Origin: Xanthomonas sp. AM6
Lineage (GTDB): Bacteria > Pseudomonadota > Gammaproteobacteria > Xanthomonadales > Xanthomonadaceae
NCBI RefSeq assembly: GCF_025665335.1
Contig: NZ_CP106869.1
Location: 3,870,501-3,934,500 of the forward strand
Length of the DNA stretch: 64,000 bases
Direction of reading: 5' to 3'
Part shown: positions 1 through 64,000 of the stretch, piece by piece
How positions within the stretch are numbered: the first letter of the stretch is position 1
Layout of the letters: each line of letters starts with the position of its first letter
The notes under the pieces: generated by a model
What the model saw: only the letters and a program-made list of their open reading frames with translations
The model's database searches: none
What the model was told of the DNA's origin: nothing
Translations under genes and position numbers: made by a program

Positions 1-60
1 CGCGGGGGTGATGACCGCGGCGATGGCGCCGCCGAGTACGATCTGGGAAAGGGAATCCAT
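1..60 (-). CDS. Metal-dependent hydrolase, inner membrane (5' end only)
   Basis: Only the first 20 codons lie in the window; the gene runs leftward off the edge. The translation from the ATG at 60 begins MDSLSQIVLGGAIAAVI. This closely resembles the N-terminus of the YdjM/DUF457-type membrane-bound metal-dependent hydrolases, which usually begin MDSLTQ-VLGAAV. The first segment is hydrophobic, as expected for the first membrane helix of that family. The family assignment rests on this short stretch only, and the function in the cell is not known from the sequence. Confidence 0.6.
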   Translation of the reverse strand, partial: MDSLSQIVLGGAIAAVITPA

Positions 61-275
61 CGGCCGATGCTAGCAGCGATAACGCGACGGGTGCGCGGCG
101 GTGGCGGTGCTGGTGGCGGTCGCCGTGATTTTGCTCTGTTTGCGTGACCGCAGCGGCGAGCGGTTGCAGTGCAAGCGGCTGCGGCGCTCGGCCGGGATGC
201 CTCTTTTGCCAAGCGGAGTCATGGGAAAGCGCCGTCGCGACAGCGACGACCCGCCAGCTCGCGGTCGGCGAAACG

Positions 276-305
276 CAAAAGAAAGGCGCCCCACCGGGAC
301 GCCTT
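276..305 (-). terminator. Intrinsic terminator after the 328-1002 gene
   Basis: Read on the minus strand, an AAGGCG...CGCCTT stem with an inner CCC/GGG pairing and a short loop (283-305) is followed by TCTTTTG (276-282). It lies about 20 bases past the stop codon of the upstream minus-strand gene, where a terminator would be expected. Confidence 0.7.
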
Positions 306-327
306 CCCTTCCCATGCGCCGCCCGGA

Positions 328-1002
328 TCAGAATCCTTCGAAGAAGAGGGTATGGGCATCGTCGGAGGAGGTGGCCGCCGTGGCGGGGTTTTCCGATTGG
401 AAGTAGCTGATCACATCGGCCGCGATGACGCCCAGCCACTTCCAGAACCGCCCCTTCTTCTTCGCCGTGGCGCTCTCGGCCGCGAATTGACCGCTCGCGG
501 CCGCCTGCTTGGACCAGTACCGCGTGGAGTGCCTGGCCACGCTCAGCCCGCCCAGGATCAGCGCGCCGTTCTTGGAGGTGGGATCGAGCCGCGCCAAGGC
601 GTCCCGCTCCAGTTCCTCGAACTGTACCGCCGCCGCATCCAGGTCCTCGGCGTTCTCGACAATCTGATCGATCTTCACGATGAACGCGAATTCCTCGGCA
701 CTGAACCGCTGGCGCAGCCCGTCCAGATTTTCCGTCAACGGCCGCGTCGGATCGATCGCATCGATGATCGGCTGCTGCGTGGCGATGAACTGCTCCAGCG
801 GCATGCCGGGGTCGTAGCCGCACTTCTTGACCAGCACGGTCAGGGCCTCGTCGTGCGACACGTTCAGGTCCATCAGGCAGCCGAGATACATATTGTGCTG
901 GATGCCTGCCTGGTCCACGGGGTTCTCGGCCGCCAGCGCGGGGAGAGCGAGGGCACTGCCGACCAGCAGGGCGGCGGTTGCGACAAAGCGCTTCTTGTTC
1001 AT
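328..1002 (-). CDS. Secreted protein of unknown function, tandem paralogue A
   Basis: This 224-residue protein has a clear Sec signal peptide (MNKKRF followed by a hydrophobic stretch ending ALAAEN). It is a close relative of the next gene at 1131-1796; the two share long blocks such as ENPVDQAGIQHNMYLGCLMD, KKCGYDPGMPLE and SKNGALILGGLSVA. I do not recognise the family. Two conserved cysteines (in GCLMD and KKCGY) could form a disulfide in the periplasm. I chose the ATG at 1002 over the one at 1008 because the paralogue starts at the equivalent place and both have an A/G-rich Shine-Dalgarno stretch in the same position. A terminator follows, so this gene probably ends the transcript. Confidence 0.8.
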   Translation of the reverse strand: MNKKRFVATAALLVGSALALPALAAENPVDQAGIQHNMYLGCLMDLNVSHDEALTVLVKKCGYDPGMPLEQFIATQQPIIDAIDPTRPLTENLDGLRQRFSAEEFAFIVKIDQIVENAEDLDAAAVQFEELERDALARLDPTSKNGALILGGLSVARHSTRYWSKQAAASGQFAAESATAKKKGRFWKWLGVIAADVISYFQSENPATAATSSDDAHTLFFEGF

Positions 1003-1130
1003 GAGCATTCTCTTGCAATGGATGGGTGAGGTGACTCGGGTCCATGCGCAGACCTGGGCATGTGCTCACCGATGCATCGGCGCGGCGCGATGCGGTGCGG
1101 ATGACGGTGGCGCATGGGACGGCGGCCGTG

Positions 1131-1796
1131 TCAGAACACGATGTCGTAGACCGTGCTGGAGGTGGTGGCCGCGGTGACGGGGTTTTCGGTGAGCAGGAAA
1201 CCGACCACGTCCGACCCGACCACGGCCAGCCATCTCCAGAACCGCCCTTTCTTCTTCGCGGTGGTGTCGCCAGCGGCGGCCTCACCGCTCTCGGCCGCGT
1301 ACTTGGACCAGTAGCGGTTGGAGTGCTTGGCCACGCTCAGCCCGCCCAGGATTAGCGCGCCGTTCTTGGACCTGGGATCGAGCCGCACCATGGCTTCCTT
1401 CTCCAGTTCCTCGAACTGCAGCGCCGCGGCGTCCATGTCCTCGGCGTTCTCGACGATCTGGTCCATCCGCACGATGAACGAGAATTCGTAGGCGCTGAGC
1501 TGCTGGCGCAGCCCGGCCAGGTTTTCCGCCATCGGCCGGGTCGGGTCGACCGAGTCGACGATGGGCTGTTGCGTGGCGATGAACCGCTCCAGCGGCATGC
1601 CGGGGTCGTAGCCGCACTTCTTGACCGCGACGGTGAGGGCCTCGTCGGGCGAGGCATTGGCGTCCATTAGGCAGCCGAGGTACATGTTGTGCTGGATGCC
1701 TGCCTGGTCCACGGGGTTCTCGGCCGCCAGCACGGGGGCGGCGAAGGCACTGCCGGCCAGAAGGGCGGCCGTTGCGACAAAGAACTTCTTCTTCAT
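1131..1796 (-). CDS. Secreted protein of unknown function, tandem paralogue B
   Basis: A 221-residue protein with signal peptide (MKKKFFVATAALL...VLAAEN) and the same conserved core as paralogue A. The order is signal peptide, ENPVDQAGIQHN block, KKCGYDPGMP block, an acidic alpha-helical middle (around IVENAEDMDAAALQFEELE), the SKNGALILGGLSVA block and a basic AKKKGRFWRWL segment near the C-terminus. The last 20 or so residues differ most between the copies. The start at 1796 has a strong Shine-Dalgarno (GCAGGAGA); a longer reading frame upstream has no support. The 128-base gap to paralogue A suggests one transcript and a fairly recent tandem duplication. Function is unknown. Confidence 0.8.
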   Translation of the reverse strand: MKKKFFVATAALLAGSAFAAPVLAAENPVDQAGIQHNMYLGCLMDANASPDEALTVAVKKCGYDPGMPLERFIATQQPIVDSVDPTRPMAENLAGLRQQLSAYEFSFIVRMDQIVENAEDMDAAALQFEELEKEAMVRLDPRSKNGALILGGLSVAKHSNRYWSKYAAESGEAAAGDTTAKKKGRFWRWLAVVGSDVVGFLLTENPVTAATTSSTVYDIVF

Positions 1797-2166
1797 GAAC
1801 GTCTCCTGCAATGGATGGGTTGAGCTGGCCTGGTTTCCCGACGTCCCTGCACAGGCCTTCGGGCAATGAGGACAGCGCCGCATCGGCACGCGGTGCGATG
1901 CGGCGGCTTCAGGCTAGGCAGGGCTGCGGCGAGGCACGAGGGCGAAACCGGGTCGCCGCAGGAGCGAACCGGGTCGAATTGGCGAACCCAAGGGCGGGGC
2001 CCTCCCGTTGCGATCATGCGTGTCCCGGCCTGCGGCGCGGATGCCGCCATCGGAGAATCAATGCGTTACGCGGATTTGTTCCCGGTCTATACCCGCGGAC
2101 GCGCTGGCCCCCGCGTCGCCGCCGCTCTTACGCTGCAGGTCCCGTCGCTCATGTGCCGAGGCTCCG
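1797..2166. other. Intergenic region, divergent control region
   Basis: This 370-base stretch separates the start of the minus-strand paralogue pair from the start of the plus-strand gene at 2167, so it should hold both promoters. I see no convincing -35/-10 pair, repeat or small gene in it. Confidence 0.4.
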
Positions 2167-2550
2167 ATGCTCGCCTGCCGTTCCGTCCATGCCGCCATCG
2201 TCGCGGCCCTGCTGACCTTGCCCATGGCCGCCCACGGCCACGACACCCTGCCGCCGAACTGGTGCCTGGAGGAAGACCGGGAGCCGGAGATCGTCGTGAA
2301 GTTCGATTTCAACGGCGGGCAACTGCGGGAGCTGATGGACAAGTGCGGCGTGGTCGACCACGAGCAGCCGTACATGAATGCGCTGGAAACCATTGGCGCC
2401 TACTGCGACATCGTGGCGCCGTCGAAATCGGCGAAGCCGTTCATCCTCGGGCCCGATACCTTCCTGGCCAGGGACCACCACACCGCGTACCGCATGGAGC
2501 AGGGCCTGAAGGGTGCCTGTGTGGTCTGCCCGGCCAAGCGCGGACGCTGA
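2167..2550 (+). CDS. Small secreted hypothetical protein
   Basis: A 127-residue protein that begins MLACRSVHAAIVAALLTLP and has a signal peptide probably cleaved after MAAHG. The mature part has five cysteines (in NWCLEE, DKCGV, AYCDI and the final CVVC), so a disulfide-bonded periplasmic or secreted protein is likely. I do not recognise the family. The ATG at 2167 was chosen because it begins the signal peptide and has GAGG about ten bases upstream; the open frame extends further upstream without signal-peptide character. It converges with the TPR/PAS gene, whose stop is only 25 bases away. Confidence 0.65.
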   Translation: MLACRSVHAAIVAALLTLPMAAHGHDTLPPNWCLEEDREPEIVVKFDFNGGQLRELMDKCGVVDHEQPYMNALETIGAYCDIVAPSKSAKPFILGPDTFLARDHHTAYRMEQGLKGACVVCPAKRGR

Positions 2551-2575
2551 CCGGCCGGTGAGGAACGCCCCGCCG

Positions 2576-4831
2576 TCAGACGAGCGCGTCCCGGCGGGTA
2601 TAGGCCAGCACCGCGTCGACCCGGGACTGCAGCGCGGCGCGCGTGTCCGCCGGCAATCCGTCGCAGTGCGCGAGCACGAAATAGGCCGAACGCAGCACAT
2701 CCCGCCAGCGCGGGTTGCTTGGCAACTTGGAGACGGCCAGATAGCGCTCCATCGCACGCGCGCGCAGGCGGCCGTCGTCGATGTTCACGCGCCAGATCCG
2801 GCTGCGCTCGGCCAGTTCCAGCCGGCCGGTCCCGGTGGCCCGTTCCCAGGCGTCGATGACCGCCAGCATGAGTTCGACCAGCGTGCGCCGGAACGCGTCG
2901 CGCATCGCAGGCGCGGCGGCGCCCTCCTCCTGCTCCGCGGCCTGCCCGGTGTCCGCGGCCGCATCGCTGCCGCGTTCCTGCAGGGCGAGGACGACCAGGC
3001 CGTCGCCTCCCGTCCAGGGTTCGAGCGTTGCGAGCAGCGCGCCGCCATGCTGGGCGACGAACGCGATGCGCTGCCCCGCGCTGTCCTCCATCCGCTCCAG
3101 CGCCGACTGCAGCGCGGGACGATCGGCTTCGGCCGCGAAGGCGGACACCGCCTGTCCCACTGGCTCGGCATCGTCTGCGCCGCCGAGCCGAAGGCGTCCG
3201 GCGCGATTGGCGACCAGGACCTGCCCTTCGGCATCGAGCAGGCACACCGCATCCTCGCGGCTGTCGAGCAGCGTCTGCAGCAGGTTGCGATCCTCGGCCA
3301 GCGCGTCCGCCTCGCGCCGGTAGCGGGCGAGCTTCTCCTCGTGGCGGACCCGCCGCGCAGCTTCCAGCAGGCGTTCGCGTTGCCGGCGCCGCTGCAGCAA
3401 CAGCCACACGCCGAGCGCCGCCGCGACGCCGGACACCAGCACGAGCCAGAGCAGCAGCGTGCGTTGCCGCAGCTGGGCCTTGCGCAGGCGGTTCTCGCTT
3501 TCCAGCTGGGCGATGGTGCGCTGCTGTTCCGCGGTTTCGAAGCGGATCCGCAACCAGTCCAGCTGGCGGTCGTGCTGCGCGCGCACCAGCGCGGTGGCTT
3601 CCGCGTTCGCGCGCCGCAGCGTGGCGTTGGCCGCCACCGCGTCGCCCGTGCTTTCCTGCAGCCGCGCCAGCTCCTCCAGCAGCGGCACCCGCACCGGATC
3701 GCCGCTGGCGGCCGATGCCAGCGCCTCGCGCAGCCGCGCCGCGGCGGCGGCGGCGTTGCCTTCGAGCCGCGTCGTGCGCGCCATCTGCAGCTGCAACGCC
3801 GAAGGCAGCGGCAGCTTCCACGCATCGGCCAGCGCCAGCGCGCTGGAACTCCAGCGCCGCGCCTGCGGCACGTCGCCCAACGCCAGCGCCGCGCGGATCA
3901 GGCCGTCATGGACCCGCAGCTCATAGACCCGGCGGCCCTTCTCGCGGTAGACGGCCAGAGCCTCCTGCAGCCAGGCCAGCGCCTGGCGCGTCTCGCCGCC
4001 GTCGAGCGCCAGCTCGGCCATGGTCTCCTGCACATGCGCCGCCTCGATGGCGTCGCCCTTCGCGCGGTTGGCGGCGAGCGCATCGCGGTAGTAGCGCATC
4101 GCGGTGCCGGGCTCGCGCAATTCGCGATACACGTCGGCGATGTTGTTGAGCACGGACGCCGCGACTTCGCCCTGGGTACGCTGGATCCCGAGGCTGACCG
4201 TCATATTGCGCAGGGCGCCGCGGAAATCGCCGAGACGGCGCAGCGCCGCGCCCACGTTGTTCAGATCGCGCGCCTCCGCCCCGCGATCGCCGAGCCCCCT
4301 GGACAGCGTGGCCGCGCACTCGAACCGCTCGAGCGCCTGCGCAATGCGTTCGCGGCGAAATTCGAGAATGCCGCGGCGGCGCGTGAGTTCGTAGCGCAAG
4401 CGCTCGTCGCCGTCGCCGCCTTCGCCGATGGTGGCGTCGGCGCAGTCCAGCGCCTGCTCGGCGGCCTCGAAGCGGCCAGCGTCGAGGCGGTCCTTGGCGT
4501 GCGCGAACAGCGCTTCCACCCGCGCGCCGCGCGCTGTTTCCGACGGCGAAAGCCCGACATGCCGGATGCAAAGCGCCGCATCCGGAAGCGTGCGCGCCGC
4601 CCTGTCATCCGGGCAGCCGGACACCGTGTTTCCCGCGATCGAGGTACCGTTCGCCACGAGCAGGATGAGCGCGCAGCACAGTCCGAGGCTTGCCTGGCGC
4701 CGCGCGCTTGCAGTCGCGGCGGGCGTATAGACGACGATGCCGGAAGGGGCTGGCGCGATCGGGCTCAACCCGTTCCACGCGGACCGCAACGACCGGCCGG
4801 ACGACTCCTTCCCTGGCTTCACTTTCTCCAT
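2576..4831 (-). CDS. TPR-repeat membrane protein with PAS-like domain
   Basis: A 751-residue predicted signalling protein. A hydrophobic segment near residues 47-67 suggests export, followed by a periplasmic TPR region (about 110-440) with repeat signatures such as RDLNNVGAALRRLGDF and ASVLNNIADVYRELREP. A second membrane helix lies at about 455-478 (LLLWLVLVSGVAAALG), then a basic coiled-coil linker and a PAS-like domain from about 510 (DSREDAVCLLDAEGQVLVAN). The last 110 residues form a helical domain (AFRRTLVELMLAVIDAW through LAVSKLPSNPRWRDVLRSAYFVL) that I do not recognise. I see no HATPase, GGDEF or HTH motif. The ATG at 4831 was preferred to a TTG at 4894; the start is uncertain. It probably senses a periplasmic ligand, but its output is unknown. 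Confidence 0.75.
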   Translation of the reverse strand: MEKVKPGKESSGRSLRSAWNGLSPIAPAPSGIVVYTPAATASARRQASLGLCCALILLVANGTSIAGNTVSGCPDDRAARTLPDAALCIRHVGLSPSETARGARVEALFAHAKDRLDAGRFEAAEQALDCADATIGEGGDGDERLRYELTRRRGILEFRRERIAQALERFECAATLSRGLGDRGAEARDLNNVGAALRRLGDFRGALRNMTVSLGIQRTQGEVAASVLNNIADVYRELREPGTAMRYYRDALAANRAKGDAIEAAHVQETMAELALDGGETRQALAWLQEALAVYREKGRRVYELRVHDGLIRAALALGDVPQARRWSSSALALADAWKLPLPSALQLQMARTTRLEGNAAAAAARLREALASAASGDPVRVPLLEELARLQESTGDAVAANATLRRANAEATALVRAQHDRQLDWLRIRFETAEQQRTIAQLESENRLRKAQLRQRTLLLWLVLVSGVAAALGVWLLLQRRRQRERLLEAARRVRHEEKLARYRREADALAEDRNLLQTLLDSREDAVCLLDAEGQVLVANRAGRLRLGGADDAEPVGQAVSAFAAEADRPALQSALERMEDSAGQRIAFVAQHGGALLATLEPWTGGDGLVVLALQERGSDAAADTGQAAEQEEGAAAPAMRDAFRRTLVELMLAVIDAWERATGTGRLELAERSRIWRVNIDDGRLRARAMERYLAVSKLPSNPRWRDVLRSAYFVLAHCDGLPADTRAALQSRVDAVLAYTRRDALV

Positions 4832-5196
4832 GACCCCCGACGTGATCGAGATGCGACGCGCTTGCGCGGCGGCGCCGTTGGTCAGTGCGGGCAACCAGGC
4901 CCGATCGTGGAGTCCTGACCGGGTTTGCCGCTCCGAAGGAACGCAGTAGACCCGATGGAGTGCATGCCGATCAAGCGCATGCCGCGCTCACGGCTGCGGC
5001 GCGTCGATTGCGGAATGTCCATCACACCGCGATGTTCGACGTCCTTCCAGCGCGCGCACCGGCTGGCCAATCTGGCGGTCGGCCGCGGCGGCACCCGCCG
5101 CCGGCGCAAGCGCTCGGCAAGAAGCGCGCAGGTTCGGCCGCATGCGCCGCCGAAGCACTCATCCGGCACTGCGTCGTATCGCGGGAACCGCCGGCG
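4832..5196. other. Intergenic region with no recognised feature
   Basis: This 365-base stretch lies between the start of the TPR/PAS gene and the stop of the metallophosphoesterase gene, both on the minus strand. Short open frames here have no signal peptide, domain or ribosome-binding site that I would trust. It should contain the promoter of the TPR/PAS gene, but I cannot point to it. Confidence 0.4.
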
Positions 5197-6015
5197 TCAG
5201 GCCGCCCGCGGCCAGGCGCTCTCCTGGGCCAGCCGCAGGCGCGGCGGCAGTTCGGTCAGCACCTCGCCGCGATGCGAAAGCAGGCGCAGGGTACCGTCGG
5301 CCTCTTCCGCGAGCGCGGTGAGGCTTTCGACCCAGTCGCCGTCGTTGGCGTAGACCAGGCCGTCGCGCTCGAACAGGCCGGCGCGGTGCACGTGGCCGCA
5401 GACCACGCCGTCCAGGCCGCGGCGGCGCGCGTCGGACAGGCCGGCGTCGACGAAGCGTTCGATGTAGCGTTCGGCGGCGCTGCTCTGCCGCTTCAGGTAG
5501 TCGGCCAGCGACCAGTAGCGCATGCCGAAGCGGCGGCGCACGCGGTTGGTCAGCTGGTTGCCGGTGAGGATGCGGTAGTACAGCCAGTCGCCGAACTTCT
5601 CCTGCAGGCCGCCGAACTGGGTGACCGCGTCGTAGTCGTCGCCGTGCACCACCAGCAGCCGGCGCCCGTCGGCGGTCTCGTGCACCGCGCGCCGGCGCAC
5701 CTGCATCGCCGGCAGCGCCAGGCCGCAGAAGCGGCGGATCGGGCGGTCGTGGTTGCCGGGCACGTAGATCAGTTCGGTACCGCTGCGCGCCAGCGCATGC
5801 AGCGCGTCGATCACGCGCTGGTGCGCTGCGCCCCATACCGCGCGGCGCTGCGCCATCCACCAGAAGTCGACGATGTCGCCGACCAGGTACAGCTGCCTGC
5901 AGTGCAGGCCGCCGAGGAAATCGGCCAGCTCGCGCGCATGGCAATGCGGCGCGCCCAGATGCACGTCGGACACGAACACCGCGCGGCGCGGGGACAAGCT
6001 GCTCACCTTGTTCAT
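5197..6015 (-). CDS. LpxH-like metallophosphoesterase
   Basis: A 272-residue calcineurin-type phosphoesterase. The metal-binding motifs are in order: DVH (D17, H19), GDIVD (D47), GNHD (N88, H89), VHGD (H124) and GHVH (H208, H210). Spacing and the GDIVDFWW motif resemble the LpxH/YbbF branch, which hydrolyses UDP-2,3-diacylglucosamine in lipid A synthesis, but xanthomonads may carry a separate LpxH, so the substrate is uncertain. The start ATG overlaps the stop of the upstream acyltransferase gene by four bases (ATGA), so the two are translationally coupled. A role on a membrane lipid or its precursor is therefore a reasonable inference. There is no signal peptide; it should be cytoplasmic or membrane-peripheral. 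Confidence 0.8.
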   Translation of the reverse strand: MNKVSSLSPRRAVFVSDVHLGAPHCHARELADFLGGLHCRQLYLVGDIVDFWWMAQRRAVWGAAHQRVIDALHALARSGTELIYVPGNHDRPIRRFCGLALPAMQVRRRAVHETADGRRLLVVHGDDYDAVTQFGGLQEKFGDWLYYRILTGNQLTNRVRRRFGMRYWSLADYLKRQSSAAERYIERFVDAGLSDARRRGLDGVVCGHVHRAGLFERDGLVYANDGDWVESLTALAEEADGTLRLLSHRGEVLTELPPRLRLAQESAWPRAA

Positions 6016-7730
6016 GCCATCACCTCTGCTTCGCTGCGGGGCCGTTCCAGGTAGCGCATGCGCTTCTTGCTGCGGATGCGCTGCAGATCCAGTTCGATCA
6101 GGCCGTCGACCGCGTCGTTGAACGCCGGGTCCACGCCGAAGGCGAGGAAGCGCGCGCCGCCGGGCTCGCACAGTTCGGTGTATTGCTTGTAGAGCATCGG
6201 CACCGCCGCGCCGAGCGCGTCGAGGTTGCCCTTGAGCACCTTGAACGCGGTGTCCGCGTCCAGCGCGTCGAACGCCGGCGGCGCCTGCGAATAGTCGAAC
6301 GGCCGCGCCGAAGCGGCCTCGCCCAGCGCATCGCCGTAGTAGCGCGCGTAGTAGGCCACGATCTGCTCGCGCGCCTGCCGCGGCAGCGCCGCGCTGATCG
6401 AGACCGCGCCGTACAGGTAGCGCACCTGCGGGTAGTCGCGCAGGTAGGCGCCGATGCCCTGCCACAGGTAGTCGATGCTGCGGCTGCCCCAGTAGTCGGG
6501 CACCACGAAGCTGCGCCCCAGTTCCATGCCGGCGGCGATGCGCGGCAGCAGCGCTTCGCCGTAGCGGAACAGCCCGGCGGTGTAGAAGCCGGCCAGGCCG
6601 CGTTCGGCCAGCACCGGCGCGCCGCGGGCCACGCGGTAGGCGCCGACCACGCGCGCGGCGGCGCCGTCCCACAGCACGATGTGGTCGTACCAGGTGTCGT
6701 AGTCGTCCAGGTCCAGGCGCCGGCCGGTGCCCTCGCCCACCGCGCGGAAGGTCAGCTCGCGCAGGCGGCCGATCTCGCGCAGCAGCGCCGAGCCGGCGCG
6801 CAGCCGCCCGACCCGGATCTGCTTGCCGTCCAGGGTCTGGCCCAGGCTGCGCAGCGTGGCGAACTCCGCCGCCACCGCGGCCGGGTCCTCCGCCTGCACC
6901 AGCGGCTCTTCGCTCGGCGCGGGCGCGCTGGCGCCGGCGCGGCCCAGCGCGTACAGCTCGCGGCGCAGGCCGCGCATCAGTTCGGCGTCGGACTGGCCTT
7001 GCGGCAGCGCGCGGGCACGGCCCAGGCTCAGGCCGATGCGGCGCTCGCGGCGGGCGAACATCTCGCGCGCCAGCAAGGCGGTGCCGGCCGGCTTGAACAG
7101 CGCCGAGGCGCCGTAGAACAGCGCCGAGTTGCGCGCGTGGATGCGCACCGGCAGCACCGGCGTGGCGGTGCGCAGCGCGAAGCGGGTGAAGCCGCGGCGC
7201 CAGCGCCCGTCGGCCACCCCGCCCCAGCCCAGCCGCGACACTTCGCCGGCCGGGAACACGATCACGCACTGCTCCTGCTCCAGCGCCTGCTCGATCGCGC
7301 GCACGCTGGCCGGCGACGGCGCGCCGCCGAGGATGCGCACCGGCAGCAGCAGCTCGCGCAGGCCTTCCAGCGCCCACAGGAAATCGTTGGCGACGATCTT
7401 GACGTCGCGGCGCACCTGGCCCACGCAATCCAGCAGCGCCAGCGCGTCGAGCGCGCCGGAAGGGTGGTTGGCCACGATCAGCAGGCGCCCGCGCGCCGGG
7501 ATGCACTCGGCCGGGCTCGGCGCCACCGCGTAGCGCGCCTGCAGGAAATCCAGCCCGGCCTGGACCAGGGCGAAGCCGCGCAGCTCGTGGCTGGCGTCCA
7601 GGAATGCGTCCAGCGCGTCCAGGCCCGACCACTTCTGCAGGCCGCGCAGCAGCGGCCGCACCAGCCGCGAGCGGCGGCCGGCGAACCAGTGCGGGTAGCG
7701 ATCCTGCAGACGACGTTCGAGTGCGAGCAC
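6012..7730 (-). CDS. Two-domain acyltransferase, OlsF-like (ornithine lipid synthesis)
   Basis: A 572-residue protein with two acyl-transfer domains. The N-terminal half is a PlsC-type lysophospholipid acyltransferase with NHPSGALD (H89, D95) and FPAGE at about 158. The C-terminal half, from about residue 290, is the hemolysin/GNAT-like family seen in OlsB (LRELTFRAVGEGTGRRLD, then YDTWYDH). This domain pair in one chain is the arrangement of OlsF, which first N-acylates ornithine and then O-acylates the product. That assignment is inference from domain order. The GTG at 7730 is preferred because AGGGGG lies about seven bases upstream; a TTG at 7790 would add 20 unlikely residues. It overlaps the metallophosphoesterase by four bases and is divergent from metK. 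Confidence 0.75.
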   Translation of the reverse strand: MLALERRLQDRYPHWFAGRRSRLVRPLLRGLQKWSGLDALDAFLDASHELRGFALVQAGLDFLQARYAVAPSPAECIPARGRLLIVANHPSGALDALALLDCVGQVRRDVKIVANDFLWALEGLRELLLPVRILGGAPSPASVRAIEQALEQEQCVIVFPAGEVSRLGWGGVADGRWRRGFTRFALRTATPVLPVRIHARNSALFYGASALFKPAGTALLAREMFARRERRIGLSLGRARALPQGQSDAELMRGLRRELYALGRAGASAPAPSEEPLVQAEDPAAVAAEFATLRSLGQTLDGKQIRVGRLRAGSALLREIGRLRELTFRAVGEGTGRRLDLDDYDTWYDHIVLWDGAAARVVGAYRVARGAPVLAERGLAGFYTAGLFRYGEALLPRIAAGMELGRSFVVPDYWGSRSIDYLWQGIGAYLRDYPQVRYLYGAVSISAALPRQAREQIVAYYARYYGDALGEAASARPFDYSQAPPAFDALDADTAFKVLKGNLDALGAAVPMLYKQYTELCEPGGARFLAFGVDPAFNDAVDGLIELDLQRIRSKKRMRYLERPRSEAEVMA

Positions 7731-7935
7731 GGCAAGCCCCCTTGCTGACTGCGCACAGCTTCGGCGCCCGCGGCGACACCGATCTTGCAATATGACTACG
7801 GCAAGGTGACGGCGGCGGCCCCGCCGGCTGACCGGTTAACCTTGCCCAACCCCGCCAGGGGCACAATGCACAGCGCCCCGCGCCCGTGTATTATGCGCGT
7901 CCATCTTTTCATCCGAATACAAGGATATAGCCGCG

Positions 7936-9147
7936 ATGTCCAGCTATCTCTTCACCTCCGAGTCGGTCTCCGAAGGCCACCCGGACAAGATCGCCGATCA
8001 GATTTCCGACGCGGTGCTCGATGCCATCCTGACCCAGGACAAGCGCGCGCGCGTGGCCTGCGAAACGCTGGTCAAGACCGGCGTGGCGATCGTCGCCGGC
8101 GAAATCACCACCAGCGCCTGGATCGACCTGGAGGCGCTGACCCGCAAGGTGATCCTGGACATCGGCTACAACAGCTCCGAGGTCGGCTTCGACGGCGAGA
8201 CCTGCGGCGTGCTCAACCTGATCGGCAAGCAGTCGCCGGACATCAACCAGGGCGTGGACCGCAAGAAGCCCGAGGAACAGGGCGCCGGCGACCAGGGCCT
8301 GATGTTCGGCTACGCCACCCGCGAGACCGACAGCTTCATGCCGGCGGCGATCCACCTCTCGCACCGCCTGGTCGAGCAGCAGGCCAAGGTCCGCAAGAAG
8401 AAGAACTCGCCGCTGGCGTGGCTGCGCCCGGACGCCAAGAGCCAGGTCACCCTGCGCTACGAAGACGGCGTGGCGACCGCGATCGACGCGGTGGTGCTGT
8501 CCACCCAGCACGACCCGGACATCAAGCAGAAGCACCTGATCGAGGCCGTGCGCGAGGAAATCCTCAAGCCGGTGCTGCCGGCCAAGTGGCTGCACAAGGG
8601 CACCAAGTTCCACATCAACCCGACCGGCAAGTTCGTGATCGGCGGGCCGGTGGGCGACTGCGGCCTGACCGGGCGCAAGATCATCGTCGACACCTACGGC
8701 GGCTGGGCGCGCCACGGCGGCGGCGCGTTCTCCGGCAAGGATCCGTCCAAGGTCGACCGTTCGGCCGCCTACGCGGCGCGCTACGTGGCCAAGAACGTGG
8801 TCGCCGCGGGCCTGGCCGACCGTTGCGAAGTGCAGGTCTCCTACGCCATCGGCGTGGCCGAGCCGACCTCGATCTCGGTCACCACCTTCGGCACCGGCAA
8901 GATCGCCGACGACAAGATCGAGAAGCTGATCCGCAAGCACTTCGACCTGCGTCCGTTCGGCATCATCCAGATGCTCGACCTGATCCACCCGATGTACCAG
9001 CAGACCGCCTCGTACGGCCACTTCGGCCGCACCCCGAAGGCGTTCACCTACACCGACGGCACCGGCGCGCAGCATGCCGCCACCGCCTTCTCGTGGGAGA
9101 AGACCGACCGCGCCGACGCGCTGCGCGCGGACGCGAAGCTGAAGTAA
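7936..9147 (+). CDS. metK: S-adenosylmethionine synthetase
   Basis: MetK makes S-adenosylmethionine from methionine and ATP, releasing phosphate and pyrophosphate; it acts as a cytoplasmic tetramer. The 403-residue product has the family motifs: GHPDK (14-18), [19 protein letters not shown] and the glycine-rich [20 protein letters not shown] loop. Length is slightly above the E. coli enzyme. The ATG at 7936 follows AAGGA at a long but acceptable distance. The gene stands alone and ends in a textbook terminator. With ahcY and metF in the same window, three of the activated-methyl-cycle genes are within 36 kb but not in one operon. I see no SAM riboswitch in its leader. Confidence 0.98.
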
Positions 9148-9173
9148 GCCGGCTCGCCCGCGCTTGCATGGAA

Positions 9174-9201
9174 ACGGGCCGCATTGCGGCCCGTTTTTTT
9201 T
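9174..9201 (+). terminator. Intrinsic terminator of metK
   Basis: A perfect nine-base-pair stem ACGGGCCGC / GCGGCCCGT with an ATT loop (9174-9194) is followed by a run of eight T. It begins 27 bases after the metK stop. Confidence 0.95.
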
Positions 9202-9237
9202 ATGCAGGTCCAGTTTGCGCTGCGACCTGCCGAGCGC

Positions 9238-9571
9238 TCCTGTGGGAGCGACTTCGGTCGCCACGCGAAATGGGGTCAGTCCCCGGCGTCCGGCTTGCAG
9301 CCTGTCGGGGCCGAAACCCCTCCTCCAGTGCACCCAACGCGTCGGCGTGCGTTTTTGCGGCAGTGGCGCGCCTTTGCGGGAGCGGTTTCAACCGCGACGA
9401 ACGAAGCCGGAAACGCAGCGGCTCCGGCGGACGCTGTTGACTGGAATCCTCTCAGTGCACTCAGCCAACCCGCCGCAAATCCCCGTGGAAGCGACCGCGG
9501 GTGGACTCCGGCCGTCAATCGCCGCAGGGGCCTGTCGGTAGAGCCCGTCGCGACTGAAGTCGCTCCCACAA
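9238..9571. repeat. Cluster of interspersed GAGCGACTTCAGTCGC-type repeats
   Basis: The space between metK and the phosphatase gene (9202-9608) is filled by short repeats. They are a GTGGGAGCGACTTCGGTCGCC unit at about 9241-9262, a GTCGGGGCCGAAACCCC unit at 9304-9333, a degenerate GGGAGCGGTTTCAACCGC unit at 9378-9397, and an inverted GTCGCGACTGAAGTCGCTCC copy at 9547-9569. Each is itself partly palindromic. The same two unit types recur at 15111-15407, 39554-39649, 44041-44128 and 45014-45081. No gene is seen here. Confidence 0.75.
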
Positions 9572-9608
9572 GTGACCGTACAGCGACAGCGCGCCGTGCC
9601 AGTCCAGC

Positions 9609-10859
9609 TCAGCCGCGCCGCTGCAACGCTGCCTGCAGCACCTGCTGGAACTGCTGCAGCGTGCACAGCTGCGTCCTGGCGTCGCTGCAGCCCGGTACGT
9701 GCAGGGTCTGCAGCAGCGGCGGCGTGCGCAGGCCCAGCGGGGTCAGTTCGCGCAGTTGGTCCAGCGATTGCGCCTGGTAGCGCAGGCGCACGTAGCGCTG
9801 GCCGCTGCGCACGTCGCGCACCTGCTCCAGCACCAGCGCGCCGCCCGGCGGCGAATCGTCCAGGCCGTAGCCGGGCAGATGGAAGTGCAGGTCGAGCAAG
9901 CCGCTGAGCGCGGCGATGTGGGTGTCGCTGGCGACCAGGACGGTCAGCGCGGGCGCGCCGTCCGCGCCCAGCGTGTCCAGCACCCGGTGCGCCAGCGGCG
10001 CGCCGGCGCGCGCGGCCATGTACTGCGGGCGCGCATAGATCTCGAACAGCAGCGCATGCAACCGCGATACCACGCCGAGGCGTTCGCGGGTGGCGCGGCC
10101 CCAGCCGACCTGGTCCAGCGGCAGGCCTTCGGCGTATTGCAGGATGAACACCTCCGCGGTGCCCGAGGTCAGGTCCAGCGGGCCGTGCAGGGCGATGCCG
10201 CGGCCGTTGGCGCCGGGCGCCAGCGACGACGGCATGCGCGCGAAATCGCAGTCCTGGTTGTTCGGCGCGCAACCGAGGATCCGCTGCATGGTGCGCAGTT
10301 CCCTGGCGTAGGGCGCGAGCACCGCGCCGGGGCCGCCGGTCTGGCGCTGGATCGACGCCACCGCGGCGGCGGCGTCGAAGTCCACCGCGCCGGCCTCCAC
10401 CGGGCGGAACAGCGGATCGTCGCTGCCTTGCGCCTGATGCCCGGCCTGCAGCCCGCAGCCGGGCGCCAAGGCCTCGGCCAGGATGTCGGCACTGACGATG
10501 GTGCGCTGGTCGGTGTTGGCGTACACGCTGACCGTGCCGGCGCCGGGGCAGCCCGTCGCCGGCAGCACGCCGTCGCGCACCAGCCATTGCCGGGTGTAGT
10601 CGCCGCTCAGCTGCACAGCGGCGCGGCCGTGCGCCGTGAGCAGGCTCGCCGGCGTATCCCACACCGGCCAGGGCCGGTCGGCGAGCGCGGCCGCGGCGGC
10701 CTCGCCCTGCAGCGGCGCGCGCACGCCGTGGCGGAACAGCATCAGCACCTGCTCGACCTGCAGTTGCGGCGCCGTCGCCCGCTGCGGCGGGCGCGCCTGC
10801 GCGCCTGCCGTCGCCGCCGCCAATCCCACCCACAGCATCCAGCGCATGCGCTTGCTCAT
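9609..10859 (-). CDS. Secreted histidine acid phosphatase (phytase/glucose-1-phosphatase type)
   Basis: A 416-residue exported phosphatase of the branch-2 histidine phosphatase superfamily. The signal peptide ends near AQARP, and the catalytic phosphohistidine motif RHGVRAP begins at R43 (H44). The proton-donor region reads VLVASDTHIAALSG; most family members have HD there, so the aspartate is kept but the preceding histidine is a serine. Enzymes of this family release phosphate from phytate, glucose-1-phosphate or other monoesters in the periplasm or outside the cell. I chose the ATG at 10859 because it begins the signal peptide and has GGAACG just upstream. It is the last gene of a minus-strand group with a PI-PLC and a TonB receptor, which points to organophosphate scavenging. 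The exact substrate is unknown. Confidence 0.85.
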   Translation of the reverse strand: MSKRMRWMLWVGLAAATAGAQARPPQRATAPQLQVEQVLMLFRHGVRAPLQGEAAAAALADRPWPVWDTPASLLTAHGRAAVQLSGDYTRQWLVRDGVLPATGCPGAGTVSVYANTDQRTIVSADILAEALAPGCGLQAGHQAQGSDDPLFRPVEAGAVDFDAAAAVASIQRQTGGPGAVLAPYARELRTMQRILGCAPNNQDCDFARMPSSLAPGANGRGIALHGPLDLTSGTAEVFILQYAEGLPLDQVGWGRATRERLGVVSRLHALLFEIYARPQYMAARAGAPLAHRVLDTLGADGAPALTVLVASDTHIAALSGLLDLHFHLPGYGLDDSPPGGALVLEQVRDVRSGQRYVRLRYQAQSLDQLRELTPLGLRTPPLLQTLHVPGCSDARTQLCTLQQFQQVLQAALQRRG

Positions 10860-10867
10860 CGTCGTTC

Positions 10868-10895
10868 CAGGAAAAGAAAAAAAGAAAAGAAAAGG
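10868..10895 (-). other. Polypyrimidine (TTTTC-rich) spacer
   Basis: The 37-base gap between the PI-PLC stop and the phosphatase start is almost all C and T on the coding strand (A/G on the plus strand, AGAAAAGAAAA-like). Such a tract stands out in this GC-rich DNA. It is unstructured and prone to slippage, and could affect reinitiation on the phosphatase cistron. No function is shown. Confidence 0.5.
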
Positions 10896-10896
10896 C

Positions 10897-11982
10897 TCAC
10901 TGCCCGGCGCCATCGCAGCGCGCGCTGACCGGGTCGCAGCGCAGGCCCGCGGCGATCCCCAGCCAATAGCCCAGCCCCTGCGGGTCGGGCGCGCCGGCGT
11001 AGTAGTCGGTGCTGATCCATTGCGCGCCGGCGTCCAGCGCCGCCTGCGCGCGGCGGCGATCGTGGGTGCGCGCCTGCACGCCGTCCACGTCGGCGCGGGT
11101 GCGCACGATGTAGCCCTGCGCGACCCGCGCGCGGATCAGCGCCGCGTCGGCCTGCGGATCCTCGATCGACAGCACCGCGGCCTCCGCGGCGTCGGCCGGG
11201 TACCAGCCGAACATCATGCGTCCGGCCAGCGACGGATGGCCCTGCCGGTACAGCGCCTCGTGCCGCGGATTGCCGTCGAGCACGAACAGCAGCCGCCCGC
11301 GCGCCTGCGCCAGGGTCGGCCAACGCTTGCCCAGCACCGCCGCACGCAACGTCGGCGCAGCGCCGCGCACGTCGTCGGGCACGATCAGCCGCGCGCGGCC
11401 GACGACCCCGGCGATGTCGCGATCGAGCGAATCCAGGCTGGCCGCATCGAAGGCGGTGCGGTGCGGCCACACGCCCGGCAGCGGATCGAAATCCACCGCG
11501 TTGACCAGCACCACCAGCGGCGCGTGCCGCGGATGCGCCCGCGACCAGCGCGCCAGGATCGCCAGGCAATCGCGGAACCGCAGGCAATGGCTGGCGTAGT
11601 CCAGCCCCGGCTGGTGCAGCACCTTGGCGCCCGGCGTGCGCATCGCCGCCAGCGCCGCCGCGTTGCGGCCATGCGCATACGGCGCCGCGTACAGGCCGCC
11701 GCGCGGATCGGCGGCGACGTCGAGTTCGAACTGCAGCAGGCCCAGCGCCAGCTGCGCCTGCAGCGACGGGTGGCCATAGGCCAGCGCCGGCCACTCGGAC
11801 GGCGCATGCGCCCGCAGCCGCCGGCGCACCCGCGCCGACGGATACGGCCGGTAACTGTTGTGCGAACCGAGCAATTGCAGCTGGTCGATCCGCAGCGATT
11901 CGGAGGGCGCAGGAATTTCCTGCGCGCCACCATGCAGGGCCGGCAACGCGAGCAGCGCGCCGACGCATACGAGCCACCGCAC
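10897..11982 (-). CDS. Secreted Ca2+-dependent PI-PLC-like phosphodiesterase
   Basis: A protein of about 361 residues resembling the Ca2+-dependent phosphatidylinositol-specific phospholipase C group (PI-PLC-C1). The motifs I use are LLGSHNSYRPYP near the N-terminus (first catalytic histidine), QFELDVAADPRGG (acidic metal ligands), VLHQPGLDY (second histidine) and a C-terminal GAQWISTDYY strand typical of the PLC TIM barrel. A hydrophobic segment ending LPALHGGAQE looks like a signal peptide, so it acts outside the cytoplasm. No ATG fits; the GTG at 11982 is my best guess, and the frame remains open upstream into the end of the receptor gene. Together with the neighbouring receptor and phosphatase it probably releases inositol phosphates or phosphate from lipid head groups. 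Confidence 0.75.
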   Translation of the reverse strand: MRWLVCVGALLALPALHGGAQEIPAPSESLRIDQLQLLGSHNSYRPYPSARVRRRLRAHAPSEWPALAYGHPSLQAQLALGLLQFELDVAADPRGGLYAAPYAHGRNAAALAAMRTPGAKVLHQPGLDYASHCLRFRDCLAILARWSRAHPRHAPLVVLVNAVDFDPLPGVWPHRTAFDAASLDSLDRDIAGVVGRARLIVPDDVRGAAPTLRAAVLGKRWPTLAQARGRLLFVLDGNPRHEALYRQGHPSLAGRMMFGWYPADAAEAAVLSIEDPQADAALIRARVAQGYIVRTRADVDGVQARTHDRRRAQAALDAGAQWISTDYYAGAPDPQGLGYWLGIAAGLRCDPVSARCDGAGQ

Positions 11983-12041
11983 GCGCCGCGGCAGGCGGCC
12001 GCGACGCGCGAGGGAAGCGAGTCTGAGCAGCGCCCGCCGGT

Positions 12042-14846
12042 TCAGAACGTGTACTTCACGGTCAGCAGGCTGGTGCGCCCGGCATCGACGATGTCCGAGA
12101 TCGCGGTGCTGTTGCGGCCCACGTGCGCCCAGTAGCTCAGGCGGTTGGTCAGGTTGGCCACCGACAGGTCGGCTCGCAGGTGCTCGTTCACCGCATAGCC
12201 CACGTGCAGGTCGATGCGGGTGATCGGCTTCACCCACAGATCGTCCCAGCTGGCGCCCTGGTCCAGGTAGTCGTAGACCGACACGTACTCGCCCGAGTAG
12301 TGGTAGCTCAGGTTCACCGACAGCGGCCCCTTCTCGTAGAACAGCTCGGCGTTGGCCATCAGGTCCGGCGCGTTCTGGATGCGCTCGTCGTGGAACCCGG
12401 TCATGCCCAGGTCGACGCGGGTGGACTGGCGGGTGACGTTGGCGCCGATGCCGAAGCCGTCCAGCGGCGCCGGCATGCCCTGCAAGGTCTGCCGCACCGC
12501 CGCCTCCACGCCCAGCACCTTGCCGTCGCCGCCGTTCTGCGGGCGCACGTAGCGCACGTTGCCGCTGGTGCTCGCGCCGGCATTGGCCGCGTCCGAGCCG
12601 TTCTCGTAGATGTAGTCGGACAGGCGCTTGTAGTAGCCGGCCAGCATCGCGTGGCCGCCGGCGCCGTTGTCCCATTCGCCGGACACATCGACGTTGAGCG
12701 CCTTGATCGGCTTCAGGTCGGGGTTGCCCTCGGTGATGGTGGTGACGCCGTCGCTGGACACGTCGTAGTTGGAACCGCCGCCGAGCTGCACGAACGCCGG
12801 GCGCGTGTAGCTGGTCCACACCGAGGCGCGGTACACGGAACGGCCGTCGCCCGGGCGGTAGTTCAGGAACACGCTGGGCAGCGGCTCCTCGTAGCGGGTG
12901 TGGTTGTTCTGGAAGTAGCCGGCCAGCTCGTTGCCGCCGCTGTCCTTGGGCATCGTCCAGTAGGTGTTGCGGATGCGGGTCTGCTCGAAGCGCAGGCCGG
13001 GGATGATCTCCAGGTCGCCGGTCCTGAACGTGGCCATCGCGTAGGCCGCGGCCACCGCTTCGGTGCCGCGCATCGTCGCGCAGTTCTGGTTGTTGACCGC
13101 CAGGCTGCCGCAGGTGTCGAAGGCCTCCGGGGTCATGTACTGGGCGATCGAGGCCTTCAGCGCCGCGTTGCTCAGCTTGACCGTCGGGTAGTCGTACTTG
13201 CCCGGATACACCGAATCGTATGCGCCGTTGACCAGGCCGGTGTTGGCGAGCAGGGTGCCGTCGGTGAACTTGGCGGTGGTCCAGTCGCGCGAGGTGAACT
13301 CGCGCGAGCTGTCCACGTACTTCACGCCGAACTGCACGCTGCTCAGCGCGCCCTGGTCGAAGTCGTAGCGCGCGTCGAACTTGGCGCCGCCCTTCTTCTG
13401 CCCGCTGTAGGACTTGGTCAGCTGGCCGTGGCGGCGCGCGTACAGGCTGCCGATGTCGCCGGCCTGGTCGCGCATCGCCGCGGTCAGCTGCGGCACCGGG
13501 AAGCCTTCGCTGTCGTAGCCGATGAAGCTGTTGGCGCCGTACGGGAACTGGGTGGAGGTGTACTGGTCCACGCGCGCGGAGACCTCGATGTGGTCCGGGC
13601 GATCGTTGTCGCCGTAGCCGTAGAACAGGTTCGGCGACAGCGTCCAGTTACCCAATTGCTTGTCGGCGCCGAACTGGAACGTGGCCAGGTCGGCCACTTC
13701 CGGGTTGGTCTCGTACCAGTAGCGCACCGCGACGCGGTTGATCTGCGGCTGGTACACGCCGGTGCTGCCGATCTGGGTGTAGCCGACGCTGGCCGGCACG
13801 AACTGCGTATACCCGGTGTTCTGCTCGGTCTTGGCGTAGGCGTAGGTGGCCCGCGCGTACAGCTGCAGGGTCGGGTCCACGTGCCAGTCGAAGGAGACGT
13901 TGCCGCCGTAGCGCTTGGTGTCGCCGCCGGAGTAGCCGATGTTGGTGCCGGTGGACTGCAGCGCGTCCTCCGCGTCGTAGCCGGCGGCCAGGTCGCCCTT
14001 GGCGGTGGTGCGCGCGAATTCCCACGAACCGTCGTTGCGCGCGGCGGAGGCGCTGGCCACTTCGCTGTTCACGTAGTGGCGCTCGTCGTAGTAGGCGCTG
14101 GCGTAGAGGCCGAACTGCCTGTCGCTGCCGAACTTGGCGTGGAATTCGCCGGCCACGCCCTTGCCCAGGCCGCTCTCGTCGTAGTCGCGCGCGCGGCTTT
14201 CCATGCGCCCGCTGGCGGTGATGCTGCCGCCGAGCGCATCGCTGTAGTCGAAACCGCTGGGCGTGCGGTAGTCGATGGTGCCGCCGATCGCGTCGCCGTC
14301 CATCGCCGCGGTGGAGGTCTTGTTCAACACGATGGTCTGCAGGCCCGACGGCGGCAGCAGGCTCAGCTGCACGCTGCGGCTGTACGGCATGCCCTGGGCG
14401 ACGTTGACGCCGTTGATCAGGTTGACGTTGTACTCGGCGTTGAGTCCGCGCACCGAGGCGAACATGCCCTCGCCGCGCGCGGCGCCGTCGACGCCGCCGA
14501 AGTACGACTGCCCGGTGTTGACCACGTTGACGCCCGGCAGCAGGCCCAGCGCCTCGGCGATGTTGTGCACGGCGGTGTACTTCAGGTCGTCGGCCGACAG
14601 CACGTTGGCGGTGTTGCTGGCCGCCATCTGCATGTCGGCGGCGTTGTAGCGGTTGGCCGCGACGGTCACCGCCGACAGGGTCGTGGCGTTCTTGTTGGCC
14701 GCGGCCGGCGCGGTGTCGTCGCCGACGCCGGCCTGCGCCTGCGCGGGATCTTCGGCGTGGGCGGCGGCGGCGAGGGCCAGGCTCAGCGCCAGGGCGATGG
14801 AACCGGCAAGCCGATGCGGCCTGGCGCGGTGCGATGCGTGGTTCAT
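12042..14846 (-). CDS. TonB-dependent outer membrane receptor (organophosphate locus)
   Basis: A 934-residue TonB-dependent transducer. It has a signal peptide (ending AAHAED), a plug domain with NIAEALGLLPGVNVVNTG and FASVRGLNAEYNVNLING, and a long 22-strand beta-barrel ending in LLTVKYTF, the terminal aromatic signature of outer membrane proteins. The large size is typical of xanthomonad receptors. Such receptors import scarce compounds across the outer membrane using TonB energy. Downstream genes encode a PI-PLC and a histidine acid phosphatase, so a phosphorylated inositol or similar organophosphate is a reasonable guess for the ligand; this is inference from context. I looked for a tandem TGTCA-type Pho box upstream and did not find a convincing one. 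Start ATG 14846 has GGAA upstream. Confidence 0.9.
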   Translation of the reverse strand: MNHASHRARPHRLAGSIALALSLALAAAAHAEDPAQAQAGVGDDTAPAAANKNATTLSAVTVAANRYNAADMQMAASNTANVLSADDLKYTAVHNIAEALGLLPGVNVVNTGQSYFGGVDGAARGEGMFASVRGLNAEYNVNLINGVNVAQGMPYSRSVQLSLLPPSGLQTIVLNKTSTAAMDGDAIGGTIDYRTPSGFDYSDALGGSITASGRMESRARDYDESGLGKGVAGEFHAKFGSDRQFGLYASAYYDERHYVNSEVASASAARNDGSWEFARTTAKGDLAAGYDAEDALQSTGTNIGYSGGDTKRYGGNVSFDWHVDPTLQLYARATYAYAKTEQNTGYTQFVPASVGYTQIGSTGVYQPQINRVAVRYWYETNPEVADLATFQFGADKQLGNWTLSPNLFYGYGDNDRPDHIEVSARVDQYTSTQFPYGANSFIGYDSEGFPVPQLTAAMRDQAGDIGSLYARRHGQLTKSYSGQKKGGAKFDARYDFDQGALSSVQFGVKYVDSSREFTSRDWTTAKFTDGTLLANTGLVNGAYDSVYPGKYDYPTVKLSNAALKASIAQYMTPEAFDTCGSLAVNNQNCATMRGTEAVAAAYAMATFRTGDLEIIPGLRFEQTRIRNTYWTMPKDSGGNELAGYFQNNHTRYEEPLPSVFLNYRPGDGRSVYRASVWTSYTRPAFVQLGGGSNYDVSSDGVTTITEGNPDLKPIKALNVDVSGEWDNGAGGHAMLAGYYKRLSDYIYENGSDAANAGASTSGNVRYVRPQNGGDGKVLGVEAAVRQTLQGMPAPLDGFGIGANVTRQSTRVDLGMTGFHDERIQNAPDLMANAELFYEKGPLSVNLSYHYSGEYVSVYDYLDQGASWDDLWVKPITRIDLHVGYAVNEHLRADLSVANLTNRLSYWAHVGRNSTAISDIVDAGRTSLLTVKYTF

Positions 14847-15110
14847 GGGGATTCCATCAGGACGTGGGGTGGTGTCCCGGCGCGCAACGGCATTGCGACC
14901 GGAGAAGGCACAGCGGCGCCCGTATCGCCGGGTCGAGCCGGCAACTGGGCGAACATCTGGGGGAGGTTCCGTGTCGGAGCCGGACCGCGAACTGACGGGC
15001 CGTTAACAACTGCGGCGCATTGTGTGCGGCGATGTTTGCAGATGCGTGACGGAGTTCATAGGTGAACGCCGAGGCGCTGCGTGGGCGAATCAGCTGACCA
15101 CCAAGTCCCT
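14847..15110. other. Promoter region of the receptor operon
   Basis: About 260 bases upstream of the TonB receptor start and before the tandem repeats. It should contain the operon promoter. A GCCGTTAAC stretch near 15000 is the only AT-richer spot; I cannot assign a -10/-35 pair with confidence and see no small gene. Confidence 0.35.
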
Positions 15111-15407
15111 TGTAGGAGCGACTTCAGTTGCGACGAGCGAAGCGATGGACCTACCGGCGTCGGATCCAGTCGGGGCTGAAGCCCCTCCCACAGTGCACCC
15201 ATCCGGCTCGACGCAAGTTCCTGTGGGAGCGACTTCAGTCGCGACGAGCGAAGCGATGGGACCTACCGGCGTCGGATCCAGTCGGGGCTGAAGCCCCTCC
15301 TACAGTGCACACAGCCGATTCGACGCAAGTCCCCTGTAGGAGCGACTTCAGTCGCGACCCTGACGGCTTCGATCGAGTTGGGGCTGAAGCCCCTCCTCCA
15401 GTGCACC
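15111..15407. repeat. Three tandem copies of a ~111-bp two-module repeat
   Basis: Copies begin at 15111, 15222 and 15335. Each has a module A (TGTAGGAGCGACTTCAGT followed by CGCGAC), a spacer with GAGCGAAGCGATGG and CCTACCGGCGTCGGATCCAG in the first two copies, a module B (GTCGGGGCTGAAGCCCCTCC followed by ACAGTGCAC), and a CGACGCAAG tail. The third copy has a divergent spacer. Modules A and B also occur singly at other intergenic sites in the window. The array lies between the TonB receptor promoter region and the stop of the lipoprotein hydrolase gene. Confidence 0.9.
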
Positions 15408-15441
15408 GGGCCCGCACGCGGCCGGATGCAACCTCACAACC

Positions 15442-17379
15442 TCATTCCGACGCGATCTGCGCGTGCAGGATGCGGCGGATTTCCAGGATCGCCTGCGGCG
15501 TCTCCTGCACGCTGTGCCCGGAAGTGACCACCAGTTCGGACGCGGCGCCCTGCAGGTGCGCGCTGCGGTACGGCACCAGGCCGTCGTCGGCGTCGGCCAG
15601 CGGTACCGACGGTTTGCGCCGGGCGATGATCGAGTGGTAGCGCACGGCCGGCGAGATCGGCAGGTCGGCGGCGGCGCGCACGAACGGATCGGTATCGCGC
15701 AGGTTGTCGATGCCATTGGGCAGGCGTTGCGGCACGCCGTCGTCGCCGCCGATGTCGCGCATCACGTCGGCGAAGCGCGCCAGCAGGGTCACCGGCAGCC
15801 GGATCAGCCTGCCGACCAGCCGGCCGATGCTGCTTTCGGCGATGGCGGTGCCGCGGTGCGGCGCGGCGATGAAGATGGCGCGGTCGACCTGCGGCAGCGG
15901 GGCGAAGCGCAATAGCGGCTGCAGGCGCTCGCGGACCCGCACGCCGCGTTCGCCGCTCAGGTCGCGGCCGGCCAGCAAGGCGTCCCAGATGCGGTCGCCG
16001 GACGCGCTGACCAGCAGCCGCGCGATCACCCCGCCCATGCTGTGCCCGACCAGCACCATGTGCCGCGAGGCCGGCGCCTGCCCCTGCGGATCGAAGTGGT
16101 GCAGGGTCTGCAGCAGCAGCGTCTCGATCTGCGCGCGGTTCCAGGCGATCGGCATGTTGGTCGGGTAGTAGACCTGCCAGATCTGGTAGTGGCGGCGCAG
16201 CTGCTCGTCGCCCAGGATCTCGTTGGCGACGTTGACCCAGGCCTCGGGGCTGCTGCCCAGGCCGTGCAGCATCAGCACGATGCGCCGGTTCGGGTCGTAG
16301 GGCTGCATCAGGTACAGGTGCGGCTGCTCGATGCCGTAGCGGCTGCCGAGCATCGAGCGCAGCGACTGCTTGGCGAAGCCCGAGCGCGCCAGCCACAGGC
16401 CGTAGGCGGCGGTGAAGTTGGCGGCCAGCGGCAGCCGCTGGCCGTGCACCACGATCTCGTTGTCGCGGTACGGATCGTAGGGCGCGATTACCACGTTGCG
16501 CGTGTCCAGCACCTGCGCCAGGCTGTCGCCGTCGAAACGCAGCAGCACGGTGGTGGTCGCGTACGGCATTTCGCTGAAGGCGGGCGTGTCCTGCGCCGGC
16601 CGTGCGGCCGTGCCGTCCGCCAGCAGCGCGGTCGGGTCGCCGACCTGCGCCGGCGACACTTCCGCCACCAGCTCGGCGCCGAAGCCGTCGCGCCGGTAAT
16701 TGCTGCGCAGCCCGTCGAAGTGCAGCGCGGCGGCCGGGACCATCGCGCTCGGGCGCGACACGCCGCCCGGCAGGCGGAAACTGTCCAGCTGCGCGCGCAC
16801 CTGCCAGCCGGCGGTGGCCAGCGCTTCGTCGTCGTGCAGTTCGCCGCTGGCGCTGCCGGCGCGCCACCGCTCGAACAGGCCGCCGACCGCTTGCTGCACC
16901 GCGTAGTTGTAGTAGTCGCGCACCTGCGTCTGCCGGTCCTCGAAGGCACGCGCGCTGGCCGGGCGCTCGGTGAAGAACAGGTAGGCATAGGCGTAGCGCG
17001 CCGTTTCCAGCCACGCCTGCAGCGCCGCATCGTCGAGCGCGGCGGCGCGCTTGGGCGTGCGCTGCGTCGCCGCGCGCAGCCACAGTTCCGACAGCGTCGC
17101 CAGGCGCCGCTCCTCGCCCAGCCCCTGCACCGCGCGCAGTTGCGCCGCGCAGGCGGGAATGTCCGCTTCGCAGGCCTTGCGCTCGATCGCCACCACGCGC
17201 AGCGTTTCCTGGCTGGCGTCGCTGAGTTCACCGGTGCTGAGCACGTCGCCGCGCTTGGTCGCGACGTAGTCGCCGGCCGCGCGCGACTGCACGGTGACCA
17301 TGGCGCAGCCGGACCCGGCGAGCAGGCCCAGCGCCAGCAGCGCGCGCGCCGCCAGCGGCCACCCGGCGAAGGCGCGCAT
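15442..17379 (-). CDS. Lipoprotein alpha/beta hydrolase (lipase/esterase-like)
   Basis: A 645-residue protein with a lipobox (LGLLAGSGCAM, modified cysteine near residue 25), so it is probably an outer- or inner-membrane lipoprotein. The N-terminal 300 residues are an alpha-helical and mixed domain I do not recognise. The C-terminal part is an alpha/beta hydrolase with the oxyanion region VLMLHGLGSSPEAW, the nucleophile elbow VLVGHSMGG, and a likely acid/base pair from DADDGLVPYRS and SGHSVQET. Substrate is not known; lipase or acyl-esterase activity fits the fold. It starts at 17379, with the start codon sharing one base with the stop of the DUF4105 gene (TGATG), so it is translationally coupled third in a TetR-DUF4105-hydrolase operon. 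Confidence 0.8.
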   Translation of the reverse strand: MRAFAGWPLAARALLALGLLAGSGCAMVTVQSRAAGDYVATKRGDVLSTGELSDASQETLRVVAIERKACEADIPACAAQLRAVQGLGEERRLATLSELWLRAATQRTPKRAAALDDAALQAWLETARYAYAYLFFTERPASARAFEDRQTQVRDYYNYAVQQAVGGLFERWRAGSASGELHDDEALATAGWQVRAQLDSFRLPGGVSRPSAMVPAAALHFDGLRSNYRRDGFGAELVAEVSPAQVGDPTALLADGTAARPAQDTPAFSEMPYATTTVLLRFDGDSLAQVLDTRNVVIAPYDPYRDNEIVVHGQRLPLAANFTAAYGLWLARSGFAKQSLRSMLGSRYGIEQPHLYLMQPYDPNRRIVLMLHGLGSSPEAWVNVANEILGDEQLRRHYQIWQVYYPTNMPIAWNRAQIETLLLQTLHHFDPQGQAPASRHMVLVGHSMGGVIARLLVSASGDRIWDALLAGRDLSGERGVRVRERLQPLLRFAPLPQVDRAIFIAAPHRGTAIAESSIGRLVGRLIRLPVTLLARFADVMRDIGGDDGVPQRLPNGIDNLRDTDPFVRAAADLPISPAVRYHSIIARRKPSVPLADADDGLVPYRSAHLQGAASELVVTSGHSVQETPQAILEIRRILHAQIASE

Positions 17380-18476
17380 CAGGGCGCCGCCCCGGGCGGT
17401 CGTTCGCCGGGAACGCCCTCGCGGATGCGCCGCGAGAAATCGGCGCTGTCACCGGCGTGGCGCGCGCGCTCGCCGATGCGCCCGCGCGCCTGCAGCGTGG
17501 CCAGCGCGTAGCCCGGCACGAAGCCGTGTTGCGCGTACACGTAGGACGGCAGATAGCCGGACAGCAGCAGCCGGTAGTCCAGCGGCAACTGCGGTTCGAA
17601 CTTGCGCACCAGTTCGAACACGATGGTGGTGCAGTTGCTGGTGGCGGTGTTGTAGAACGCCGGCCGGCGCAGCAGCTGCTGCGCCCGCGCCACGTAGCCC
17701 AGGAACAGCTGGCGCAACTGCGCCGGCGGGATGTTCAGCCGGTACAGGTAGACGTCCTCGCCGCGCACGTTGCTGCGCACCGCGAGGATGTCGCGTTCGT
17801 CGGCGGCGATCATCGCCTGCTCGAAATTGCGGAAGAACCCGGCCAGCGCCGAGAACGCTTCGCCACGCTCCTTGCGGATCTCCAGCGAGAACACCACCCG
17901 GCGGCCGTCGTCGAAGCCGAACGAGACCAGGGTGTGGGCGATCGCCGGCCCCATCCAGTAGGACAGCACCAGGTCCGCCGAGACCAGCCGGTCCAGGTCG
18001 TACTGGCGGGTCTCCCAGCGCGGCGTGTAGTCGCTGTCGCTGCGCCAGGCGAAGTTGCGCACGTTGTGCAGGGTGACGATGTGGCCGTCCACCTGCGGCT
18101 GCAGCGGCTGCGCCACGTCGTCGGCCCAGTCGCGGTCCTGCTCGGGCCGCAGCTGCGACCAGCCGAACACCAGGCCGGCGCAGGCGATGGCGAAGATCAG
18201 CGGCAGCACGCGGTAGTCGCGGGGATGGCGCAGCCCCCACAGCGCCGCGCCGCCCATCGCCGCCCACAGCAGCGCCGAGACGTAGCGCACCGGCGCGCCG
18301 GTATGCGGCAGGAAGGCCAGGAACAGCGCGCCCCAGAGGCAGGCCAGCACGATCGCCAGCGCCGCCGCGGCGTGTGCCACGCGGGCCGGCCAGCGCCGCG
18401 GCGCGGCGCCCTGCGCGGCCACGCCGGCGGTCGCGGCATCGCCGCGGCCCTGCCCTCGCCCGCGCCGCGCGCTCAT
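17379..18476 (-). CDS. DUF4105 (Lnb N-terminal periplasmic) membrane protein
   Basis: A 365-residue membrane protein. Three hydrophobic segments lie in the first 110 residues (AAALAIVLACLWGALFLAFL, then ALLWAAMGGAALWGL, then VLPLIFAIACAGLVF), followed by a soluble, probably periplasmic, DUF4105 domain. The conserved NCTT motif in TATSNCTTIVFELVRKF and the histidine in IAHTLVSFGF are where a papain/NlpC-like cysteine active site is expected in this family. The start overlaps the TetR stop by four bases (ATGA) and the stop overlaps the hydrolase start, so all three genes form one coupled operon. Its reaction is unknown; pairing with a lipoprotein hydrolase hints at envelope lipid or lipoprotein metabolism. 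Confidence 0.75.
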   Translation of the reverse strand: MSARRGRGQGRGDAATAGVAAQGAAPRRWPARVAHAAAALAIVLACLWGALFLAFLPHTGAPVRYVSALLWAAMGGAALWGLRHPRDYRVLPLIFAIACAGLVFGWSQLRPEQDRDWADDVAQPLQPQVDGHIVTLHNVRNFAWRSDSDYTPRWETRQYDLDRLVSADLVLSYWMGPAIAHTLVSFGFDDGRRVVFSLEIRKERGEAFSALAGFFRNFEQAMIAADERDILAVRSNVRGEDVYLYRLNIPPAQLRQLFLGYVARAQQLLRRPAFYNTATSNCTTIVFELVRKFEPQLPLDYRLLLSGYLPSYVYAQHGFVPGYALATLQARGRIGERARHAGDSADFSRRIREGVPGERPPGAAP

Positions 18477-19039
18477 AGCGCCGCGGCCGCCGCCGGCGTG
18501 GCCAGCGCATGGCACAGCAGCCGCCAGCCGCGCAGCGCCAGCGCCTTGCGCTGCGCTTCGTCGTTGCCGCGCTGGCAGGCGCCGAGCATGTCCATCAGCA
18601 GGCCCAGGTCGGCGTCGTCCAGCTCGGCGCGGCACAGCCCGGCGCCGATCGCGCGTTGCAGGAACGGCAGCAGGATCGCCATCAACCGGCCATGCGCCGC
18701 TTCGATGGTGGGATGCTCGCGCGGCATCGAGCGCCAGTAGTCGGTCAGCGGCGAGGACATCGCGATGTGCTCGGCGACGTCGCGCAGCAGCAGGAACAGG
18801 CCGTCGGGTCGCTCGCCGATGTCGCGCGCGCAACTCTCCAGCCCGTCCAGGCCGCGCTGCAGCAGCGCCGTCATCAGTTCGGCGCGGTCGGCGAAATTGC
18901 GGTACAGGGTGGCCCGGCCCACGCCGGAACGCTCGACCACCAGTTCCAGCGGCGCCAGCACGCCGTGCTCGCAGAACACTTCGTCGGCCGCGTCGAGCAG
19001 CAGACGGCGGCGGTGGGCGGCATCGGCACGGAGGTCCAT
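18473..19039 (-). CDS. TetR-family transcriptional regulator
   Basis: A 188-residue one-component repressor. The N-terminal HTH is LLLDAADEVFCEHGVLAPLELVVERSGVGRATLYRNFADRAELMTAL, matching the TetR DNA-binding domain, including the YRNF recognition-helix end. The C-terminal ligand-binding part is helical and not assignable to a ligand. It is the first gene of an operon with DUF4105 and hydrolase genes. A perfect palindrome lies 12 bases upstream of its ATG (19051-19066), so autoregulation of the whole operon is likely. I see no Shine-Dalgarno before the ATG at 19039, and a GATAAT hexamer ends only five bases before it. A leaderless mRNA is possible. Confidence 0.88.
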   Translation of the reverse strand: MDLRADAAHRRRLLLDAADEVFCEHGVLAPLELVVERSGVGRATLYRNFADRAELMTALLQRGLDGLESCARDIGERPDGLFLLLRDVAEHIAMSSPLTDYWRSMPREHPTIEAAHGRLMAILLPFLQRAIGAGLCRAELDDADLGLLMDMLGACQRGNDEAQRKALALRGWRLLCHALATPAAAAAL

Positions 19040-19043
19040 GCCG

Positions 19044-19066
19044 GGATTATCGGACAATTTTGTCCG
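19044..19066 (-). promoter_or_regulatory. TetR operator palindrome with adjacent -10-like hexamer
   Basis: CGGACAATTTTGTCCG at 19051-19066 is a perfect inverted repeat with seven-base arms and a two-base centre. On the minus strand it is followed directly by GATAAT (19049-19044), a good -10 element, and then by the TetR start codon. Binding would block RNA polymerase and repress the regulator and its two coupled genes. Confidence 0.75.
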
Positions 19067-19122
19067 CTTGCGATAGGGCCGCTGGTCCGCCCGGGTTCGG
19101 GCGCCCCGACGGGCCGGCGACG

Positions 19123-19146
19123 CTGGGGGCCGGTGCCGGCCCCCAG
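19123..19146 (-). terminator. GC-rich hairpin just after ppc
   Basis: CTGGGGGCCGG and CCGGCCCCCAG pair perfectly around a minimal loop, seven bases past the ppc stop. No T-run follows on the minus strand, so this could be a transcript-end or stability hairpin rather than a classical intrinsic terminator. Confidence 0.5.
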
Positions 19147-19152
19147 CCGCGA

Positions 19153-21870
19153 TCAGCCGGTGTTCTGCACGCCCTGCGAGACGCCGTTGACGCAGGCCAC
19201 CAGCGCGCGCAGCAGTTCCTCGTCCTCGCCCTCGGTGGCCCGCCAGCGCTGCAGCAGGTCCACCTGCAGCACGCTGATCGGGTCGATGTAGGGATTGCGC
19301 AGGCGGATCGACAGCGCCAGGCGCGGGTCGTGCAGCAGCAGCGTGGACTGCCCGGTCAGCGCCTTGACCCAGCCCTTGGTCAGCGCCAGCTCGTCGCGGA
19401 TGCGCGGGAAGAAGCGCTCGTGCAGCGGCCCGGCCAGGCGCGAGAACATCTCGGCGATGTTGAGGTCGCCCTTGGACAGCACCATCGCGATGTCGTCGAG
19501 GAAGGTGCGGAAGAACGGCCAGTCGGCCGCCATCTCGCGCAGCGCGTCCTCGTGGCCGGCCTCGATGGCCGCGCGCAGGCCGCTGCCGACCCCGTACCAG
19601 CCGGGAATCACCGCGCGCGCCTGGCTCCACGCGAACACCCACGGGATCGCGCGCAGGTTGTCCAGCGCCGCGTCCTGGCCCAGCCGCCGCGACGGCCGCG
19701 AGCCCAGGGTCATCCGCTCGATCACGTCGATCGGCGTGGCCAGGCGGAAATAGCGCATGAACTCGGCATCGCCGACGAAGCTGCGGTAGGCGCGCGTGCT
19801 GTGCTCGGCGACGATGTCCATCACCGGCCGCCACGCCTCCTCGCGCGCGTCCGGCGCGCGCGGGCGCAGGCTCGACAGCAGCACCGCGCCGGTCATCTGC
19901 TCCAGCGAACGCAGCGCCAGCGCGCGGATGCCGTACTTGCGGTGGATCACCTCGCCCTGCTCGGTCACCCGCAACCGGCCATCGACGCTGCCGCGCGGCG
20001 CCGCCTCCAGCGCGCGCGTGGTCTTGCCGCCGCCGCGCACGATCGAACCGCCGCGGCCGTGGAAGAAGGTCAGGCGGATGCCCAGTTCGGCGGCCGCCTC
20101 CAGCAGTTCCACCTGCGCGCGCTGCAGGCCCCAGCGCGAGGCGGCGATGCCGCCGTCCTTGCCGCTGTCCGAATAGCCGAGCATCACCATCTGCACGTCG
20201 TGGCGCGCGGCCAGGTGGCGGCGGTAGACCGGATCGGCGAGCAGGTCGCGCAAGGTGGCGGTGCCGCCGCGCAGGTCGTCCACGGTCTCGAACAGCGGCA
20301 CGATGTCCAGCGGCACCGCGCCGTCGGCGTCGACCAGGCCGCCGCGCCGCGCCAGCGCCAGCACGGTCAGCACGTCGGCGCGGTTGTGCGCCATGCTGAT
20401 GATGTAGCTGCCCAGCGCATCGGCGCCGTGCCGCGCGCGCGCATCGGCGAGCGCGGCGAACACCGCGTCCAGCCGCGCGTTGCCGGCATCGTCGGGCGCC
20501 GCCGGCAAGGCCTGCTCGCCGCCGGCATAGGCGCCGAGCGCGGCGGCGCGCGCTTCGGGCGAGCGCGCATCCCACCCGGCCTCGCCCAGCGCCGCGGCGA
20601 CCGCGCGCGCATGCACGCTGGATTCCTGGCGCACGTCCAGCCGCGCCAGGTGGAAGCCGAAGCTGCGCACCCGCCACAGCAGCCGGCGCACCGCGAACCA
20701 GCCGGCGTGCAGGCCCTTGTTGGCCTGCAGGCTGTCCAGGATCAGCTGCAGGTCCTGTTCCAGTTCGGCCGGCGCGGCGTAGGCGCCGGGCGCGTCGTCC
20801 AGCGTCGCCTGCAGGCGCGCGCGCATCAGGTCGTTGAGCAGGCGGTACGGCATGTCGCCGTGGCGCGGCCGCGAGCGCGCCGCGGCCTCGGGCAGCAGTT
20901 GCCGGTAGCGTTCCAGCTGCGCCAGCAGCGCATCGCTGACCGCCACCAGCGTAGTCGACTGGCTGAGCAGGCTGGCCAGCTGCCACAGTTCCTTCAGATA
21001 GCGGTCCAGCACCGCGCGGCGCTGCGCGTCGAGCGTGGCGGTGATGGTGCCGGCGTCCACGTTCGGGTTGCCGTCCATGTCGCCGCCGACCCAGGTGCCG
21101 AAGCGCAGCAGCCGCGGCAGCGGCACCGGCTCGCCGTAGGTTTCCTCGATCGCATGCTCCAGGGTCTCGTACATCACCGGGATCACCCGGTACAGCACCT
21201 GGGTCAGGTAGAAGCCGACATGCTCGCGCTCGTCCTCCACGGTCGGCCGCACCGGCGAGGAATCGGCGGTCTGCCACGACGCGGTCAGCGCCATGCGGAA
21301 GCGCGCCGCGTCGGTGGCGCGCTCGCCGGGCGTGCGCATGCCGTCGAGGTTGTCGACCAGGCTGGCCACCATCAGCTGTTCCTTCTCCAGCAGCGCGCGG
21401 CGCACCGCCTCGGTCGGGTGCGCGGTGAACACCGGCTCCACGTCGATCCGCGGCAGCCACTGGCCCAGCTCCTGCGCGCTCACGCCCTGTGCCTTGAGCC
21501 GCTGCAGCGCATCGTGCAGGCCGTCCGGCTGCGGCGTGCCGGCGCTGTTGCGCTGGTAGTCGCGGCGGCGGCGGATGCGGTGCACGCGCTCGGCGATGTT
21601 GACCACCTGGAAGTAGGTGCTGAAGGCGCGCACCAGCGCCTCGGCATCGCGCGGCGCGCGGCCGGAGAGCTGTTCGCTCAGCGAGGACGGCGGCGCATCG
21701 CTCTCGCGGCGCGCGATCGCGGTGGTGCGGATGGTTTCGATCTCGTCCAGGAACTCCGCAGACACCTGCTCGGCGAGCAGGTCGCCTACCAGCGCCCCCA
21801 GTCGGCGGACGTCGTCGCGCAGGGGAATGTCGGGCGTGGCAAACACGATGCTGCTGCGGTACTCGTTCAT
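19153..21870 (-). CDS. ppc: Phosphoenolpyruvate carboxylase
   Basis: Ppc carboxylates phosphoenolpyruvate to oxaloacetate with bicarbonate, refilling the TCA cycle in the cytoplasm. The 905-residue product has the hallmark motifs in order: [12 protein letters not shown] with the catalytic histidine, the [10 protein letters not shown] metal site, [24 protein letters not shown], and the invariant C-terminal QNTG. Length is close to the E. coli enzyme (883). Start codons are possible at 21882 and 21870; I chose 21870 ([14 protein letters not shown]) because homologues begin there, although neither has a clear Shine-Dalgarno. It is transcribed alone, divergently from ahcY. Confidence 0.97.
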
Positions 21871-22190
21871 CGGAAAACGCATGGCTCGGCGGTGGGGGCG
21901 CCGCAAGACTAACCCAAAAGTATTAGTCGCCCGGCCCGCGCGGCGACGGTTTCAATGCGAACCATCACGGACCCGCGGCGTTCCACCACCTGTGGGAGCG
22001 ACAGCACCATCCGGAACCCTGCGACTGCGTTGCTCCGCACAGGCGCGGCCGCTCGGCACCGCAGCCGAGTGCCACCGGACAGAAACAAGCGGGCCTCGGC
22101 AGGCCCGTCGCATCGCGTCGCGGGCGGCGCCAACGCGCACCGCATCCCAGCCCGGGCGCCGCCCATTCAAGCAGCCCGCGCCACAGCCGC
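21871..22190. other. ppc-ahcY divergent intergenic region
   Basis: This region holds the ppc promoter and the DNA upstream of the ahcY promoter. A truncated TGTGGGAGCGAC repeat unit lies at 21991-22002. I see no additional gene; several antisense open frames lack any start or domain signal. Confidence 0.4.
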
Positions 22191-22203
22191 TATACTTGGC
22201 TGT
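22166..22203 (+). promoter_or_regulatory. ahcY promoter
   Basis: TATACT at 22191-22196 is a good -10 element, with a weak TTCAAG (-35) at 22166-22171. The predicted start near 22203 lies five bases before the first helix of the SAH riboswitch, which supports the call. Confidence 0.6.
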
Positions 22204-22205
22204 CC

Positions 22206-22299
22206 CTCCGCCGAGGGGCGCTGCGACCGTGTCGATGCGGGGCTTCCGCCCCCAGACCCGGCCAGGCTCGGCGGCAGGCTTGAGCGACAACGGCGCCCG
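22206..22299 (+). ncRNA. S-adenosylhomocysteine (SAH) riboswitch
   Basis: The ahcY leader contains the SAH riboswitch core as I know it: CCGAGGGGCGCTGCGACCG at 22211-22229, GCCAGGCTCGG at 22261-22271 and CAACGGCGCCC at 22288-22298. The outer helix pairs CCGCCGAG (22208-22215) with CTCGGCGG (22267-22274), and GGCGC near 22217-22221 can pair with GCGCC near 22293-22297 as the pseudoknot. The class binds SAH and turns on downstream genes when SAH accumulates, here the hydrolase that removes it. The distance to the start codon (about 42 bases) would allow control of translation; I see no obvious T-rich terminator. Confidence 0.93.
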
Positions 22300-22340
22300 G
22301 ACCTTCGCGAGTTTTCTCGCCATTGACCGGAGCTTTACCG

Positions 22341-23786
<1,446 letters not shown>

Positions 23787-23826
23787 GTGGTCGGCGGGTT
23801 TGCCGCCGGACGCGAAGAGCTGACAG

Positions 23827-23854
23827 AACGGGCGCCGGAAGGCGCCCGTTTTTT
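23827..23854 (+). terminator. Intrinsic terminator of ahcY
   Basis: A ten-base-pair stem AACGGGCGCC / GGCGCCCGTT with a GGAA loop (23827-23850) runs into six T. It begins 40 bases after the ahcY stop. Confidence 0.95.
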
Positions 23855-24051
23855 GTTGCGCGGGCGGGCATCGGCGCCTTGACCGGCAATCGAGCCAGAG
23901 CCGTGTCGCAACGCCGTCCACTCAAGCGTCGGATGCTGGGTGCTCCCTGCTATCCGACATCTGCAGCCTGTCCGATGCCATTACCGGGCAGCTTCGCAGA
24001 CCGGCTAAACTCCGGCAGCAGGCCGCGCAAGACGGCAGTTCGAGGACCACG

Positions 24052-24465
24052 ATGCCGTACGCGCTGATTCTTCCAATGGCCGCGCAAGTCGCACTTGCCG
24101 CAAGCCTCTATGTACTGCTTACCGTTGCGCGCGCTCCCGCAGTGTGGGGCATCGGCAGGCATGCGGACGGCAGCAACCCTTGGGCGGCTGTCGAGCCACG
24201 CATCAGCGCCAACCTGTCCAATCAATTCGAGTGGCCACTGTTCTTCCATGTTGGCTGCCTGATTCTGCTCCAGCTTCATGCGACAACCTCGGCCGCCGTG
24301 GTTCTGGCCTGGATCTTCGTGCTGGGCCGCATCCTGCACAGCGTCGTGCAGATCTTCACCGCCAACGTCCGGCTCAGAGGCACCGTGTTCACCGCCAATT
24401 TTCTCGCGGTGCTTGGCCTTTGGATCTTGGCGGTGGTCGCCGCGGGCAAAGCGGCCGCGAGCTGA
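24052..24465 (+). CDS. MAPEG-family membrane protein
   Basis: A 137-residue integral membrane protein with four hydrophobic helices: residues about 5-25 (LPMAAQVALAASLYVLLTV), 64-80, 82-100 and 115-135. The segment NLSNQFEWPLFFHVGCLIL and the RILHSVVQIF motif match the MAPEG family (glutathione S-transferase-like and eicosanoid enzymes; bacterial members are mostly uncharacterised). The ATG at 24052 has GAGGA nearby. It stands alone downstream of the ahcY terminator. Its codon use looks less GC-extreme than its neighbours. A role in glutathione-linked detoxification is possible but not shown. Confidence 0.8.
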   Translation: MPYALILPMAAQVALAASLYVLLTVARAPAVWGIGRHADGSNPWAAVEPRISANLSNQFEWPLFFHVGCLILLQLHATTSAAVVLAWIFVLGRILHSVVQIFTANVRLRGTVFTANFLAVLGLWILAVVAAGKAAAS

Positions 24466-24696
24466 CGCGCGACCGAGCGCTCGCTGCATCTCGGTCCCTG
24501 TTTGACTGCGCGCGCTCCACAGAAGGTCGCAGCCCGCCGGCATTGGTTGGACGCTACATCCTGGTCTCGCCTCCCTGACTATCTCCGTCCTCTGTCGTCG
24601 CTCGCGCTGCTGGTGCCTGGATGTATCACGCAATGGAGACATGCTTGCCCGGCAGAGGCACAGTGACCCTATCCCCCACACCTAACGCAAAGGCTT

Positions 24697-25095
24697 ATGT
24701 CGAAACCTCGCCTACTGCTCATTGGCCTGGGCTGTATCGCCGCGCTGGCGGTCGCCGTCATCGCAGGCTACAAGCCGCTGGTGATCTGGTTGATGCACAC
24801 GCACCCGTTCTCCGCTGAAACGTTTGACGCCGCTCGTTGGCGCGTTGGCCTCCCGGCGTCGGAGGGCGGCGAATGCGTGCGTGGCCGCATGGCGAACGAC
24901 ATCATTGCCAGGATCGCGCGCCCGGGTCTGCCGAGGTCTGCCGTGGAGGCTGCGCTCGGCGTTCCGCAGGACATGCACGGCGAGATTGCCGATTACGAGC
25001 TTGGCATGTGCAGCGGGCTCAGGATCGATTTCGATTCGCTGTATGTGGAGTACGCCGATGGCAAGGTGCTGCGGGCTTATCACGTGCAGCACTGA
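24697..25095 (+). CDS. Membrane-anchored hypothetical protein
   Basis: A 132-residue protein with an N-terminal hydrophobic anchor (LLLIGLGCIAALAVAVIAG) and a small soluble domain that should lie in the periplasm. Two cysteines (GGECVRG and GMCSG) may pair. The pattern ARPGLPRSAVEAALGVPQD...YELG...LRIDFDSLYVEYADGKVL is reminiscent of SmpA/BamE-like folds (a helix pair with a glycine-proline turn, then strands), but I would not assign it to that family. AAAGG lies five bases before the ATG, which supports the start. Function is unknown. Confidence 0.6.
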   Translation: MSKPRLLLIGLGCIAALAVAVIAGYKPLVIWLMHTHPFSAETFDAARWRVGLPASEGGECVRGRMANDIIARIARPGLPRSAVEAALGVPQDMHGEIADYELGMCSGLRIDFDSLYVEYADGKVLRAYHVQH

Positions 25096-25192
25096 GGGTC
25101 CGACGATTCGCCCAGGCTGGGCGCCGCGGGAGCTGAAAAGCAAACGCTCGAGCTAGTCCAGCAATGCGCTTGGGGCCGGACCCTCACCCAAA

Positions 25193-25215
25193 CCCCTCTC
25201 CCGGTGGGAGAGGGG
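25193..25215. repeat. Palindromic CCCCTCTCCC...GGGAGAGGGG hairpin repeat
   Basis: CCCCTCTCCC and GGGAGAGGGG are perfect inverted arms around a GGT loop, preceded by CGGACCCTCACCCAAA. From memory this resembles a repeat common between convergent genes in Xanthomonas and Stenotrophomonas. It sits between the hypothetical gene and the stop of the TonB receptor gene and may serve as a bidirectional transcript end. Confidence 0.7.
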
Positions 25216-25262
25216 CTAAGGCATGGCCCTCTCTGCGAATGCCCGGAACCGCAGGCTGATGT

Positions 25263-28118
25263 TCAGAACCGCAGGCTCAGGCCCAAGGTGAACGCGCGGC
25301 CGTAGCGGTTGTAGCCCTGCGACAGCAGCGGGTTGCCGTTGATGCTGTAGGTCTGCTCGTCGTCCAGCAGGTTCTGGCCTTCCAGGCTGAGACTCAGCAT
25401 GTCGTTGACTTCGTAGGACACGTGCGCGGTCAGCCAGGTGATCTTGTCGGCCTGTTCGTTGTAGCCGGCGCCCAGGACGTTGACCGCGGTGACGAAGCCG
25501 TCGGTATGGTCGGCGGTGGCGCCGATCGACCACGGTCCCTTCTCGTACATCACGCCGAGCGAGTACACCGCCGGCGCGATGCCTTCCAGCGGGCGCTCCT
25601 CGCCGTTGACCCAGCTGCGCGACCAGTTGCGGGTGTACTGCGCGCGGAAGCCCAGGCCGTTTTCCCAGAAGTGCTGCAGGCCGGCCTCGATGCCGCGCAC
25701 CTTGGCGTAGTCGCCGTTGATCGGCCGCATCACGTTGAACAGGTGGCCCGGCACGCCGATGTCCTGGCCGGGCTCCCAGCTGGTGGTGATCTGGTTCTCG
25801 ATGCGCTTGTAGAACACCGCCACGTTGGCGATGGACTGTTCGGCGAAGTACCACTCCAGCGACAGGTCGCCCTGCTTGGCGCTGTAGGGCTTGAGGTTGA
25901 CGTTGCCGCCGTAGATCTGGGTGAAGTCGCCCCAGGACACGCTGGCGGTGGTGTTGGTCGGCGCCAGCTTGTCCACCGACGGGCGCGCCATGGTCTTGGC
26001 CGCGCCCACGCGCAGCAGCAGGTCGTCAGTGAAGCGCCAGGTGAAGTTGCCCGACGGCAACACGAAGGTGTAGTCGCCGTCCTGCACGATCGGGGTGGGC
26101 TCGGCGTATTCGGCGGTGTAGTTGAACGCGCCGTTCTCGGTGATGCTGAGGATCTTCGCGTCCCAGGCCTGCGCGCGGGTGCGGGTCTTGACCAGGCGCA
26201 CGCCGACGTCGGCGTTCCAGCGCTCGCCGGACAGGTCGGCCTGCACGTAGAAGGCGTTGGTCTTCTCCTCGACGCGGTAGCTTTCCAGCGGATTCCATTG
26301 CGGCGCGGCCAGCGCGTAGTCGTAGGTGGTGCCGTCCGGGCGCGGCTGGCCGTCGTAGGCCTGCAGGCGGGCCAGGTAGTTGGGCACGTCGAAGGCCAGG
26401 AAGGTGCGCGGGAAGGTGGAGCCGACCTTGTCCATGAAATGGGTCAGGGCGAAGGTGTGGTCGAGCACGTTGCCGCCGAGCGCGCCGACGTTGATCGCGT
26501 TGGCGCCGGAATAGTAGTCGGCGCCGCCGTTGAGGGTGTTGTTGACCAGGTCGCGGCGCTTGCTGCGTTCGGTGCGGGTCACCCCGAAGTGCAGGTTGTC
26601 CACGCCCCACTGGCCGACGTACAGCTTGCCGCCGATGGTGCCGCCGGTGATCTCGTCGGCGATGTTGTCGCCGCGCAGTTCCATGTAGTGGGTGTTGAAG
26701 TCGGTGTCGGTGAACTGGCCGTTGGCCAGGCCGGTGGCGAGGTCGCGGCCGTCGTCGAAGGTGGCGGTGACGTTGGGCACGGCATTGCGGCCGACGGTGA
26801 TGCGGGTGGTGTTGGGCTGGTTCATGCGCAGCACCACGTAGGTGTCCTGGCCGCCGGAATAGCGCTTGGAGGTGGAGCGGTACAGGTCGCCGGTCAGGGT
26901 CAGGCTGTCGCTGGCCTTCCATTGCCCGTTGATGCCGTACAGGTCGGTGTCCACCACCCGGTGCTCGGTCTGGTTGAGCAGTTCCGGGTTCAGGCGCAGC
27001 TCCGGATCCGGGTTGTCCAGGGTCAGCCCGGTGACGATGCCGTTCTGCACGGTGATGTCCGACCAGCGCCCCGGCGCGAACAGCGGGTAGTAGGACTGCT
27101 GGTAGGACACCTGCGGCGAATCGAGCCGGGTCTTGAGGCCGTCGACGACGATGCGCACATCGTCGTTCGGCCGCCACTCGAACTTGCCGGAAAACGCGCG
27201 GCGCTTCTTGTCTTCCAGGGTGGAACCGACGCGGAACTGGCCCGGCGCGATCAGCCCGTATTCGTCCGGGTCCAACTGGCCGTTGCCGTTGGGATCGATG
27301 TTGCCGCCCCAGGCGTTGCCGCTCCAGGTCGGGTCGTTCGGGTCGGGGTTGCGGGTCCAGCCGCCGTCGTTGCCGGCGATGTCGGTGCGGTCCTTGCGCG
27401 CGGCATAGACCACGCCCAGCAGCACGCCGACGGTGTCGTCGAGAAAGGTGTTGCTGTAGGCGGCCGAGAACTTGCGGCCGTTGAGTTCGGACATCTGGTT
27501 GCGGTCGCCTTCGGCGCGGACGATCGCGTGCTGGCCCTTCTGGTCGAACGGGCTGGCCGAGCGCAGGTTGATCAGGCCGCCGATCGCGCCTTCGCTCAGC
27601 ACCGATTGCGCGCCCTTGACCACGTCGGCGCCGCTGATCACGTCCGCCGGCAGCACGTCGTAGGCGAAGTCGCGCCCGGCGCCGTCGGTGGCCAGGATGC
27701 GGCCGTTGAAGGTGGTGAGGGTGTATTCCGGGCCGAGCCCGCGCACGCTGACCTTCTGCCCTTCGCCGCCGGCGGTGCGGCTGATCGATACGCCGGTGAT
27801 GTGGCTGAGCGAGTCGGCCACGTTGTCGTCGGGGAATCGGCCCAGTTCCAGCGCGCTGATCGAATCCTGCACCGTGGCCGCGTCGCGCTTGAGCTCGGTG
27901 GAGCGCGCCAGGGCGGCGCGCACGCCGGTGACCTGGATCGTTTCCAGGTCGACCGGATTCTGGCTCGCCTCGGCGTTGCCGCTGGTGGCGCTGCCCGGCG
28001 CCGGCTGCGCCTGCGGCGAAGCCGGGACGGCCTCCTGGGACCAGGCGGTGGCCGGCATCAGCAGGGCAAGGGCGATGGCGTGGAACAGGCTGTGGCGGTG
28101 CGGACGGACGGCGTTCAC
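25263..28118 (-). CDS. TonB-dependent receptor of the galactosaminide utilisation locus
   Basis: A 951-residue TonB-dependent receptor. It has a signal peptide (ending ATAWSQE), a TonB-box region before LETIQVTGVRAAL, and a plug domain with SALELGRFPDDNVADSLSHITGVSISRT and KVSVRGLGPEYTLTTFNGR. A beta-barrel follows, ending in FTLGLSLRF. This plug signature is that of the xanthomonad/Caulobacter receptors found in carbohydrate-utilisation loci. It is divergent from an AgaR-type regulator, and the shared intergenic region carries regulator-like sites, so it probably imports the galactosamine-containing oligosaccharide that the downstream enzymes degrade. The ligand assignment is inference from neighbours. 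Confidence 0.9.
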   Translation of the reverse strand: MNAVRPHRHSLFHAIALALLMPATAWSQEAVPASPQAQPAPGSATSGNAEASQNPVDLETIQVTGVRAALARSTELKRDAATVQDSISALELGRFPDDNVADSLSHITGVSISRTAGGEGQKVSVRGLGPEYTLTTFNGRILATDGAGRDFAYDVLPADVISGADVVKGAQSVLSEGAIGGLINLRSASPFDQKGQHAIVRAEGDRNQMSELNGRKFSAAYSNTFLDDTVGVLLGVVYAARKDRTDIAGNDGGWTRNPDPNDPTWSGNAWGGNIDPNGNGQLDPDEYGLIAPGQFRVGSTLEDKKRRAFSGKFEWRPNDDVRIVVDGLKTRLDSPQVSYQQSYYPLFAPGRWSDITVQNGIVTGLTLDNPDPELRLNPELLNQTEHRVVDTDLYGINGQWKASDSLTLTGDLYRSTSKRYSGGQDTYVVLRMNQPNTTRITVGRNAVPNVTATFDDGRDLATGLANGQFTDTDFNTHYMELRGDNIADEITGGTIGGKLYVGQWGVDNLHFGVTRTERSKRRDLVNNTLNGGADYYSGANAINVGALGGNVLDHTFALTHFMDKVGSTFPRTFLAFDVPNYLARLQAYDGQPRPDGTTYDYALAAPQWNPLESYRVEEKTNAFYVQADLSGERWNADVGVRLVKTRTRAQAWDAKILSITENGAFNYTAEYAEPTPIVQDGDYTFVLPSGNFTWRFTDDLLLRVGAAKTMARPSVDKLAPTNTTASVSWGDFTQIYGGNVNLKPYSAKQGDLSLEWYFAEQSIANVAVFYKRIENQITTSWEPGQDIGVPGHLFNVMRPINGDYAKVRGIEAGLQHFWENGLGFRAQYTRNWSRSWVNGEERPLEGIAPAVYSLGVMYEKGPWSIGATADHTDGFVTAVNVLGAGYNEQADKITWLTAHVSYEVNDMLSLSLEGQNLLDDEQTYSINGNPLLSQGYNRYGRAFTLGLSLRF

Positions 28119-28172
28119 GGGCGGTCTCCTGAGGCTGGCAGCGTAGGACGGCGGTGCGGGGGCCAGATAAGC

Positions 28173-28227
28173 AACGAAACCGAGCCTATATTATGTTTCG
28201 TTTTGTATCAATAGCGAAATGTAACGA
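28173..28227. promoter_or_regulatory. AgaR-type operator cluster between receptor and regulator
   Basis: TTTCGTTTTGTATC at 28196-28209 closely follows the E. coli AgaR consensus as I recall it (TTTCRTTTYRTTTY). Flanking half-sites AACGAAAC (28173-28180), AGCGAAAT (28213-28220) and AACGAA (28223-28228) repeat the same GTTTCGTT core on the opposite strand. The cluster covers the only control DNA of the divergent receptor and regulator genes. AT-rich TATATTATG at 28187-28195 may be part of a promoter. Confidence 0.7.
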
Positions 28228-28264
28228 ACTGTCGCATACTCTGGATCGTTTGCAAGGAGCCCCC

Positions 28265-29044
28265 ATGTCCGCCACCCGCGACACCAGCCAGCGCCGTCTC
28301 CAGATCAGCGAACTGGTGCGCCAGCACGGTAGCGTGCAGGTGTCCGCCCTGGCGCAGCAGTTCGGGGTGAGCCTGCAGACGGTGCGCAAGGACCTGCGCT
28401 ACCTGGCCGAGCGCGGGGTCATGGCGCGCGCCTACGGCGGCGGCATCGACAGCAGCGCGGTCAACGCGGTGCCGGCCGAGCCGCACTACGACGCCAAGCG
28501 CACCGTGCACCTGGAGGAAAAGCGCCGCATCGGCCGGCGCGCGGCGGCGATGGTGCAACCGGGCAACACCATCGCCATCGATTCGGGCACCACCGCGATC
28601 CAGTTGGCCGAAGCGCTGCCGGACATCGAGGTGACCGTGGTCACCAACGACTTCGGCGTGCTGACCGCGCTCAGCCCCAAGACCCACATCAACCTGGTGA
28701 TGCTGGGCGGCGAACTGCGGCGCAAGAACATGGCCTTCTACGGCGGGCTGACGGTGGAAGCGCTGGATGCGCTGCACGTGGACCTGCTGTTCCTGGGCGT
28801 GGACGGCTTCGACCTGGAGCGCGGCATCACCACGCACTACGAGCCCGAGGCGATGCTCAACCGCAAGATGGTGGAGGCGGCGCGCGCGGTGGTCGCCATC
28901 ACCGACAGCTCCAAGTTCGGCAAGATCTGCCTGCACCGGATCATTCCGGTTTCCGGCCTGGACGCGCTGATCACCGACACCGGCGCGCCCGAGGACGTCG
29001 CCCAGGCCTGCCAGGCGCTGGGCGTGGAGCTGGTGCGCGCCTGA
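28265..29044 (+). CDS. agaR: DeoR-family repressor, AgaR-like
   Basis: A 259-residue DeoR-family regulator. The N-terminal winged helix reads RRLQISELVRQHGSVQVSALAQQFGVSLQTVRKDLRYLAERGVMARAYGGG; the C-terminal DeoRC sugar-phosphate domain has IAIDSGTTAIQLAEAL and VTNDFGVLTAL and ends with the usual DSSKFGK motif. The ATG at 28265 follows an AAGGAG site; the open frame extends upstream without support. The neighbouring AgaZ, AgaS, kinase and glycosidase genes, and operators of the TTTCGTTTTG type at both control regions, fit AgaR, which in other bacteria represses galactosamine/GalNAc genes until a sugar phosphate is present. The effector here is inferred. Confidence 0.85.
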   Translation: MSATRDTSQRRLQISELVRQHGSVQVSALAQQFGVSLQTVRKDLRYLAERGVMARAYGGGIDSSAVNAVPAEPHYDAKRTVHLEEKRRIGRRAAAMVQPGNTIAIDSGTTAIQLAEALPDIEVTVVTNDFGVLTALSPKTHINLVMLGGELRRKNMAFYGGLTVEALDALHVDLLFLGVDGFDLERGITTHYEPEAMLNRKMVEAARAVVAITDSSKFGKICLHRIIPVSGLDALITDTGAPEDVAQACQALGVELVRA

Positions 29045-29051
29045 TCCGGGC

Positions 29052-30182
29052 CTAGTTCGCTGCGGCCTTGGGCGCGGCGAATTCGCGCACCGCGTTGCGG
29101 TAGTAGATCTTGTCGATCACCGCGCGCGGCAGCGCCAGGCCACGCACGTCGGCCTCCAGCACGGCGACGCGCTGGGTTTCGCCGGTGGCCAGGTAGCGCC
29201 AGTCCGATTGCCACACGCCATGCGCCTCGGCGCGGAACTGCGCCGCGTCCGCGCCCGGCGCGTGGGTCAGGTCGGTGCCGTACAGCAGGCGGTCCTGGTA
29301 GCGGACGAAGAAATCGCGCACCTTGGCGCGGTCGCGGTTGGACTGGTACTGCACCTGGCTCATGCGCGCGGCCAGGTCGACCGTGGCGTTGGGAAAGCGG
29401 TCCAGGAACTGCGCCAGCCGATCGACGTCGTATTCGAGGCTGGCCATGTGCGCGCCGACCACGCGCAACTGCGGATGCGCGGCGACGAAGCGGTCGCGCG
29501 CGGCCATCAGCGTGGCGTGCGAGGGCATCTCCGGGTGCAGGTACATGTGGTACTGCGGATGCTTGGCGAAATACTCGCGGTCGTTGTTGGTGGTCATCTG
29601 CTCCAGCGGCAGCCAGCAGTTGTAGGGCTCGCCCTGGTGCGCGATCAGCGGCACGCCCAGGGCGCGGATGTGCTCGGCCACCGGCGCCAGGCCAGGATCG
29701 TCGAGCATGATCAGCTTGCCCTGCGCGTCCTTCTCGACCATGCCGATGTTCTTCCACACCTTCACCGCGCGCGCGCCTTCGCGCACCGCCTGGTCCAGGC
29801 CGGCGTCGACGCGCTTGCGCCATCCGGGCGTGGCATAGCCCTTCATCGAGAACGTCGCCGCCCAGTGGAAGCGCGCCGGATCGGCCTTGGCCAGCAGCAG
29901 CGCAGCGCGGTGCTGCTGCTCGATGCCGGGGAAGTCCGGGTAATCGACGTTGATCGAGAGCAGCTCGAAGTTGTCGGCGCGCGCCTGCTCCAGGAACGCG
30001 TGGTCGGCGGTGTTGGCATGGACGTGCGCGTCGTACTTGCGGACCTTGGCGAAATCGTCCATCGCGTAGGGCGCCTCCGTCGCCGCGGCGGCCTTCGACA
30101 CGGATTGCGCATGCGCCGCCGGCACGCCGCCCAGCAGGGCGGCGACCAGCGGAACGGCGAACGGAACCAGGACTGTCTTCAT
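29052..30182 (-). CDS. Exported amidohydrolase-family protein
   Basis: A 376-residue TIM-barrel hydrolase of the amidohydrolase-2 group. The signal peptide (MKTVLVPFAVPLVAALLGG...AHAQ) places it in the periplasm. The metal-binding motif YDAHVHAN near the mature N-terminus, then VPLIAHQGEPYN, YLHPEMPSH, VVGAHMAS and LLYGTDLTH, give the H-x-H, H, H and D pattern of the family. The start has an AGGTGGGG ribosome-binding site. Its promoter region carries AgaR-like half-sites at 30198-30232, shared with the divergent GH36 gene, so it probably belongs to the same regulon. It could hydrolyse an amide or lactone on the sugar substrate, but a periplasmic GalNAc deacetylase role is only a guess. Confidence 0.78.
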   Translation of the reverse strand: MKTVLVPFAVPLVAALLGGVPAAHAQSVSKAAAATEAPYAMDDFAKVRKYDAHVHANTADHAFLEQARADNFELLSINVDYPDFPGIEQQHRAALLLAKADPARFHWAATFSMKGYATPGWRKRVDAGLDQAVREGARAVKVWKNIGMVEKDAQGKLIMLDDPGLAPVAEHIRALGVPLIAHQGEPYNCWLPLEQMTTNNDREYFAKHPQYHMYLHPEMPSHATLMAARDRFVAAHPQLRVVGAHMASLEYDVDRLAQFLDRFPNATVDLAARMSQVQYQSNRDRAKVRDFFVRYQDRLLYGTDLTHAPGADAAQFRAEAHGVWQSDWRYLATGETQRVAVLEADVRGLALPRAVIDKIYYRNAVREFAAPKAAAN

Positions 30183-30197
30183 CACCCCACCTCGCGT

Positions 30198-30232
30198 TAT
30201 CGAAACAAGTAGCAACATAACGAAACAAAACG
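30198..30232. promoter_or_regulatory. AgaR-type operator between amidohydrolase and GH36 genes
   Basis: On the plus strand TATCGAAACAAG (30198-30209) and AACGAAACAAAACG (30219-30232) are repeats. Read on the other strand the second is CGTTTTGTTTCGTT, the same heptad array as in the receptor-agaR region. The site lies between divergent genes and should control both the exported amidohydrolase and the catabolic operon. Confidence 0.65.
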
Positions 30233-30292
30233 CTTGCATCAATCGACAGGCCACGCGCAGAATGCCCGGCAACGCCACCGGACCCGTTGCCC

Positions 30293-32404
30293 ATGTCCCC
30301 GATTGGACGTCGCAGTGTCTTGAAGTATGTCGTCGGCAGCGCGGCCGGCGCCGCCGCCTGGAGCGTGGCGCCCTGGGCGCGCGCGGCCGGGCCCGTCGAC
30401 GCGGCGGCCACCGGCGGCAAACCGGCGATCGCCGATGCGGTGCTGGCCATCGCCTTCGACCGGCGCATGCACACGCGGCTGTCCTTCCGCGGCAAGCCGC
30501 TCACCGCCTACCAGCCCAGCGAAGTCCTGCTGCTGGCCGACGGCAGCGCCGTGTCCGACTTCGCCCTGGCCGGCCAGCAGGCGCATGCGCTGGACGATCC
30601 GCGCCATGGCCGCGGCCGGCAGACCGTGTTCACCGGCCGCGACGCCAGGACCGGGGTGGAGAAGCAGGTGGCGGTCAGCCTGTTCGACGCCCTGCCCGGC
30701 CTGGCGCTGCTGCAGGTGCGCTACCGCAACCTGGGCGAGACCGCGCTGGAGGTGGCCGGCTGGCGCAACGGCGCGCACGAACTGCCGGCGGTGGCCGGCG
30801 GCTTCTGGAGTTTCTCCGGTGCCACCCACACCGACCGCCGCGACTGGGTGCAGCCGCTCGGCGACGGCTTCGCGCAGCGCAACACGCTGGCGATGGATTC
30901 CTCCGACTACGGCGGCGGCACGCCGGTGGCCAACCTCTGGCGCCGCGACGTGGGCATCGCCGTGGGCCACGTCGAGCTGGTGCCGCGGCCGCTGGACATG
31001 CCGGTGCGCCGCACCGCCGCCGGCGCCGCCATCGCCATCGAATCGGCGCAGGCGACGACGCTGGCGCCCGGCCAGGAACTGGTGACCGAGCGCACCCTGC
31101 TGGCCGTGCACACCGGCGATTTCTTCGCGCCGCTGCAGCAGTACCAGGCGTTCATGCGCGCCGAGGGCATCGAAGGCCCACGCCCGCCGGACTCGGCGTT
31201 CGCGCCGATCTGGTGCGCCTGGGGCTACGAGCGCGATTTCAGCGTGCAGCAGATCTTCGCCACCCTGCCCAAGGCGCGCGATCTGGGCTTCGAGTGGGCG
31301 GTGCTGGACGACGGCTGGCAGACCAACGAGGGCGACTGGAAGATCGACCGGCGCAAGTTCCCGCGCGGCGATGCCGACATGCGCGCGTTCACCGCCGAAG
31401 TGCGCAAGCACGGCATGCGCCCGCGCCTGTGGCTGGCGCCGCTGGCCGCCGATCCGGGCAGCGACGTGCTGCACGACCACGTGGACATGCTGCTGCTGGA
31501 CAAGGACGGCGCGTTCCAGATCGTGACCTGGTGGAACGCGCTGACCCAGTGCCCGGCCTACCAGCCGACCATCGATTTCTACGTGGCGCTGGTGAAGAAG
31601 GCCATCGGCGACTGGGGCTTCGAAGGCATCAAGCTCGACGGCCAGCATCTCAACGCCGTCGCCCCCTGCTACAACCCGGCGCACCACCACGCCAGCCCGA
31701 ACGATTCGGTCGTGGGCCTGGCCACGTTCTGGAACGCGATCTACCGCGCCGCGCACCAGGCCAATCCGCAGGCGGTGGTGGAACTGTGCCCATGCGGCAC
31801 CGCGTTCGCGTTCCACAACCTGCCCGCCACCGACCAGTACCCGTCCTCGGACCCGCTGTCGTCGTGGCAGGTGCGCAGCAAGGGCAAGTCGATCAAGGCG
31901 ATGATCGGCGCGCGCAGCAGCTACGCCGGCGACCACGTGGAGCTGGCCGACAACCGCGACGATTTCGCCTCCAGCGTCGGCATCGGCGCGGTGATCTCCA
32001 GCAAGTTCACCTGGCCCAAGGACACCGACCATCCGTCGGTGCCGCTGCCGCCGGGCGGTTTCGTGCTGACGCCCGAGCGCGAGACGCTGTGGCGCAAGTG
32101 GGTGGATCTGTACAAGACCCACATGCTGCCCAAGGGCGAGTACCTGGGCACGCTGTACGACATCGGTTTCGACAAGCCCGAGGCGCATGCGATCCGCAAG
32201 GACGGCGCGCAGTACTACACGTTCTATGCGCCGCAGTGGGACGGCACGGTCGAACTGCGCGGCCTGGCGCCCGGCCGCTGGCGGGTACGCGACCTGTTCA
32301 ACGACCGCGAACTCGGCGTCGTGGATGCGGCGCAGGCCTTCCTGCCCGCGCGCTTCGAGCGCTTCCTGTTCCTGCAGGCCACGCCGGCCAGGGACCCGGC
32401 ATGA
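30293..32404 (+). CDS. Exported GH36-like alpha-galactosidase/alpha-GalNAc-ase
   Basis: A 703-residue glycoside hydrolase resembling clan-D melibiases. The N-terminus has a twin-arginine-like signal (GRRSVLKYVVGSAAGAA), so export is likely in folded form. A beta-sandwich domain precedes a catalytic barrel with FEWAVLDDGWQTNEGDW and GFEGIKLDGQHLN, whose aspartate sits where the GH36 nucleophile lies. SSDPLSSWQ may hold the acid/base aspartate. The KLDGQ motif differs from the common KWDMN of alpha-galactosidases and may reflect another sugar such as GalNAc. The ATG at 30293 was chosen over a TTG six bases upstream. The stop overlaps the transporter start (ATGA). Substrate is inferred from the aga genes downstream. 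Confidence 0.75.
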   Translation: MSPIGRRSVLKYVVGSAAGAAAWSVAPWARAAGPVDAAATGGKPAIADAVLAIAFDRRMHTRLSFRGKPLTAYQPSEVLLLADGSAVSDFALAGQQAHALDDPRHGRGRQTVFTGRDARTGVEKQVAVSLFDALPGLALLQVRYRNLGETALEVAGWRNGAHELPAVAGGFWSFSGATHTDRRDWVQPLGDGFAQRNTLAMDSSDYGGGTPVANLWRRDVGIAVGHVELVPRPLDMPVRRTAAGAAIAIESAQATTLAPGQELVTERTLLAVHTGDFFAPLQQYQAFMRAEGIEGPRPPDSAFAPIWCAWGYERDFSVQQIFATLPKARDLGFEWAVLDDGWQTNEGDWKIDRRKFPRGDADMRAFTAEVRKHGMRPRLWLAPLAADPGSDVLHDHVDMLLLDKDGAFQIVTWWNALTQCPAYQPTIDFYVALVKKAIGDWGFEGIKLDGQHLNAVAPCYNPAHHHASPNDSVVGLATFWNAIYRAAHQANPQAVVELCPCGTAFAFHNLPATDQYPSSDPLSSWQVRSKGKSIKAMIGARSSYAGDHVELADNRDDFASSVGIGAVISSKFTWPKDTDHPSVPLPPGGFVLTPERETLWRKWVDLYKTHMLPKGEYLGTLYDIGFDKPEAHAIRKDGAQYYTFYAPQWDGTVELRGLAPGRWRVRDLFNDRELGVVDAAQAFLPARFERFLFLQATPARDPA

Positions 32405-33321
32405 GCGCGGACGCGACCGCCGCCGCGCGACGCCGGCCCTGGCTGGTCTTCGCCCTGACCACGGTGCTGCTGTGGGGGTTCTGGGGCGCGCTGTCGCCGC
32501 TGTCGGCGGCGCACGGCTTTCCCGACACGCTGGTGTACTGCGTGTGGGCGCTGACCATGCTGCCGCCGGCGCTGTACCTGCTGTGGCGCAACGGCTGGCA
32601 GCTGGAACGCTCGCCCAGGGCGATCGGCTACGGCCTGACCATCGGCCTGCTCGGCGCCGGCGGGCAGATGCTGCTGTTCCACACGCTGACCATCGGCCCG
32701 GCCTATTTCGTGTTCCCGATCATCTCGCTGTCGCCGGTGGTGACCATCGCGCTGTCGTTCCTGCTGCTGCGCGAGCGCACCGGCTGGCAGGGCACGCTGG
32801 GCATCGTGCTGGCGCTGCTCGCCCTGCCCCTGCTGGACCTGTCGTTCGGCCGCGGCAGCGGCGGCGGGCTGGGCTGGTTCCTGCAGTCGCTGCTGATCAT
32901 GCTGGCCTGGGGCGTGCAGGCCTACTTCATGAAGCTGGCCAACGACAGCGTGCGCGCGGAAAGCATCTTCGCCTACATGACGCTCGGCGCCCTGCTGCTG
33001 GCGCCGGTGGCGCTGGCGATGACCGACTGGCGGCAACCGCTCAACACCGGCCTGGACGGGCCGTGGATGACCGCCGCGATCCAGCTGCTCAACGCGGTGG
33101 GCGCGGTGACCCTGGTCTATGCCTTCCGCTACGGCAAGGCCATCGTCGTGGCGCCGCTGAGCAACGCCGGCGCGCCGCTGGTCACCGCGGCGCTGGCGCT
33201 GCTGTTCGCCGGCGTCGTGCCGGGTCCGCTGAAGGCGATCGGCCTGGTGCTGGCGCTGATCGCCTCGCTGCTGCTGGTGCTCGAACCCGAGCGCGCGCCG
33301 CAACCGCCTTCTCCCCCCTGA
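32401..33321 (+). CDS. DMT (EamA-type) transporter, probable sugar permease
   Basis: A 306-residue inner membrane protein with ten predicted helices in two EamA repeats (for example LVFALTTVLLWGFWGALS and IGYGLTIGLLGAGGQMLLF in the first half, LQSLLIMLAWGVQAYFMK and IVVAPLSNAGAPLVTAALALLF in the second). It belongs to the drug/metabolite transporter superfamily, whose members export or import small metabolites. It is the only inner-membrane transporter in this locus and its start overlaps the GH36 stop, so it may be the cytoplasmic-membrane permease for the released sugar, where other aga loci use an MFS or PTS system. That role is inference. Confidence 0.8.
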   Translation: MSADATAAARRRPWLVFALTTVLLWGFWGALSPLSAAHGFPDTLVYCVWALTMLPPALYLLWRNGWQLERSPRAIGYGLTIGLLGAGGQMLLFHTLTIGPAYFVFPIISLSPVVTIALSFLLLRERTGWQGTLGIVLALLALPLLDLSFGRGSGGGLGWFLQSLLIMLAWGVQAYFMKLANDSVRAESIFAYMTLGALLLAPVALAMTDWRQPLNTGLDGPWMTAAIQLLNAVGAVTLVYAFRYGKAIVVAPLSNAGAPLVTAALALLFAGVVPGPLKAIGLVLALIASLLLVLEPERAPQPPSPP

Positions 33322-33332
33322 CTGGATTTTCC

Positions 33333-34622
33333 ATGCACGCTCTGCTCGATCTGATCGCGCGGCATCGGCAAGGCCACGCCATCGGCGTGACCTCGATCTG
33401 CTCGGCCCATCCCCTCGTCGTCGAAGCCGGGCTGCGCCATGCGCAGCGCAGCGGCCAGGCGCTGGTGCTGTTCGAGGCGACCTGCAACCAGGTCAACCAG
33501 GACGGCGGCTACACCGGCATGCGCCCGGCCGACTTCGTCGCGTTCGTGCACGCCATCGCCGACCGGGTCGGCTTCGAGCGCAGCCGCATCGCGCTGGGCG
33601 GCGACCATCTCGGCCCCAATCCGTGGACGGCGCTGGACGCCGCCGCGGCGATGGACAAGGCCGAGGTGATGGTGGCCGCGTACGTCGCCGCCGGCTTCCG
33701 CAAGATCCACCTGGATTGCTCGATGGCCTGCAGCGGCGACCCCGAGCCGTTGCCCGAAGCGGAGATCGTGCGCCGCGCGGTGCGCCTGTGCCGCGCCGCC
33801 GAGGACGCCTGGGCGCAGGCGGGCGGCGAAGCGCCGGTGTACGTGATCGGCACCGAAGTGCCGGTGCCCGGCGGCGCCACCGAAGCGATCGACGGCCTGG
33901 CGCTGACCACGCCGGAGGCGGCGCTGGCCACCATCGAGGCGCACCGCAGCGCGTTCGCCCAGGCCGGGCTCGGCGATGCCTGGAACCGGGTCATCGCCTC
34001 GGTGGTGCAACCGGGCGTGGAATTCGACCATCACGCGGTCATCGACTACGACAGCGCCAAGGCGCGCGCGCTGAGCCAGGCGGTGGCCGGCGTGCCGGGC
34101 ATGGTGTTCGAGGCGCACTCCACCGACTACCAGACGCGCGCCGCGCTGGACGCGCTGGTGCGCGACCACTTCGCCATCCTCAAGGTCGGTCCCGGGCTGA
34201 CCTTCGCCCTGCGCGAGGCGCTGTGGGCGCTGGACGCGATCGAGCACGAATGGATCGACGCCGCGCAACGCGCGAACCTGCGCGACGTGACCGTGCGCCG
34301 CATGCAGGCCGCGCCCGGCTACTGGCAACGCTATTACCACGGCCAGGGCCGCGGCCTGGCCATCGACCTGCAGTACAGCCTCAGCGACCGCATCCGCTAC
34401 TACTGGCCGGATGCGCAGATCGAGCAGGCGCGCGTGCGCCTGTTCGACAACCTGCGCGCCGACCCGCCGCCACTGCCGCTCGTCGGCCAGTATCTCCCCC
34501 ACGCATTGCACGCCATCCGCACCGGGACCGCGACGCGCGATCCGCAGTCCCTGGTCATGGCCCACGTCAGTGCCGTTCTCGACGACTACCACCATGCATG
34601 CCATGCCCATGACCCCTCCTGA
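33333..34622 (+). CDS. agaZ: AgaZ/GatZ-family tagatose-phosphate metabolism protein
   Basis: A 429-residue member of the GatZ/KbaZ/AgaZ family. In enterobacteria these are called the non-catalytic subunit of D-tagatose-1,6-bisphosphate aldolase; in other genomes a tagatose-6-phosphate kinase role has been proposed. Conserved stretches are GVTSICSAHPLVVEAGL, VLFEATCNQVNQDGGYTGM, GGDHLGPNPW, KIHLDCSMACSGDP and FEAHSTDYQ. The length is normal. It sits between the transporter and agaS in a tight plus-strand operon. No catalytic AgaY/GatY partner is in the window. The start at 33333 has no strong ribosome-binding site but begins at the usual MHALLDLI. Confidence 0.88.
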   Translation: MHALLDLIARHRQGHAIGVTSICSAHPLVVEAGLRHAQRSGQALVLFEATCNQVNQDGGYTGMRPADFVAFVHAIADRVGFERSRIALGGDHLGPNPWTALDAAAAMDKAEVMVAAYVAAGFRKIHLDCSMACSGDPEPLPEAEIVRRAVRLCRAAEDAWAQAGGEAPVYVIGTEVPVPGGATEAIDGLALTTPEAALATIEAHRSAFAQAGLGDAWNRVIASVVQPGVEFDHHAVIDYDSAKARALSQAVAGVPGMVFEAHSTDYQTRAALDALVRDHFAILKVGPGLTFALREALWALDAIEHEWIDAAQRANLRDVTVRRMQAAPGYWQRYYHGQGRGLAIDLQYSLSDRIRYYWPDAQIEQARVRLFDNLRADPPPLPLVGQYLPHALHAIRTGTATRDPQSLVMAHVSAVLDDYHHACHAHDPS

Positions 34623-35769
34623 TGCCCTCGGCATTCCCGAATCCGACCTGGACGCCAGCGGCGCGCTGTGGACCGCGCGCGAGATCGCGCAGCAGCCGCG
34701 CATGCTCGAACGCACCCACGCGCTGGTGGCCGAACTGCACGCGCAGCTGCAGGCCTTCGCCGCGCCGATCGCCGGCGACCCGCGCGCGCGGGTGATCCTC
34801 ACCGGCGCCGGCACCTCCGCCTACATCGGCCAGTGCCTGGCGCCGCTGCTGGACCGCGTGCTGGCCGCGCGCGTGGACGCGGTGCCCACCACCGACATCG
34901 TCTGCGCGCCTCAGCTGTACCTGGATCCGGCGCAGCCGCTGCTGCTGGTGTCCTTCGGCCGCTCCGGCAACAGCCCCGAGAGCCTGGCCGCGGTGGACCT
35001 GGCCGAAGCGCTGGTCGCCGACGTGCGCCACCTGGTGGTGACCTGCAACCGCGACGGCGCCCTGGCGCGCGCGCCGGTGGCCAAGGCCGTGACCCTGTTG
35101 CTGCCGCCGGAAACCCACGACGTCAGCTTCGCGATGACCTCCAGCTTCAGCTGCATGATGTACGCCACCCTGGCGGCGCTGCTGCCGGCCGGCGCGCTGG
35201 ATGGCCGCATCGGCCCGATCGCCCGCGCGGTCGAGGCGGTGCTGCTGCAGGCGCGACCCTTGCTGGACACGCTGGCCCGCGGCGGCTTCGAGCGCGTGGT
35301 GTACCTGGGCAGCGGCCCGCTGCAGGGCCTGGCGCGCGAGGCCACGCTCAAGCTCGGCGAACTCACCAACGGCGCCGTGGCCACCTGCTACGACTCGCCG
35401 CTGGGCTTCCGCCACGGACCCAAGACCTTCGTCAACGACCGCACGCTGGTGGTGGTGTTCGTGTCCAACGATCCCTACACCCGCCGCTACGATCACGACC
35501 TGCTCGACGAACTGCGCCGCGACGGCTGCGCCGCCCGCGTCGTCGAGATCACCGCGCAACCGCGCCCGGGCCTGGACGCAGACACACTCGCGGTTCCCGG
35601 CATGCACGCGGCCGCAGACGCGGACCTGCTGTGGCCGTATATCGCCGCCGCGCAGCTCTTCGCGTTCCTGACCTCGCGCGCGCTGGGCGTGACCCCGGAC
35701 AATCCGAATCCGTCCGGGGTGGTCAACCGCGTCGTGCAGGGCGTGCGTCTGTACGCGCTGGACGCATGA
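34609..35769 (+). CDS. agaS: AgaS, galactosamine-6-phosphate deaminase/isomerase
   Basis: A 386-residue SIS-domain protein of the AgaS family, which converts D-galactosamine-6-phosphate to D-tagatose-6-phosphate and ammonia. Two SIS domains are visible: GAGTSAYIGQ followed by SFGRSGNSPESLAAVDLA in the first, and GSGPLQGLAREATLKLGELT followed by SPLGFRHGPKTF in the second. Three in-frame ATGs (34594, 34603, 34609) lie at the end of agaZ without a clear ribosome-binding site; I give the last, so the true start may be 2-5 codons upstream. The gene overlaps agaZ at its start and the kinase at its end (ATGA), so the operon is tightly coupled. Confidence 0.9.
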   Translation: MTPPDALGIPESDLDASGALWTAREIAQQPRMLERTHALVAELHAQLQAFAAPIAGDPRARVILTGAGTSAYIGQCLAPLLDRVLAARVDAVPTTDIVCAPQLYLDPAQPLLLVSFGRSGNSPESLAAVDLAEALVADVRHLVVTCNRDGALARAPVAKAVTLLLPPETHDVSFAMTSSFSCMMYATLAALLPAGALDGRIGPIARAVEAVLLQARPLLDTLARGGFERVVYLGSGPLQGLAREATLKLGELTNGAVATCYDSPLGFRHGPKTFVNDRTLVVVFVSNDPYTRRYDHDLLDELRRDGCAARVVEITAQPRPGLDADTLAVPGMHAAADADLLWPYIAAAQLFAFLTSRALGVTPDNPNPSGVVNRVVQGVRLYALDA

Positions 35770-36713
35770 GCGCAGCGCTCTACCTCGGCGTCGACGGCGG
35801 CGGCAGCAAGACCCGCTTCGCGGTGATCGGCGCGGACGGCGCGTTGCTGGCCGAAGCGCAACTGGGCACCACCTATCATCCGCAGGTGGGCCTGGACGGC
35901 GTGCGCGCCACCCTGGCCGACGGCGTCGGCCAGGTGCTGGCGCAACTTCGGCGCACGCCGGACGACGTCGCCCAGGCCTTCTTCGGCCTGCCCGCCTACG
36001 GCGAGGACAGCCGCGCCACCGCCGCGCTGCAAGGCATCCCGGCGCAGGTGCTGGGCCACGGCCGCTACGCCTGCGACAACGACATGGTGTGCGGCTGGGC
36101 CGGCTCGCTGGCCTGCGCCGACGGCATCAACATCATCGCCGGCACCGGCTCGATGGGCTATGGCCGGCGCGGCGCCGCCGCCGCGCGCTGCGGCGGCTGG
36201 GGCGAGGCGTTCTCCGACGAAGGCTCGGCCTACTGGATCGCGATCCAGGGCCTGAACGCGTTCTCGCGCATGAGCGACGGACGCCTGCCGCGCGGCCCGC
36301 TGCATGCGCTGCTGCGTGCGCATTTCCAGCTGGGCGACCACGACCTGGACATCTGCGCGCACGTCTACGGCGACGGCGTCGGCACCCGCGGCGACCTGGC
36401 CAGGCTGTCGCCGCTGGTCGCGCGCGCGGCGCAGGCGGGCGACGCGGTGGCCGCGGCGATCTTCGCGCGCGCCGGCCAGGAACTGGCGGCGATCGCGGTG
36501 GCATTGCACGCCGCGCTCGGGTTCGAGGCCGGCGAGCCGGTGCCGGTGTCGTATTCCGGCGGCGCGTTCAGCGCCGGCGAACTGCTGATGCATCCATTCC
36601 GGACGGCACTGGCCGCGGCCGAGCGCGGTTTCGAACTGCGCGCGCCGCTGCACGCGCCGCACTACGGCGCCGCCCTGTATGCGCGGCAACTGGCCGGAGT
36701 TCCCTCCCGCTGA
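35766..36713 (+). CDS. BadF/BadG-type sugar kinase (probable GalNAc/GlcNAc kinase)
   Basis: A 315-residue ASKHA-fold kinase. It starts LYLGVDGGGSKTRFAVIG, the phosphate-1 loop of the BadF/BadG/N-acetylglucosamine kinase family, and has the phosphate-2 motif INIIAGTGSMGYG followed by GGWGEAFSDEGSAYWIA. In this context it most likely phosphorylates N-acetylgalactosamine or galactosamine in the cytoplasm, the job of AgaK in proteobacterial GalNAc pathways that do not use a PTS. The start overlaps the agaS stop by four bases. Substrate is inferred from context; the family also includes GlcNAc and glucosamine kinases. Confidence 0.82.
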   Translation: MSAALYLGVDGGGSKTRFAVIGADGALLAEAQLGTTYHPQVGLDGVRATLADGVGQVLAQLRRTPDDVAQAFFGLPAYGEDSRATAALQGIPAQVLGHGRYACDNDMVCGWAGSLACADGINIIAGTGSMGYGRRGAAAARCGGWGEAFSDEGSAYWIAIQGLNAFSRMSDGRLPRGPLHALLRAHFQLGDHDLDICAHVYGDGVGTRGDLARLSPLVARAAQAGDAVAAAIFARAGQELAAIAVALHAALGFEAGEPVPVSYSGGAFSAGELLMHPFRTALAAAERGFELRAPLHAPHYGAALYARQLAGVPSR

Positions 36714-36755
36714 CCCATCGCTGCGGACGCGACCGCATCCGCCAAGGACACGCCG

Positions 36756-38600
36756 ATGAAGCGCCTGCTGCTCGCCGCCCTGCTCTGCACCGTCACTGTT
36801 GCCGCATCCGCGGCGCAGCGGCACGACGTCCTGCACCCCAGCGGCCGCTTCAGCGTGTACGGCCATGGCGCGGCCGCCACCCCGCCGATGGGCTGGAATC
36901 CCTGGAATGCCTTCCGCACCGAGGTCGACCAGGCGCGGATCCTGTCGGTGGTCGACACCATCCAGCACAGCGGCCTGCAGCGGGCCGGCTACCGCTACAT
37001 CAACATCGACGACGGCTGGTGGCTGCAGCGCCGCGCCGATGGCGAGATCGCGATCCGCACCGCGATGTTCCCCATCGCCAGGACCGCCGATGGCGGCAGC
37101 AGCTTCCGGGCCTGGACCGACCAGTTGCACGCGCGCGGCTTCAAGGCCGGCCTGTACACCGACGCCGGGCGCAACGCCTGCTCGCAGGCGTTCGACCGCA
37201 GCAGCCCCAACCTGCCGGTGGGCAGCGTGGCCGAGCGCGAGATCGGCTTGCAGGGCTTCGAAGCCTCGGACCTGAAGACCATGTTCCAGGACTGGGGCTT
37301 CGACTACCTGAAGGTGGACGCCTGCGGCCTGGCCGATTTCGCCGCCGACAGCGTGCCGGTGCGCGAATCGGCCCACCGCGCGTTGCGCCCGCTGATCGTG
37401 CGCGGCGACGCGCTGCGCAGCGACCGCGATGCGGTGGAGACCCACTACGCACGCATCGGCCGGCTGCTGGCCGAGCTCAATCCCGACGACGACTACGTGC
37501 TGTCGATCTGCCCATGGGGCGAGGCCGGCGTGCGCGACTGGGGCGGCAACCATGGCCACCTGTGGCGCACCAGCCCGGACATCGAGCCGACCTGGGACAG
37601 CATGCTGCACAACTTCGATTCGGCGTCGCGGCGCGAGCTGTACGCCGGCCCGGGCCGCTGGAACGATCCGGACATGCTCGCGGTCGGCCTGGGCGCGTTC
37701 GATGCCGCGCACCTGACCGAAGCGCGCACCCATTTCTCGCTGTGGGCGATGCTGTCCGCACCGCTGCTGCTGGGCTTCGACCTGACCCGCGCGCCGGATC
37801 CGCTGCTCGAACTGCTGCGCAATCCCGAGGTGATCGCGGTCGACCAGGATCCGGCCGGCAACCAGGCCACATTGGCCGTCGACGACGCGCCGGTGCAGGT
37901 GCTGGTCAAGCCGCTGTCGGCGCGCGGCGAACGTGCGGTGCTGCTGTTCAACCGCGGCGACGCCCCGGCCGTGGCGCAGGTCGATGCGCGGCAGATGAAG
38001 CTGGCCGCCGGCACCGCGTTCGCGGTTCGCGACCTGTGGCGCCGCCGCGACCTGCCGCCGCAGCGGGGACCGCTGCGCTATTCCCTGGCGCCGCATGCTG
38101 CGGTGATGCTCAAGGTCAAAGGCGCGCCGGTCGAAGCGGACGCGACGCTGCTGAGCGAAATCACCGGGCGCATCCACGTCGCCGCCGATGGCCTGCCGAC
38201 CTACGCCACCAGGCTGGAGGCCGCCTCCGGCACGCCGCGCGCCGACGTCACCCCGTATGGCCAGCCGCTGAGGATCGCCGGCAACACCTACGCGTACGGT
38301 ATCGGCGCGCACGCCGACTCCCGCCTCGAGGTCCTCGTGCGCGGCGAATTCGCGACGTTCAGCGCATCGCTCGGAGTGCAGGAAAGCGCCGCGCGCGACA
38401 CCGGCACGACCGTGTTCCGCATCTACGGCGACGCCAGGCTCCTGTACGAGAGCGCGCCGATGACCGCCCGCGATCCGCCGCTGCCGGTGGATCTTCCCAT
38501 CGGCAACGTCGGCGTCCTCGAACTGGTGGCCGCCGCAGGCGATGTCCCCGCCGGCGAACTGCCGCCGCTGGTGGTCTGGGGACACCCGTTGCTGCACTGA
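36756..38600 (+). CDS. GH27 alpha-galactosidase/alpha-GalNAc-ase with NPCBM domain
   Basis: A 614-residue secreted glycosidase. A signal peptide (MKRLLLAALLCTVTVAASAA) precedes a GH27 catalytic barrel with PPMGWNPWNAF, YINIDDGWW, the nucleophile strand DYLKVDACG, and WRTSPDI, which should hold the acid/base aspartate. WNDPDMLAVG closes the barrel. A beta domain follows, and the last 150 residues (from about 465, with YGQPLRIAGNTYAYGIGAHADSRL) form an NPCBM carbohydrate-binding module. GH27 enzymes remove terminal alpha-galactose or alpha-GalNAc. AAGGA lies upstream of the ATG. It is the last gene of the catabolic operon, 42 bases after the kinase. Confidence 0.9.
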   Translation: MKRLLLAALLCTVTVAASAAQRHDVLHPSGRFSVYGHGAAATPPMGWNPWNAFRTEVDQARILSVVDTIQHSGLQRAGYRYINIDDGWWLQRRADGEIAIRTAMFPIARTADGGSSFRAWTDQLHARGFKAGLYTDAGRNACSQAFDRSSPNLPVGSVAEREIGLQGFEASDLKTMFQDWGFDYLKVDACGLADFAADSVPVRESAHRALRPLIVRGDALRSDRDAVETHYARIGRLLAELNPDDDYVLSICPWGEAGVRDWGGNHGHLWRTSPDIEPTWDSMLHNFDSASRRELYAGPGRWNDPDMLAVGLGAFDAAHLTEARTHFSLWAMLSAPLLLGFDLTRAPDPLLELLRNPEVIAVDQDPAGNQATLAVDDAPVQVLVKPLSARGERAVLLFNRGDAPAVAQVDARQMKLAAGTAFAVRDLWRRRDLPPQRGPLRYSLAPHAAVMLKVKGAPVEADATLLSEITGRIHVAADGLPTYATRLEAASGTPRADVTPYGQPLRIAGNTYAYGIGAHADSRLEVLVRGEFATFSASLGVQESAARDTGTTVFRIYGDARLLYESAPMTARDPPLPVDLPIGNVGVLELVAAAGDVPAGELPPLVVWGHPLLH

Positions 38601-38847
38601 ACGCGCAGACGGCAAGGTCTCACCCGCCTGCCCGTTCGACGGCAGGTTGCTGGCCGTCACGCTCACCGATTCATCGACCTGATCCGCGCGCTGGTCAGGC
38701 GGGGCCATGCCCGCGCCGGACCGCATCGCCGCGGCTTGCGGCAGTGCGGCGCGCTGTTTGGGCGCAGCGCACACGGCACCGCAGGTCTATCGGATGCCGG
38801 TACCGCGCGTGCCGTCGCGGGCACACGCTACGGCCTGCCGCATGCGG

Positions 38848-39405
38848 TTACGGCCGCCAGTTCGCGTTGCGCTCCCAGAACGCCACGCTGCGCCGGTAGG
38901 CCTCGCGATCCAGCGCCACGCCCGAGCCGCCCTCCTCCACGCCCAGCGCATTGCGCAACATCGTGATCGGCGCCATCGGGATCTCCTGCGGCTCGGCGGT
39001 GTAGAGGCAGCCGACCACGCCCCACTCCGCCTCGATCGGCGCGCCTTCCTGCGCCAGTTGCGCGCGGCTGTAGAGGATCGGCAGCAGATACTCGGCGACC
39101 GGCGGCTCGACGCCTTCGAACCAGCGCACCAGCACCGGCAGTTCCTCCTTGCTGCGCGCCTCGTAGCCGGAGCGCAGCAAGTGCCGGTTGGCCTCGGTGA
39201 TCGGCGCGGTCAGGCAGCGGGTCGAGGTCCAGTTGCGGTGCACGTGCAGCTTGCAGAACGGCGCGTAGCCGTCCAGCACCTGCAGCGGCGCGCTGTCGTT
39301 GAGGTGGCGCTCGAACTGCTCGGGCGTGCAATCCTGGATCGCGTTGCGGCGGCGGTCGCGCGGGAACAGGCGGGTGCGGGCGAAGGGCGTGAGGACGATG
39401 GACAT
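38848..39405 (-). CDS. DUF3228 family protein
   Basis: A 185-residue cytoplasmic protein that matches my memory of the DUF3228 family: it begins MSIVLTPFARTRLFPRDRR and has NAIQDCTPEQFERHLN, DGYAPFCKLHVHRNWTST, and the conserved GVVGCLYTAEPQEIPMAPITMLRNALG. The family has no known function. The start at 39405 fits these relatives; the upstream DNA is C-rich with no Shine-Dalgarno. It converges with the end of the GH27 gene across 247 bases in which I see nothing else. Confidence 0.75.
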   Translation of the reverse strand: MSIVLTPFARTRLFPRDRRRNAIQDCTPEQFERHLNDSAPLQVLDGYAPFCKLHVHRNWTSTRCLTAPITEANRHLLRSGYEARSKEELPVLVRWFEGVEPPVAEYLLPILYSRAQLAQEGAPIEAEWGVVGCLYTAEPQEIPMAPITMLRNALGVEEGGSGVALDREAYRRSVAFWERNANWRP

Positions 39406-39553
39406 GGCGGGGGAGGGACGCGAGGAAGTGCAAGCGTAGCGTGCCGGGCACGCGATGGACATCGCGGCCCGCGCCGTGGAAACGGCCGGCATCGCCGATT
39501 TTCCGCTTCACTTTCAGGTGGGAGTTCAACCCGACGCCTTGCCGGCGAAACCT

Positions 39554-39649
39554 CGGGGTCGAAGCCCCTCCTACGAAAGCCGGCGCGGTGGCGCCTGCCA
39601 CCGCGCAGGCATTACAGCCAACCTCGTGGGAGCGACTTCAGTCGCGACA
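39554..39649. repeat. Interspersed repeat modules B and A at the end of the M14 gene
   Basis: A CGGGGTCGAAGCCCCTCCTAC unit (module B type) lies at 39554-39574 and a GTGGGAGCGACTTCAGTCGC unit (module A) at 39626-39645. The second overlaps the last codons and supplies the stop codon of the M14 peptidase gene (stop at 39638). Confidence 0.8.
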
Positions 39650-40576
39650 CGACTGCGCTGGGTGCGCCAACGCATAGTCGATCGCCGCGCGGATCGCCGC
39701 CACCTGCGCGGCATTGCATTGCCCCGGCGTCGCCGTCGGACTGTCGGGGTAGACCTCGGTGGTGGTGACATAGCGCGCGTCGGTGATGCCTGCGCACAGA
39801 CCGAGCCGTTTCACCGGGTAGTTGATCACGCCATGCGCCACCACCGGCGAGCCGATGATGTTGCCATCGGCATCGGCCGGCGCGATGTGCGTGACCTGCG
39901 CGACCGCCGCGATCACCGCCTGCTGGAACGCCGGCTGCGGATTCTCGCTGTCGCCGACCAGATAGAAGCCATCGGGAATGCCGCCGGGTACGTAGGCGAC
40001 GCCGTCGCGCGCCGCCAGCGCCGGGCGGAACTCGGATTCGTCGCTGTCGGTGGTCTCGTGCAGGTCGATATGCATCGCGATGCGCGCGCGCAGCGGCGCG
40101 ACCAGCCGCAGCAGCGCGGCCGATTCCTGCGCCGGGCTGTCCTCGCGGAACGAGCGGTTGGGATCGATCGCGTCCGCGTTCCAGCGATGGATGCGCTCGT
40201 AGGCCCAGGGACTCACACACGGCGCCACCAGCAGGTTGGCGCGCCCGGCGTAGTCGGCCGCATGGCGCACGGCGAACTGCAGCGCGCCGTGCACGCCGCT
40301 GGTCTCGTAGCCGTGCACGCCGCCGGTCACCAGCATGCACGGCAGCGCCTCGTCCCATGCGCGGCTGCGCAGCGCCAGCAGCGGATAGCGCTCTTCGGCG
40401 TACGCCAGCATGCCGTATTCGACGACATCCCAAATCCCGCGCAGGCGTTCGACCGTCGCCACGACGTCCGCCTGGTAGCTGCGCTGCCGGCGCTGCAGCG
40501 ACAGCCACGCCGTCTTTTCCGCCGCCCCCCAGGGCGTGCCGGGCGTACCGATCGGATAGAAGGCTTCGAATGTCAT
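39638..40576 (-). CDS. M14-family metallocarboxypeptidase
   Basis: A 312-residue zinc carboxypeptidase-like protein. The first zinc motif is TGGVHGYETSG (H and E), followed by the substrate-binding stretch NADAIDPNRSF (N and R) and the third ligand in MHIDLHETTDSDESEF. These are the features of M14 peptidases, in the branch near succinylglutamate desuccinylase/aspartoacylase-like and bacterial M14 proteins. There is no signal peptide, so it is cytoplasmic. The C-terminus (PAQSCRD) and stop codon come from an interspersed repeat. The start at 40576 begins MTFEAFYPIGTPG; no strong ribosome-binding site is seen. Substrate is unknown. Confidence 0.78.
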   Translation of the reverse strand: MTFEAFYPIGTPGTPWGAAEKTAWLSLQRRQRSYQADVVATVERLRGIWDVVEYGMLAYAEERYPLLALRSRAWDEALPCMLVTGGVHGYETSGVHGALQFAVRHAADYAGRANLLVAPCVSPWAYERIHRWNADAIDPNRSFREDSPAQESAALLRLVAPLRARIAMHIDLHETTDSDESEFRPALAARDGVAYVPGGIPDGFYLVGDSENPQPAFQQAVIAAVAQVTHIAPADADGNIIGSPVVAHGVINYPVKRLGLCAGITDARYVTTTEVYPDSPTATPGQCNAAQVAAIRAAIDYALAHPAQSCRD

Positions 40577-41159
40577 GACGCAGTCCGCTTGTGCAGGTGA
40601 AGCGGCGGACTTTAGCACCGGAAGCCGGTCGCCTTGCATGCGCAGCGGCAAGGCGGACGGTGGACGAGCGAAGCCTGTCTGTGCCGCTGCGCCGAGCCGC
40701 ATCCGTGCGTTCGGAGCGCTGCAACGCCGATCGCCGCGCCGCTGCGTGCCATGCAAGGCCCCACGGCCCTGGCCCGGCCGGAGCACCGGCATCGAACCGC
40801 TCTCCAGCGACGCAACGCGGCTTCTTGCGACACAGCGCAATGCGCCGGGTTGGCACGCGCCCCCCCCACGCATCCATGGGCCCGCCGAACGCAGGGCACG
40901 CAGGCCACCTGCGCGCAACCTCGGCACTGCATCGCAGCAGCACGCTCCACCGCACCTGACAGAACCGGAAACCGATCCCGCTTTGCATCGGCCGATGCAC
41001 TGAATACGTATGTAGCCCATGCATGCTGCGCCGCGATGCGCGCTTAGCATCCACGCAGCGCCGCACGCCACGTGCTGCGTTTTCCGGACGGGGACCGGAT
41101 CCCTCGACGCCACGCATCGCGCCCGGCCCGCGCGGCGTCCCGACCCAAGGAGACCTGTG
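40577..41159. other. Divergent intergenic region, M14 peptidase / alpha-amylase
   Basis: These 583 bases contain no gene I can support. The only striking site is the palindrome ATACGTAT at 41004-41011, about 150 bases before the amylase start, which could be part of an operator. Confidence 0.4.
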
Positions 41160-42587
41160 ATGCGCGCACTGCCCACCGCTGCAACCGTCCCATTGCATCG
41201 CCACCGCTGGCGCATGGTCCTCGCCGGCCTGTTGCTGGCCCTGGCCACGGCCAGCGCCCAGGCCGACGTCATCCTGCACGCCTTCAACTGGCCCTACGCC
41301 ACCGTGGAAGCGCGGGCGGCGCAGATCGCCGCGGCCGGCTACCACAAGGTGATGGTGGCGCCGGCCTATCGCTCGCAGGGCAGCGAATGGTGGGCGCGCT
41401 ACCAACCGCAGGACATGCGCGTGATCGACAACCCGCTCGGCGACACCGAGGACTTCGCCAGCATGGTGCAGGCGCTGGCCGACGTCGGCGTGGAGACCTA
41501 CGCCGACGTGGTGCTCAACCACATGGCCAACGAGGCGGCGACGCGCCCGGACCTGAACTACCCGGGCAGCGCGGTGTTGGCGCAATACGCCGCCGACCCG
41601 TCGCGCTACGCCGCGCTGCGGCTGTTCGGCGACCTGTCGGTGAACGTGCTCGGCGGCGGCGATTTCGGCCCGGCGCAATGCATCACCGACTACGCCGACG
41701 CCTACCAGGTCCGTACCTACCGCATCTGCGGCGGCGGCAGCGATCCGGGCCTGCCCGACCTGCTCGGCAACGCCTGGGTGGTGCAGCAGGAGCGCAACTA
41801 TCTGCAGGCGCTGAAGGCGCTGGGCGTCACCGGTTTCCGCATCGACGCGGCCAAGCACATGCCCTTCGACCACCTCAACGCGGTACTCGACGCCGGCATC
41901 CGTTCCGGGGTGCACGTGTTCGGCGAGGTCATCACCACCGGCGGCGCCGGCACCGCCGACTACGACCAGTTCCTCGCGCCCTACCTGCAGGCCACGCCGC
42001 ACGCCGCCTACGATTTCCCGCTGTTCAATGCGATCCGCACCGCCTTCGCGTTCGGCGGCAGCATGGACGGCCTGGTCGATCCCGGCGCCTACGGCCAGGC
42101 ATTGCCCGCCGGCCGCGCGGTGACCTTCGCGGTCACCCACGACATCCCGAACAACGCCGGCTTCCGCTACGCCATCCTCGACCCGGTCGACGAGACCCTG
42201 GCTTACGCGTATCTGCTCGGCCGCGACGGCGGCGTGCCGATGGTGTACTCGGACAACAACGAGAGCGGCGACAACCGCTGGGTGAACGCCTACCAGCGCG
42301 ACGACCTCAAGCGCATGATCGGCTTCCACAACGCCGCGCAGGGCAGCGACATGCAGGTGCTGTCGCACGACGCCTGCCATCTGCTGTTCCGCCGCGGCGA
42401 CCTGGGCATCGTCGGCATCAACAAGTGCGGCACCGCGGTCACCGCCACGGTGGCGATGAGCGGCAGCGTGCTGCGCTGGAACGTGGACTACAGCGACGCG
42501 CTCGGCTCGGGCAGCGTGGTGCGCATCTCCAGCAGCAGCTACACCTTCAGCCTGCCGCCGCGGCAGGCGCGGATGTGGAAGCGCTGA
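41160..42587 (+). CDS. Secreted alpha-amylase (GH13)
   Basis: A 475-residue extracellular amylase. The signal peptide ends near ATASAQADV. The GH13 conserved regions are DVVLNHM (region I), GFRIDAAKHM (region II, with the nucleophile aspartate), VFGEVITTG (region III, acid/base glutamate) and FAVTHDIPNN (region IV, transition-state aspartate). The C-terminal beta domain ends at residue 475; there is no starch-binding module, and the length fits a minimal bacterial alpha-amylase. Start ATG 41160 has an excellent AAGGAG. It would hydrolyse alpha-1,4-glucan in plant starch. Confidence 0.93.
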   Translation: MRALPTAATVPLHRHRWRMVLAGLLLALATASAQADVILHAFNWPYATVEARAAQIAAAGYHKVMVAPAYRSQGSEWWARYQPQDMRVIDNPLGDTEDFASMVQALADVGVETYADVVLNHMANEAATRPDLNYPGSAVLAQYAADPSRYAALRLFGDLSVNVLGGGDFGPAQCITDYADAYQVRTYRICGGGSDPGLPDLLGNAWVVQQERNYLQALKALGVTGFRIDAAKHMPFDHLNAVLDAGIRSGVHVFGEVITTGGAGTADYDQFLAPYLQATPHAAYDFPLFNAIRTAFAFGGSMDGLVDPGAYGQALPAGRAVTFAVTHDIPNNAGFRYAILDPVDETLAYAYLLGRDGGVPMVYSDNNESGDNRWVNAYQRDDLKRMIGFHNAAQGSDMQVLSHDACHLLFRRGDLGIVGINKCGTAVTATVAMSGSVLRWNVDYSDALGSGSVVRISSSSYTFSLPPRQARMWKR

Positions 42588-43059
42588 CCTTTGGGTTGCG
42601 CTGCGCGTCCGTGCGGCTTCCTGGCAGCGATGCGCTGCGCGGCAGGCTGGAGGAGGACGTGGCCTGCCGCGCGATCGGCCAGTGCCGCTGGCCGCGCGCG
42701 GGTTGCTCGATCGCGCGCTCGCCAGGGGCCACGGTGTCGATGCCGGCAGGCGCATAACGGCATGGGGCGAGCGCGAGCCGGCGGTGAAGACCCCTTGTCG
42801 TGACGGGCACTCATGCGTCGAAGCGGCACAGGCGCGACCGGAGGGCGGGCCGCACTGCGAGGCGATGGAAGAAGCGAAGGCAACCGCGCCCGCGGGCGCG
42901 CGCCAGCGACCGACATCCTGATCCGGCCATGGGACCGCTCTGCCGGTGCATACCGCAGCCCAGCCGCGCCGGGTAGGCGCGCACAGGCGAGCCCCGCACA
43001 TTTGCACATCCATCCGGATGGAGAGATATACTCACCCCATCACCTGACGCGCCGTGCCC
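42588..43059. other. Intergenic region upstream of metF
   Basis: About 470 bases between the amylase and metF. The distal 400 bases hold only short open frames without supporting signals. The last 60 bases contain the metF promoter and its palindrome, listed separately. Confidence 0.4.
43002..43032 (+). promoter_or_regulatory. metF promoter with embedded palindromic operator
   Basis: TCCATCCGGATGGA at 43009-43022 is a perfect 14-base palindrome. It sits between TTGCAC (43002-43007, -35-like, 19-base spacer) and TATACT (43027-43032, a good -10). An operator at this place would block transcription of metF. I see no SAH riboswitch here, so metF seems to be controlled by a protein. Confidence 0.65.
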
Positions 43060-43884
43060 ATGACCGCCATCAGTTTCGAGTTCTACCCGCCCAAGACCGA
43101 CGAACAGCGCGCGCAGCTGGACCGTACCGCCGCGCGCCTGAAGGCCTACGCGCCGGAATACGTGTCGTGCACCTTCGGCGCCGGCGGCTCGACGCTGAGC
43201 TATACCTCCGAGACCGTGCGCCACCTGAAGCAGCACCATGGCTTCGAGGCGGCGCCGCACCTGTCGTGCGTCGGCGGCAGCCGCGAAGAGATCCGCGAAC
43301 TGCTCAAGCTGTACCGCGCGATCGGCTGCCGGCGCCTGGTCGCACTGCGCGGCGACCTGCCCTCGGGCATGGGCCATCCCGGCGACCTGCGCTACGCCGC
43401 CGACCTGATCGCCTTCATCCGCGCCGAGCACGGCGACGCGTTCCACCTGGAGGTCGGCGCCTATCCGGAGACGCATCCGCAGGCCAGCGACGCGCTGAGC
43501 GACCTGCGCCACTTCAAGGCCAAGGTCGACGCCGGCGCCGATGCCGCGATCACCCAGTACTTCTACAACGCCGACGCGTACTTCCATTTCGTCGATGCGG
43601 TGCGCAAGCTCGGCGTGCAGATCCCGATCGTGCCGGGGATCATGCCCATCGCCAATTTCAGCCAGCTGCGGCGGTTCTCCGAACAATGCGGCGCGGAGAT
43701 CCCGCGCTGGATCGGCAAGCGCATGCAGGCCTACGGCGACGACGCCGACGCGATCCGCGAGTTCGGCGCCGATCTTGTCGCCGCATTGTGCGAACGCCTG
43801 ATCGCCGGCGGCGCACCGTCGCTGCACTTCTACACGCTGAACCTGGCCAAGCCCACCGTCGGCGTGCTGTCGCGCCTGAAGTGA
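43060..43884 (+). CDS. metF: Methylenetetrahydrofolate reductase
   Basis: MetF reduces 5,10-methylene-THF to 5-methyl-THF, the methyl donor for homocysteine methylation, using FAD in the cytoplasm. The 274-residue product starts MTAISFEFYPPKTDEQ with the catalytic glutamate in FEFYPPK, and has YVSCTFGAGGST, LVALRGDLP, EVGAYPETHPQA and ITQYFYNADAYFHF, all typical MetF motifs. The ATG at 43060 was chosen over a GTG two codons upstream. The gene stands alone and has its own palindrome-containing promoter. Confidence 0.96.
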   Translation: MTAISFEFYPPKTDEQRAQLDRTAARLKAYAPEYVSCTFGAGGSTLSYTSETVRHLKQHHGFEAAPHLSCVGGSREEIRELLKLYRAIGCRRLVALRGDLPSGMGHPGDLRYAADLIAFIRAEHGDAFHLEVGAYPETHPQASDALSDLRHFKAKVDAGADAAITQYFYNADAYFHFVDAVRKLGVQIPIVPGIMPIANFSQLRRFSEQCGAEIPRWIGKRMQAYGDDADAIREFGADLVAALCERLIAGGAPSLHFYTLNLAKPTVGVLSRLK

Positions 43885-44323
43885 GCGCTTGCGCGTCCGG
43901 CGGACGCACGGCAGTGCGACGTCGGCGGCAATCGGCGTGGCGGCCGGCGGCCCTGCGCCGGATAGCGGCGAGCGCTGACGACCCGGCCATCCTGCATCCC
44001 TCGCGCAAGCAGCCTGGGCGCTTGGCCTCGCCAAACCCCCTGTAGGAGCGGCTTCAGCCGCGACGAGCGGAGACGGAAGCCCGCTCGGCTTCGGAACCTT
44101 TCGGGGCTGAAGCCCTGCCACAGTTCACCCGGATTGCCGCAAGCCTTTCGCAGCAATGCTGGGTGGGCCATCAATCGCGACGAGCAACGCAATCACGCAT
44201 CCCGGCGTCGCAGAAGCCCGGGACCGATGCACCCCGCAACGACGCGACCTGACGCCGCACCCAGGCAACCACCGGCGCCTTCCATTGCTTCCCAGATAAC
44301 GGACCTGCCGCTAGGCTGAGCCG
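43885..44323. repeat. Intergenic region with interspersed repeat modules
   Basis: Between metF and the next gene, a module A unit (TGTAGGAGCGGCTTCAGCCG, 44041-44060) and a module B unit (TCGGGGCTGAAGCCCTGCCA, 44101-44120) are present. Nothing else in the 439 bases looks like a gene. Confidence 0.65.
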
Positions 44324-44977
44324 ATGCGCACACGCCCATCGCTCCTCCTGTTGCTATGCCTGTGCGCCGCGCCTGCCGCCGCGCAGCAGGTCAATCGCTG
44401 CACCGGCGCCGACGGCGCCACCGTGTTCAGCGATCGCCGCTGCGAGGACCTGGGCGCGATCGACCGGCTGCCGCCGCGCGTCGCGCCCAGCGCCGCCAAC
44501 GAAGGCGCCAGCGGCCTGTACCGGCCGCAGTGCGTGCGCCGGCTCAGCGAACTGGCGCAGCAGATCCGCACCGCGGTGGACGCGCGCGACGTCAATCGCC
44601 TGTCCACGCTGTACTGGTGGAACGGCGTCTCCGACGCGGCGGCGCGGCGCATCCTCGACCGTCTCGATGCGATCACCCAGCGGCCGCTGGTCGCGATCGT
44701 GCCGGTGCTGCCGCAAGCACCGGCGCAGATGGAATCGCTGCCCGCCATGCCGCCGGCGGCGGACGCCGCGCCCGGCGCCGAACCGCACCCTGTCGCCGCC
44801 GACGCATCGGCAGCCACGCCAACGCCGGCCAGCACGGTACCCGGCGATACGGCGACACGGCCGCGCCCGCGCGCGACCGCGTTGCGCCTAGAGCAGACCC
44901 TCGGCGGCAGCGCGACGCCGACCTCGACGGTGCTGGGCCTGCGCCGGCAGTACAACTGCTTCTGGATCAGTTTCTAG
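44324..44977 (+). CDS. Secreted hypothetical protein with DUF4124-like N-terminus
   Basis: A 217-residue exported protein. The signal peptide (LLLLLCLCAAPAAAQQ) is followed by VNRCTGADGATVFSDRRCEDLG, which resembles the DUF4124 pattern (KC-DAGG-v-YSD-PC) common in xanthomonads. A helical region (YRPQCVRRLSELAQQIRTAVDARDVNRLSTLYWWNGVSDAAA) and a proline/alanine-rich low-complexity stretch (about 130-185) precede a conserved-looking C-terminal YNCFWISF. Cysteines suggest disulfides. Function is unknown. Confidence 0.7.
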   Translation: MRTRPSLLLLLCLCAAPAAAQQVNRCTGADGATVFSDRRCEDLGAIDRLPPRVAPSAANEGASGLYRPQCVRRLSELAQQIRTAVDARDVNRLSTLYWWNGVSDAAARRILDRLDAITQRPLVAIVPVLPQAPAQMESLPAMPPAADAAPGAEPHPVAADASAATPTPASTVPGDTATRPRPRATALRLEQTLGGSATPTSTVLGLRRQYNCFWISF

Positions 44978-45013
44978 CGCTTGCGCGAACGGTTCCGGCA
45001 GTCGACGCGACCG

Positions 45014-45081
45014 TGTAGGAGCGACTTCAGTCGCGACACGCGTTACCAGGAAGGCCTATCGCGACTGAAGTCGCTCCCACA
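45014..45081. repeat. Inverted pair of module A repeats
   Basis: GTAGGAGCGACTTCAGTCGC at 45016-45035 and GCGACTGAAGTCGCTCCCAC at 45061-45080 face each other across about 25 bases, making a long potential stem-loop. It may act as a transcript end for the convergent genes on either side. Confidence 0.8.
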
Positions 45082-45237
45082 GGTGGCGATAGCCCGACCG
45101 GAAGCCTTGTACGCAGCGCACGTACAAAGAGCCGCTGCGAGATCGGCGTGCATGCGTCGCAACGCTTCGCCTCGCGCAACAGGCCGCGATCGGCGCACGC
45201 CCGCATCATGCCGTGCGTCGGCGCCTACACCCCGCGC

Positions 45238-46200
45238 TCAGGCCACGTCCACGTCCACCGGCCACAGCCCGCGGATCGCGGCGATGCCCTGGCCGCCATG
45301 GCGGCGCGCTTCGGCGATCTGGCTCGGCAACAGACCGCCGATCGGGTACAGCGGCAGCGCCACTTCCTCGCGCAGCCGCTCGAACGCGTCCCAGCCCAAT
45401 GCCGCCGCACCGGGATGGCTGGCGGTGGCCGCCAGCGGGCCGACCACCGCGAAGTCGCAGCCCAGCCGCTGCGCCGCCTGCAGTTCCTCGACGCTGTGGC
45501 AGGACGCGGCCACGCAGTGCCCCGGTGGCAGCGGGCGCGCATCGAACTGCGGCAGCTGCTCCGATCCCAGGTGCACGCCGATGCCCAGTTCCTGCGCCAA
45601 TGCCAGATCGCGGTTGACCAGCACCTGCACGCCGCGGGCCGCGCACAGCGCCGCCGCGGCCCGCGCCAGCGGCGGCCAGCGCTCCGCCGGCAGGCTGCGC
45701 GCGCGCAGCTGCACGCGCTGCACGCCGCCCTGCAGCGCGCGCTCCAGCGCCGCCAGCCAACGTTCTGGCTCGACCGGCTCCGGCGTCACCAGATAGCGAT
45801 CGGGCTGGCGCAGCATCGCCACCACCGGCTGGTCGGCCGGCGGCATCGCGTAGCGGCCCAGCTTGTCCGGCGCCACCCAGGTCAGCGCCTGGCCCTCGCG
45901 GCCGCGCGCGGTGCCCTTCCACGCCAGCACCTGGCGCATCTCCAGCCGCAGCCGCTTGTCCGGGTAGCGCTGCGGCACCTCCATCAGCTGCGCGCCGACC
46001 GTGGCCTCGATGCCCAGCTCTTCCTGCAGCTCGCGCACCAGCGCCTGCTCGGAGGTCTCGCCCGGCTCGCGCTTGCCGCCAGGGAACTCCCACAGCCCGG
46101 CCAGGTCGCGGCCCTCGGTGCGCCGGGCCAGCAGGATGCGGCCGCGGGCATCGGTGATCACCCCGGCGACGACATGAATCGATCTGAGCGGTTCGGACAT
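45238..46200 (-). CDS. Nudix hydrolase-ThiE-like fusion protein
   Basis: A 320-residue two-domain protein. Residues 1-130 form a MutT-type Nudix domain with GRILLARRTEGRDLAGLWEFPGGKREPGETSEQALVRELQEELGIE, a full GX5EX7REUXEEXGU box; MutT removes oxidised dGTP. Residues from about 140 resemble thiamine-phosphate synthase (ThiE) with QLRARSL, VLVNRDLALAQELGIGVHLGSEQLP, and the VVGPLAATASHPG and YPIGGLLPSQ phosphate-loop regions. This fusion is a known arrangement in gammaproteobacteria; whether the ThiE part is active is not clear. The start MSEPLRSIHVVAGVI at 46200 fits; the longer frame upstream is noise. Confidence 0.88.
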   Translation of the reverse strand: MSEPLRSIHVVAGVITDARGRILLARRTEGRDLAGLWEFPGGKREPGETSEQALVRELQEELGIEATVGAQLMEVPQRYPDKRLRLEMRQVLAWKGTARGREGQALTWVAPDKLGRYAMPPADQPVVAMLRQPDRYLVTPEPVEPERWLAALERALQGGVQRVQLRARSLPAERWPPLARAAAALCAARGVQVLVNRDLALAQELGIGVHLGSEQLPQFDARPLPPGHCVAASCHSVEELQAAQRLGCDFAVVGPLAATASHPGAAALGWDAFERLREEVALPLYPIGGLLPSQIAEARRHGGQGIAAIRGLWPVDVDVA

Positions 46201-46396
46201 GGCGCAAGCTTGCCGTCTTCGGCGGTGCCAACGCAATGAACTGGGTTCACATCGCCGCCGATCCGCGCACAACGGCCGCGATCCGCGCGCGGCACAGGCG
46301 CGACCCAGGCAGTGGGAACGCTGCGCCGGCAACGGCGAAGCGTGCATCGGCGCGCAGCGCCGACGCGTCGCTCATTTCCCGCACAGCCTTGCTAAG

Positions 46397-46438
46397 CGGA
46401 GACTGCCTCCGTATCATAAGTGGAGAACACCTCCATTT
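46397..46438 (+). promoter_or_regulatory. Two GGAG-N5-CTCC inverted repeats flanking a -10 element
   Basis: CGGAGACTGCCTCCG (46397-46411) and TGGAGAACACCTCCA (46421-46435) are perfect inverted repeats with the same five-base arms-plus-spacer design. They flank TATCAT (46412-46417), a likely -10 element; the second extends to an imperfect AAGTGGAG/CTCCATTT pair (46418-46438). This looks like a double operator for the SDR gene that starts at 46456. Confidence 0.7.
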
Positions 46439-46455
46439 CCTGCACAGGCATTCGG

Positions 46456-47199
46456 ATGACTAGGCGATTTGAAAACAAGGTCGTGGTGATTACCGGCGGA
46501 AGCGACGGTATCGGCCTGGCAACGGCAAAACTCTTCGCAGAGGAAGGCGGCCACGTCTACATTACCGGGCGCCGGCAGGAACTGCTCGATGAAGCGCTGA
46601 AACATATCGGCCACGGGGCTGTCGGCGTGCAAGGCGACGTCACCAACCCCGCCGACCTGACCAGGCTCTACGCACGTATCGAGCGTGACCACAACAGGGT
46701 CGATGTTGTGTTCGCCAATGCCGGAATTCACGAAGTCGTTCCGCTCGAGGCGATCGACGAAACCCACTTCGACACCGTGTTCGGCCTAAACGTCAAGGGT
46801 TTGGTCTTCACCGTGCAGAAAGCGCTGCCGCTGATGACCGACGGAAGTACGATCGTCCTCAATGGCTCGATCGCCGGCGCTAAAGGAATACCGGGCCAGT
46901 CGCTCTACAACGCCAGCAAGGCGGCGGTTCGCTCGTTCGCGCGAAGCTGGACGACCGACCTCAAGGAGCGGGGCATTCGCGTCAACGTCGTGGCACCTGG
47001 CGGCACCGAGACACGCCTTATCCGCAGCTATCTTGATGCGCGACCGGGAGCGGAAGAGGCCCTGGCGCAAGGGGTGCCGCTTGGGCGATTGGGACAGCCG
47101 GACGAAGTGGCGCGAGCAGTGCTCTTCTTGGCATCCAAGGACAGCAGCTTCGTCGCCGGCCACGAACTCTTCGTGGATGGTGGCGTCGCCGCTGTCTGA
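46456..47199 (+). CDS. Short-chain dehydrogenase/reductase
   Basis: A 247-residue classical SDR enzyme. The NAD(P)-binding loop is TGGSDGIGLA, followed by FANAGIHEVV (NAG motif), the serine in VLNGSIAG, the catalytic YNASK, and PGGTETRL. It ends with the usual FVAGHELFVDGGVAAV. Substrate is unknown. Codon use is clearly AT-richer than the surrounding genes, suggesting horizontal acquisition. The ATG at 46456 was chosen because an upstream GTG (46420) lies inside the operator. A duplicated palindrome controls the promoter, but no regulator gene is adjacent. Confidence 0.9.
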   Translation: MTRRFENKVVVITGGSDGIGLATAKLFAEEGGHVYITGRRQELLDEALKHIGHGAVGVQGDVTNPADLTRLYARIERDHNRVDVVFANAGIHEVVPLEAIDETHFDTVFGLNVKGLVFTVQKALPLMTDGSTIVLNGSIAGAKGIPGQSLYNASKAAVRSFARSWTTDLKERGIRVNVVAPGGTETRLIRSYLDARPGAEEALAQGVPLGRLGQPDEVARAVLFLASKDSSFVAGHELFVDGGVAAV

Positions 47200-48030
47200 C
47201 AGGAAAGACCATTCGGAGCAATCACTTTCGGGAGTGGTCGCTCCGTCCGGCAGCGGAAGAACATGCTTCGTTGATCGAATGACAGCCATCCGACTCAAGA
47301 GCGGAAAAGCTGCCGGTCCTGTTCCCATGAGGGTCACGCCATAGCGCCATCGCATGAATACCGATTTTTGCGACGCACCGGCCTTCCCTGATGGCACCTG
47401 GGAATTTCGCCGCGAAACGCTGCCGCAAGCGCTAGAGTTTCGCGACGGTTTCCTGCGCCGAGCAGCGACCGGTTTGGCCGAATCCGGACATCAGCCGTTG
47501 CCGTGATCTCGCGCCGTCCGGAACCAGCATCTGCGACTCGGCGTACGACGCGCCTTGCGCCCCCGTTTGCCCGCACCAGTTGCTTCTCCCCACCTGTGGC
47601 CGGATCTCTCCTCCCGGACCAACGGACCGATAGCCGGCCTGTCTCGTTATCCCGAGTTCGGCGCACAGCTCGCCAATCCCGGCTTCCGGCTTCCGGCTTC
47701 CCCTTCGCCGCCCGTGCAAGCCGAAGCTTTGCAGGTCATCTAAAACGGTCGGCCGGCCGCCGTTGCGTCCCCGCGCTCGCGCGCCTCAAGTCGGCCGTTG
47801 TCGGCTCGATAATCAATGACCGTCGAATTCGGCCAACGCCGCAAATATGCCGGACACCAGCCTGCCATTGGCAGTGTTCTGACCAATCACCGCGCCCCAT
47901 CTGGAGCCATGGCCCCCTTTAGCAAAGGGGGCGCGCCGACAGGCGTGGGGGTTTGGGAAGCGCTTGGCCTGCGCCCATGTTTTGCGAAGCAAGATCGATG
48001 AGGCCGTTGCGCGGTTGCGCACCAGCGCTC
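47200..48030. other. Gene-poor, AT-richer intergenic stretch
   Basis: These 831 bases between the SDR gene and secA have lower GC than the region around them, as does the SDR gene. Short open frames on both strands have no recognisable domain, signal peptide or ribosome-binding site. A GCCCCCTTT-AGC-AAAGGGGGC hairpin repeat lies at 47912-47932. It may be the remnant of an acquired segment. Confidence 0.45.
47912..47932. repeat. CCCCCTTT/AAAGGGGG hairpin repeat
   Basis: GCCCCCTTT and AAAGGGGGC are perfect nine-base arms around AGC, about 100 bases past the secA stop on the minus strand. There is no following T-run, so I call it a repeat rather than a terminator. Confidence 0.65.
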
Positions 48031-50769
48031 CTAGCTCAACTGCCCATGGCAATGCTTGTACTTCTTGCCGCTGCCACACGGGCACGGATCGTTGCGGCCG
48101 ACCTTGGGCGCCTCGCGGGTGACCTGCGCCACCGCTGGCGCGTTGGCGCCCAGCGCCACCTGCTCGGCTTCTTCGTCGGCGCTGTAGCCGCCGGCGTCCT
48201 GGTGCTGGAACTGCGCCTGGCGCAGCTGCGCCTCCATCTGCTGCCGCTCCTGCGCCTCCAGCGCCGCCACCTCTTCCTCGCTGCGGATGCGCACGCGCGC
48301 CAGCAGGGTCACCACCTCGCGCTTGGCGTGCTCGAGCATTTCCGAGAACAGCTCGAAGGCTTCCTTCTTGTATTCCTGCTTGGGCTGCTTCTGCGCGTAG
48401 CCGCGCAGGTGGATGCCCTGGCGCAGGTAGTCCATGCGCGCCAGGTGCTCCTTCCAGCTCTGGTCGAGCACGGTCAGCATCACGTGCTTCTCCAGCGCGC
48501 GCATGGTCTCGCCGCCGATCGCCGATTCCTTCTCCTGGAAATGGCGATCGACCTCCTCGCGCACCTTCTCGGCGATGCCGGCCGCGTCCAGTTCCTCGTG
48601 GCGCTTGACCAAGTCGGTCAGCGACAGCGGCAGGCCCAGGTCGCTGGCCAGGGTCGCCTCCAGGCCCGCCAGGTCCCACTGCTCGTCGACCGAGTTCGGC
48701 GGCACGAAGCGCGCCACCAGGTCGTAGATCACGTCGTCGCGGATGCCGTCGACGTTGTCCTTGACCGACTCGGCGTCGAGCAGCTCGTCGCGCTGGGCGT
48801 AAATCACCTTGCGCTGGTCGTTGTTGACGTCGTCGAAGTCGAGCAGGTTCTTGCGGATGTCGAAGTTGTGCGCCTCGACCTTGCGCTGCGCCTTCTCGAT
48901 CTGGCGGCTGACCAGCTTGTCCTCGATGACGTCGTCTTCCTTCATGCCCATCATCCGCATCGCCTTCTGCACCCAGTCCGAGGCGAAGATGCGCATCAGG
49001 TTGTCTTCCAGCGACAGGTAGAAGCGCGAGGAACCCGGGTCGCCCTGGCGCCCGGAACGGCCGCGCAGCTGGTTGTCGATGCGCCGCGATTCGTGGCGTT
49101 CGGTGCCGATGATGTGCAGGCCGCCGGCGGCCTTGACCGCGTCGTGGCGCTCCTGCCAGGCGGCCTTCAGCCGCGCGCGCTCGTCCTCGCTCAGGTCCTC
49201 GCCCAGCGCATGCAGCTCCGCTTCCAGCGAGCCGCCGAGCACGATGTCGGTACCGCGGCCGGCCATGTTGGTGGCGATGGTCACCGCGCCCGGCTGGCCG
49301 GCGTTGGCGACGATCTGCGCCTCGCGCTCGTGCTGCTTGGCGTTGAGCACCTCGTGCTTGACGCCCGCCTTGCGCAGGTGCTCGGACAGCATCTCCGAGG
49401 TCTCGATCGAGGTGGTGCCGACCAGCACCGGCTGGCCGCGTTTGGCGCAGTCCTCGATGTCGGCGAGCACCGCGTTGAACTTGCCCTGGCGGTTGAGGAA
49501 CACCTGGTCCGGCCAGTCCTTGCGGATGGTCGGGCGGTTGGTCGGGATCACCACCACTTCCAGGCCGTAGATGCTCTGGAATTCGTAGGCTTCGGTGTCG
49601 GCCGTGCCGGTCATGCCGGACAGCTTCCTGTACATGCGGAACAGGTTCTGGAAGGTGATGCTGGCCAGCGTCTGGTTCTCGCGCTGCACCGGCACGCCTT
49701 CCTTCGCTTCCACCGCCTGGTGCAGGCCGTCGGACCAGCGCCGGCCCGGCAGGGTGCGGCCGGTGAACTCGTCGACGATGACCACCTCGCCATCGCGCAC
49801 GATGTAGTCCACGTCGCGCTGGTAGATCGCATGCGCGCGCAGCGCGGCGTTGAGGTGGTGCACCACGCTGAGGTTCTGCGCGCCGTACAGGCGGTCCTCC
49901 TCGTTGGTCAGGATGCCGGCGGCGCGCAGCAGCTCCTCGGCGTGTTCCATGCCGGCCTCGGACAGGTGCACCTGCTTGCCCTTCTCGTCGACCCAGAAAT
50001 CGCCCTCGCCTTCTTCGGACTCCTGCTTGGTCAGCTGCGGCACGATGCGGTTGACGCGGATGTACAGCTCCGGCGAATCGTCGGCCGGGCCGGAGATGAT
50101 CAGCGGGGTGCGCGCCTCGTCGATCAGGATCGAGTCCACTTCGTCGACGATGGCGTAGTTCAGGCCGCGCTGGTAGCGGTCGGCCTTGGACAGCGCCATG
50201 TTGTCGCGCAGGTAGTCGAAGCCGAATTCGTTGTTGGTGCCGTAGGTGATGTCGGCGGCGTAGGCGGCGTGCTTGTCGCTGTGCGGCATGCCCGGATAGA
50301 CCACGCCCACGCTCAGCCCCAGCCAGTTGTACAGCTTGCCCATCTGCGCGGCGTCGCGGCGCGCCAGGTAGTCGTTGACGGTGACCACGTGCACGCCCTT
50401 GTCCTCCAGCGCGTTGAGGTACACCGGCAGCGTCGCCACCAGGGTCTTGCCTTCGCCGGTGCGCATTTCCGCGATCTTGCCCAAGTGCAGGACCATGCCG
50501 CCGATCAGCTGCACGTCGTAGTGGCGCATGCCGAGCACGCGGCGGCTGGCCTCGCGGCACACCGCGAACGCTTCCGGCAGCACCTTGTCCAGGCTCTCGC
50601 CGCCGGCGATGCGCCCACGCAGTTCCGGGGTCTTGGCCTGCAGCTGCGCGTCGGAGAGCTGCTCCATTTCCGGTTCCAGCGCGTTGACCTTGGCGACGAT
50701 ACGGTGGAGCTGACGCAGCTGGCGCTCGTTGCGGCTACCGAAAACGCGAGTAAGCAGACTGTTGATCAT
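48031..50769 (-). CDS. secA: Preprotein translocase ATPase SecA
   Basis: SecA drives Sec-dependent protein export across the inner membrane, cycling between cytosol and SecYEG. The 912-residue product has Walker [12 protein letters not shown], the DEAD-like [15 protein letters not shown], the preprotein cross-linking domain, helicase motifs NMAGRGTDI and [11 protein letters not shown], and a C-terminal zinc-binding [14 protein letters not shown] that contacts SecB and phospholipid. Length is close to E. coli (901). The start at 50769 ([18 protein letters not shown]) matches the family; no Shine-Dalgarno precedes it. A strong hairpin lies in its upstream region. It is followed downstream by an AT-richer gap rather than mutT. 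Confidence 0.98.
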
Positions 50770-50833
50770 TGAAGGAACCGGTTGGAAAGGAACGCCCGTA
50801 CGGCCCGATCCCCCAGGGAAGCGGTGGGCCGCA

Positions 50834-50859
50834 AACGAAACAGGGCGCGAGGCGCCCTG
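50834..50859 (-). terminator. Intrinsic terminator of the M23 peptidase gene
   Basis: On the minus strand CAGGGCGC and GCGCCCTG pair around CTC (50841-50859), followed by TTTCGTTT. It lies about 75 bases past the M23 stop. A TACAAT hexamer (50874-50879) just upstream is -10-like, so the hairpin could instead lie in a secA leader. Confidence 0.75.
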
Positions 50860-50932
50860 TCGTGGCAAAGCGTATTGTAGCTTGGGGCGGGCTCCGGCGA
50901 TTCAAGCGCCGGCCGCGCCGCCCCAGCTCGGA

Positions 50933-51880
50933 TCAGCCGCGGCCGCGGCGGCCCACCGGGGTGGCGCCGTCGCCGAGGAACTTGGCCGGGTTCATCACCA
51001 CGCCGTCCTTCCACACCTCGAAATGCACGTGCGCGCCGGTGGAACGGCCGGTGGAGCCGGCCTTGGCCACTTCCTGGCCGACCCGCACCAGATCGCCGAC
51101 CTTCACCGACAGCCGCGAATTGTGCGCGTAGCGGGTGACGTAGCCGTTGCCGTGATCGACCTCGACCACGTTGCCGTAGCCGCCGCGCACGCCGGAGTAG
51201 CTGACCACGCCGTCGGCCACGGCCAGCACCGGGTCGCCGACGTTGGCGTGGAAGTCGATGCCCTTGTGGTTGCCGGCGCCGCCGCCGAACGGATCGGCGC
51301 GGCCGCCGAAGCCGGAAGTGATGTAGCTGTTGCGGATCGGCATCTGCGAGGGCACCGCGTTCTGGTCGAGCTGGTGGTCGAACAGCAGCGACTCGAGCAC
51401 CGACAGCTGCTGGCCAGAGGTGGCGAACTGCTGGTGCAGCCCGTCCAGTTCCTTGCCCAGCTGCTGCGCCGGCATGTCCTGGCTGACCTCGTCGTCGCCG
51501 CCACCGACGCCGACCGGCTGGTCGAAGTCGAATTCGCCGTCCTGCAGCTTGCCCATCCGGGTCAGGCGCTCGCCGAGCGCGTTCAGCCGGGTGGCCTGCG
51601 CCTGCAGTTCGCCCAGCCGCGCGGCCAGCGCGTTGACCTGGGTCTGCGCGTCGCGGCGCACCTGCGCCAGTTCCGCGTCCTGCCGTTCCACCTTGGCCCG
51701 CAGCTGCGCCGAACCGGCCAGGCCGGTCGCGGCGCTGACGCCGATGCCGAGTACCATGCCCACGCCGAGCACCGCGCCCAGCACGGCCAGGGGACGCCGG
51801 TCCGCGAACTCGCGCAGACGCCACGGCAGGTCCTTTATCCCCTTTTCACGCGAATTGATTACGATCTTCTTAAACGCCAT
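50933..51880 (-). CDS. M23-family murein peptidase
   Basis: A 315-residue membrane-anchored peptidoglycan hydrolase or regulator. An N-terminal basic segment is followed by one membrane helix (PLAVLGAVLGVGMVLGIGVSA). A coiled coil (AQLRAKVERQDAELAQVRRDAQTQVNALAARLGELQ) leads to the M23 domain with HKGIDFHANVGDPVLAVADGVV (zinc H and D) and AHVHFEV (zinc H-x-H). Both zinc motifs are intact, so catalytic activity is likely, acting on peptide cross-links in the periplasm. Starts at 51880 (MAFKK) or 51892 are possible. It is divergent from dciA across 10 bases, so the promoters must lie inside the opposite genes. Confidence 0.9.
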   Translation of the reverse strand: MAFKKIVINSREKGIKDLPWRLREFADRRPLAVLGAVLGVGMVLGIGVSAATGLAGSAQLRAKVERQDAELAQVRRDAQTQVNALAARLGELQAQATRLNALGERLTRMGKLQDGEFDFDQPVGVGGGDDEVSQDMPAQQLGKELDGLHQQFATSGQQLSVLESLLFDHQLDQNAVPSQMPIRNSYITSGFGGRADPFGGGAGNHKGIDFHANVGDPVLAVADGVVSYSGVRGGYGNVVEVDHGNGYVTRYAHNSRLSVKVGDLVRVGQEVAKAGSTGRSTGAHVHFEVWKDGVVMNPAKFLGDGATPVGRRGRG

Positions 51881-51890
51881 ATGAGTTTTC

Positions 51891-52367
51891 ATGTCTAAGC
51901 GAAAGTCCGGCGAGGGCCATACCACCGCGCCGATGCCGGCGTTGGACGCGGCACTGGCGGACAAGGTGGGCGACCCGTTGCGGCGTGCCTTGTGGCTCGA
52001 CGCGCTGGATCGGCAATTGCGCCCCCATCTGCCGCCGAACCTGGCCTCCCGTTGCCGGTTGGCCAATGTGAACGGCGAACAGCTCGTTTTTCTCGTTGAC
52101 TCTCCGGTCTGGCACGCCCGGGTCAGGCTTGCCGAGGCCGATCTCCTCGCTGCGGCCCGGTCCCTCGGGCTGAAGGCCACCAGGGTGACCGTCAAGATTG
52201 CGACTGTATCCGCGCATTCCCCAATGCAACAGGCAAGAAGCAAGCCAGCACCGGTATCCGCGGCGACGCACAAGGGTTTGCGCGACGCGCTGGCGTCCTT
52301 GCAGGACGTCGACTCCGCGACGCCTGAAGCAGCGACGGCCTCCGGCCGGCGCGGTCTGCGTACGTAG
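51891..52367 (+). CDS. dciA: DciA-family helicase loader (DUF721)
   Basis: A 158-residue protein of the DUF721/DciA family, which loads the replicative helicase DnaB in the many bacteria that lack DnaC. The conserved core is PLRRALWLDALDRQLRPHLPPNLASRCRLANVNGEQLVFLVDSPVWHARVRLAE, ending with a helical segment and a basic, disordered C-terminus (after ATVSAHSP). The start MSKRKSGEGH at 51891 lies only ten bases from the oppositely oriented M23 start and lacks a Shine-Dalgarno; a downstream ATG at 51933 is an alternative. It sits between secA and lpxC. Confidence 0.85.
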   Translation: MSKRKSGEGHTTAPMPALDAALADKVGDPLRRALWLDALDRQLRPHLPPNLASRCRLANVNGEQLVFLVDSPVWHARVRLAEADLLAAARSLGLKATRVTVKIATVSAHSPMQQARSKPAPVSAATHKGLRDALASLQDVDSATPEAATASGRRGLRT

Positions 52368-52516
52368 ACACGCACGTCACGACCCGACGCATCCTAGCGG
52401 GCGCCGGCCTCGAGGTCGTTACCGATTCGTTAAATAGAAGTTAAGGAAGGCCGAAGGATGGGACGGATCGCCCCATTTCGTGACCGCCAACCGCCCCGGC
52501 TGCGGGGCGCCGAACT

Positions 52517-53428
52517 TTAGGCGTAGGCCACGGCCCCGTAGGCCACCGGCGCCGATTGCGCGGCCGAATCGAAGCTCACCCACTCCCAGGCGGCCTGCTC
52601 GGCGAGCAGCGCGCGGACCAGCTTGTTGTTCAGCGCGTGGCCGGATTTGTAGCCTTCGTAGGCGCCGAGGATGGCGCCGCCGGCCAGGTACAGGTCGCCG
52701 ATCGCGTCGAGGATCTTGTGCCGCACGAACTCGTCGGCGTAGCGCAGGCCGTCGTCGTTGAGCACGCGGAACTCGTCGAGCACGATGGCGTTGTCCATCG
52801 ACCCGCCCAGGCCCAGGTTGCGCTCGCGCATGTACTCCAGGTCGCGCATGAAGCCGAAGGTGCGCGCGCGGGAGATTTCCTTGATGTAGGCCATGGTCGA
52901 GAACTCGATCTCCTGGCGCGACTGCTTGGCCGGGATCATCGGGTGGTCGAACTGGATGGTGAAACCGAGCTTGTAGCCGTCGTACGGCTCGAAGCGGGCG
53001 ATCTTGTCGCCGTCGCGCACTTCCACCGGGCGCTTGATGCGGATGAAGCGCTTGGGCCTGTCCTGCTCGACGATGCCCGCGGACTGCAGCAGGAACACGA
53101 ACGGGCCGGAGGAACCGTCCATGATCGGCAGTTCGGCCGAGGACAGCTCGACGATGGCGTTGTCCACGCCGAGGCCGGCCATCGCCGACATCAGGTGTTC
53201 CACGGTCTGGATCTTGGCCTCACCGCGGCTGAGCCCGGTGCACAGCGTGGTCTCGGTGACCAGTTCGGCATCGGCCGGCACTTCCACTGCCGGTTCCAGG
53301 TCGACCCGGCGGAACACGATGCCATGGTCGGCGGGCGCCGGACGCAGCGTCATGTACACCTTGTCGCCACTGTGCAGGCCCACGCCGGTGGCGCGGATCG
53401 TGTTCTTGAGGGTGCGTTGCTGGGTCAT
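52517..53428 (-). CDS. lpxC: UDP-3-O-acyl-GlcNAc deacetylase LpxC
   Basis: LpxC is the zinc enzyme for the committed step of lipid A synthesis. The 303-residue product has TVEHLMSAM (first zinc histidine and the catalytic glutamate region), the [11 protein letters not shown] and GHALNNK motifs that bring the other zinc and catalytic histidines, and the usual beginning [22 protein letters not shown]. It is the last gene of the dcw arrangement but separated from ftsZ by an intrinsic terminator, so it has its own promoter. The stop is 150 bases from the convergent dciA stop. Confidence 0.98.
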
Positions 53429-53476
53429 GGGAGACAGTCTGGGAACGTCCGCTCAGACGGGAACTGAACGGAATTG

Positions 53477-53508
53477 AGAATATCACGCGTTTAGCCAAAT
53501 TTTAACAA
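53477..53508 (-). promoter_or_regulatory. lpxC promoter
   Basis: On the minus strand TTGTTA (53508-53503) and GATATT (53484-53479) are separated by 18 bases in an AT-rich patch just past the ftsZ terminator. This gives a leader of about 45 bases to the lpxC start. Confidence 0.55.
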
Positions 53509-53561
53509 GACGGTCACAGCGTCCTATTTGCGCAACGCTGGCGCAGCCGGCGTCGCGGTCG

Positions 53562-53593
53562 CAAAAACCTGCCGGGTCGAGGCGACCCGGCAG
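53562..53593 (-). terminator. Intrinsic terminator of ftsZ
   Basis: CTGCCGGGTCG and CGACCCGGCAG (53569-53593) form a perfect eleven-base-pair stem with a three-base loop; on the minus strand it is followed by GTTTTTG. It lies about 80 bases past the ftsZ stop and separates the dcw cluster from lpxC. Confidence 0.9.
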
Positions 53594-53672
53594 CAAAGGA
53601 CACGGCGCACCGCTCGGGCGGACACTCCCGAACGGCGGTGTTGCGGCCGGCGCATGGCCGGCCTTGGCGACG

Positions 53673-54893
53673 TCAGTCGGCCTGGCGGCGCAGGAACGCC
53701 GGGATGTCCAGGTAATCGTTGGGCAGATCGGCCGCGGCCGGCGCCGGTGCGGACGACCCCATCGCATCGCTGCTCGGACGGCGCAGGCCCAGGCCCATCG
53801 CCCCGCCGACCGCCTTGGACACGGCGTCGCCGCCATGTTCGAAGTCGCCGAATTCCGGCTGGCCGGTGGTGGCGTTGCGGACCAGCTTGATCGGCGCGCG
53901 CTGCTCCGGACGCTGCGCCTGGCGCGACACCGCACGGTTCAGGCCGGTGGCGACCACGGTGACGCGGACCTCGTCCTGCATGTCCGGGTCGAGCACGGTG
54001 CCGACCACCACGGTCGCGTCTTCGGAGGCGAAGCCTTCGATGGTGCGGCCGATCTCGTCGAACTCGGACATGGTGAAGTCCGGGCCGGCGGTGATGTTGA
54101 CCAGGATGCCGTTGGCGCCGGCCAGGTTGACGTCGTCCAGCAGCGGGTTCTGGATCGCCGCCTCGGCCGCCGCCTGCGCGCGGTCGTCGCCGCGGGCCGA
54201 ACCGGTGCCCATCATCGCCAGGCCCATTTCCGACATCACCGTGCGCACGTCGGCGAAGTCGACGTTGATCAGGCCCGGACGCACGATCAGGTCGGCGATG
54301 CCCTGCACCGCGCCCTGCAGCACGTCGTTGGCGGCGCGGAACGCCTGGATCATGGTGGCGTTGCGGCCGAGCACGGTGATCAGCTTCTCGTTGGGGATGG
54401 TGATCAGCGAGTCGCAGTGCTGGCTCAGTTCCTCGATGCCCTTCAGCGCGACCTGCATGCGCCGGCGGCCCTCGAACGGGAACGGCTTGGTGACCACGGC
54501 CACGGTCAGGATGCCCATCTCCTTGGCCAGCTGCGCGACCACCGGCGCGGCGCCGGTGCCGGTGCCGCCGCCCATGCCGGCGGTGATGAACACCATGTCC
54601 GCGCCCTGCAGCGCGTCCATGATGCGTTCGCGGTCTTCCAGCGCGGCCTGGCGGCCGACTTCCGGGTTCGCGCCGGCGCCCAGGCCCTTGGTGACGTTGG
54701 TGCCGAGCTGCAGCTGCAGCTTGGCGCCGCAGTTCTTGATCGCCTGCGAGTCGGTGTTGGCGGTGATGAATTCCACGCCGTCCACGCTGCTGCTGACCAT
54801 GTGCGCGACCGCGTTGCCGCCGCCGCCGCCCACGCCGACCACCTTGATTACCGCGTTGGGTGCCATCTTTTCAATCAGTTCGAAATGCGCCAT
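53673..54893 (-). CDS. ftsZ: Cell division GTPase FtsZ
   Basis: FtsZ polymerises into the division ring at midcell. The 406-residue protein has the tubulin GTP-binding signature GMGGGTGTGAAP, the T7 loop with NVDFADVRTVM, and a conserved C-terminal peptide (DYLDIPAFLRRQAD) that binds FtsA and ZipA. Starts MAHFELIEKMAPNAVIKVVGVGGGGGNAV at 54893. It is separated from ftsA by a 270-base gap occupied by a GGGATTC-bounded element, unlike the close ftsA-ftsZ spacing in E. coli. Confidence 0.98.
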   Translation of the reverse strand: MAHFELIEKMAPNAVIKVVGVGGGGGNAVAHMVSSSVDGVEFITANTDSQAIKNCGAKLQLQLGTNVTKGLGAGANPEVGRQAALEDRERIMDALQGADMVFITAGMGGGTGTGAAPVVAQLAKEMGILTVAVVTKPFPFEGRRRMQVALKGIEELSQHCDSLITIPNEKLITVLGRNATMIQAFRAANDVLQGAVQGIADLIVRPGLINVDFADVRTVMSEMGLAMMGTGSARGDDRAQAAAEAAIQNPLLDDVNLAGANGILVNITAGPDFTMSEFDEIGRTIEGFASEDATVVVGTVLDPDMQDEVRVTVVATGLNRAVSRQAQRPEQRAPIKLVRNATTGQPEFGDFEHGGDAVSKAVGGAMGLGLRRPSSDAMGSSAPAPAAADLPNDYLDIPAFLRRQAD

Positions 54894-54910
54894 GTCCGTG
54901 TCCTCTTTGA

Positions 54911-55163
54911 GCCGGGATTCGGGATCCGGGATTGGGGATTCGGAACAGCTCCGATCCTCGTTCCCGCCTCTCCGTCCGGCGAGTGTTGTTGTTTGGAAGC
55001 CGGGATCGGGGATCCGGATCGGGCACGATCGCCCTTACTCCGTTGCCCGCTCCGCGGCGGAAATCACTACAAAAGTATCGCCTGCCTTCTCTCCGCTCTC
55101 CGCTCTACCGCTGTCTTGCTGTCGCTGTTGCTCTTACGAATCCCAAATCCCGAATCCCGGCTC
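54911..55163. repeat. GGGATTC-bounded element 1 (ftsZ-ftsA junction)
   Basis: The left end is GCCGGGATTCGGGATCCGGG followed by ATTGGGGATTCGG (54911-54943); the right end is GAATCCCAAATCCCGAATCC followed by CGGCTC (55138-55163). They are inverted arrays of the GGGATTC heptad. Another GCCGGGATCGGGGATCCGG array lies inside at about 54999-55017. The element fills the whole ftsA-ftsZ gap and ends just before the ftsA stop. Confidence 0.85.
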
Positions 55164-55164
55164 C

Positions 55165-56400
55165 TCAAAACTCGCCGCGATACCAGTTCTTCAATTTCTT
55201 GAACAAACTGCCGGCGCGCCCGGTCGGCAGCGACGGGCGGCGCGGGTGTTCGATCTGGCTGCCCATCAGCAGCAGGCCCACGCCGGTGGCGTGCACCGGG
55301 TTGCCGACCACTTCGCCCAGGCCGGTGACGTGCTGCGGGATGCCCACGCGCACCGGCATCTGCACCATTTCCTCGGCCAGTTCGACCACGCCTTCCATCT
55401 TCGAGGCGCCGCCGGTCAGCACCATGCCGGCACGCACCAGCTCCTCGAAGCCGGAGCGGCGCAGTTCGGCCTGCACCATCTCGAAGATCTCCTCGTAGCG
55501 GCCCTGCACCGCCTGCGCCAGCGAGTGGCGCGGCATGCGCCGCGGCGGGCGGTCGCCGACGCTGGGCACCTGGATGCTTTCCTCGGCGGTGGCCAGCTGC
55601 GCCAGCGCGCAGGCGTAGCGCACCTTGATCTGCTCGGCTTCCGGGGTCGGCGTGCGCAGCATGTGCGCGATGTCGTTGGTGACGTGGTCGCCGGCGATCG
55701 GCAGCGAGGCGGTGTGGCAGATCGCGCCCTGCACGAACACCGCCAGGTCGGTGGTGCCGGCGCCCATGTCCACCAGCACCACGCCCAGCTCGCGCTCGTC
55801 GGCGGTCAGCACCGCCACCGAGGACGCCAGCGAGGACAGGATCAGGTCGTCCACCTGCAGGCCGCAGCGCTGCACGCACTTGCTGATGTTGGCTGCGGCC
55901 GACTGCGCGCACACCACCAGGTGCGCGTGCACCTCCAGGCGCACGCCGGTCATGCCGACCGGGTTGCGGATGCCTTCCTGCGAATCGTCGAGCACGTACT
56001 CGCGCGGGATCGCGTGCAGGATGCGCTGGTCGGCCGGGATCGCCACCGCCTTGGCCGCTTCCAGCACCCGGTCCAGGTCGTTCCAGGTCACTTCGCCGTC
56101 GCGGATCGGCACGATGCCGGGGGAGTTCTTGCACTGCACGTGGTTGCCGGAGATCGACGCGTACACCGAGCGGATCTCGCAGCCGGCCATCAGCTCGGCT
56201 TCCTCGACCGCGCGCTGGATCGACTGCACGGTGGATTCGATGTCCACCACCACGCCGCGCTTGAGCCCGCGCGATTCGTGCGAACCGATGCCGATCACCT
56301 CGATCGGGTTGCCGGGCGAATACTCGCCGACCAGCGCGACGACCTTGGAGGTGCCGATGTCCAGTCCAACGATGAGGGATTTGTCGCCTTTGCGGTTCAT
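55165..56400 (-). CDS. ftsA: Cell division protein FtsA
   Basis: FtsA is an actin-like protein that tethers FtsZ to the membrane and recruits later division proteins. The 411-residue product has the phosphate loop VGLDIGTSKVVALVGE, the second ATP motif VVLVDMGAGTTDLAVF, and ends in FKKLKNWYRGEF, the amphipathic membrane-targeting helix. The start overlaps the ftsQ stop by four bases (ATGA). A GGGATTC-bounded element lies immediately upstream, inside the end of ftsQ. Confidence 0.97.
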   Translation of the reverse strand: MNRKGDKSLIVGLDIGTSKVVALVGEYSPGNPIEVIGIGSHESRGLKRGVVVDIESTVQSIQRAVEEAELMAGCEIRSVYASISGNHVQCKNSPGIVPIRDGEVTWNDLDRVLEAAKAVAIPADQRILHAIPREYVLDDSQEGIRNPVGMTGVRLEVHAHLVVCAQSAAANISKCVQRCGLQVDDLILSSLASSVAVLTADERELGVVLVDMGAGTTDLAVFVQGAICHTASLPIAGDHVTNDIAHMLRTPTPEAEQIKVRYACALAQLATAEESIQVPSVGDRPPRRMPRHSLAQAVQGRYEEIFEMVQAELRRSGFEELVRAGMVLTGGASKMEGVVELAEEMVQMPVRVGIPQHVTGLGEVVGNPVHATGVGLLLMGSQIEHPRRPSLPTGRAGSLFKKLKNWYRGEF

Positions 56401-57218
56401 GTCTTGGAGCCGGGATTTGAGATTCGGAATTGGGGATTGGTCGAAGCGACGGGGCGTGGAATGCGGGGAAGGTCGGCGGAGGCGGAGCGTTGCGGAGCCG
56501 GTTTCTTTGCCGATCCCGAATCCAATCCCTGCCGTTCGACCGTGAACCCATTCGTGTAACGCAGATCGGCGCGGGCCAGCGGCGCCTGGTCCGGTTGCAG
56601 CAGTTGCGGCAGCACGCGGGCGAAGCGGGCCAGGCGGGCGCGGGCGTCGTCGCGGCCAACCACGATCTGCACGCCGTCGCCCAGCTGCAGCGACCAGCTG
56701 CCGCGCGCGTCCATCGCCACGCCGTTGACCGGCAGCCCCGCCGGCGCGAACAGCGCGCGCGATTCGTTGTACAGCGCGACCACGTCCTGCGCCTTGGCAT
56801 CCGGCCCGGCCAGCTGCGGCAGCGCCATGCCGCGCAGCTCGCTCGGCAGCGCGAAGATGCGGCCCTGCTCGGACAGCATGCGATCGCTGCCCCAGCGCGC
56901 GAACGGGCGGTGTTCGGTGACGCGCACTTCCAACACGTCCGGCCAGCGCTTGCGCACCCGCGCGCTCTCCACCCACGGCAGCCGCTCGATCGCGTCCTGC
57001 GCGTCCTGCAGGCGCACCGCGAAGAAGCCGCGGCGCGCGTACGGCAGCACCACCTGGCGCAACTGTTCGGCCGGCACCCGCTTGAAATCGCCGCTGACCT
57101 GCAACCGGCTCAGCGGCCAGCGCTCGGCGCCGACCCAGCCGTTGAGCACCGCCACCACCGGCAACGCCACCAGCGCCAGCGCCAGCAGCCAGGCGAGGAT
57201 GCGCAGGAGGGCGCTCAT
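56397..57218 (-). CDS. ftsQ: Cell division protein FtsQ
   Basis: FtsQ links early and late division proteins in the periplasm (FtsQLB complex). The 273-residue protein has a short cytoplasmic start, a membrane helix (ILAWLLALALVALPVVAVLNGW), a POTRA domain (LSRLQVSGDFKRVPAEQLRQVV) and the FtsQ beta domain ending about YTNGFTVERQGLDSGSA. The last 44 residues (from about 230, including RIPRPVASTNPQFRISNPGS) are coded by a GGGATTC-bounded repeat element and probably do not belong to the ancestral protein. The ATG at 57218 begins MSALLRILAWLL; a longer frame upstream is also repeat-coded. Confidence 0.95.
   Translation of the reverse strand: MSALLRILAWLLALALVALPVVAVLNGWVGAERWPLSRLQVSGDFKRVPAEQLRQVVLPYARRGFFAVRLQDAQDAIERLPWVESARVRKRWPDVLEVRVTEHRPFARWGSDRMLSEQGRIFALPSELRGMALPQLAGPDAKAQDVVALYNESRALFAPAGLPVNGVAMDARGSWSLQLGDGVQIVVGRDDARARLARFARVLPQLLQPDQAPLARADLRYTNGFTVERQGLDSGSAKKPAPQRSASADLPRIPRPVASTNPQFRISNPGSKT
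56407..56534. repeat. GGGATTC-bounded element 2 (inside the end of ftsQ)
   Basis: Left end GAGCCGGGATTTGAGATTCG followed by GAATTGGGGATTGG (56407-56440); right end GATCCCGAATCCAATCCCTG (56512-56531). The whole element is in frame in ftsQ and codes its last residues. It ends just before the ftsQ stop/ftsA start. Confidence 0.8.
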
Positions 57219-57230
57219 GCGGCACTCCGT

Positions 57231-57344
57231 GCCGCGGGATTCGGGATTGGGAATTCGGGATTCGCGCAAGACACGCACGCGAGCGCACCGGCAGCGCGAC
57301 GCTGCCGCTGTGCGACTCCCCAATCCCGAATCCCGAATCCCGGC
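57231..57344. repeat. GGGATTC-bounded element 3 (ddl-ftsQ junction)
   Basis: Left end GCCGCGGGATTCGGGATTGG followed by GAATTCGGGATTCG (57231-57264); right end CAATCCCGAATCCCGAATCC followed by CGGC (57321-57344). It lies fully between ftsQ and ddl and ends two bases before the ddl stop codon. The interior holds an imperfect GCAGCGCGACGCTGC hairpin. Confidence 0.85.
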
Positions 57345-57345
57345 T

Positions 57346-58305
57346 TCACAGCGTCTGCTCCAGCACCCGCCACACCAGCTCTTCGAAACCGATGCCGGCC
57401 TGGCGCGCGGCCTTGGGCACCAGCGAGTGGCTGGTCATGCCCGGGGCGGTGTTGGCTTCCAGCAGCGCGAAGTCGCCGCTGGTGCCGTCGCGCATCACGT
57501 CCACGCGGCCCCAGCCGCGGCAGCCGGCGGCGCGGAACGCGGCCAGCGCCAGTTCGCCCAAGGCGCGCTCGGCGTCGCCGTCCAGGCCCGGGCACAGGTA
57601 CTGGGTGTCCTCGGCCACGTACTTGGCGTGGTAGTCGTACCACTGGCCCTTGGGCACGATGCGGATCGACGGCAGCGCGGTGTCGCCGAGGATCGCCACG
57701 GTCAGTTCGTCGCCGACGATCATCTGCTCCATCAGCAGCTCGCCGTCGTAGCGCGCGGCCAGCGCCACCGCCTCGTCCAGCTGCGCCGGCTCGAACACGC
57801 GGGTCACGCCGACGCTGGAGCCTTCGTTGGCCGGCTTGACGATCACCGGCAGGCCCAGCTGCGCGGCCGCCGCATGGATCGCATCGGCCTGCGCGGTCGC
57901 CGCCAGGCGCACGTAGCGCGGCGTCGGCAGGCCGAGCGACAGCCACACCTGCTTGGTGCGCACCTTGTCCATGCTCAGCGCCGAGCCGAGTACCGGCGAA
58001 CCGGTGTACGGCACGCCGAACGCCTCCATCAGGCCCTGCACGATGCCGTCTTCGCCGCCGCCGTTGTGGCCGTGCAGCACGTTGAACACGCGGTCGAAAC
58101 GCTTGTCCACCAGCGCCTGCGCCAATGCCGGGATGCCGTCCACCGCGACCGCGTCGACGCCGCGCGCGCGCAGCGCCTCGAGCACGTTGCGGCCCGAATC
58201 CAGCGACACCTCGCGTTCGCTGGAGGTGCCGCCGAGCAGCACCGCGACGCGGCCGAACACGGCCGGGTCGGTGTGGCGCGGCGGCGCGAAGGTCGGCGCG
58301 CTCAT
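57346..58305 (-). CDS. ddl: D-alanine-D-alanine ligase
   Basis: Ddl joins two D-alanines for the peptidoglycan stem peptide, in the cytoplasm. The 319-residue ATP-grasp enzyme has [22 protein letters not shown] at the N-terminus, the serine loop [11 protein letters not shown], and the metal-binding [25 protein letters not shown]. Start 58305 overlaps the murC stop by four bases (ATGA). Its position between murC and ftsQ is the ddlB position of the dcw cluster. Confidence 0.97.
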
Positions 58306-59738
58306 GCCTTCGCCTCCGCGACGAAACCATCCTGGGCGATGTGCTGGGCGACGTAGCCGATGTCGCCGGCGCCCATCATCAGCAGCAGGTCGCCGTCCTG
58401 CAGCACGTCCGGCAGCACGTGGCTCAACTCGGCGACCTGGCCCACCACCACCGGCTCGCTGCGCCCGCGCGCACGGATCGCGCGCGCCAGCGAGCGCGCG
58501 TCGGCGCCGGGGATCGGGGTTTCGCCGGCCGGGTAGACCTCGCTGAGCACCAGCGCGTCGACTTCCGACAGCACCGCAGCGAAGGCGTCGAACTGGTCGC
58601 GGGTGCGGCTGTAGCGGTGCGGCTGGAACGCGACCACCAGGCGCCTGTCCGGCCAGCCGCCGCGCGCGGCGGCGAACACGGCGGCCAGTTCGCGCGGATG
58701 GTGGCCGTAGTCGTCGACCAGGCGCACGCGCGCGCCGCTGGCGGTGACCACGTCGCCCAGGTCATTGAAGCGACGGCCGATGCCGGCAAAGCTCTGCAGC
58801 GCGCTGGCGATCGCCGCCGGCGCCACGCCCAGCTGCCAGCCGATCGCGGCGGCGGCCAGCGCATTGAGCACGTTGTGCCGGCCCGGCAGCGCCAGCGTCA
58901 CCGGGGTGCTGCTGCCCTCGGGCAGGCGCAGGGTGAAGCGCATGCGCGGGCCGTCCTGGACCACGTCCTCGGCGCGCACGTCGGCGTTCTCGCTGAGCCC
59001 GTAGCTCATCACGTGGCGCGGGGTCTTGGCGGCCAGCGCGGCCACTTCCGGATCGTCGATGCACAGCACCGCCAGGCCGTAGAAGGGCAGGCGCTGCAGG
59101 AACTCGGCGAACGCGGCCTGGACCCGGGCGAAGTCGTTGCCGTAGTTCTCCAGGTGATCGGCGTCGATGTTGGTGATCACCGCGATCAGCGGGTTCAGGC
59201 GCAGGAAGCTGCCGTCGCTCTCGTCGGCCTCGGCCACCAGCCACTGGCCGCCGCCGAGCTTGGCGTTGGCGCCGGCGGCGAGCAGCTGGCCACCGATCAC
59301 GAAGGTCGGGTCCAGCCCGCCTTCGCTGAGCACTGCCGCGGCCAGGCTGGTGGTGGTGGTCTTGCCGTGGGTGCCGGCCACCGCGATGCCGCGGCGGAAG
59401 CGCATCAGCTCGGCCAGCATCGCCGCGCGCGGCATGATCGGGATGCGCTGGCTGCGCGCCTCCATCAGTTCCGGGTTGTCGTCGCGGATCGCGCTGGACA
59501 CCACCACGCAGTCGGTGCCGAGCACGTTGGCCGCCGAATGCCCGCGCATCACCCGCGCGCCGAGCTTTGCCAGGCGCCGCGTCGCCGCGTTGTCGGCGTT
59601 GTCCGACCCGGAGACCTCGTAGCCCAGGGTCAGCATGACCTCGGCGATGCCGCTCATGCCGGTGCCGCCGATGCCGACGAAGTGCACGCGCGGGAACGCA
59701 CGGACCAGGTCGCCGGTGTCGTGGAGACGGCGGATCAT
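58302..59738 (-). CDS. murC: UDP-N-acetylmuramate-L-alanine ligase
   Basis: MurC adds the first L-alanine to UDP-MurNAc using ATP. The 478-residue protein has [17 protein letters not shown], the P-loop [24 protein letters not shown], and [10 protein letters not shown]. Start 59738 has a strong AGGAGG and overlaps the murG stop by four bases; the stop overlaps the ddl start. Cytoplasmic. Confidence 0.98.
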
Positions 59739-61012
59739 TGGGCACCTCCTGCGGAGGTGCCGGGATTGGGGATTCGGGATTCGGGATTGGCGGCGTCGGC
59801 GGCACGTTGCCGCGGCGCATCGCCCTGTACGGATGTCTGCATAGTGTCCTGCTGGTGCTCCTGCTCGTTGCGAATCCCCAATCCCGACTCCCGACTCCCG
59901 GCCTCTTCCAGAATGATGTCCGCGATCCGCTCGGCCGCATCCGGCTTGGCCAGGCGGCGGGCGGCGTCGGCCATCGCCAAGCGCTTGCCCGGGTTGCCGA
60001 GCAGGTCGCGCAGCACGCCCTGCAGGTTGGCGGCCAGGGCGTCGTCCTGCTTTAGCAGCACGGCGGCGCCGCGCTCGACCAGGTATTCGGCGTTGCGGGT
60101 CTGGTGGTCGTCGACCGCGGCGGCGAACGGCACCAGCACGCTGCCGATGCCGGCCGCGCACAGTTCGGCCAGGGTCGAGGCGCCGGCGCGGCACACGGTC
60201 AGGTCGGCCCAGGCGTAGGCGGCGGCCATATCGCCGATGAAGGCTTCGACGCTGGCGGCGACGCCGGCGTCGGCATAGGCCTGGGCCGCTTCGTCGCGCA
60301 GCTTTTCGCCGCACTGGTGGCGCACTTCGACCTGCGCGCCGAGCGCGGCCAGCGCGCGCGGCAGCGCCTGGTTAAGCGCGCGCGCGCCCTGGCTGCCGCC
60401 CAGCACCAGCAGGCGCACCGCGCCCTCGCGCCCGGCGAAGCGCTGCGCCGGCAGCGGCAGCGCCGCGATCTCGGCGCGCACCGGGTTGCCCACCGCTTCC
60501 TCGCGGGCGGCGAAGCTGCCCGGGAACCCGGTCAGCACGCGCCGCGCCACGCGCGAGAGCACCTTGTTGGTCAGGCCCGGGGCGCGGTTCTGTTCGTGCA
60601 CCAGCAACGGCAGTTTCAGCAGGCGCGCGGCGATGCCGCCGGGGCCGGCGGCGAAACCGCCGAAGCTGACCACCGCGCGCGGCGCGCGCCGGCGCAGCAC
60701 GAAGCCGGCGGCGCGGATCGCGCGCATGACCCGTACCGGCGCACCGAGCAGCGCCAGCGCACCCTTGCCGCGCAGGCCGCCGATCTCGATGGTGTCGATC
60801 TCGATGCCGTGCTGCGGCACCAGTTGGGTTTCCATGCGCCCAGCCGCGCCCAGCCACACCACCGGCACGCCGCGCGCGCGCAGCACCTTGGCCACCGCCA
60901 GCGCCGGGAAGATGTGCCCGCCGGTGCCGCCGGCCAGGATCATCACCGGGCGCAGCGCGGCATCCGCAACGGATGCGGTCGCGGTGGCGGCCAGCGGCGC
61001 GGTCGCGCTCAT
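59735..61012 (-). CDS. murG: UDP-GlcNAc:lipid I transferase MurG
   Basis: MurG makes lipid II at the inner face of the cytoplasmic membrane. The 425-residue protein has [48 protein letters not shown] and [37 protein letters not shown]. coli MurG is 355 residues; the C-terminal extra part (from about residue 370: [10 protein letters not shown], then [10 protein letters not shown]) is coded by a GGGATTC-bounded repeat element. The conserved enzyme seems to end near [10 protein letters not shown]. The start overlaps the ftsW stop by four bases (ATGA). Confidence 0.97.
59759..59903. repeat. GGGATTC-bounded element 4 (inside the end of murG)
   Basis: Left end GCCGGGATTGGGGATTCGGG followed by ATTCGGGATTGG (59759-59790); right end CGAATCCCCAATCCCGACTC followed by CCGACTCCCGGCC (59871-59903). 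The element is in frame in murG and codes about the last 50 residues except for a short end. Its interior (TGCAT...TGTCCTGCTGG...CTCCTG) resembles that of the element in murF. Confidence 0.85.
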
Positions 61013-62331
61013 CCCAGCCTCCCGAAGGTCGGTTCGACCCGCGGCTGCATGCGGCTGGTGCCGCGCGCCGGGGTGCCGGCCTGGATCGCCGCGGCCACCG
61101 CGCTGGCGCTGGCCTCGCGCGCGGCCTGCAGGTCCTCGGCGCTGTCCACGGTCTGCTTGACCGCCGGTGCCGCCTCGCCGCGCACCTTGGCCACTTGCCG
61201 CTCGGCGCGGTCCAGCTCGTAGGACACGCGCAGCAGCAGGCCCATCGCCACACAGGTCATCAGCACGCTGGAGCCGCCGGCGGAGATCAGCGGCAGGGTC
61301 AGGCCCTTGGTCGGCAGGATGCCCAGGTTGACGCCGACCGAGACGAAGCTCTGCAGGCTGATCCACAGGCCGATGCCGAAGGCGATGTAGCCAGAGAAAT
61401 GCCGCTTCATCTCCACGCAGCGCATGCCCAGCCAGAACGCGCGCCCGACCAGCAGCGCGTACAGCGCGATGATCAGGCACACGCCGGTGAAGCCCAGTTC
61501 CTCGGCGATCACCGAGAAGATGAAGTCGGTATGCGCCTCGGGCAGGTAGTTGAGCTTCTGCACCGAACCGCCCAGGCCGACCCCGAACAGCTCGCCGCGG
61601 CCCACCGCCATCAACGCGTTGGACAGCTGGTAGCCGGAGCCGAGCTGGTCGGCCCACGGGTCCAGGAACGAGGTGATGCGGCGCAGCCGGTAAGGCTCCA
61701 GGATCGCGATGAAGGCGAACACCGGCAGGCCGATCACGATCGGCATCGACATCCGCGGCAGGTTGACCCCGCCCAGCACCAGCATGCCGGCGGTGATCGC
61801 CAGCAGCAGCGTGGAGGAGCCGAAGTCCGGCTGCATCAGCAGCAGCGCGACCAGCGCCACCGCCACGCCCAGCGGCTTGAGCATCGCCGGCCAGGTGGCG
61901 TTGACCTCGTCGCGGAAGCGCACCAGGTAGCTGGACAGCCACACGATGTACAGCACCTTCACCGCTTCCACGGTCTGGAACTTGGAGATGCCCAGGTTGA
62001 TCCAGCGCCGCGCGCCGTTGACGCTGCTGCCCAGCCCGGGCACGAACACCACGATCAGCAGGCCGAAGCACGCCAGCAGCAGCAGCTGGTTGTACTGCTC
62101 GATGTTCTTCAGCTCGGTGCGCATGGTCCAGATCGCCAGGCCGATGCCGCCGGCCAGGAACAACAGATGCCGGGTGAGGTAATAGAACGGGCTGACGGTC
62201 AGCTCGATCGAGCTGGAGCCGACCATCACCACGCCCAGCGAGGCCAGCGCCACCACCGCGCCGAGCAGCCACGGGTCGTAGCGGCCGCCGATGGCCTCCA
62301 ATCGGGTTGCCTGGCGTGCGGCGTCGTTCAT
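61009..62331 (-). CDS. ftsW: Lipid II polymerase FtsW
   Basis: FtsW is the SEDS-family septal peptidoglycan glycosyltransferase. The 440-residue product is an integral membrane protein with about ten helices (for example [21 protein letters not shown] and [16 protein letters not shown]) and the conserved loop [23 protein letters not shown]-like sequence ([19 protein letters not shown]). A basic/alanine-rich cytoplasmic C-terminus (after [12 protein letters not shown]) is longer than usual. The start at 62331 shares one base with the mraY stop (TGATG); the stop overlaps murG. Confidence 0.97.
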
Positions 62332-63416
62332 CAGCGCACCTTCAACGTGGCCAGGCCGACCAGCACCAGCACCACCGAGATGATCCAGAAACGCACGATC
62401 ACCCGCGGCTCGGGCCAGCCCTTCAGCTCGAAATGGTGGTGGATCGGCGCCATGCGGAACACGCGCTTGCCGGTGAGCTTGAACGAGGCGACCTGGATCA
62501 TCACCGACAGCGTCTCGATCACGAACACGCCGCCCATGATCACCAGCACCAGTTCCTGGCGCACGATCACCGCGATGGTGCCGAGCACCGCGCCCAGCGC
62601 CAGCGCGCCGATGTCGCCCATGAACACCATCGCCGGGTAGGTGTTGAACCACAGGAAGCCCAGGCCCGCGCCGGCGATCGCCGCGCAGATGATGATCAGT
62701 TCGCCGGCGCCGGGGATCGAGGGGATCTTCAGGTAGGCCGAGAACACCGCGTTGCCCGAGGCGTAGGCGAACACGCCCAGCGCGCAGGCGACCAGCACCG
62801 TGGGCATGATCGCCAGCCCGTCAAGGCCGTCGGTCAGGTTGACCGCGTTGGAGAAGCCGACGATCCAGAAGTAGGCGATGGCGACGAAGCTGATCCCGGC
62901 CAGCGGCAGCGCGATCGACTTGAACATCGGGATGTAGAAGGTGATCGCCGCCGGCACGTCGGCGGTGTAGTAAAGAAACAGACCCGCGGCCAGGCCGAAG
63001 ATCGACTGCAGCAGGTACTTCCAGCGCGACTTCAGCCCGTTCGGGTCGCGGCGCACGATCTTGATCCAGTCGTCGTACCAGCCGATCACGCCGAACGCCA
63101 GCATCACCGCCAGCACCAGCCACACGTAGCGGTTGCGCAGGTCGCCCCACAGCAGCACCGACAGCAGCACGGTGAGCAGGATCAGCGAGCCGCCCATGGT
63201 CGGCGTGCCGGCCTTGGAGAAGTGGGTCTGCGGGCCGTCCTGGCGGATCGGCTGGCCGCCCTTGAACTGCGCCAGCTTGCGGATCATCGCCGGGCCCAGC
63301 CACAGCGACAGGAACAGCGAGGTCAGCGCCGCGAGGATGCCGCGGAAGGTGAGGTAGCCGAACAGCCCGAACAGGCTCTCCAGCTGCTGCAGCCAGCGGG
63401 ACAGTTCAAGCAGCAT
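62331..63416 (-). CDS. mraY: Phospho-MurNAc-pentapeptide translocase MraY
   Basis: MraY transfers phospho-MurNAc-pentapeptide to undecaprenyl phosphate to give lipid I. The 361-residue protein has about ten membrane helices and the catalytic motifs [19 protein letters not shown] and [13 protein letters not shown]. The ATG at 63416 ([19 protein letters not shown]) is the usual start. The gene overlaps murF by 11 bases at its start and ftsW by one base at its end. Confidence 0.98.
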
Positions 63417-64000
63417 GCGACGCCTCCTCACCCTGCGCCAGCAACGCGCTCACGATCTTGTCCATGGCGCTGCCGCGCGAGCCCTTGACCAGGAGGGTGG
63501 CCGGGATCGGGGATTCGGGATTCGGGATTGGGAGGGGCGCAACGCCAGCGGACGCCACACCGGTGCTCTCATGCATGTGTTCTGTTTCCTGCTCTTGATC
63601 CTGCTTTTCCCGGGTCCCGCGTCCCGCGTCCCGCGTCCCGGCCACCGCGTCCAGATCGCGGCGCAAGGCGGCGATCAGCGCCGCATGGCTGTCGAACACG
63701 CGGCCGTTCTCGCCGAACGCCTGCGCGGCGATGGCGCTGAGGGGGCCCAGCGCGTACAGCCGGGTCAGCCCGGCGTCGCGCGCGCGGCGGCCGCCGCTGG
63801 CGTGCAGCGCCTCGGCGCCGTCGCCGAGTTCGCGCATGTCGCCCAGCACCAGCCAGCGCTCGCCGCCGGCGGCGGCCAGCGCGTCGATCGCCGCGGCCAG
63901 CGAACCGGGGTTGGCGTTGTAGCTGTCGTCGATCAGCACCGCGCCGCCGCGCAGCGTGTGCGCGATCTGCCGGCCCGGCACCGGCTGCACCTGCGCCAGG
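63406..64000 (-). CDS. murF: MurF, UDP-MurNAc-tripeptide:D-Ala-D-Ala ligase (3' part)
   Basis: Only the C-terminal 197 residues lie in the window; the gene continues beyond 64000. MurF adds D-Ala-D-Ala to the UDP-MurNAc tripeptide. [15 protein letters not shown] is the MurF signature, followed by [11 protein letters not shown] and, near the C-terminus, [16 protein letters not shown]. Between [12 protein letters not shown] and TLLVKGSR lies an insertion of about 45 residues ([13 protein letters not shown]... to [10 protein letters not shown]), coded by a GGGATTC/GGGACGC-bounded element. These two segments are nearly adjacent in ordinary MurF proteins, so the element interrupts the C-terminal domain in frame. 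Confidence 0.95.
63499..63643. repeat. GGGATTC-bounded element 5 (insertion inside murF)
   Basis: Left end GCCGGGATCGGGGATTCGGG followed by ATTCGGGATTGGG (63499-63532); right end CCCGGGTCCCGCGTCCCGCG followed by TCCCGCGTCCCGG (63610-63642), a GGGACGC variant of the heptad. The interior includes TGCATGTGTTCTG and CCTGCTCTTGATCCTGC, similar to element 4. The frame through murF stays open across all 145 bases. Confidence 0.85.

Follow-up and report, generated by a model that had tools for sequence, protein, structure and literature searches.

The window, i.e. the whole 64-kb stretch of DNA that was analysed, contains a dcw gene cluster on the reverse strand, with the 3′ part of murF (63406–64000), mraY (62331–63416), ftsW (61009–62331), murG (59735–61012, element included), murC (58302–59738), ddlB (57346–58305), ftsQ (56397–57218, element included), ftsA (55165–56400) and ftsZ (53673–54893). 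Five G-rich inverted pairs of heptad arrays are located at murF, murG/murC, ddlB/ftsQ, ftsQ/ftsA and ftsA/ftsZ. All five had been listed in a preliminary description of this DNA, with ends that differ from ours by 0–2 bases, and the gene coordinates agree with its statement that the other junctions of the cluster overlap by 1 to 11 bases.

Heptad arrays in the dcw cluster

Each element consists of about four G-rich heptads, a site-specific interior and about four heptads in inverse orientation, forming a long quasi-palindrome. The murF element (63499–63642) lies within the gene, about 30 codons ahead of the murF stop, and its two arms are mismatched (63499–63530, GGGATTC type; 63609–63642, GGGACGC type). 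The murG element (59759–59902; arms 59759–59789 and 59872–59902) is the in-frame 3′ tail of murG, and its end adjoins the overlapping murC start. The ddlB/ftsQ element (57231–57344; arms 57231–57267 and 57314–57344) follows the ddlB stop and precedes the ribosome-binding site of ftsQ. The ftsQ element (56409–56534; degenerate arms 56409–56439 and 56512–56534) forms an in-frame 3′ tail of its gene, up to the ftsA start that overlaps it. The ftsA/ftsZ element (54911–55161) is composite: it begins 3 bases past the ftsA stop codon and contains an extra degenerate array (54999–55015) in addition to its arms (54911–54941, GCC plus four heptads; 55138–55161, three heptads plus GGC). The common build proposed earlier thus holds for the paired inverted arrays, but not for the GGGACGC-type arm in murF, the composite element or the degenerate one; likewise, the proposed gene junctions are indeed gene ends, but two elements are coding tails and one is intragenic.

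GGGATTS occurs 16 times in the window (14 within the five elements) and SAATCCC 13 times (8 within them). Twenty first-order Markov sequences matched to it in composition yielded 1–9 and 3–13 occurrences, respectively, so it is the clustering into arrays, not the raw number of heptads, that goes beyond chance. An Rfam scan of 53000–64000 placed no family on the elements and gave a single Xoo8 match elsewhere.

In the host proteins, the FtsQ_DivIB_C match stops at residue 220 of 273 of FtsQ, the Pfam match of MurG at residue 363 of 425, and the Mur_ligase_C match of the 197-aa MurF fragment at residue 113, ahead of the insert. RNA folding gave z-scores of −5.96 for the ddlB/ftsQ element, −4.74 for murG, −3.85 for murF and −0.57 for ftsQ; with two coding stretches as controls the scores were +1.18 and −2.95, which makes a z-score near −3 unremarkable in this region. 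One half of the ftsA/ftsZ element folded alone gave −0.17, which is no test of the whole element. Two small hairpins on the reverse strand were read by eye. One (59741–59760), which separates the murG element from the start of murC, contains a Shine-Dalgarno-like AGGAGGT; the other, GCGGCAC-GGA-GTGCCGC (57219–57235), lies between the ddlB/ftsQ element and the ftsQ start with GGAG in its loop, and its stems vary yet remain complementary in several other species, again by eye.

A dispersed family of known heptad repeats

In the whole genome, GGGATTSGGGATTS occurs 256 + 233 times versus 0 for the reversed control pattern, which bears out the earlier proposal of a dispersed family of paired inverted arrays. 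An arm census in 800 kb from each of three genomes found 77, 71 and 84 arms (1, 2 and 1 in the reversed sequence), with exactly four units in 50 of 77, 45 of 71 and 59 of 84. Neighbouring arms at most 300 bp apart are mainly convergent (24, 23 and 25 pairs), while 3, 2 and 8 pairs run in the same direction and none is divergent. Stop triplets, counted irrespective of reading frame, stand at offsets −10 to −7 ahead of the arm 40 times for 77 arms, 24 times for 71 and 32 times for 83, against a background of 1.4, 1.2 and 1.8 per offset; the suspected gene-end preference is borne out, the arms favouring the bases right after stop codons. Heptads are of the types GGGATTS, GGGAATS, GGGACCS and GGGACTS, differing among species and elements, and their number varies in a few arrays, up to 33 units. 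An inner flank common to heptad arrays, GCAAAAGC, was read by eye. In viral contigs, 45 stretches with three GGGATTS units in tandem were seen.

The preliminary description knew of no published account of this class; the main text of Rehm et al. 2015 (PMC4692102) already described GGGNATC heptads of Xanthomonas, their inverted pairing and their adjacency to stop codons. According to that text, only GGGAATC-containing (GGGANTN) repeats were searched, convergent inverted pairs number 70 in Xcc and 75 in Xac, 83% of the repeats are common to both, and repeats are found on the coding strand no more than 50 bp from stop codons, some of them lying in ORFs. The dcw elements share with them the tandem GGGANTN unit, the four-unit mode, the convergent pairs and the site next to stop codons, and are the inverted-pair form of this described repeat. 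The parts of that text drawn on do not deal with arm-type matching, GGGACC/GGGACT types, versions shared across species, the keeping of frame or the dcw genes, and the main text makes no mention of ftsZ, ftsQ, murG, GGGACC or gene conversion. Three results reported below thus go beyond what was found in print: the matching of arm types, divergent versions across species out of step with their flanks, and the keeping of frame.

Frame, arm types and versions across species

The dcw sites were compared in 81 rows, of which L096, L097 and L099 fall outside the three groups; L103, named Xanthomonas, is placed with Pseudoxanthomonas by the tree, and rows that bear one name (five X. arboricola, two X. 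hortorum) each represent a species of their own in the collection. The rows measured differ among junctions, e.g. 32 of 36 Stenotrophomonas rows for ddlB/ftsQ. The earlier suggestion to compare empty and occupied sites gave a divided answer: the outgroup Stenotrophomonas has empty counterparts for four of the five dcw sites, but the Xanthomonas rows occupy the same sites. At ddlB/ftsQ, L033, L034 and the majority of Pseudoxanthomonas rows have an empty site of 17 bp.

Insert lengths within murF, murG, ddlB and ftsQ keep the frame in all Xanthomonas-group rows measured (murF 32/32, murG/murC 32/32, murC/ddlB 33/33, ftsQ/ftsA 33/33), and lengths at the intergenic ftsA/ftsZ site are spread over the three frames (12, 10 and 11 rows). 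The upstream frame is open across the murG element and across the ftsQ element in 32 of 32 rows each. To say that the element tolerates gene ends in an essential operon was therefore an understatement, since translation runs in frame through three of the five. At ddlB/ftsQ, 30 of 33 rows have lengths of the same class modulo 3, though the element lies outside the ddlB frame; an N-terminal extension of FtsQ is unsupported there, with the ftsQ frame open in 24 of 31 rows and the third frame in 31 of 31.

Arm types agree in 22 of 23 pairs in genome G007 (10000 shuffles: mean 7.8, maximum 18) and in 20 of 25 in G011 (mean 13.8; 5 of 10000 shuffles reach the observed value). In the window's own genome (G000), the match of 17 of 24 versus a shuffle mean of 15.8 is not significant because one heptad type dominates, and the window's own murF element is a counter-example. 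At the dcw sites, elements were counted as paired when both arms passed the script criterion (for murF 9 rows, with an insert in 32 Xanthomonas-group rows); arms match in 104 of 121, compared with a mean of 45.5 (maximum 61) in within-site shuffles and 82.7 (maximum 94) in within-genome shuffles. On the tree, joint left and right state changes do not exceed those of the busier arm at four of five sites (two arms, then joint: murG/murC 14, 11, 14; ddlB/ftsQ 11, 10, 11; ftsQ/ftsA 6, 4, 6; ftsA/ftsZ 11, 13, 13; murF 4, 4, 5).

One type switch in place was found, between G007_22 (TT) and G011_20 (AT), which have flanks in common (identities of 92.5 and 84.7%) and interiors that can be aligned. For alignments at the same site, the mean excess is 31.5 for the same type and 4.7 for different types (different sites, 1.7–1.9). 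Interior and type thus change together at most dcw sites, so whole-version replacement, not in-place conversion, explains most switches. The 7th base of the heptad agrees between arms at 16 of 24 positions versus 15.5, 26 of 40 versus 19.8 (73 of 5000) and 19 of 40 versus 16.4; its order gave no clear signal as a mark of recent arm copying, which argues against recent arm-to-arm copying, as that should equalise the 7th base too.

Exchange between species was examined in 25 clade-2 Xanthomonas rows. A pair was called decoupled with flanks at least 95% identical and an element below 70%, and such pairs number 14 of 23 at ddlB/ftsQ, 59 of 96 at ftsQ/ftsA and 60 of 108 at ftsA/ftsZ. Flanks in ftsA, ftsQ and ftsZ show such strong conservation that a 95% threshold takes in rather distant species. 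Flank-element Spearman coefficients are 0.15, 0.17 and 0.11, respectively, and the heptad-free control ftsW/murG gave 0 of 21 decoupled pairs and 0.45. Swapping is not general, since murF gave 0 of 25 (0.62) and murG/murC 2 of 14 (0.39). Purely vertical descent of the elements is therefore rejected by flank decoupling for ddlB/ftsQ, ftsQ/ftsA and ftsA/ftsZ, though not for murF. At these three of five sites, the distribution of discrete, deeply divergent versions among species does not follow that of the flanking genes; those of ftsA/ftsZ fall into discrete identity classes among the 25 rows. One example of swapping is the murG/murC element of L080, which has an identity of 0.93 to L082 and L056 and only 0.40 and 0.39 to its tree neighbours L059 and L077, with tract edges about 13–25 bases from the element on the left and less than 90 bases on the right. 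In 2 of 14 hand-picked triples (L067 at ftsA/ftsZ, L070 at ftsQ/ftsA), donor-like sites extend far into one flank.

Proposed origin and exchange of the elements

We think it probable that the elements are ancient REP/MITE-like palindromes at gene ends which today behave as allelic cassettes, swapped by short tracts and with arms kept alike by copying. They would have been gained at dcw gene ends early in the Xanthomonas group and then kept, and versions would have been swapped among species by short homologous-recombination tracts, several of them ending within tens of bases of the element. The arms of a version would share a heptad type as the version is inherited and exchanged as one unit, and copying between arms, by template switching in replication or gene conversion in a hairpin, may pull them together. 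Intragenic elements stay in frame in length, and each such gene thereby continues to end on the start codon of its neighbour; a benefit as mRNA hairpin is conceivable. A bolder form is offered only tentatively: each site would have one of a few discrete versions, each marked by a heptad code that its two arms share; homology for landing would come from the heptad arms or from the conserved gene ends beside them; a whole version including the MurG or FtsQ tail would be replaced by that of another species in an otherwise unchanged operon; and copying would hold both arms to the same code.

The preliminary description favoured a mobile element. An active one of MITE/REP type, in which a trans-acting transposase (RAYT or IS enzyme) still places copies of whole palindromes at new sites, would suit the terminal inverted repeats, the high copy number, the empty Stenotrophomonas sites and the occupied rows L098, L102 and L110 among mostly empty Pseudoxanthomonas rows. 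Like MITEs, the elements are short and have no transposase gene; an interior common to subfamily copies and an autonomous partner, sought via Y1_Tnp only, were not found. Interiors within one genome are unrelated except for G000_5/G000_7, G007_0/G007_13, G011_19/G011_22 and G011_3/G011_22, which all match one stretch, a nested REP of a different kind where it occurs in G000_5 and G000_7. Nor do the elements show the REP hallmark of a GTAG/GTGG head with a palindrome that is cognate to an adjacent RAYT: the search for a cognate RAYT returned heptads beside 0 of 8 RAYT genes examined, and the stretches searched on either side carry REPs of the GTAGGAGCG or GTGGGAGGGACTTCAGTCCC kind in place of heptads. 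A Y1_Tnp gene is present in 18 of 20 genus genomes (G000–G019) and absent in G002 and G016, both nearly heptad-free, but G046 contains 52 GGGAATS doublets without a Y1_Tnp match, and G021 three Y1_Tnp matches without heptads; RAYT as the direct cognate enzyme is rejected by the eight loci despite its presence tracking heptad counts in the genus, but an indirect role is conceivable. In 10 filled/empty-type comparisons, the flanks are too divergent to define any target-site duplication. With sites common to Xanthomonas, interiors unshared and no heptads at the eight RAYT loci, mobility is not supported; the elements look like old residents rather than active jumpers, and present-day transposition is improbable.

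Selection on an mRNA hairpin or quadruplex might instead keep the arms complementary by compensatory change, as in REP-like regulatory 3′ structures. Arm matching, the site right after stop codons, strong folding in three of the four elements folded whole, and the four-unit mode, argued in the main text of Rehm et al. (PMC4692102) to be the quadruplex minimum, fit this reading, which we nevertheless judge unlikely. To go from TT to AT, about four units in either arm would have to undergo transversions, with no wobble step on the way, so copying or replacement is favoured over point compensation; furthermore, the 7th base is not clearly matched, the ftsQ element folds no better than shuffles, and a regulatory role was not found according to the same text. 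Old polymorphism, with divergent versions in the Xanthomonas ancestor sorted into species, flanks unlinked by recombination and no later transfer, agrees with the discrete classes and with the homology kept by same-site versions (about 60% identity at ftsA/ftsZ). But L080, L082 and L056 are nearly identical at murG/murC (0.93, their flanks being at 0.85–0.92), and such likeness between distant species points to transfer after speciation and makes this account doubtful indeed. Independent local tandem expansion of a chance heptad, with nothing dispersed, could draw on the variable unit number of a few arrays (up to 33) and on the use of such heptads as VNTR loci (PMC6459536, PMC8002079); it is refuted by the whole-genome GGGATTSGGGATTS count and the arm census, i.e. 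hundreds of copies, convergent pairing and a reversed-pattern control of 0, as well as the common inner flank GCAAAAGC, and is extremely improbable.

The elements resemble several known systems in part. ERIC/MITE-type elements usually have a conserved core, whereas the interiors of heptad elements differ from site to site. In the descriptions drawn on here, ERIC, other enterobacterial repeats and MITEs (PMC10969869, PMC2759123, PMC2229807) are likewise intergenic inverted repeats, sometimes intragenic with ORFs, and found at 3′ gene ends. REP/BIME sequences with their RAYT are also small palindromes of high copy number at gene ends, but the parts of Nunvar et al. 2010 (PMC2817692) drawn on describe Xanthomonas REPs with GTAG heads (GTAGGAGCG...) and no heptads, and the RAYT loci in the genomes examined carry this GTAG kind. 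Rickettsia palindromic elements, compared by description (PMC10969869), are palindromes of about 150 bp in frame in unrelated protein genes, and in-frame insertion is found here in murF, murG, the ddlB N-terminus and ftsQ; heptad arms or arm-type switching are not part of that description. Template-switch homogenisation likewise makes two inverted arms alike, but in the descriptions cited (PMC8604942, PMC8794818, PMC7202029) it acts on imperfect repeats of short length or on hairpins in RNA and not on arms built of tandem heptads. The cyanobacterial heptads GGGGA(C/T)T of Nostoc are G-rich and dispersed near genes, with few inverted pairs as described (PMC4692102).

Xanthomonas genomes contain hundreds of heptad repeats, some of them typing markers, whose spread and uniformity have no accepted account. 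If cassette swapping and one-code arms are true, they would be natural, countable records of arm-to-arm copying and short-tract recombination; essential proteins, MurG and FtsQ among them, would owe their C-terminal tails to repeat DNA and have them replaced wholesale across species, and typing schemes based on heptad loci would partly track exchange, not descent.

Heptad elements of the dcw cluster and their class

The preliminary description located five heptad-bounded elements in the dcw cluster (54911-63643 of the window, itself bases 3870501-3934500 on one contig of 4.92 Mb), and all five were recovered there, with ends differing by at most 2 bases. Pfam confirms the dcw gene identities. 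Among named dcw loci of relatives (rows), the nearest is Xanthomonas bonasiae L031, with 99% identity across the first two codon positions in seven dcw genes.

We counted arms (three or more heptads) in 800 kb each of three genomes and found 77, 71 and 84, compared with 1, 2 and 1 in the reversed-sequence control. Pairs of neighbouring arms at most 300 bp apart converge in 24, 23 and 25 instances, point the same way in 3, 2 and 8, and never diverge. GGCC or AGCC are the commonest bases just before arms, and stop triplets are frequent 7-10 bases upstream, numbering 40 for 77, 24 for 71 and 32 for 83 arms. By eye, the arms continue inward as GCAAAAGC in the window's genome (G000). Element interiors are heterogeneous; where two inside one genome are alike, what they have in common is a different kind of REP. 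Long arrays also exist: 33 GGGACTC-type heptads adjoin a GGGATTS arm at G000:C1 ~1097888-1098118 (L120), and 21 units form a second array at G000:C1 90072-90218. Genomes G047, G056 and G046, from other families of the order, contain long unbroken arrays of GGGATTC, GGGACCG and GGGAATC, so such arrays also occur outside the family.

The preliminary description knew of no account of this class, but one exists. Rehm et al. 2015 (PMC4692102) report 186 and 183 GGGAATC-type arrays in two Xanthomonas genomes (83% common to both). In that study the arrays most often have four units and form 70 and 75 convergent inverted pairs; they lie close to stop codons, 11% and 7% of them overlap ORFs at least in part, and they fold into quadruplexes in vitro. 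Such heptads also serve as VNTRs in typing papers (PMC6459536, PMC8002079). In the open-licence literature, we found no paper on arm-type matching, between-species exchange or dcw sites of heptad elements.

Site occupancy and reading frame

Occupancy was measured in 81 rows, made up of the window plus 80 fetched loci and including 36 of the Stenotrophomonas group, 9 of the Pseudoxanthomonas group and 33 of the Xanthomonas group (the window, 30 named Xanthomonas, L038 and L051). The sites are shared within the Xanthomonas group. The murF site spans 6 bp in all 34 Stenotrophomonas rows where it was measured and 42-246 bp in 32 Xanthomonas rows; the corresponding ranges are 31-52 bp (36 rows) and 155-230 bp (32) at murG/murC, 14-44 bp (32) and 17-172 bp (33) at ddlB/ftsQ, and 44-68 bp (36) and 47-203 bp (33; 47 bp in L038) at ftsQ/ftsA. 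L033 and L034 have an empty ddlB/ftsQ site (17 bp) within the Xanthomonas group. At ftsA/ftsZ, Stenotrophomonas spacers of 164-302 bp contain no arrays, so the empty length is undefined. An insert need not carry arms, since both murF arms are found in only 9 rows by our criterion. Some rows (L056, L060, L068, L070, L071, L080, L082) have an extra in-frame element at the ddlB start.

In the Pseudoxanthomonas group, some of these sites are occupied in L098, L102 and L110 but not in their tree neighbours; separate gain is the simplest reading, and transfer or loss are also possible. The in-gene murF site seems to take more than one repeat kind, because in L094 (Pseudoxanthomonas yeongjuensis) it holds an in-frame insert of another palindrome, a REP-like doublet GGGGCTTCAGCCCC recognized by eye. 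Row L090 carries the title Bacillus subtilis SK7B5 but falls among Stenotrophomonas on the dcw tree, and is mislabelled or contaminated.

Three of the five elements are coding: those of murG and ftsQ form the terminal portion of the proteins past the Pfam domains, and that of murF splits the gene downstream of the Mur_ligase_C match. The remaining two occupy the ddlB/ftsQ and ftsA/ftsZ gaps. The reading frame is kept: in the Xanthomonas group, insert lengths fall into one class modulo 3 at murF (32/32 rows), murG/murC (32/32), murC/ddlB (33/33) and ftsQ/ftsA (33/33), and the upstream frame stays open throughout the murG element in 32 of 32 rows, and likewise throughout that of ftsQ (32 of 32). 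Lengths at ftsA/ftsZ spread over all three classes (12, 10 and 11 rows).

By eye, hairpins with a ribosome-binding site in loop or stem separate the element from the start codon that follows it at 57219-57235 and 59741-59760; the stems of the former (ddlB/ftsQ) vary among species yet remain complementary. The hairpin that an element itself could form might play a role in the mRNA. Around the lpxC/ftsZ gap, 53356-53686 (minus strand) matches Rfam RF02243 (Xoo8 sRNA) at 117.5 bits.

Matched arms and apparent exchange of versions

Heptad type goes with species. Exact-doublet counts of GGGATTS, GGGAATS and GGGACCS are 489, 62 and 13 in G000, 23, 43 and 342 in G017, and 150, 394 and 0 in G006; G002 and G016 have almost no doublets. 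The two arms match in type in 22 of 23 elements of G007 and 20 of 25 of G011, both multi-type genomes, and in 104 of 121 elements at the dcw sites. Agreement in G000 (17/24), where one type dominates, is no more than expected. On the tree, each arm at each dcw site shows 4-14 changes of type, and the two arms share them. Outside dcw, six orthologous sites were found, three of the same type and three different; in one orthologous pair, G007_22 and G011_20, the type is switched in both arms and the interior is alignable.

We compared each element with its own 150-bp flanks in 25 clade-2 Xanthomonas rows, using heptad-free ftsW/murG as control. Pairs with flanks at least 95% identical but elements below 70% number 0 of 25 at murF, 2 of 14 at murG/murC, 14 of 23 at ddlB/ftsQ, 59 of 96 at ftsQ/ftsA, 60 of 108 at ftsA/ftsZ and 0 of 21 in the control, and the flank-element Spearman coefficients are 0.62, 0.39, 0.15, 0.17, 0.11 and 0.45. 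The element is therefore decoupled from its flanks at ddlB/ftsQ, ftsQ/ftsA and ftsA/ftsZ, not at murF, and at murG/murC in single cases only. Identities at ftsQ/ftsA and ftsA/ftsZ form separate classes with few pairs at 0.7-0.8; the control forms one class.

For example, X. hortorum L072 and L081 are 0.62 identical in the ftsA/ftsZ element and 0.97-0.99 in its flanks. The ddlB/ftsQ element of X. arboricola L079 has identities of 0.92 with L059 and 0.90 with L071, but of 0.47-0.49 with same-named L058, L069 and L084, and the murG/murC element of X. dyei L080 is 0.93 identical to L082 and L056, but at most 0.40 to tree neighbours L059 and L077. Among 14 hand-picked triples, several have tight tract edges: at ddlB/ftsQ, own-like sequence of L079 begins at -55 or -58 to the left and at +13 or +27 to the right, and the L080 murG/murC tract ends at about -13 to -25 (left) and below 90 (right). 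Edges are not tight in L067 ftsA/ftsZ and L070 ftsQ/ftsA, where donor-like sites extend into one flank.

Origin and spread

The elements had been read as possibly mobile, and nothing points to recent transposition: interiors are not shared, RAYT genes go with another repeat rather than with heptads, and no target duplication is definable at the compared sites. Given the ends common to hundreds of copies, early spread by some transposition is nevertheless their natural origin. In G001, 31 Y1_Tnp matches were found, and each of the best 21 contains a single in-frame TAG.

For the later changes, homologous recombination probably moves whole versions, which would explain why a new type mostly comes with a new interior. 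Template switching may copy arm to arm and so create new matched types; the 7th heptad base is not clearly matched between arms, which argues against frequent recent copying of this kind. The dcw elements are a real and striking feature belonging to a described class, in which matched arms and exchanged versions form a pattern that is, as far as the literature was searched, undescribed.
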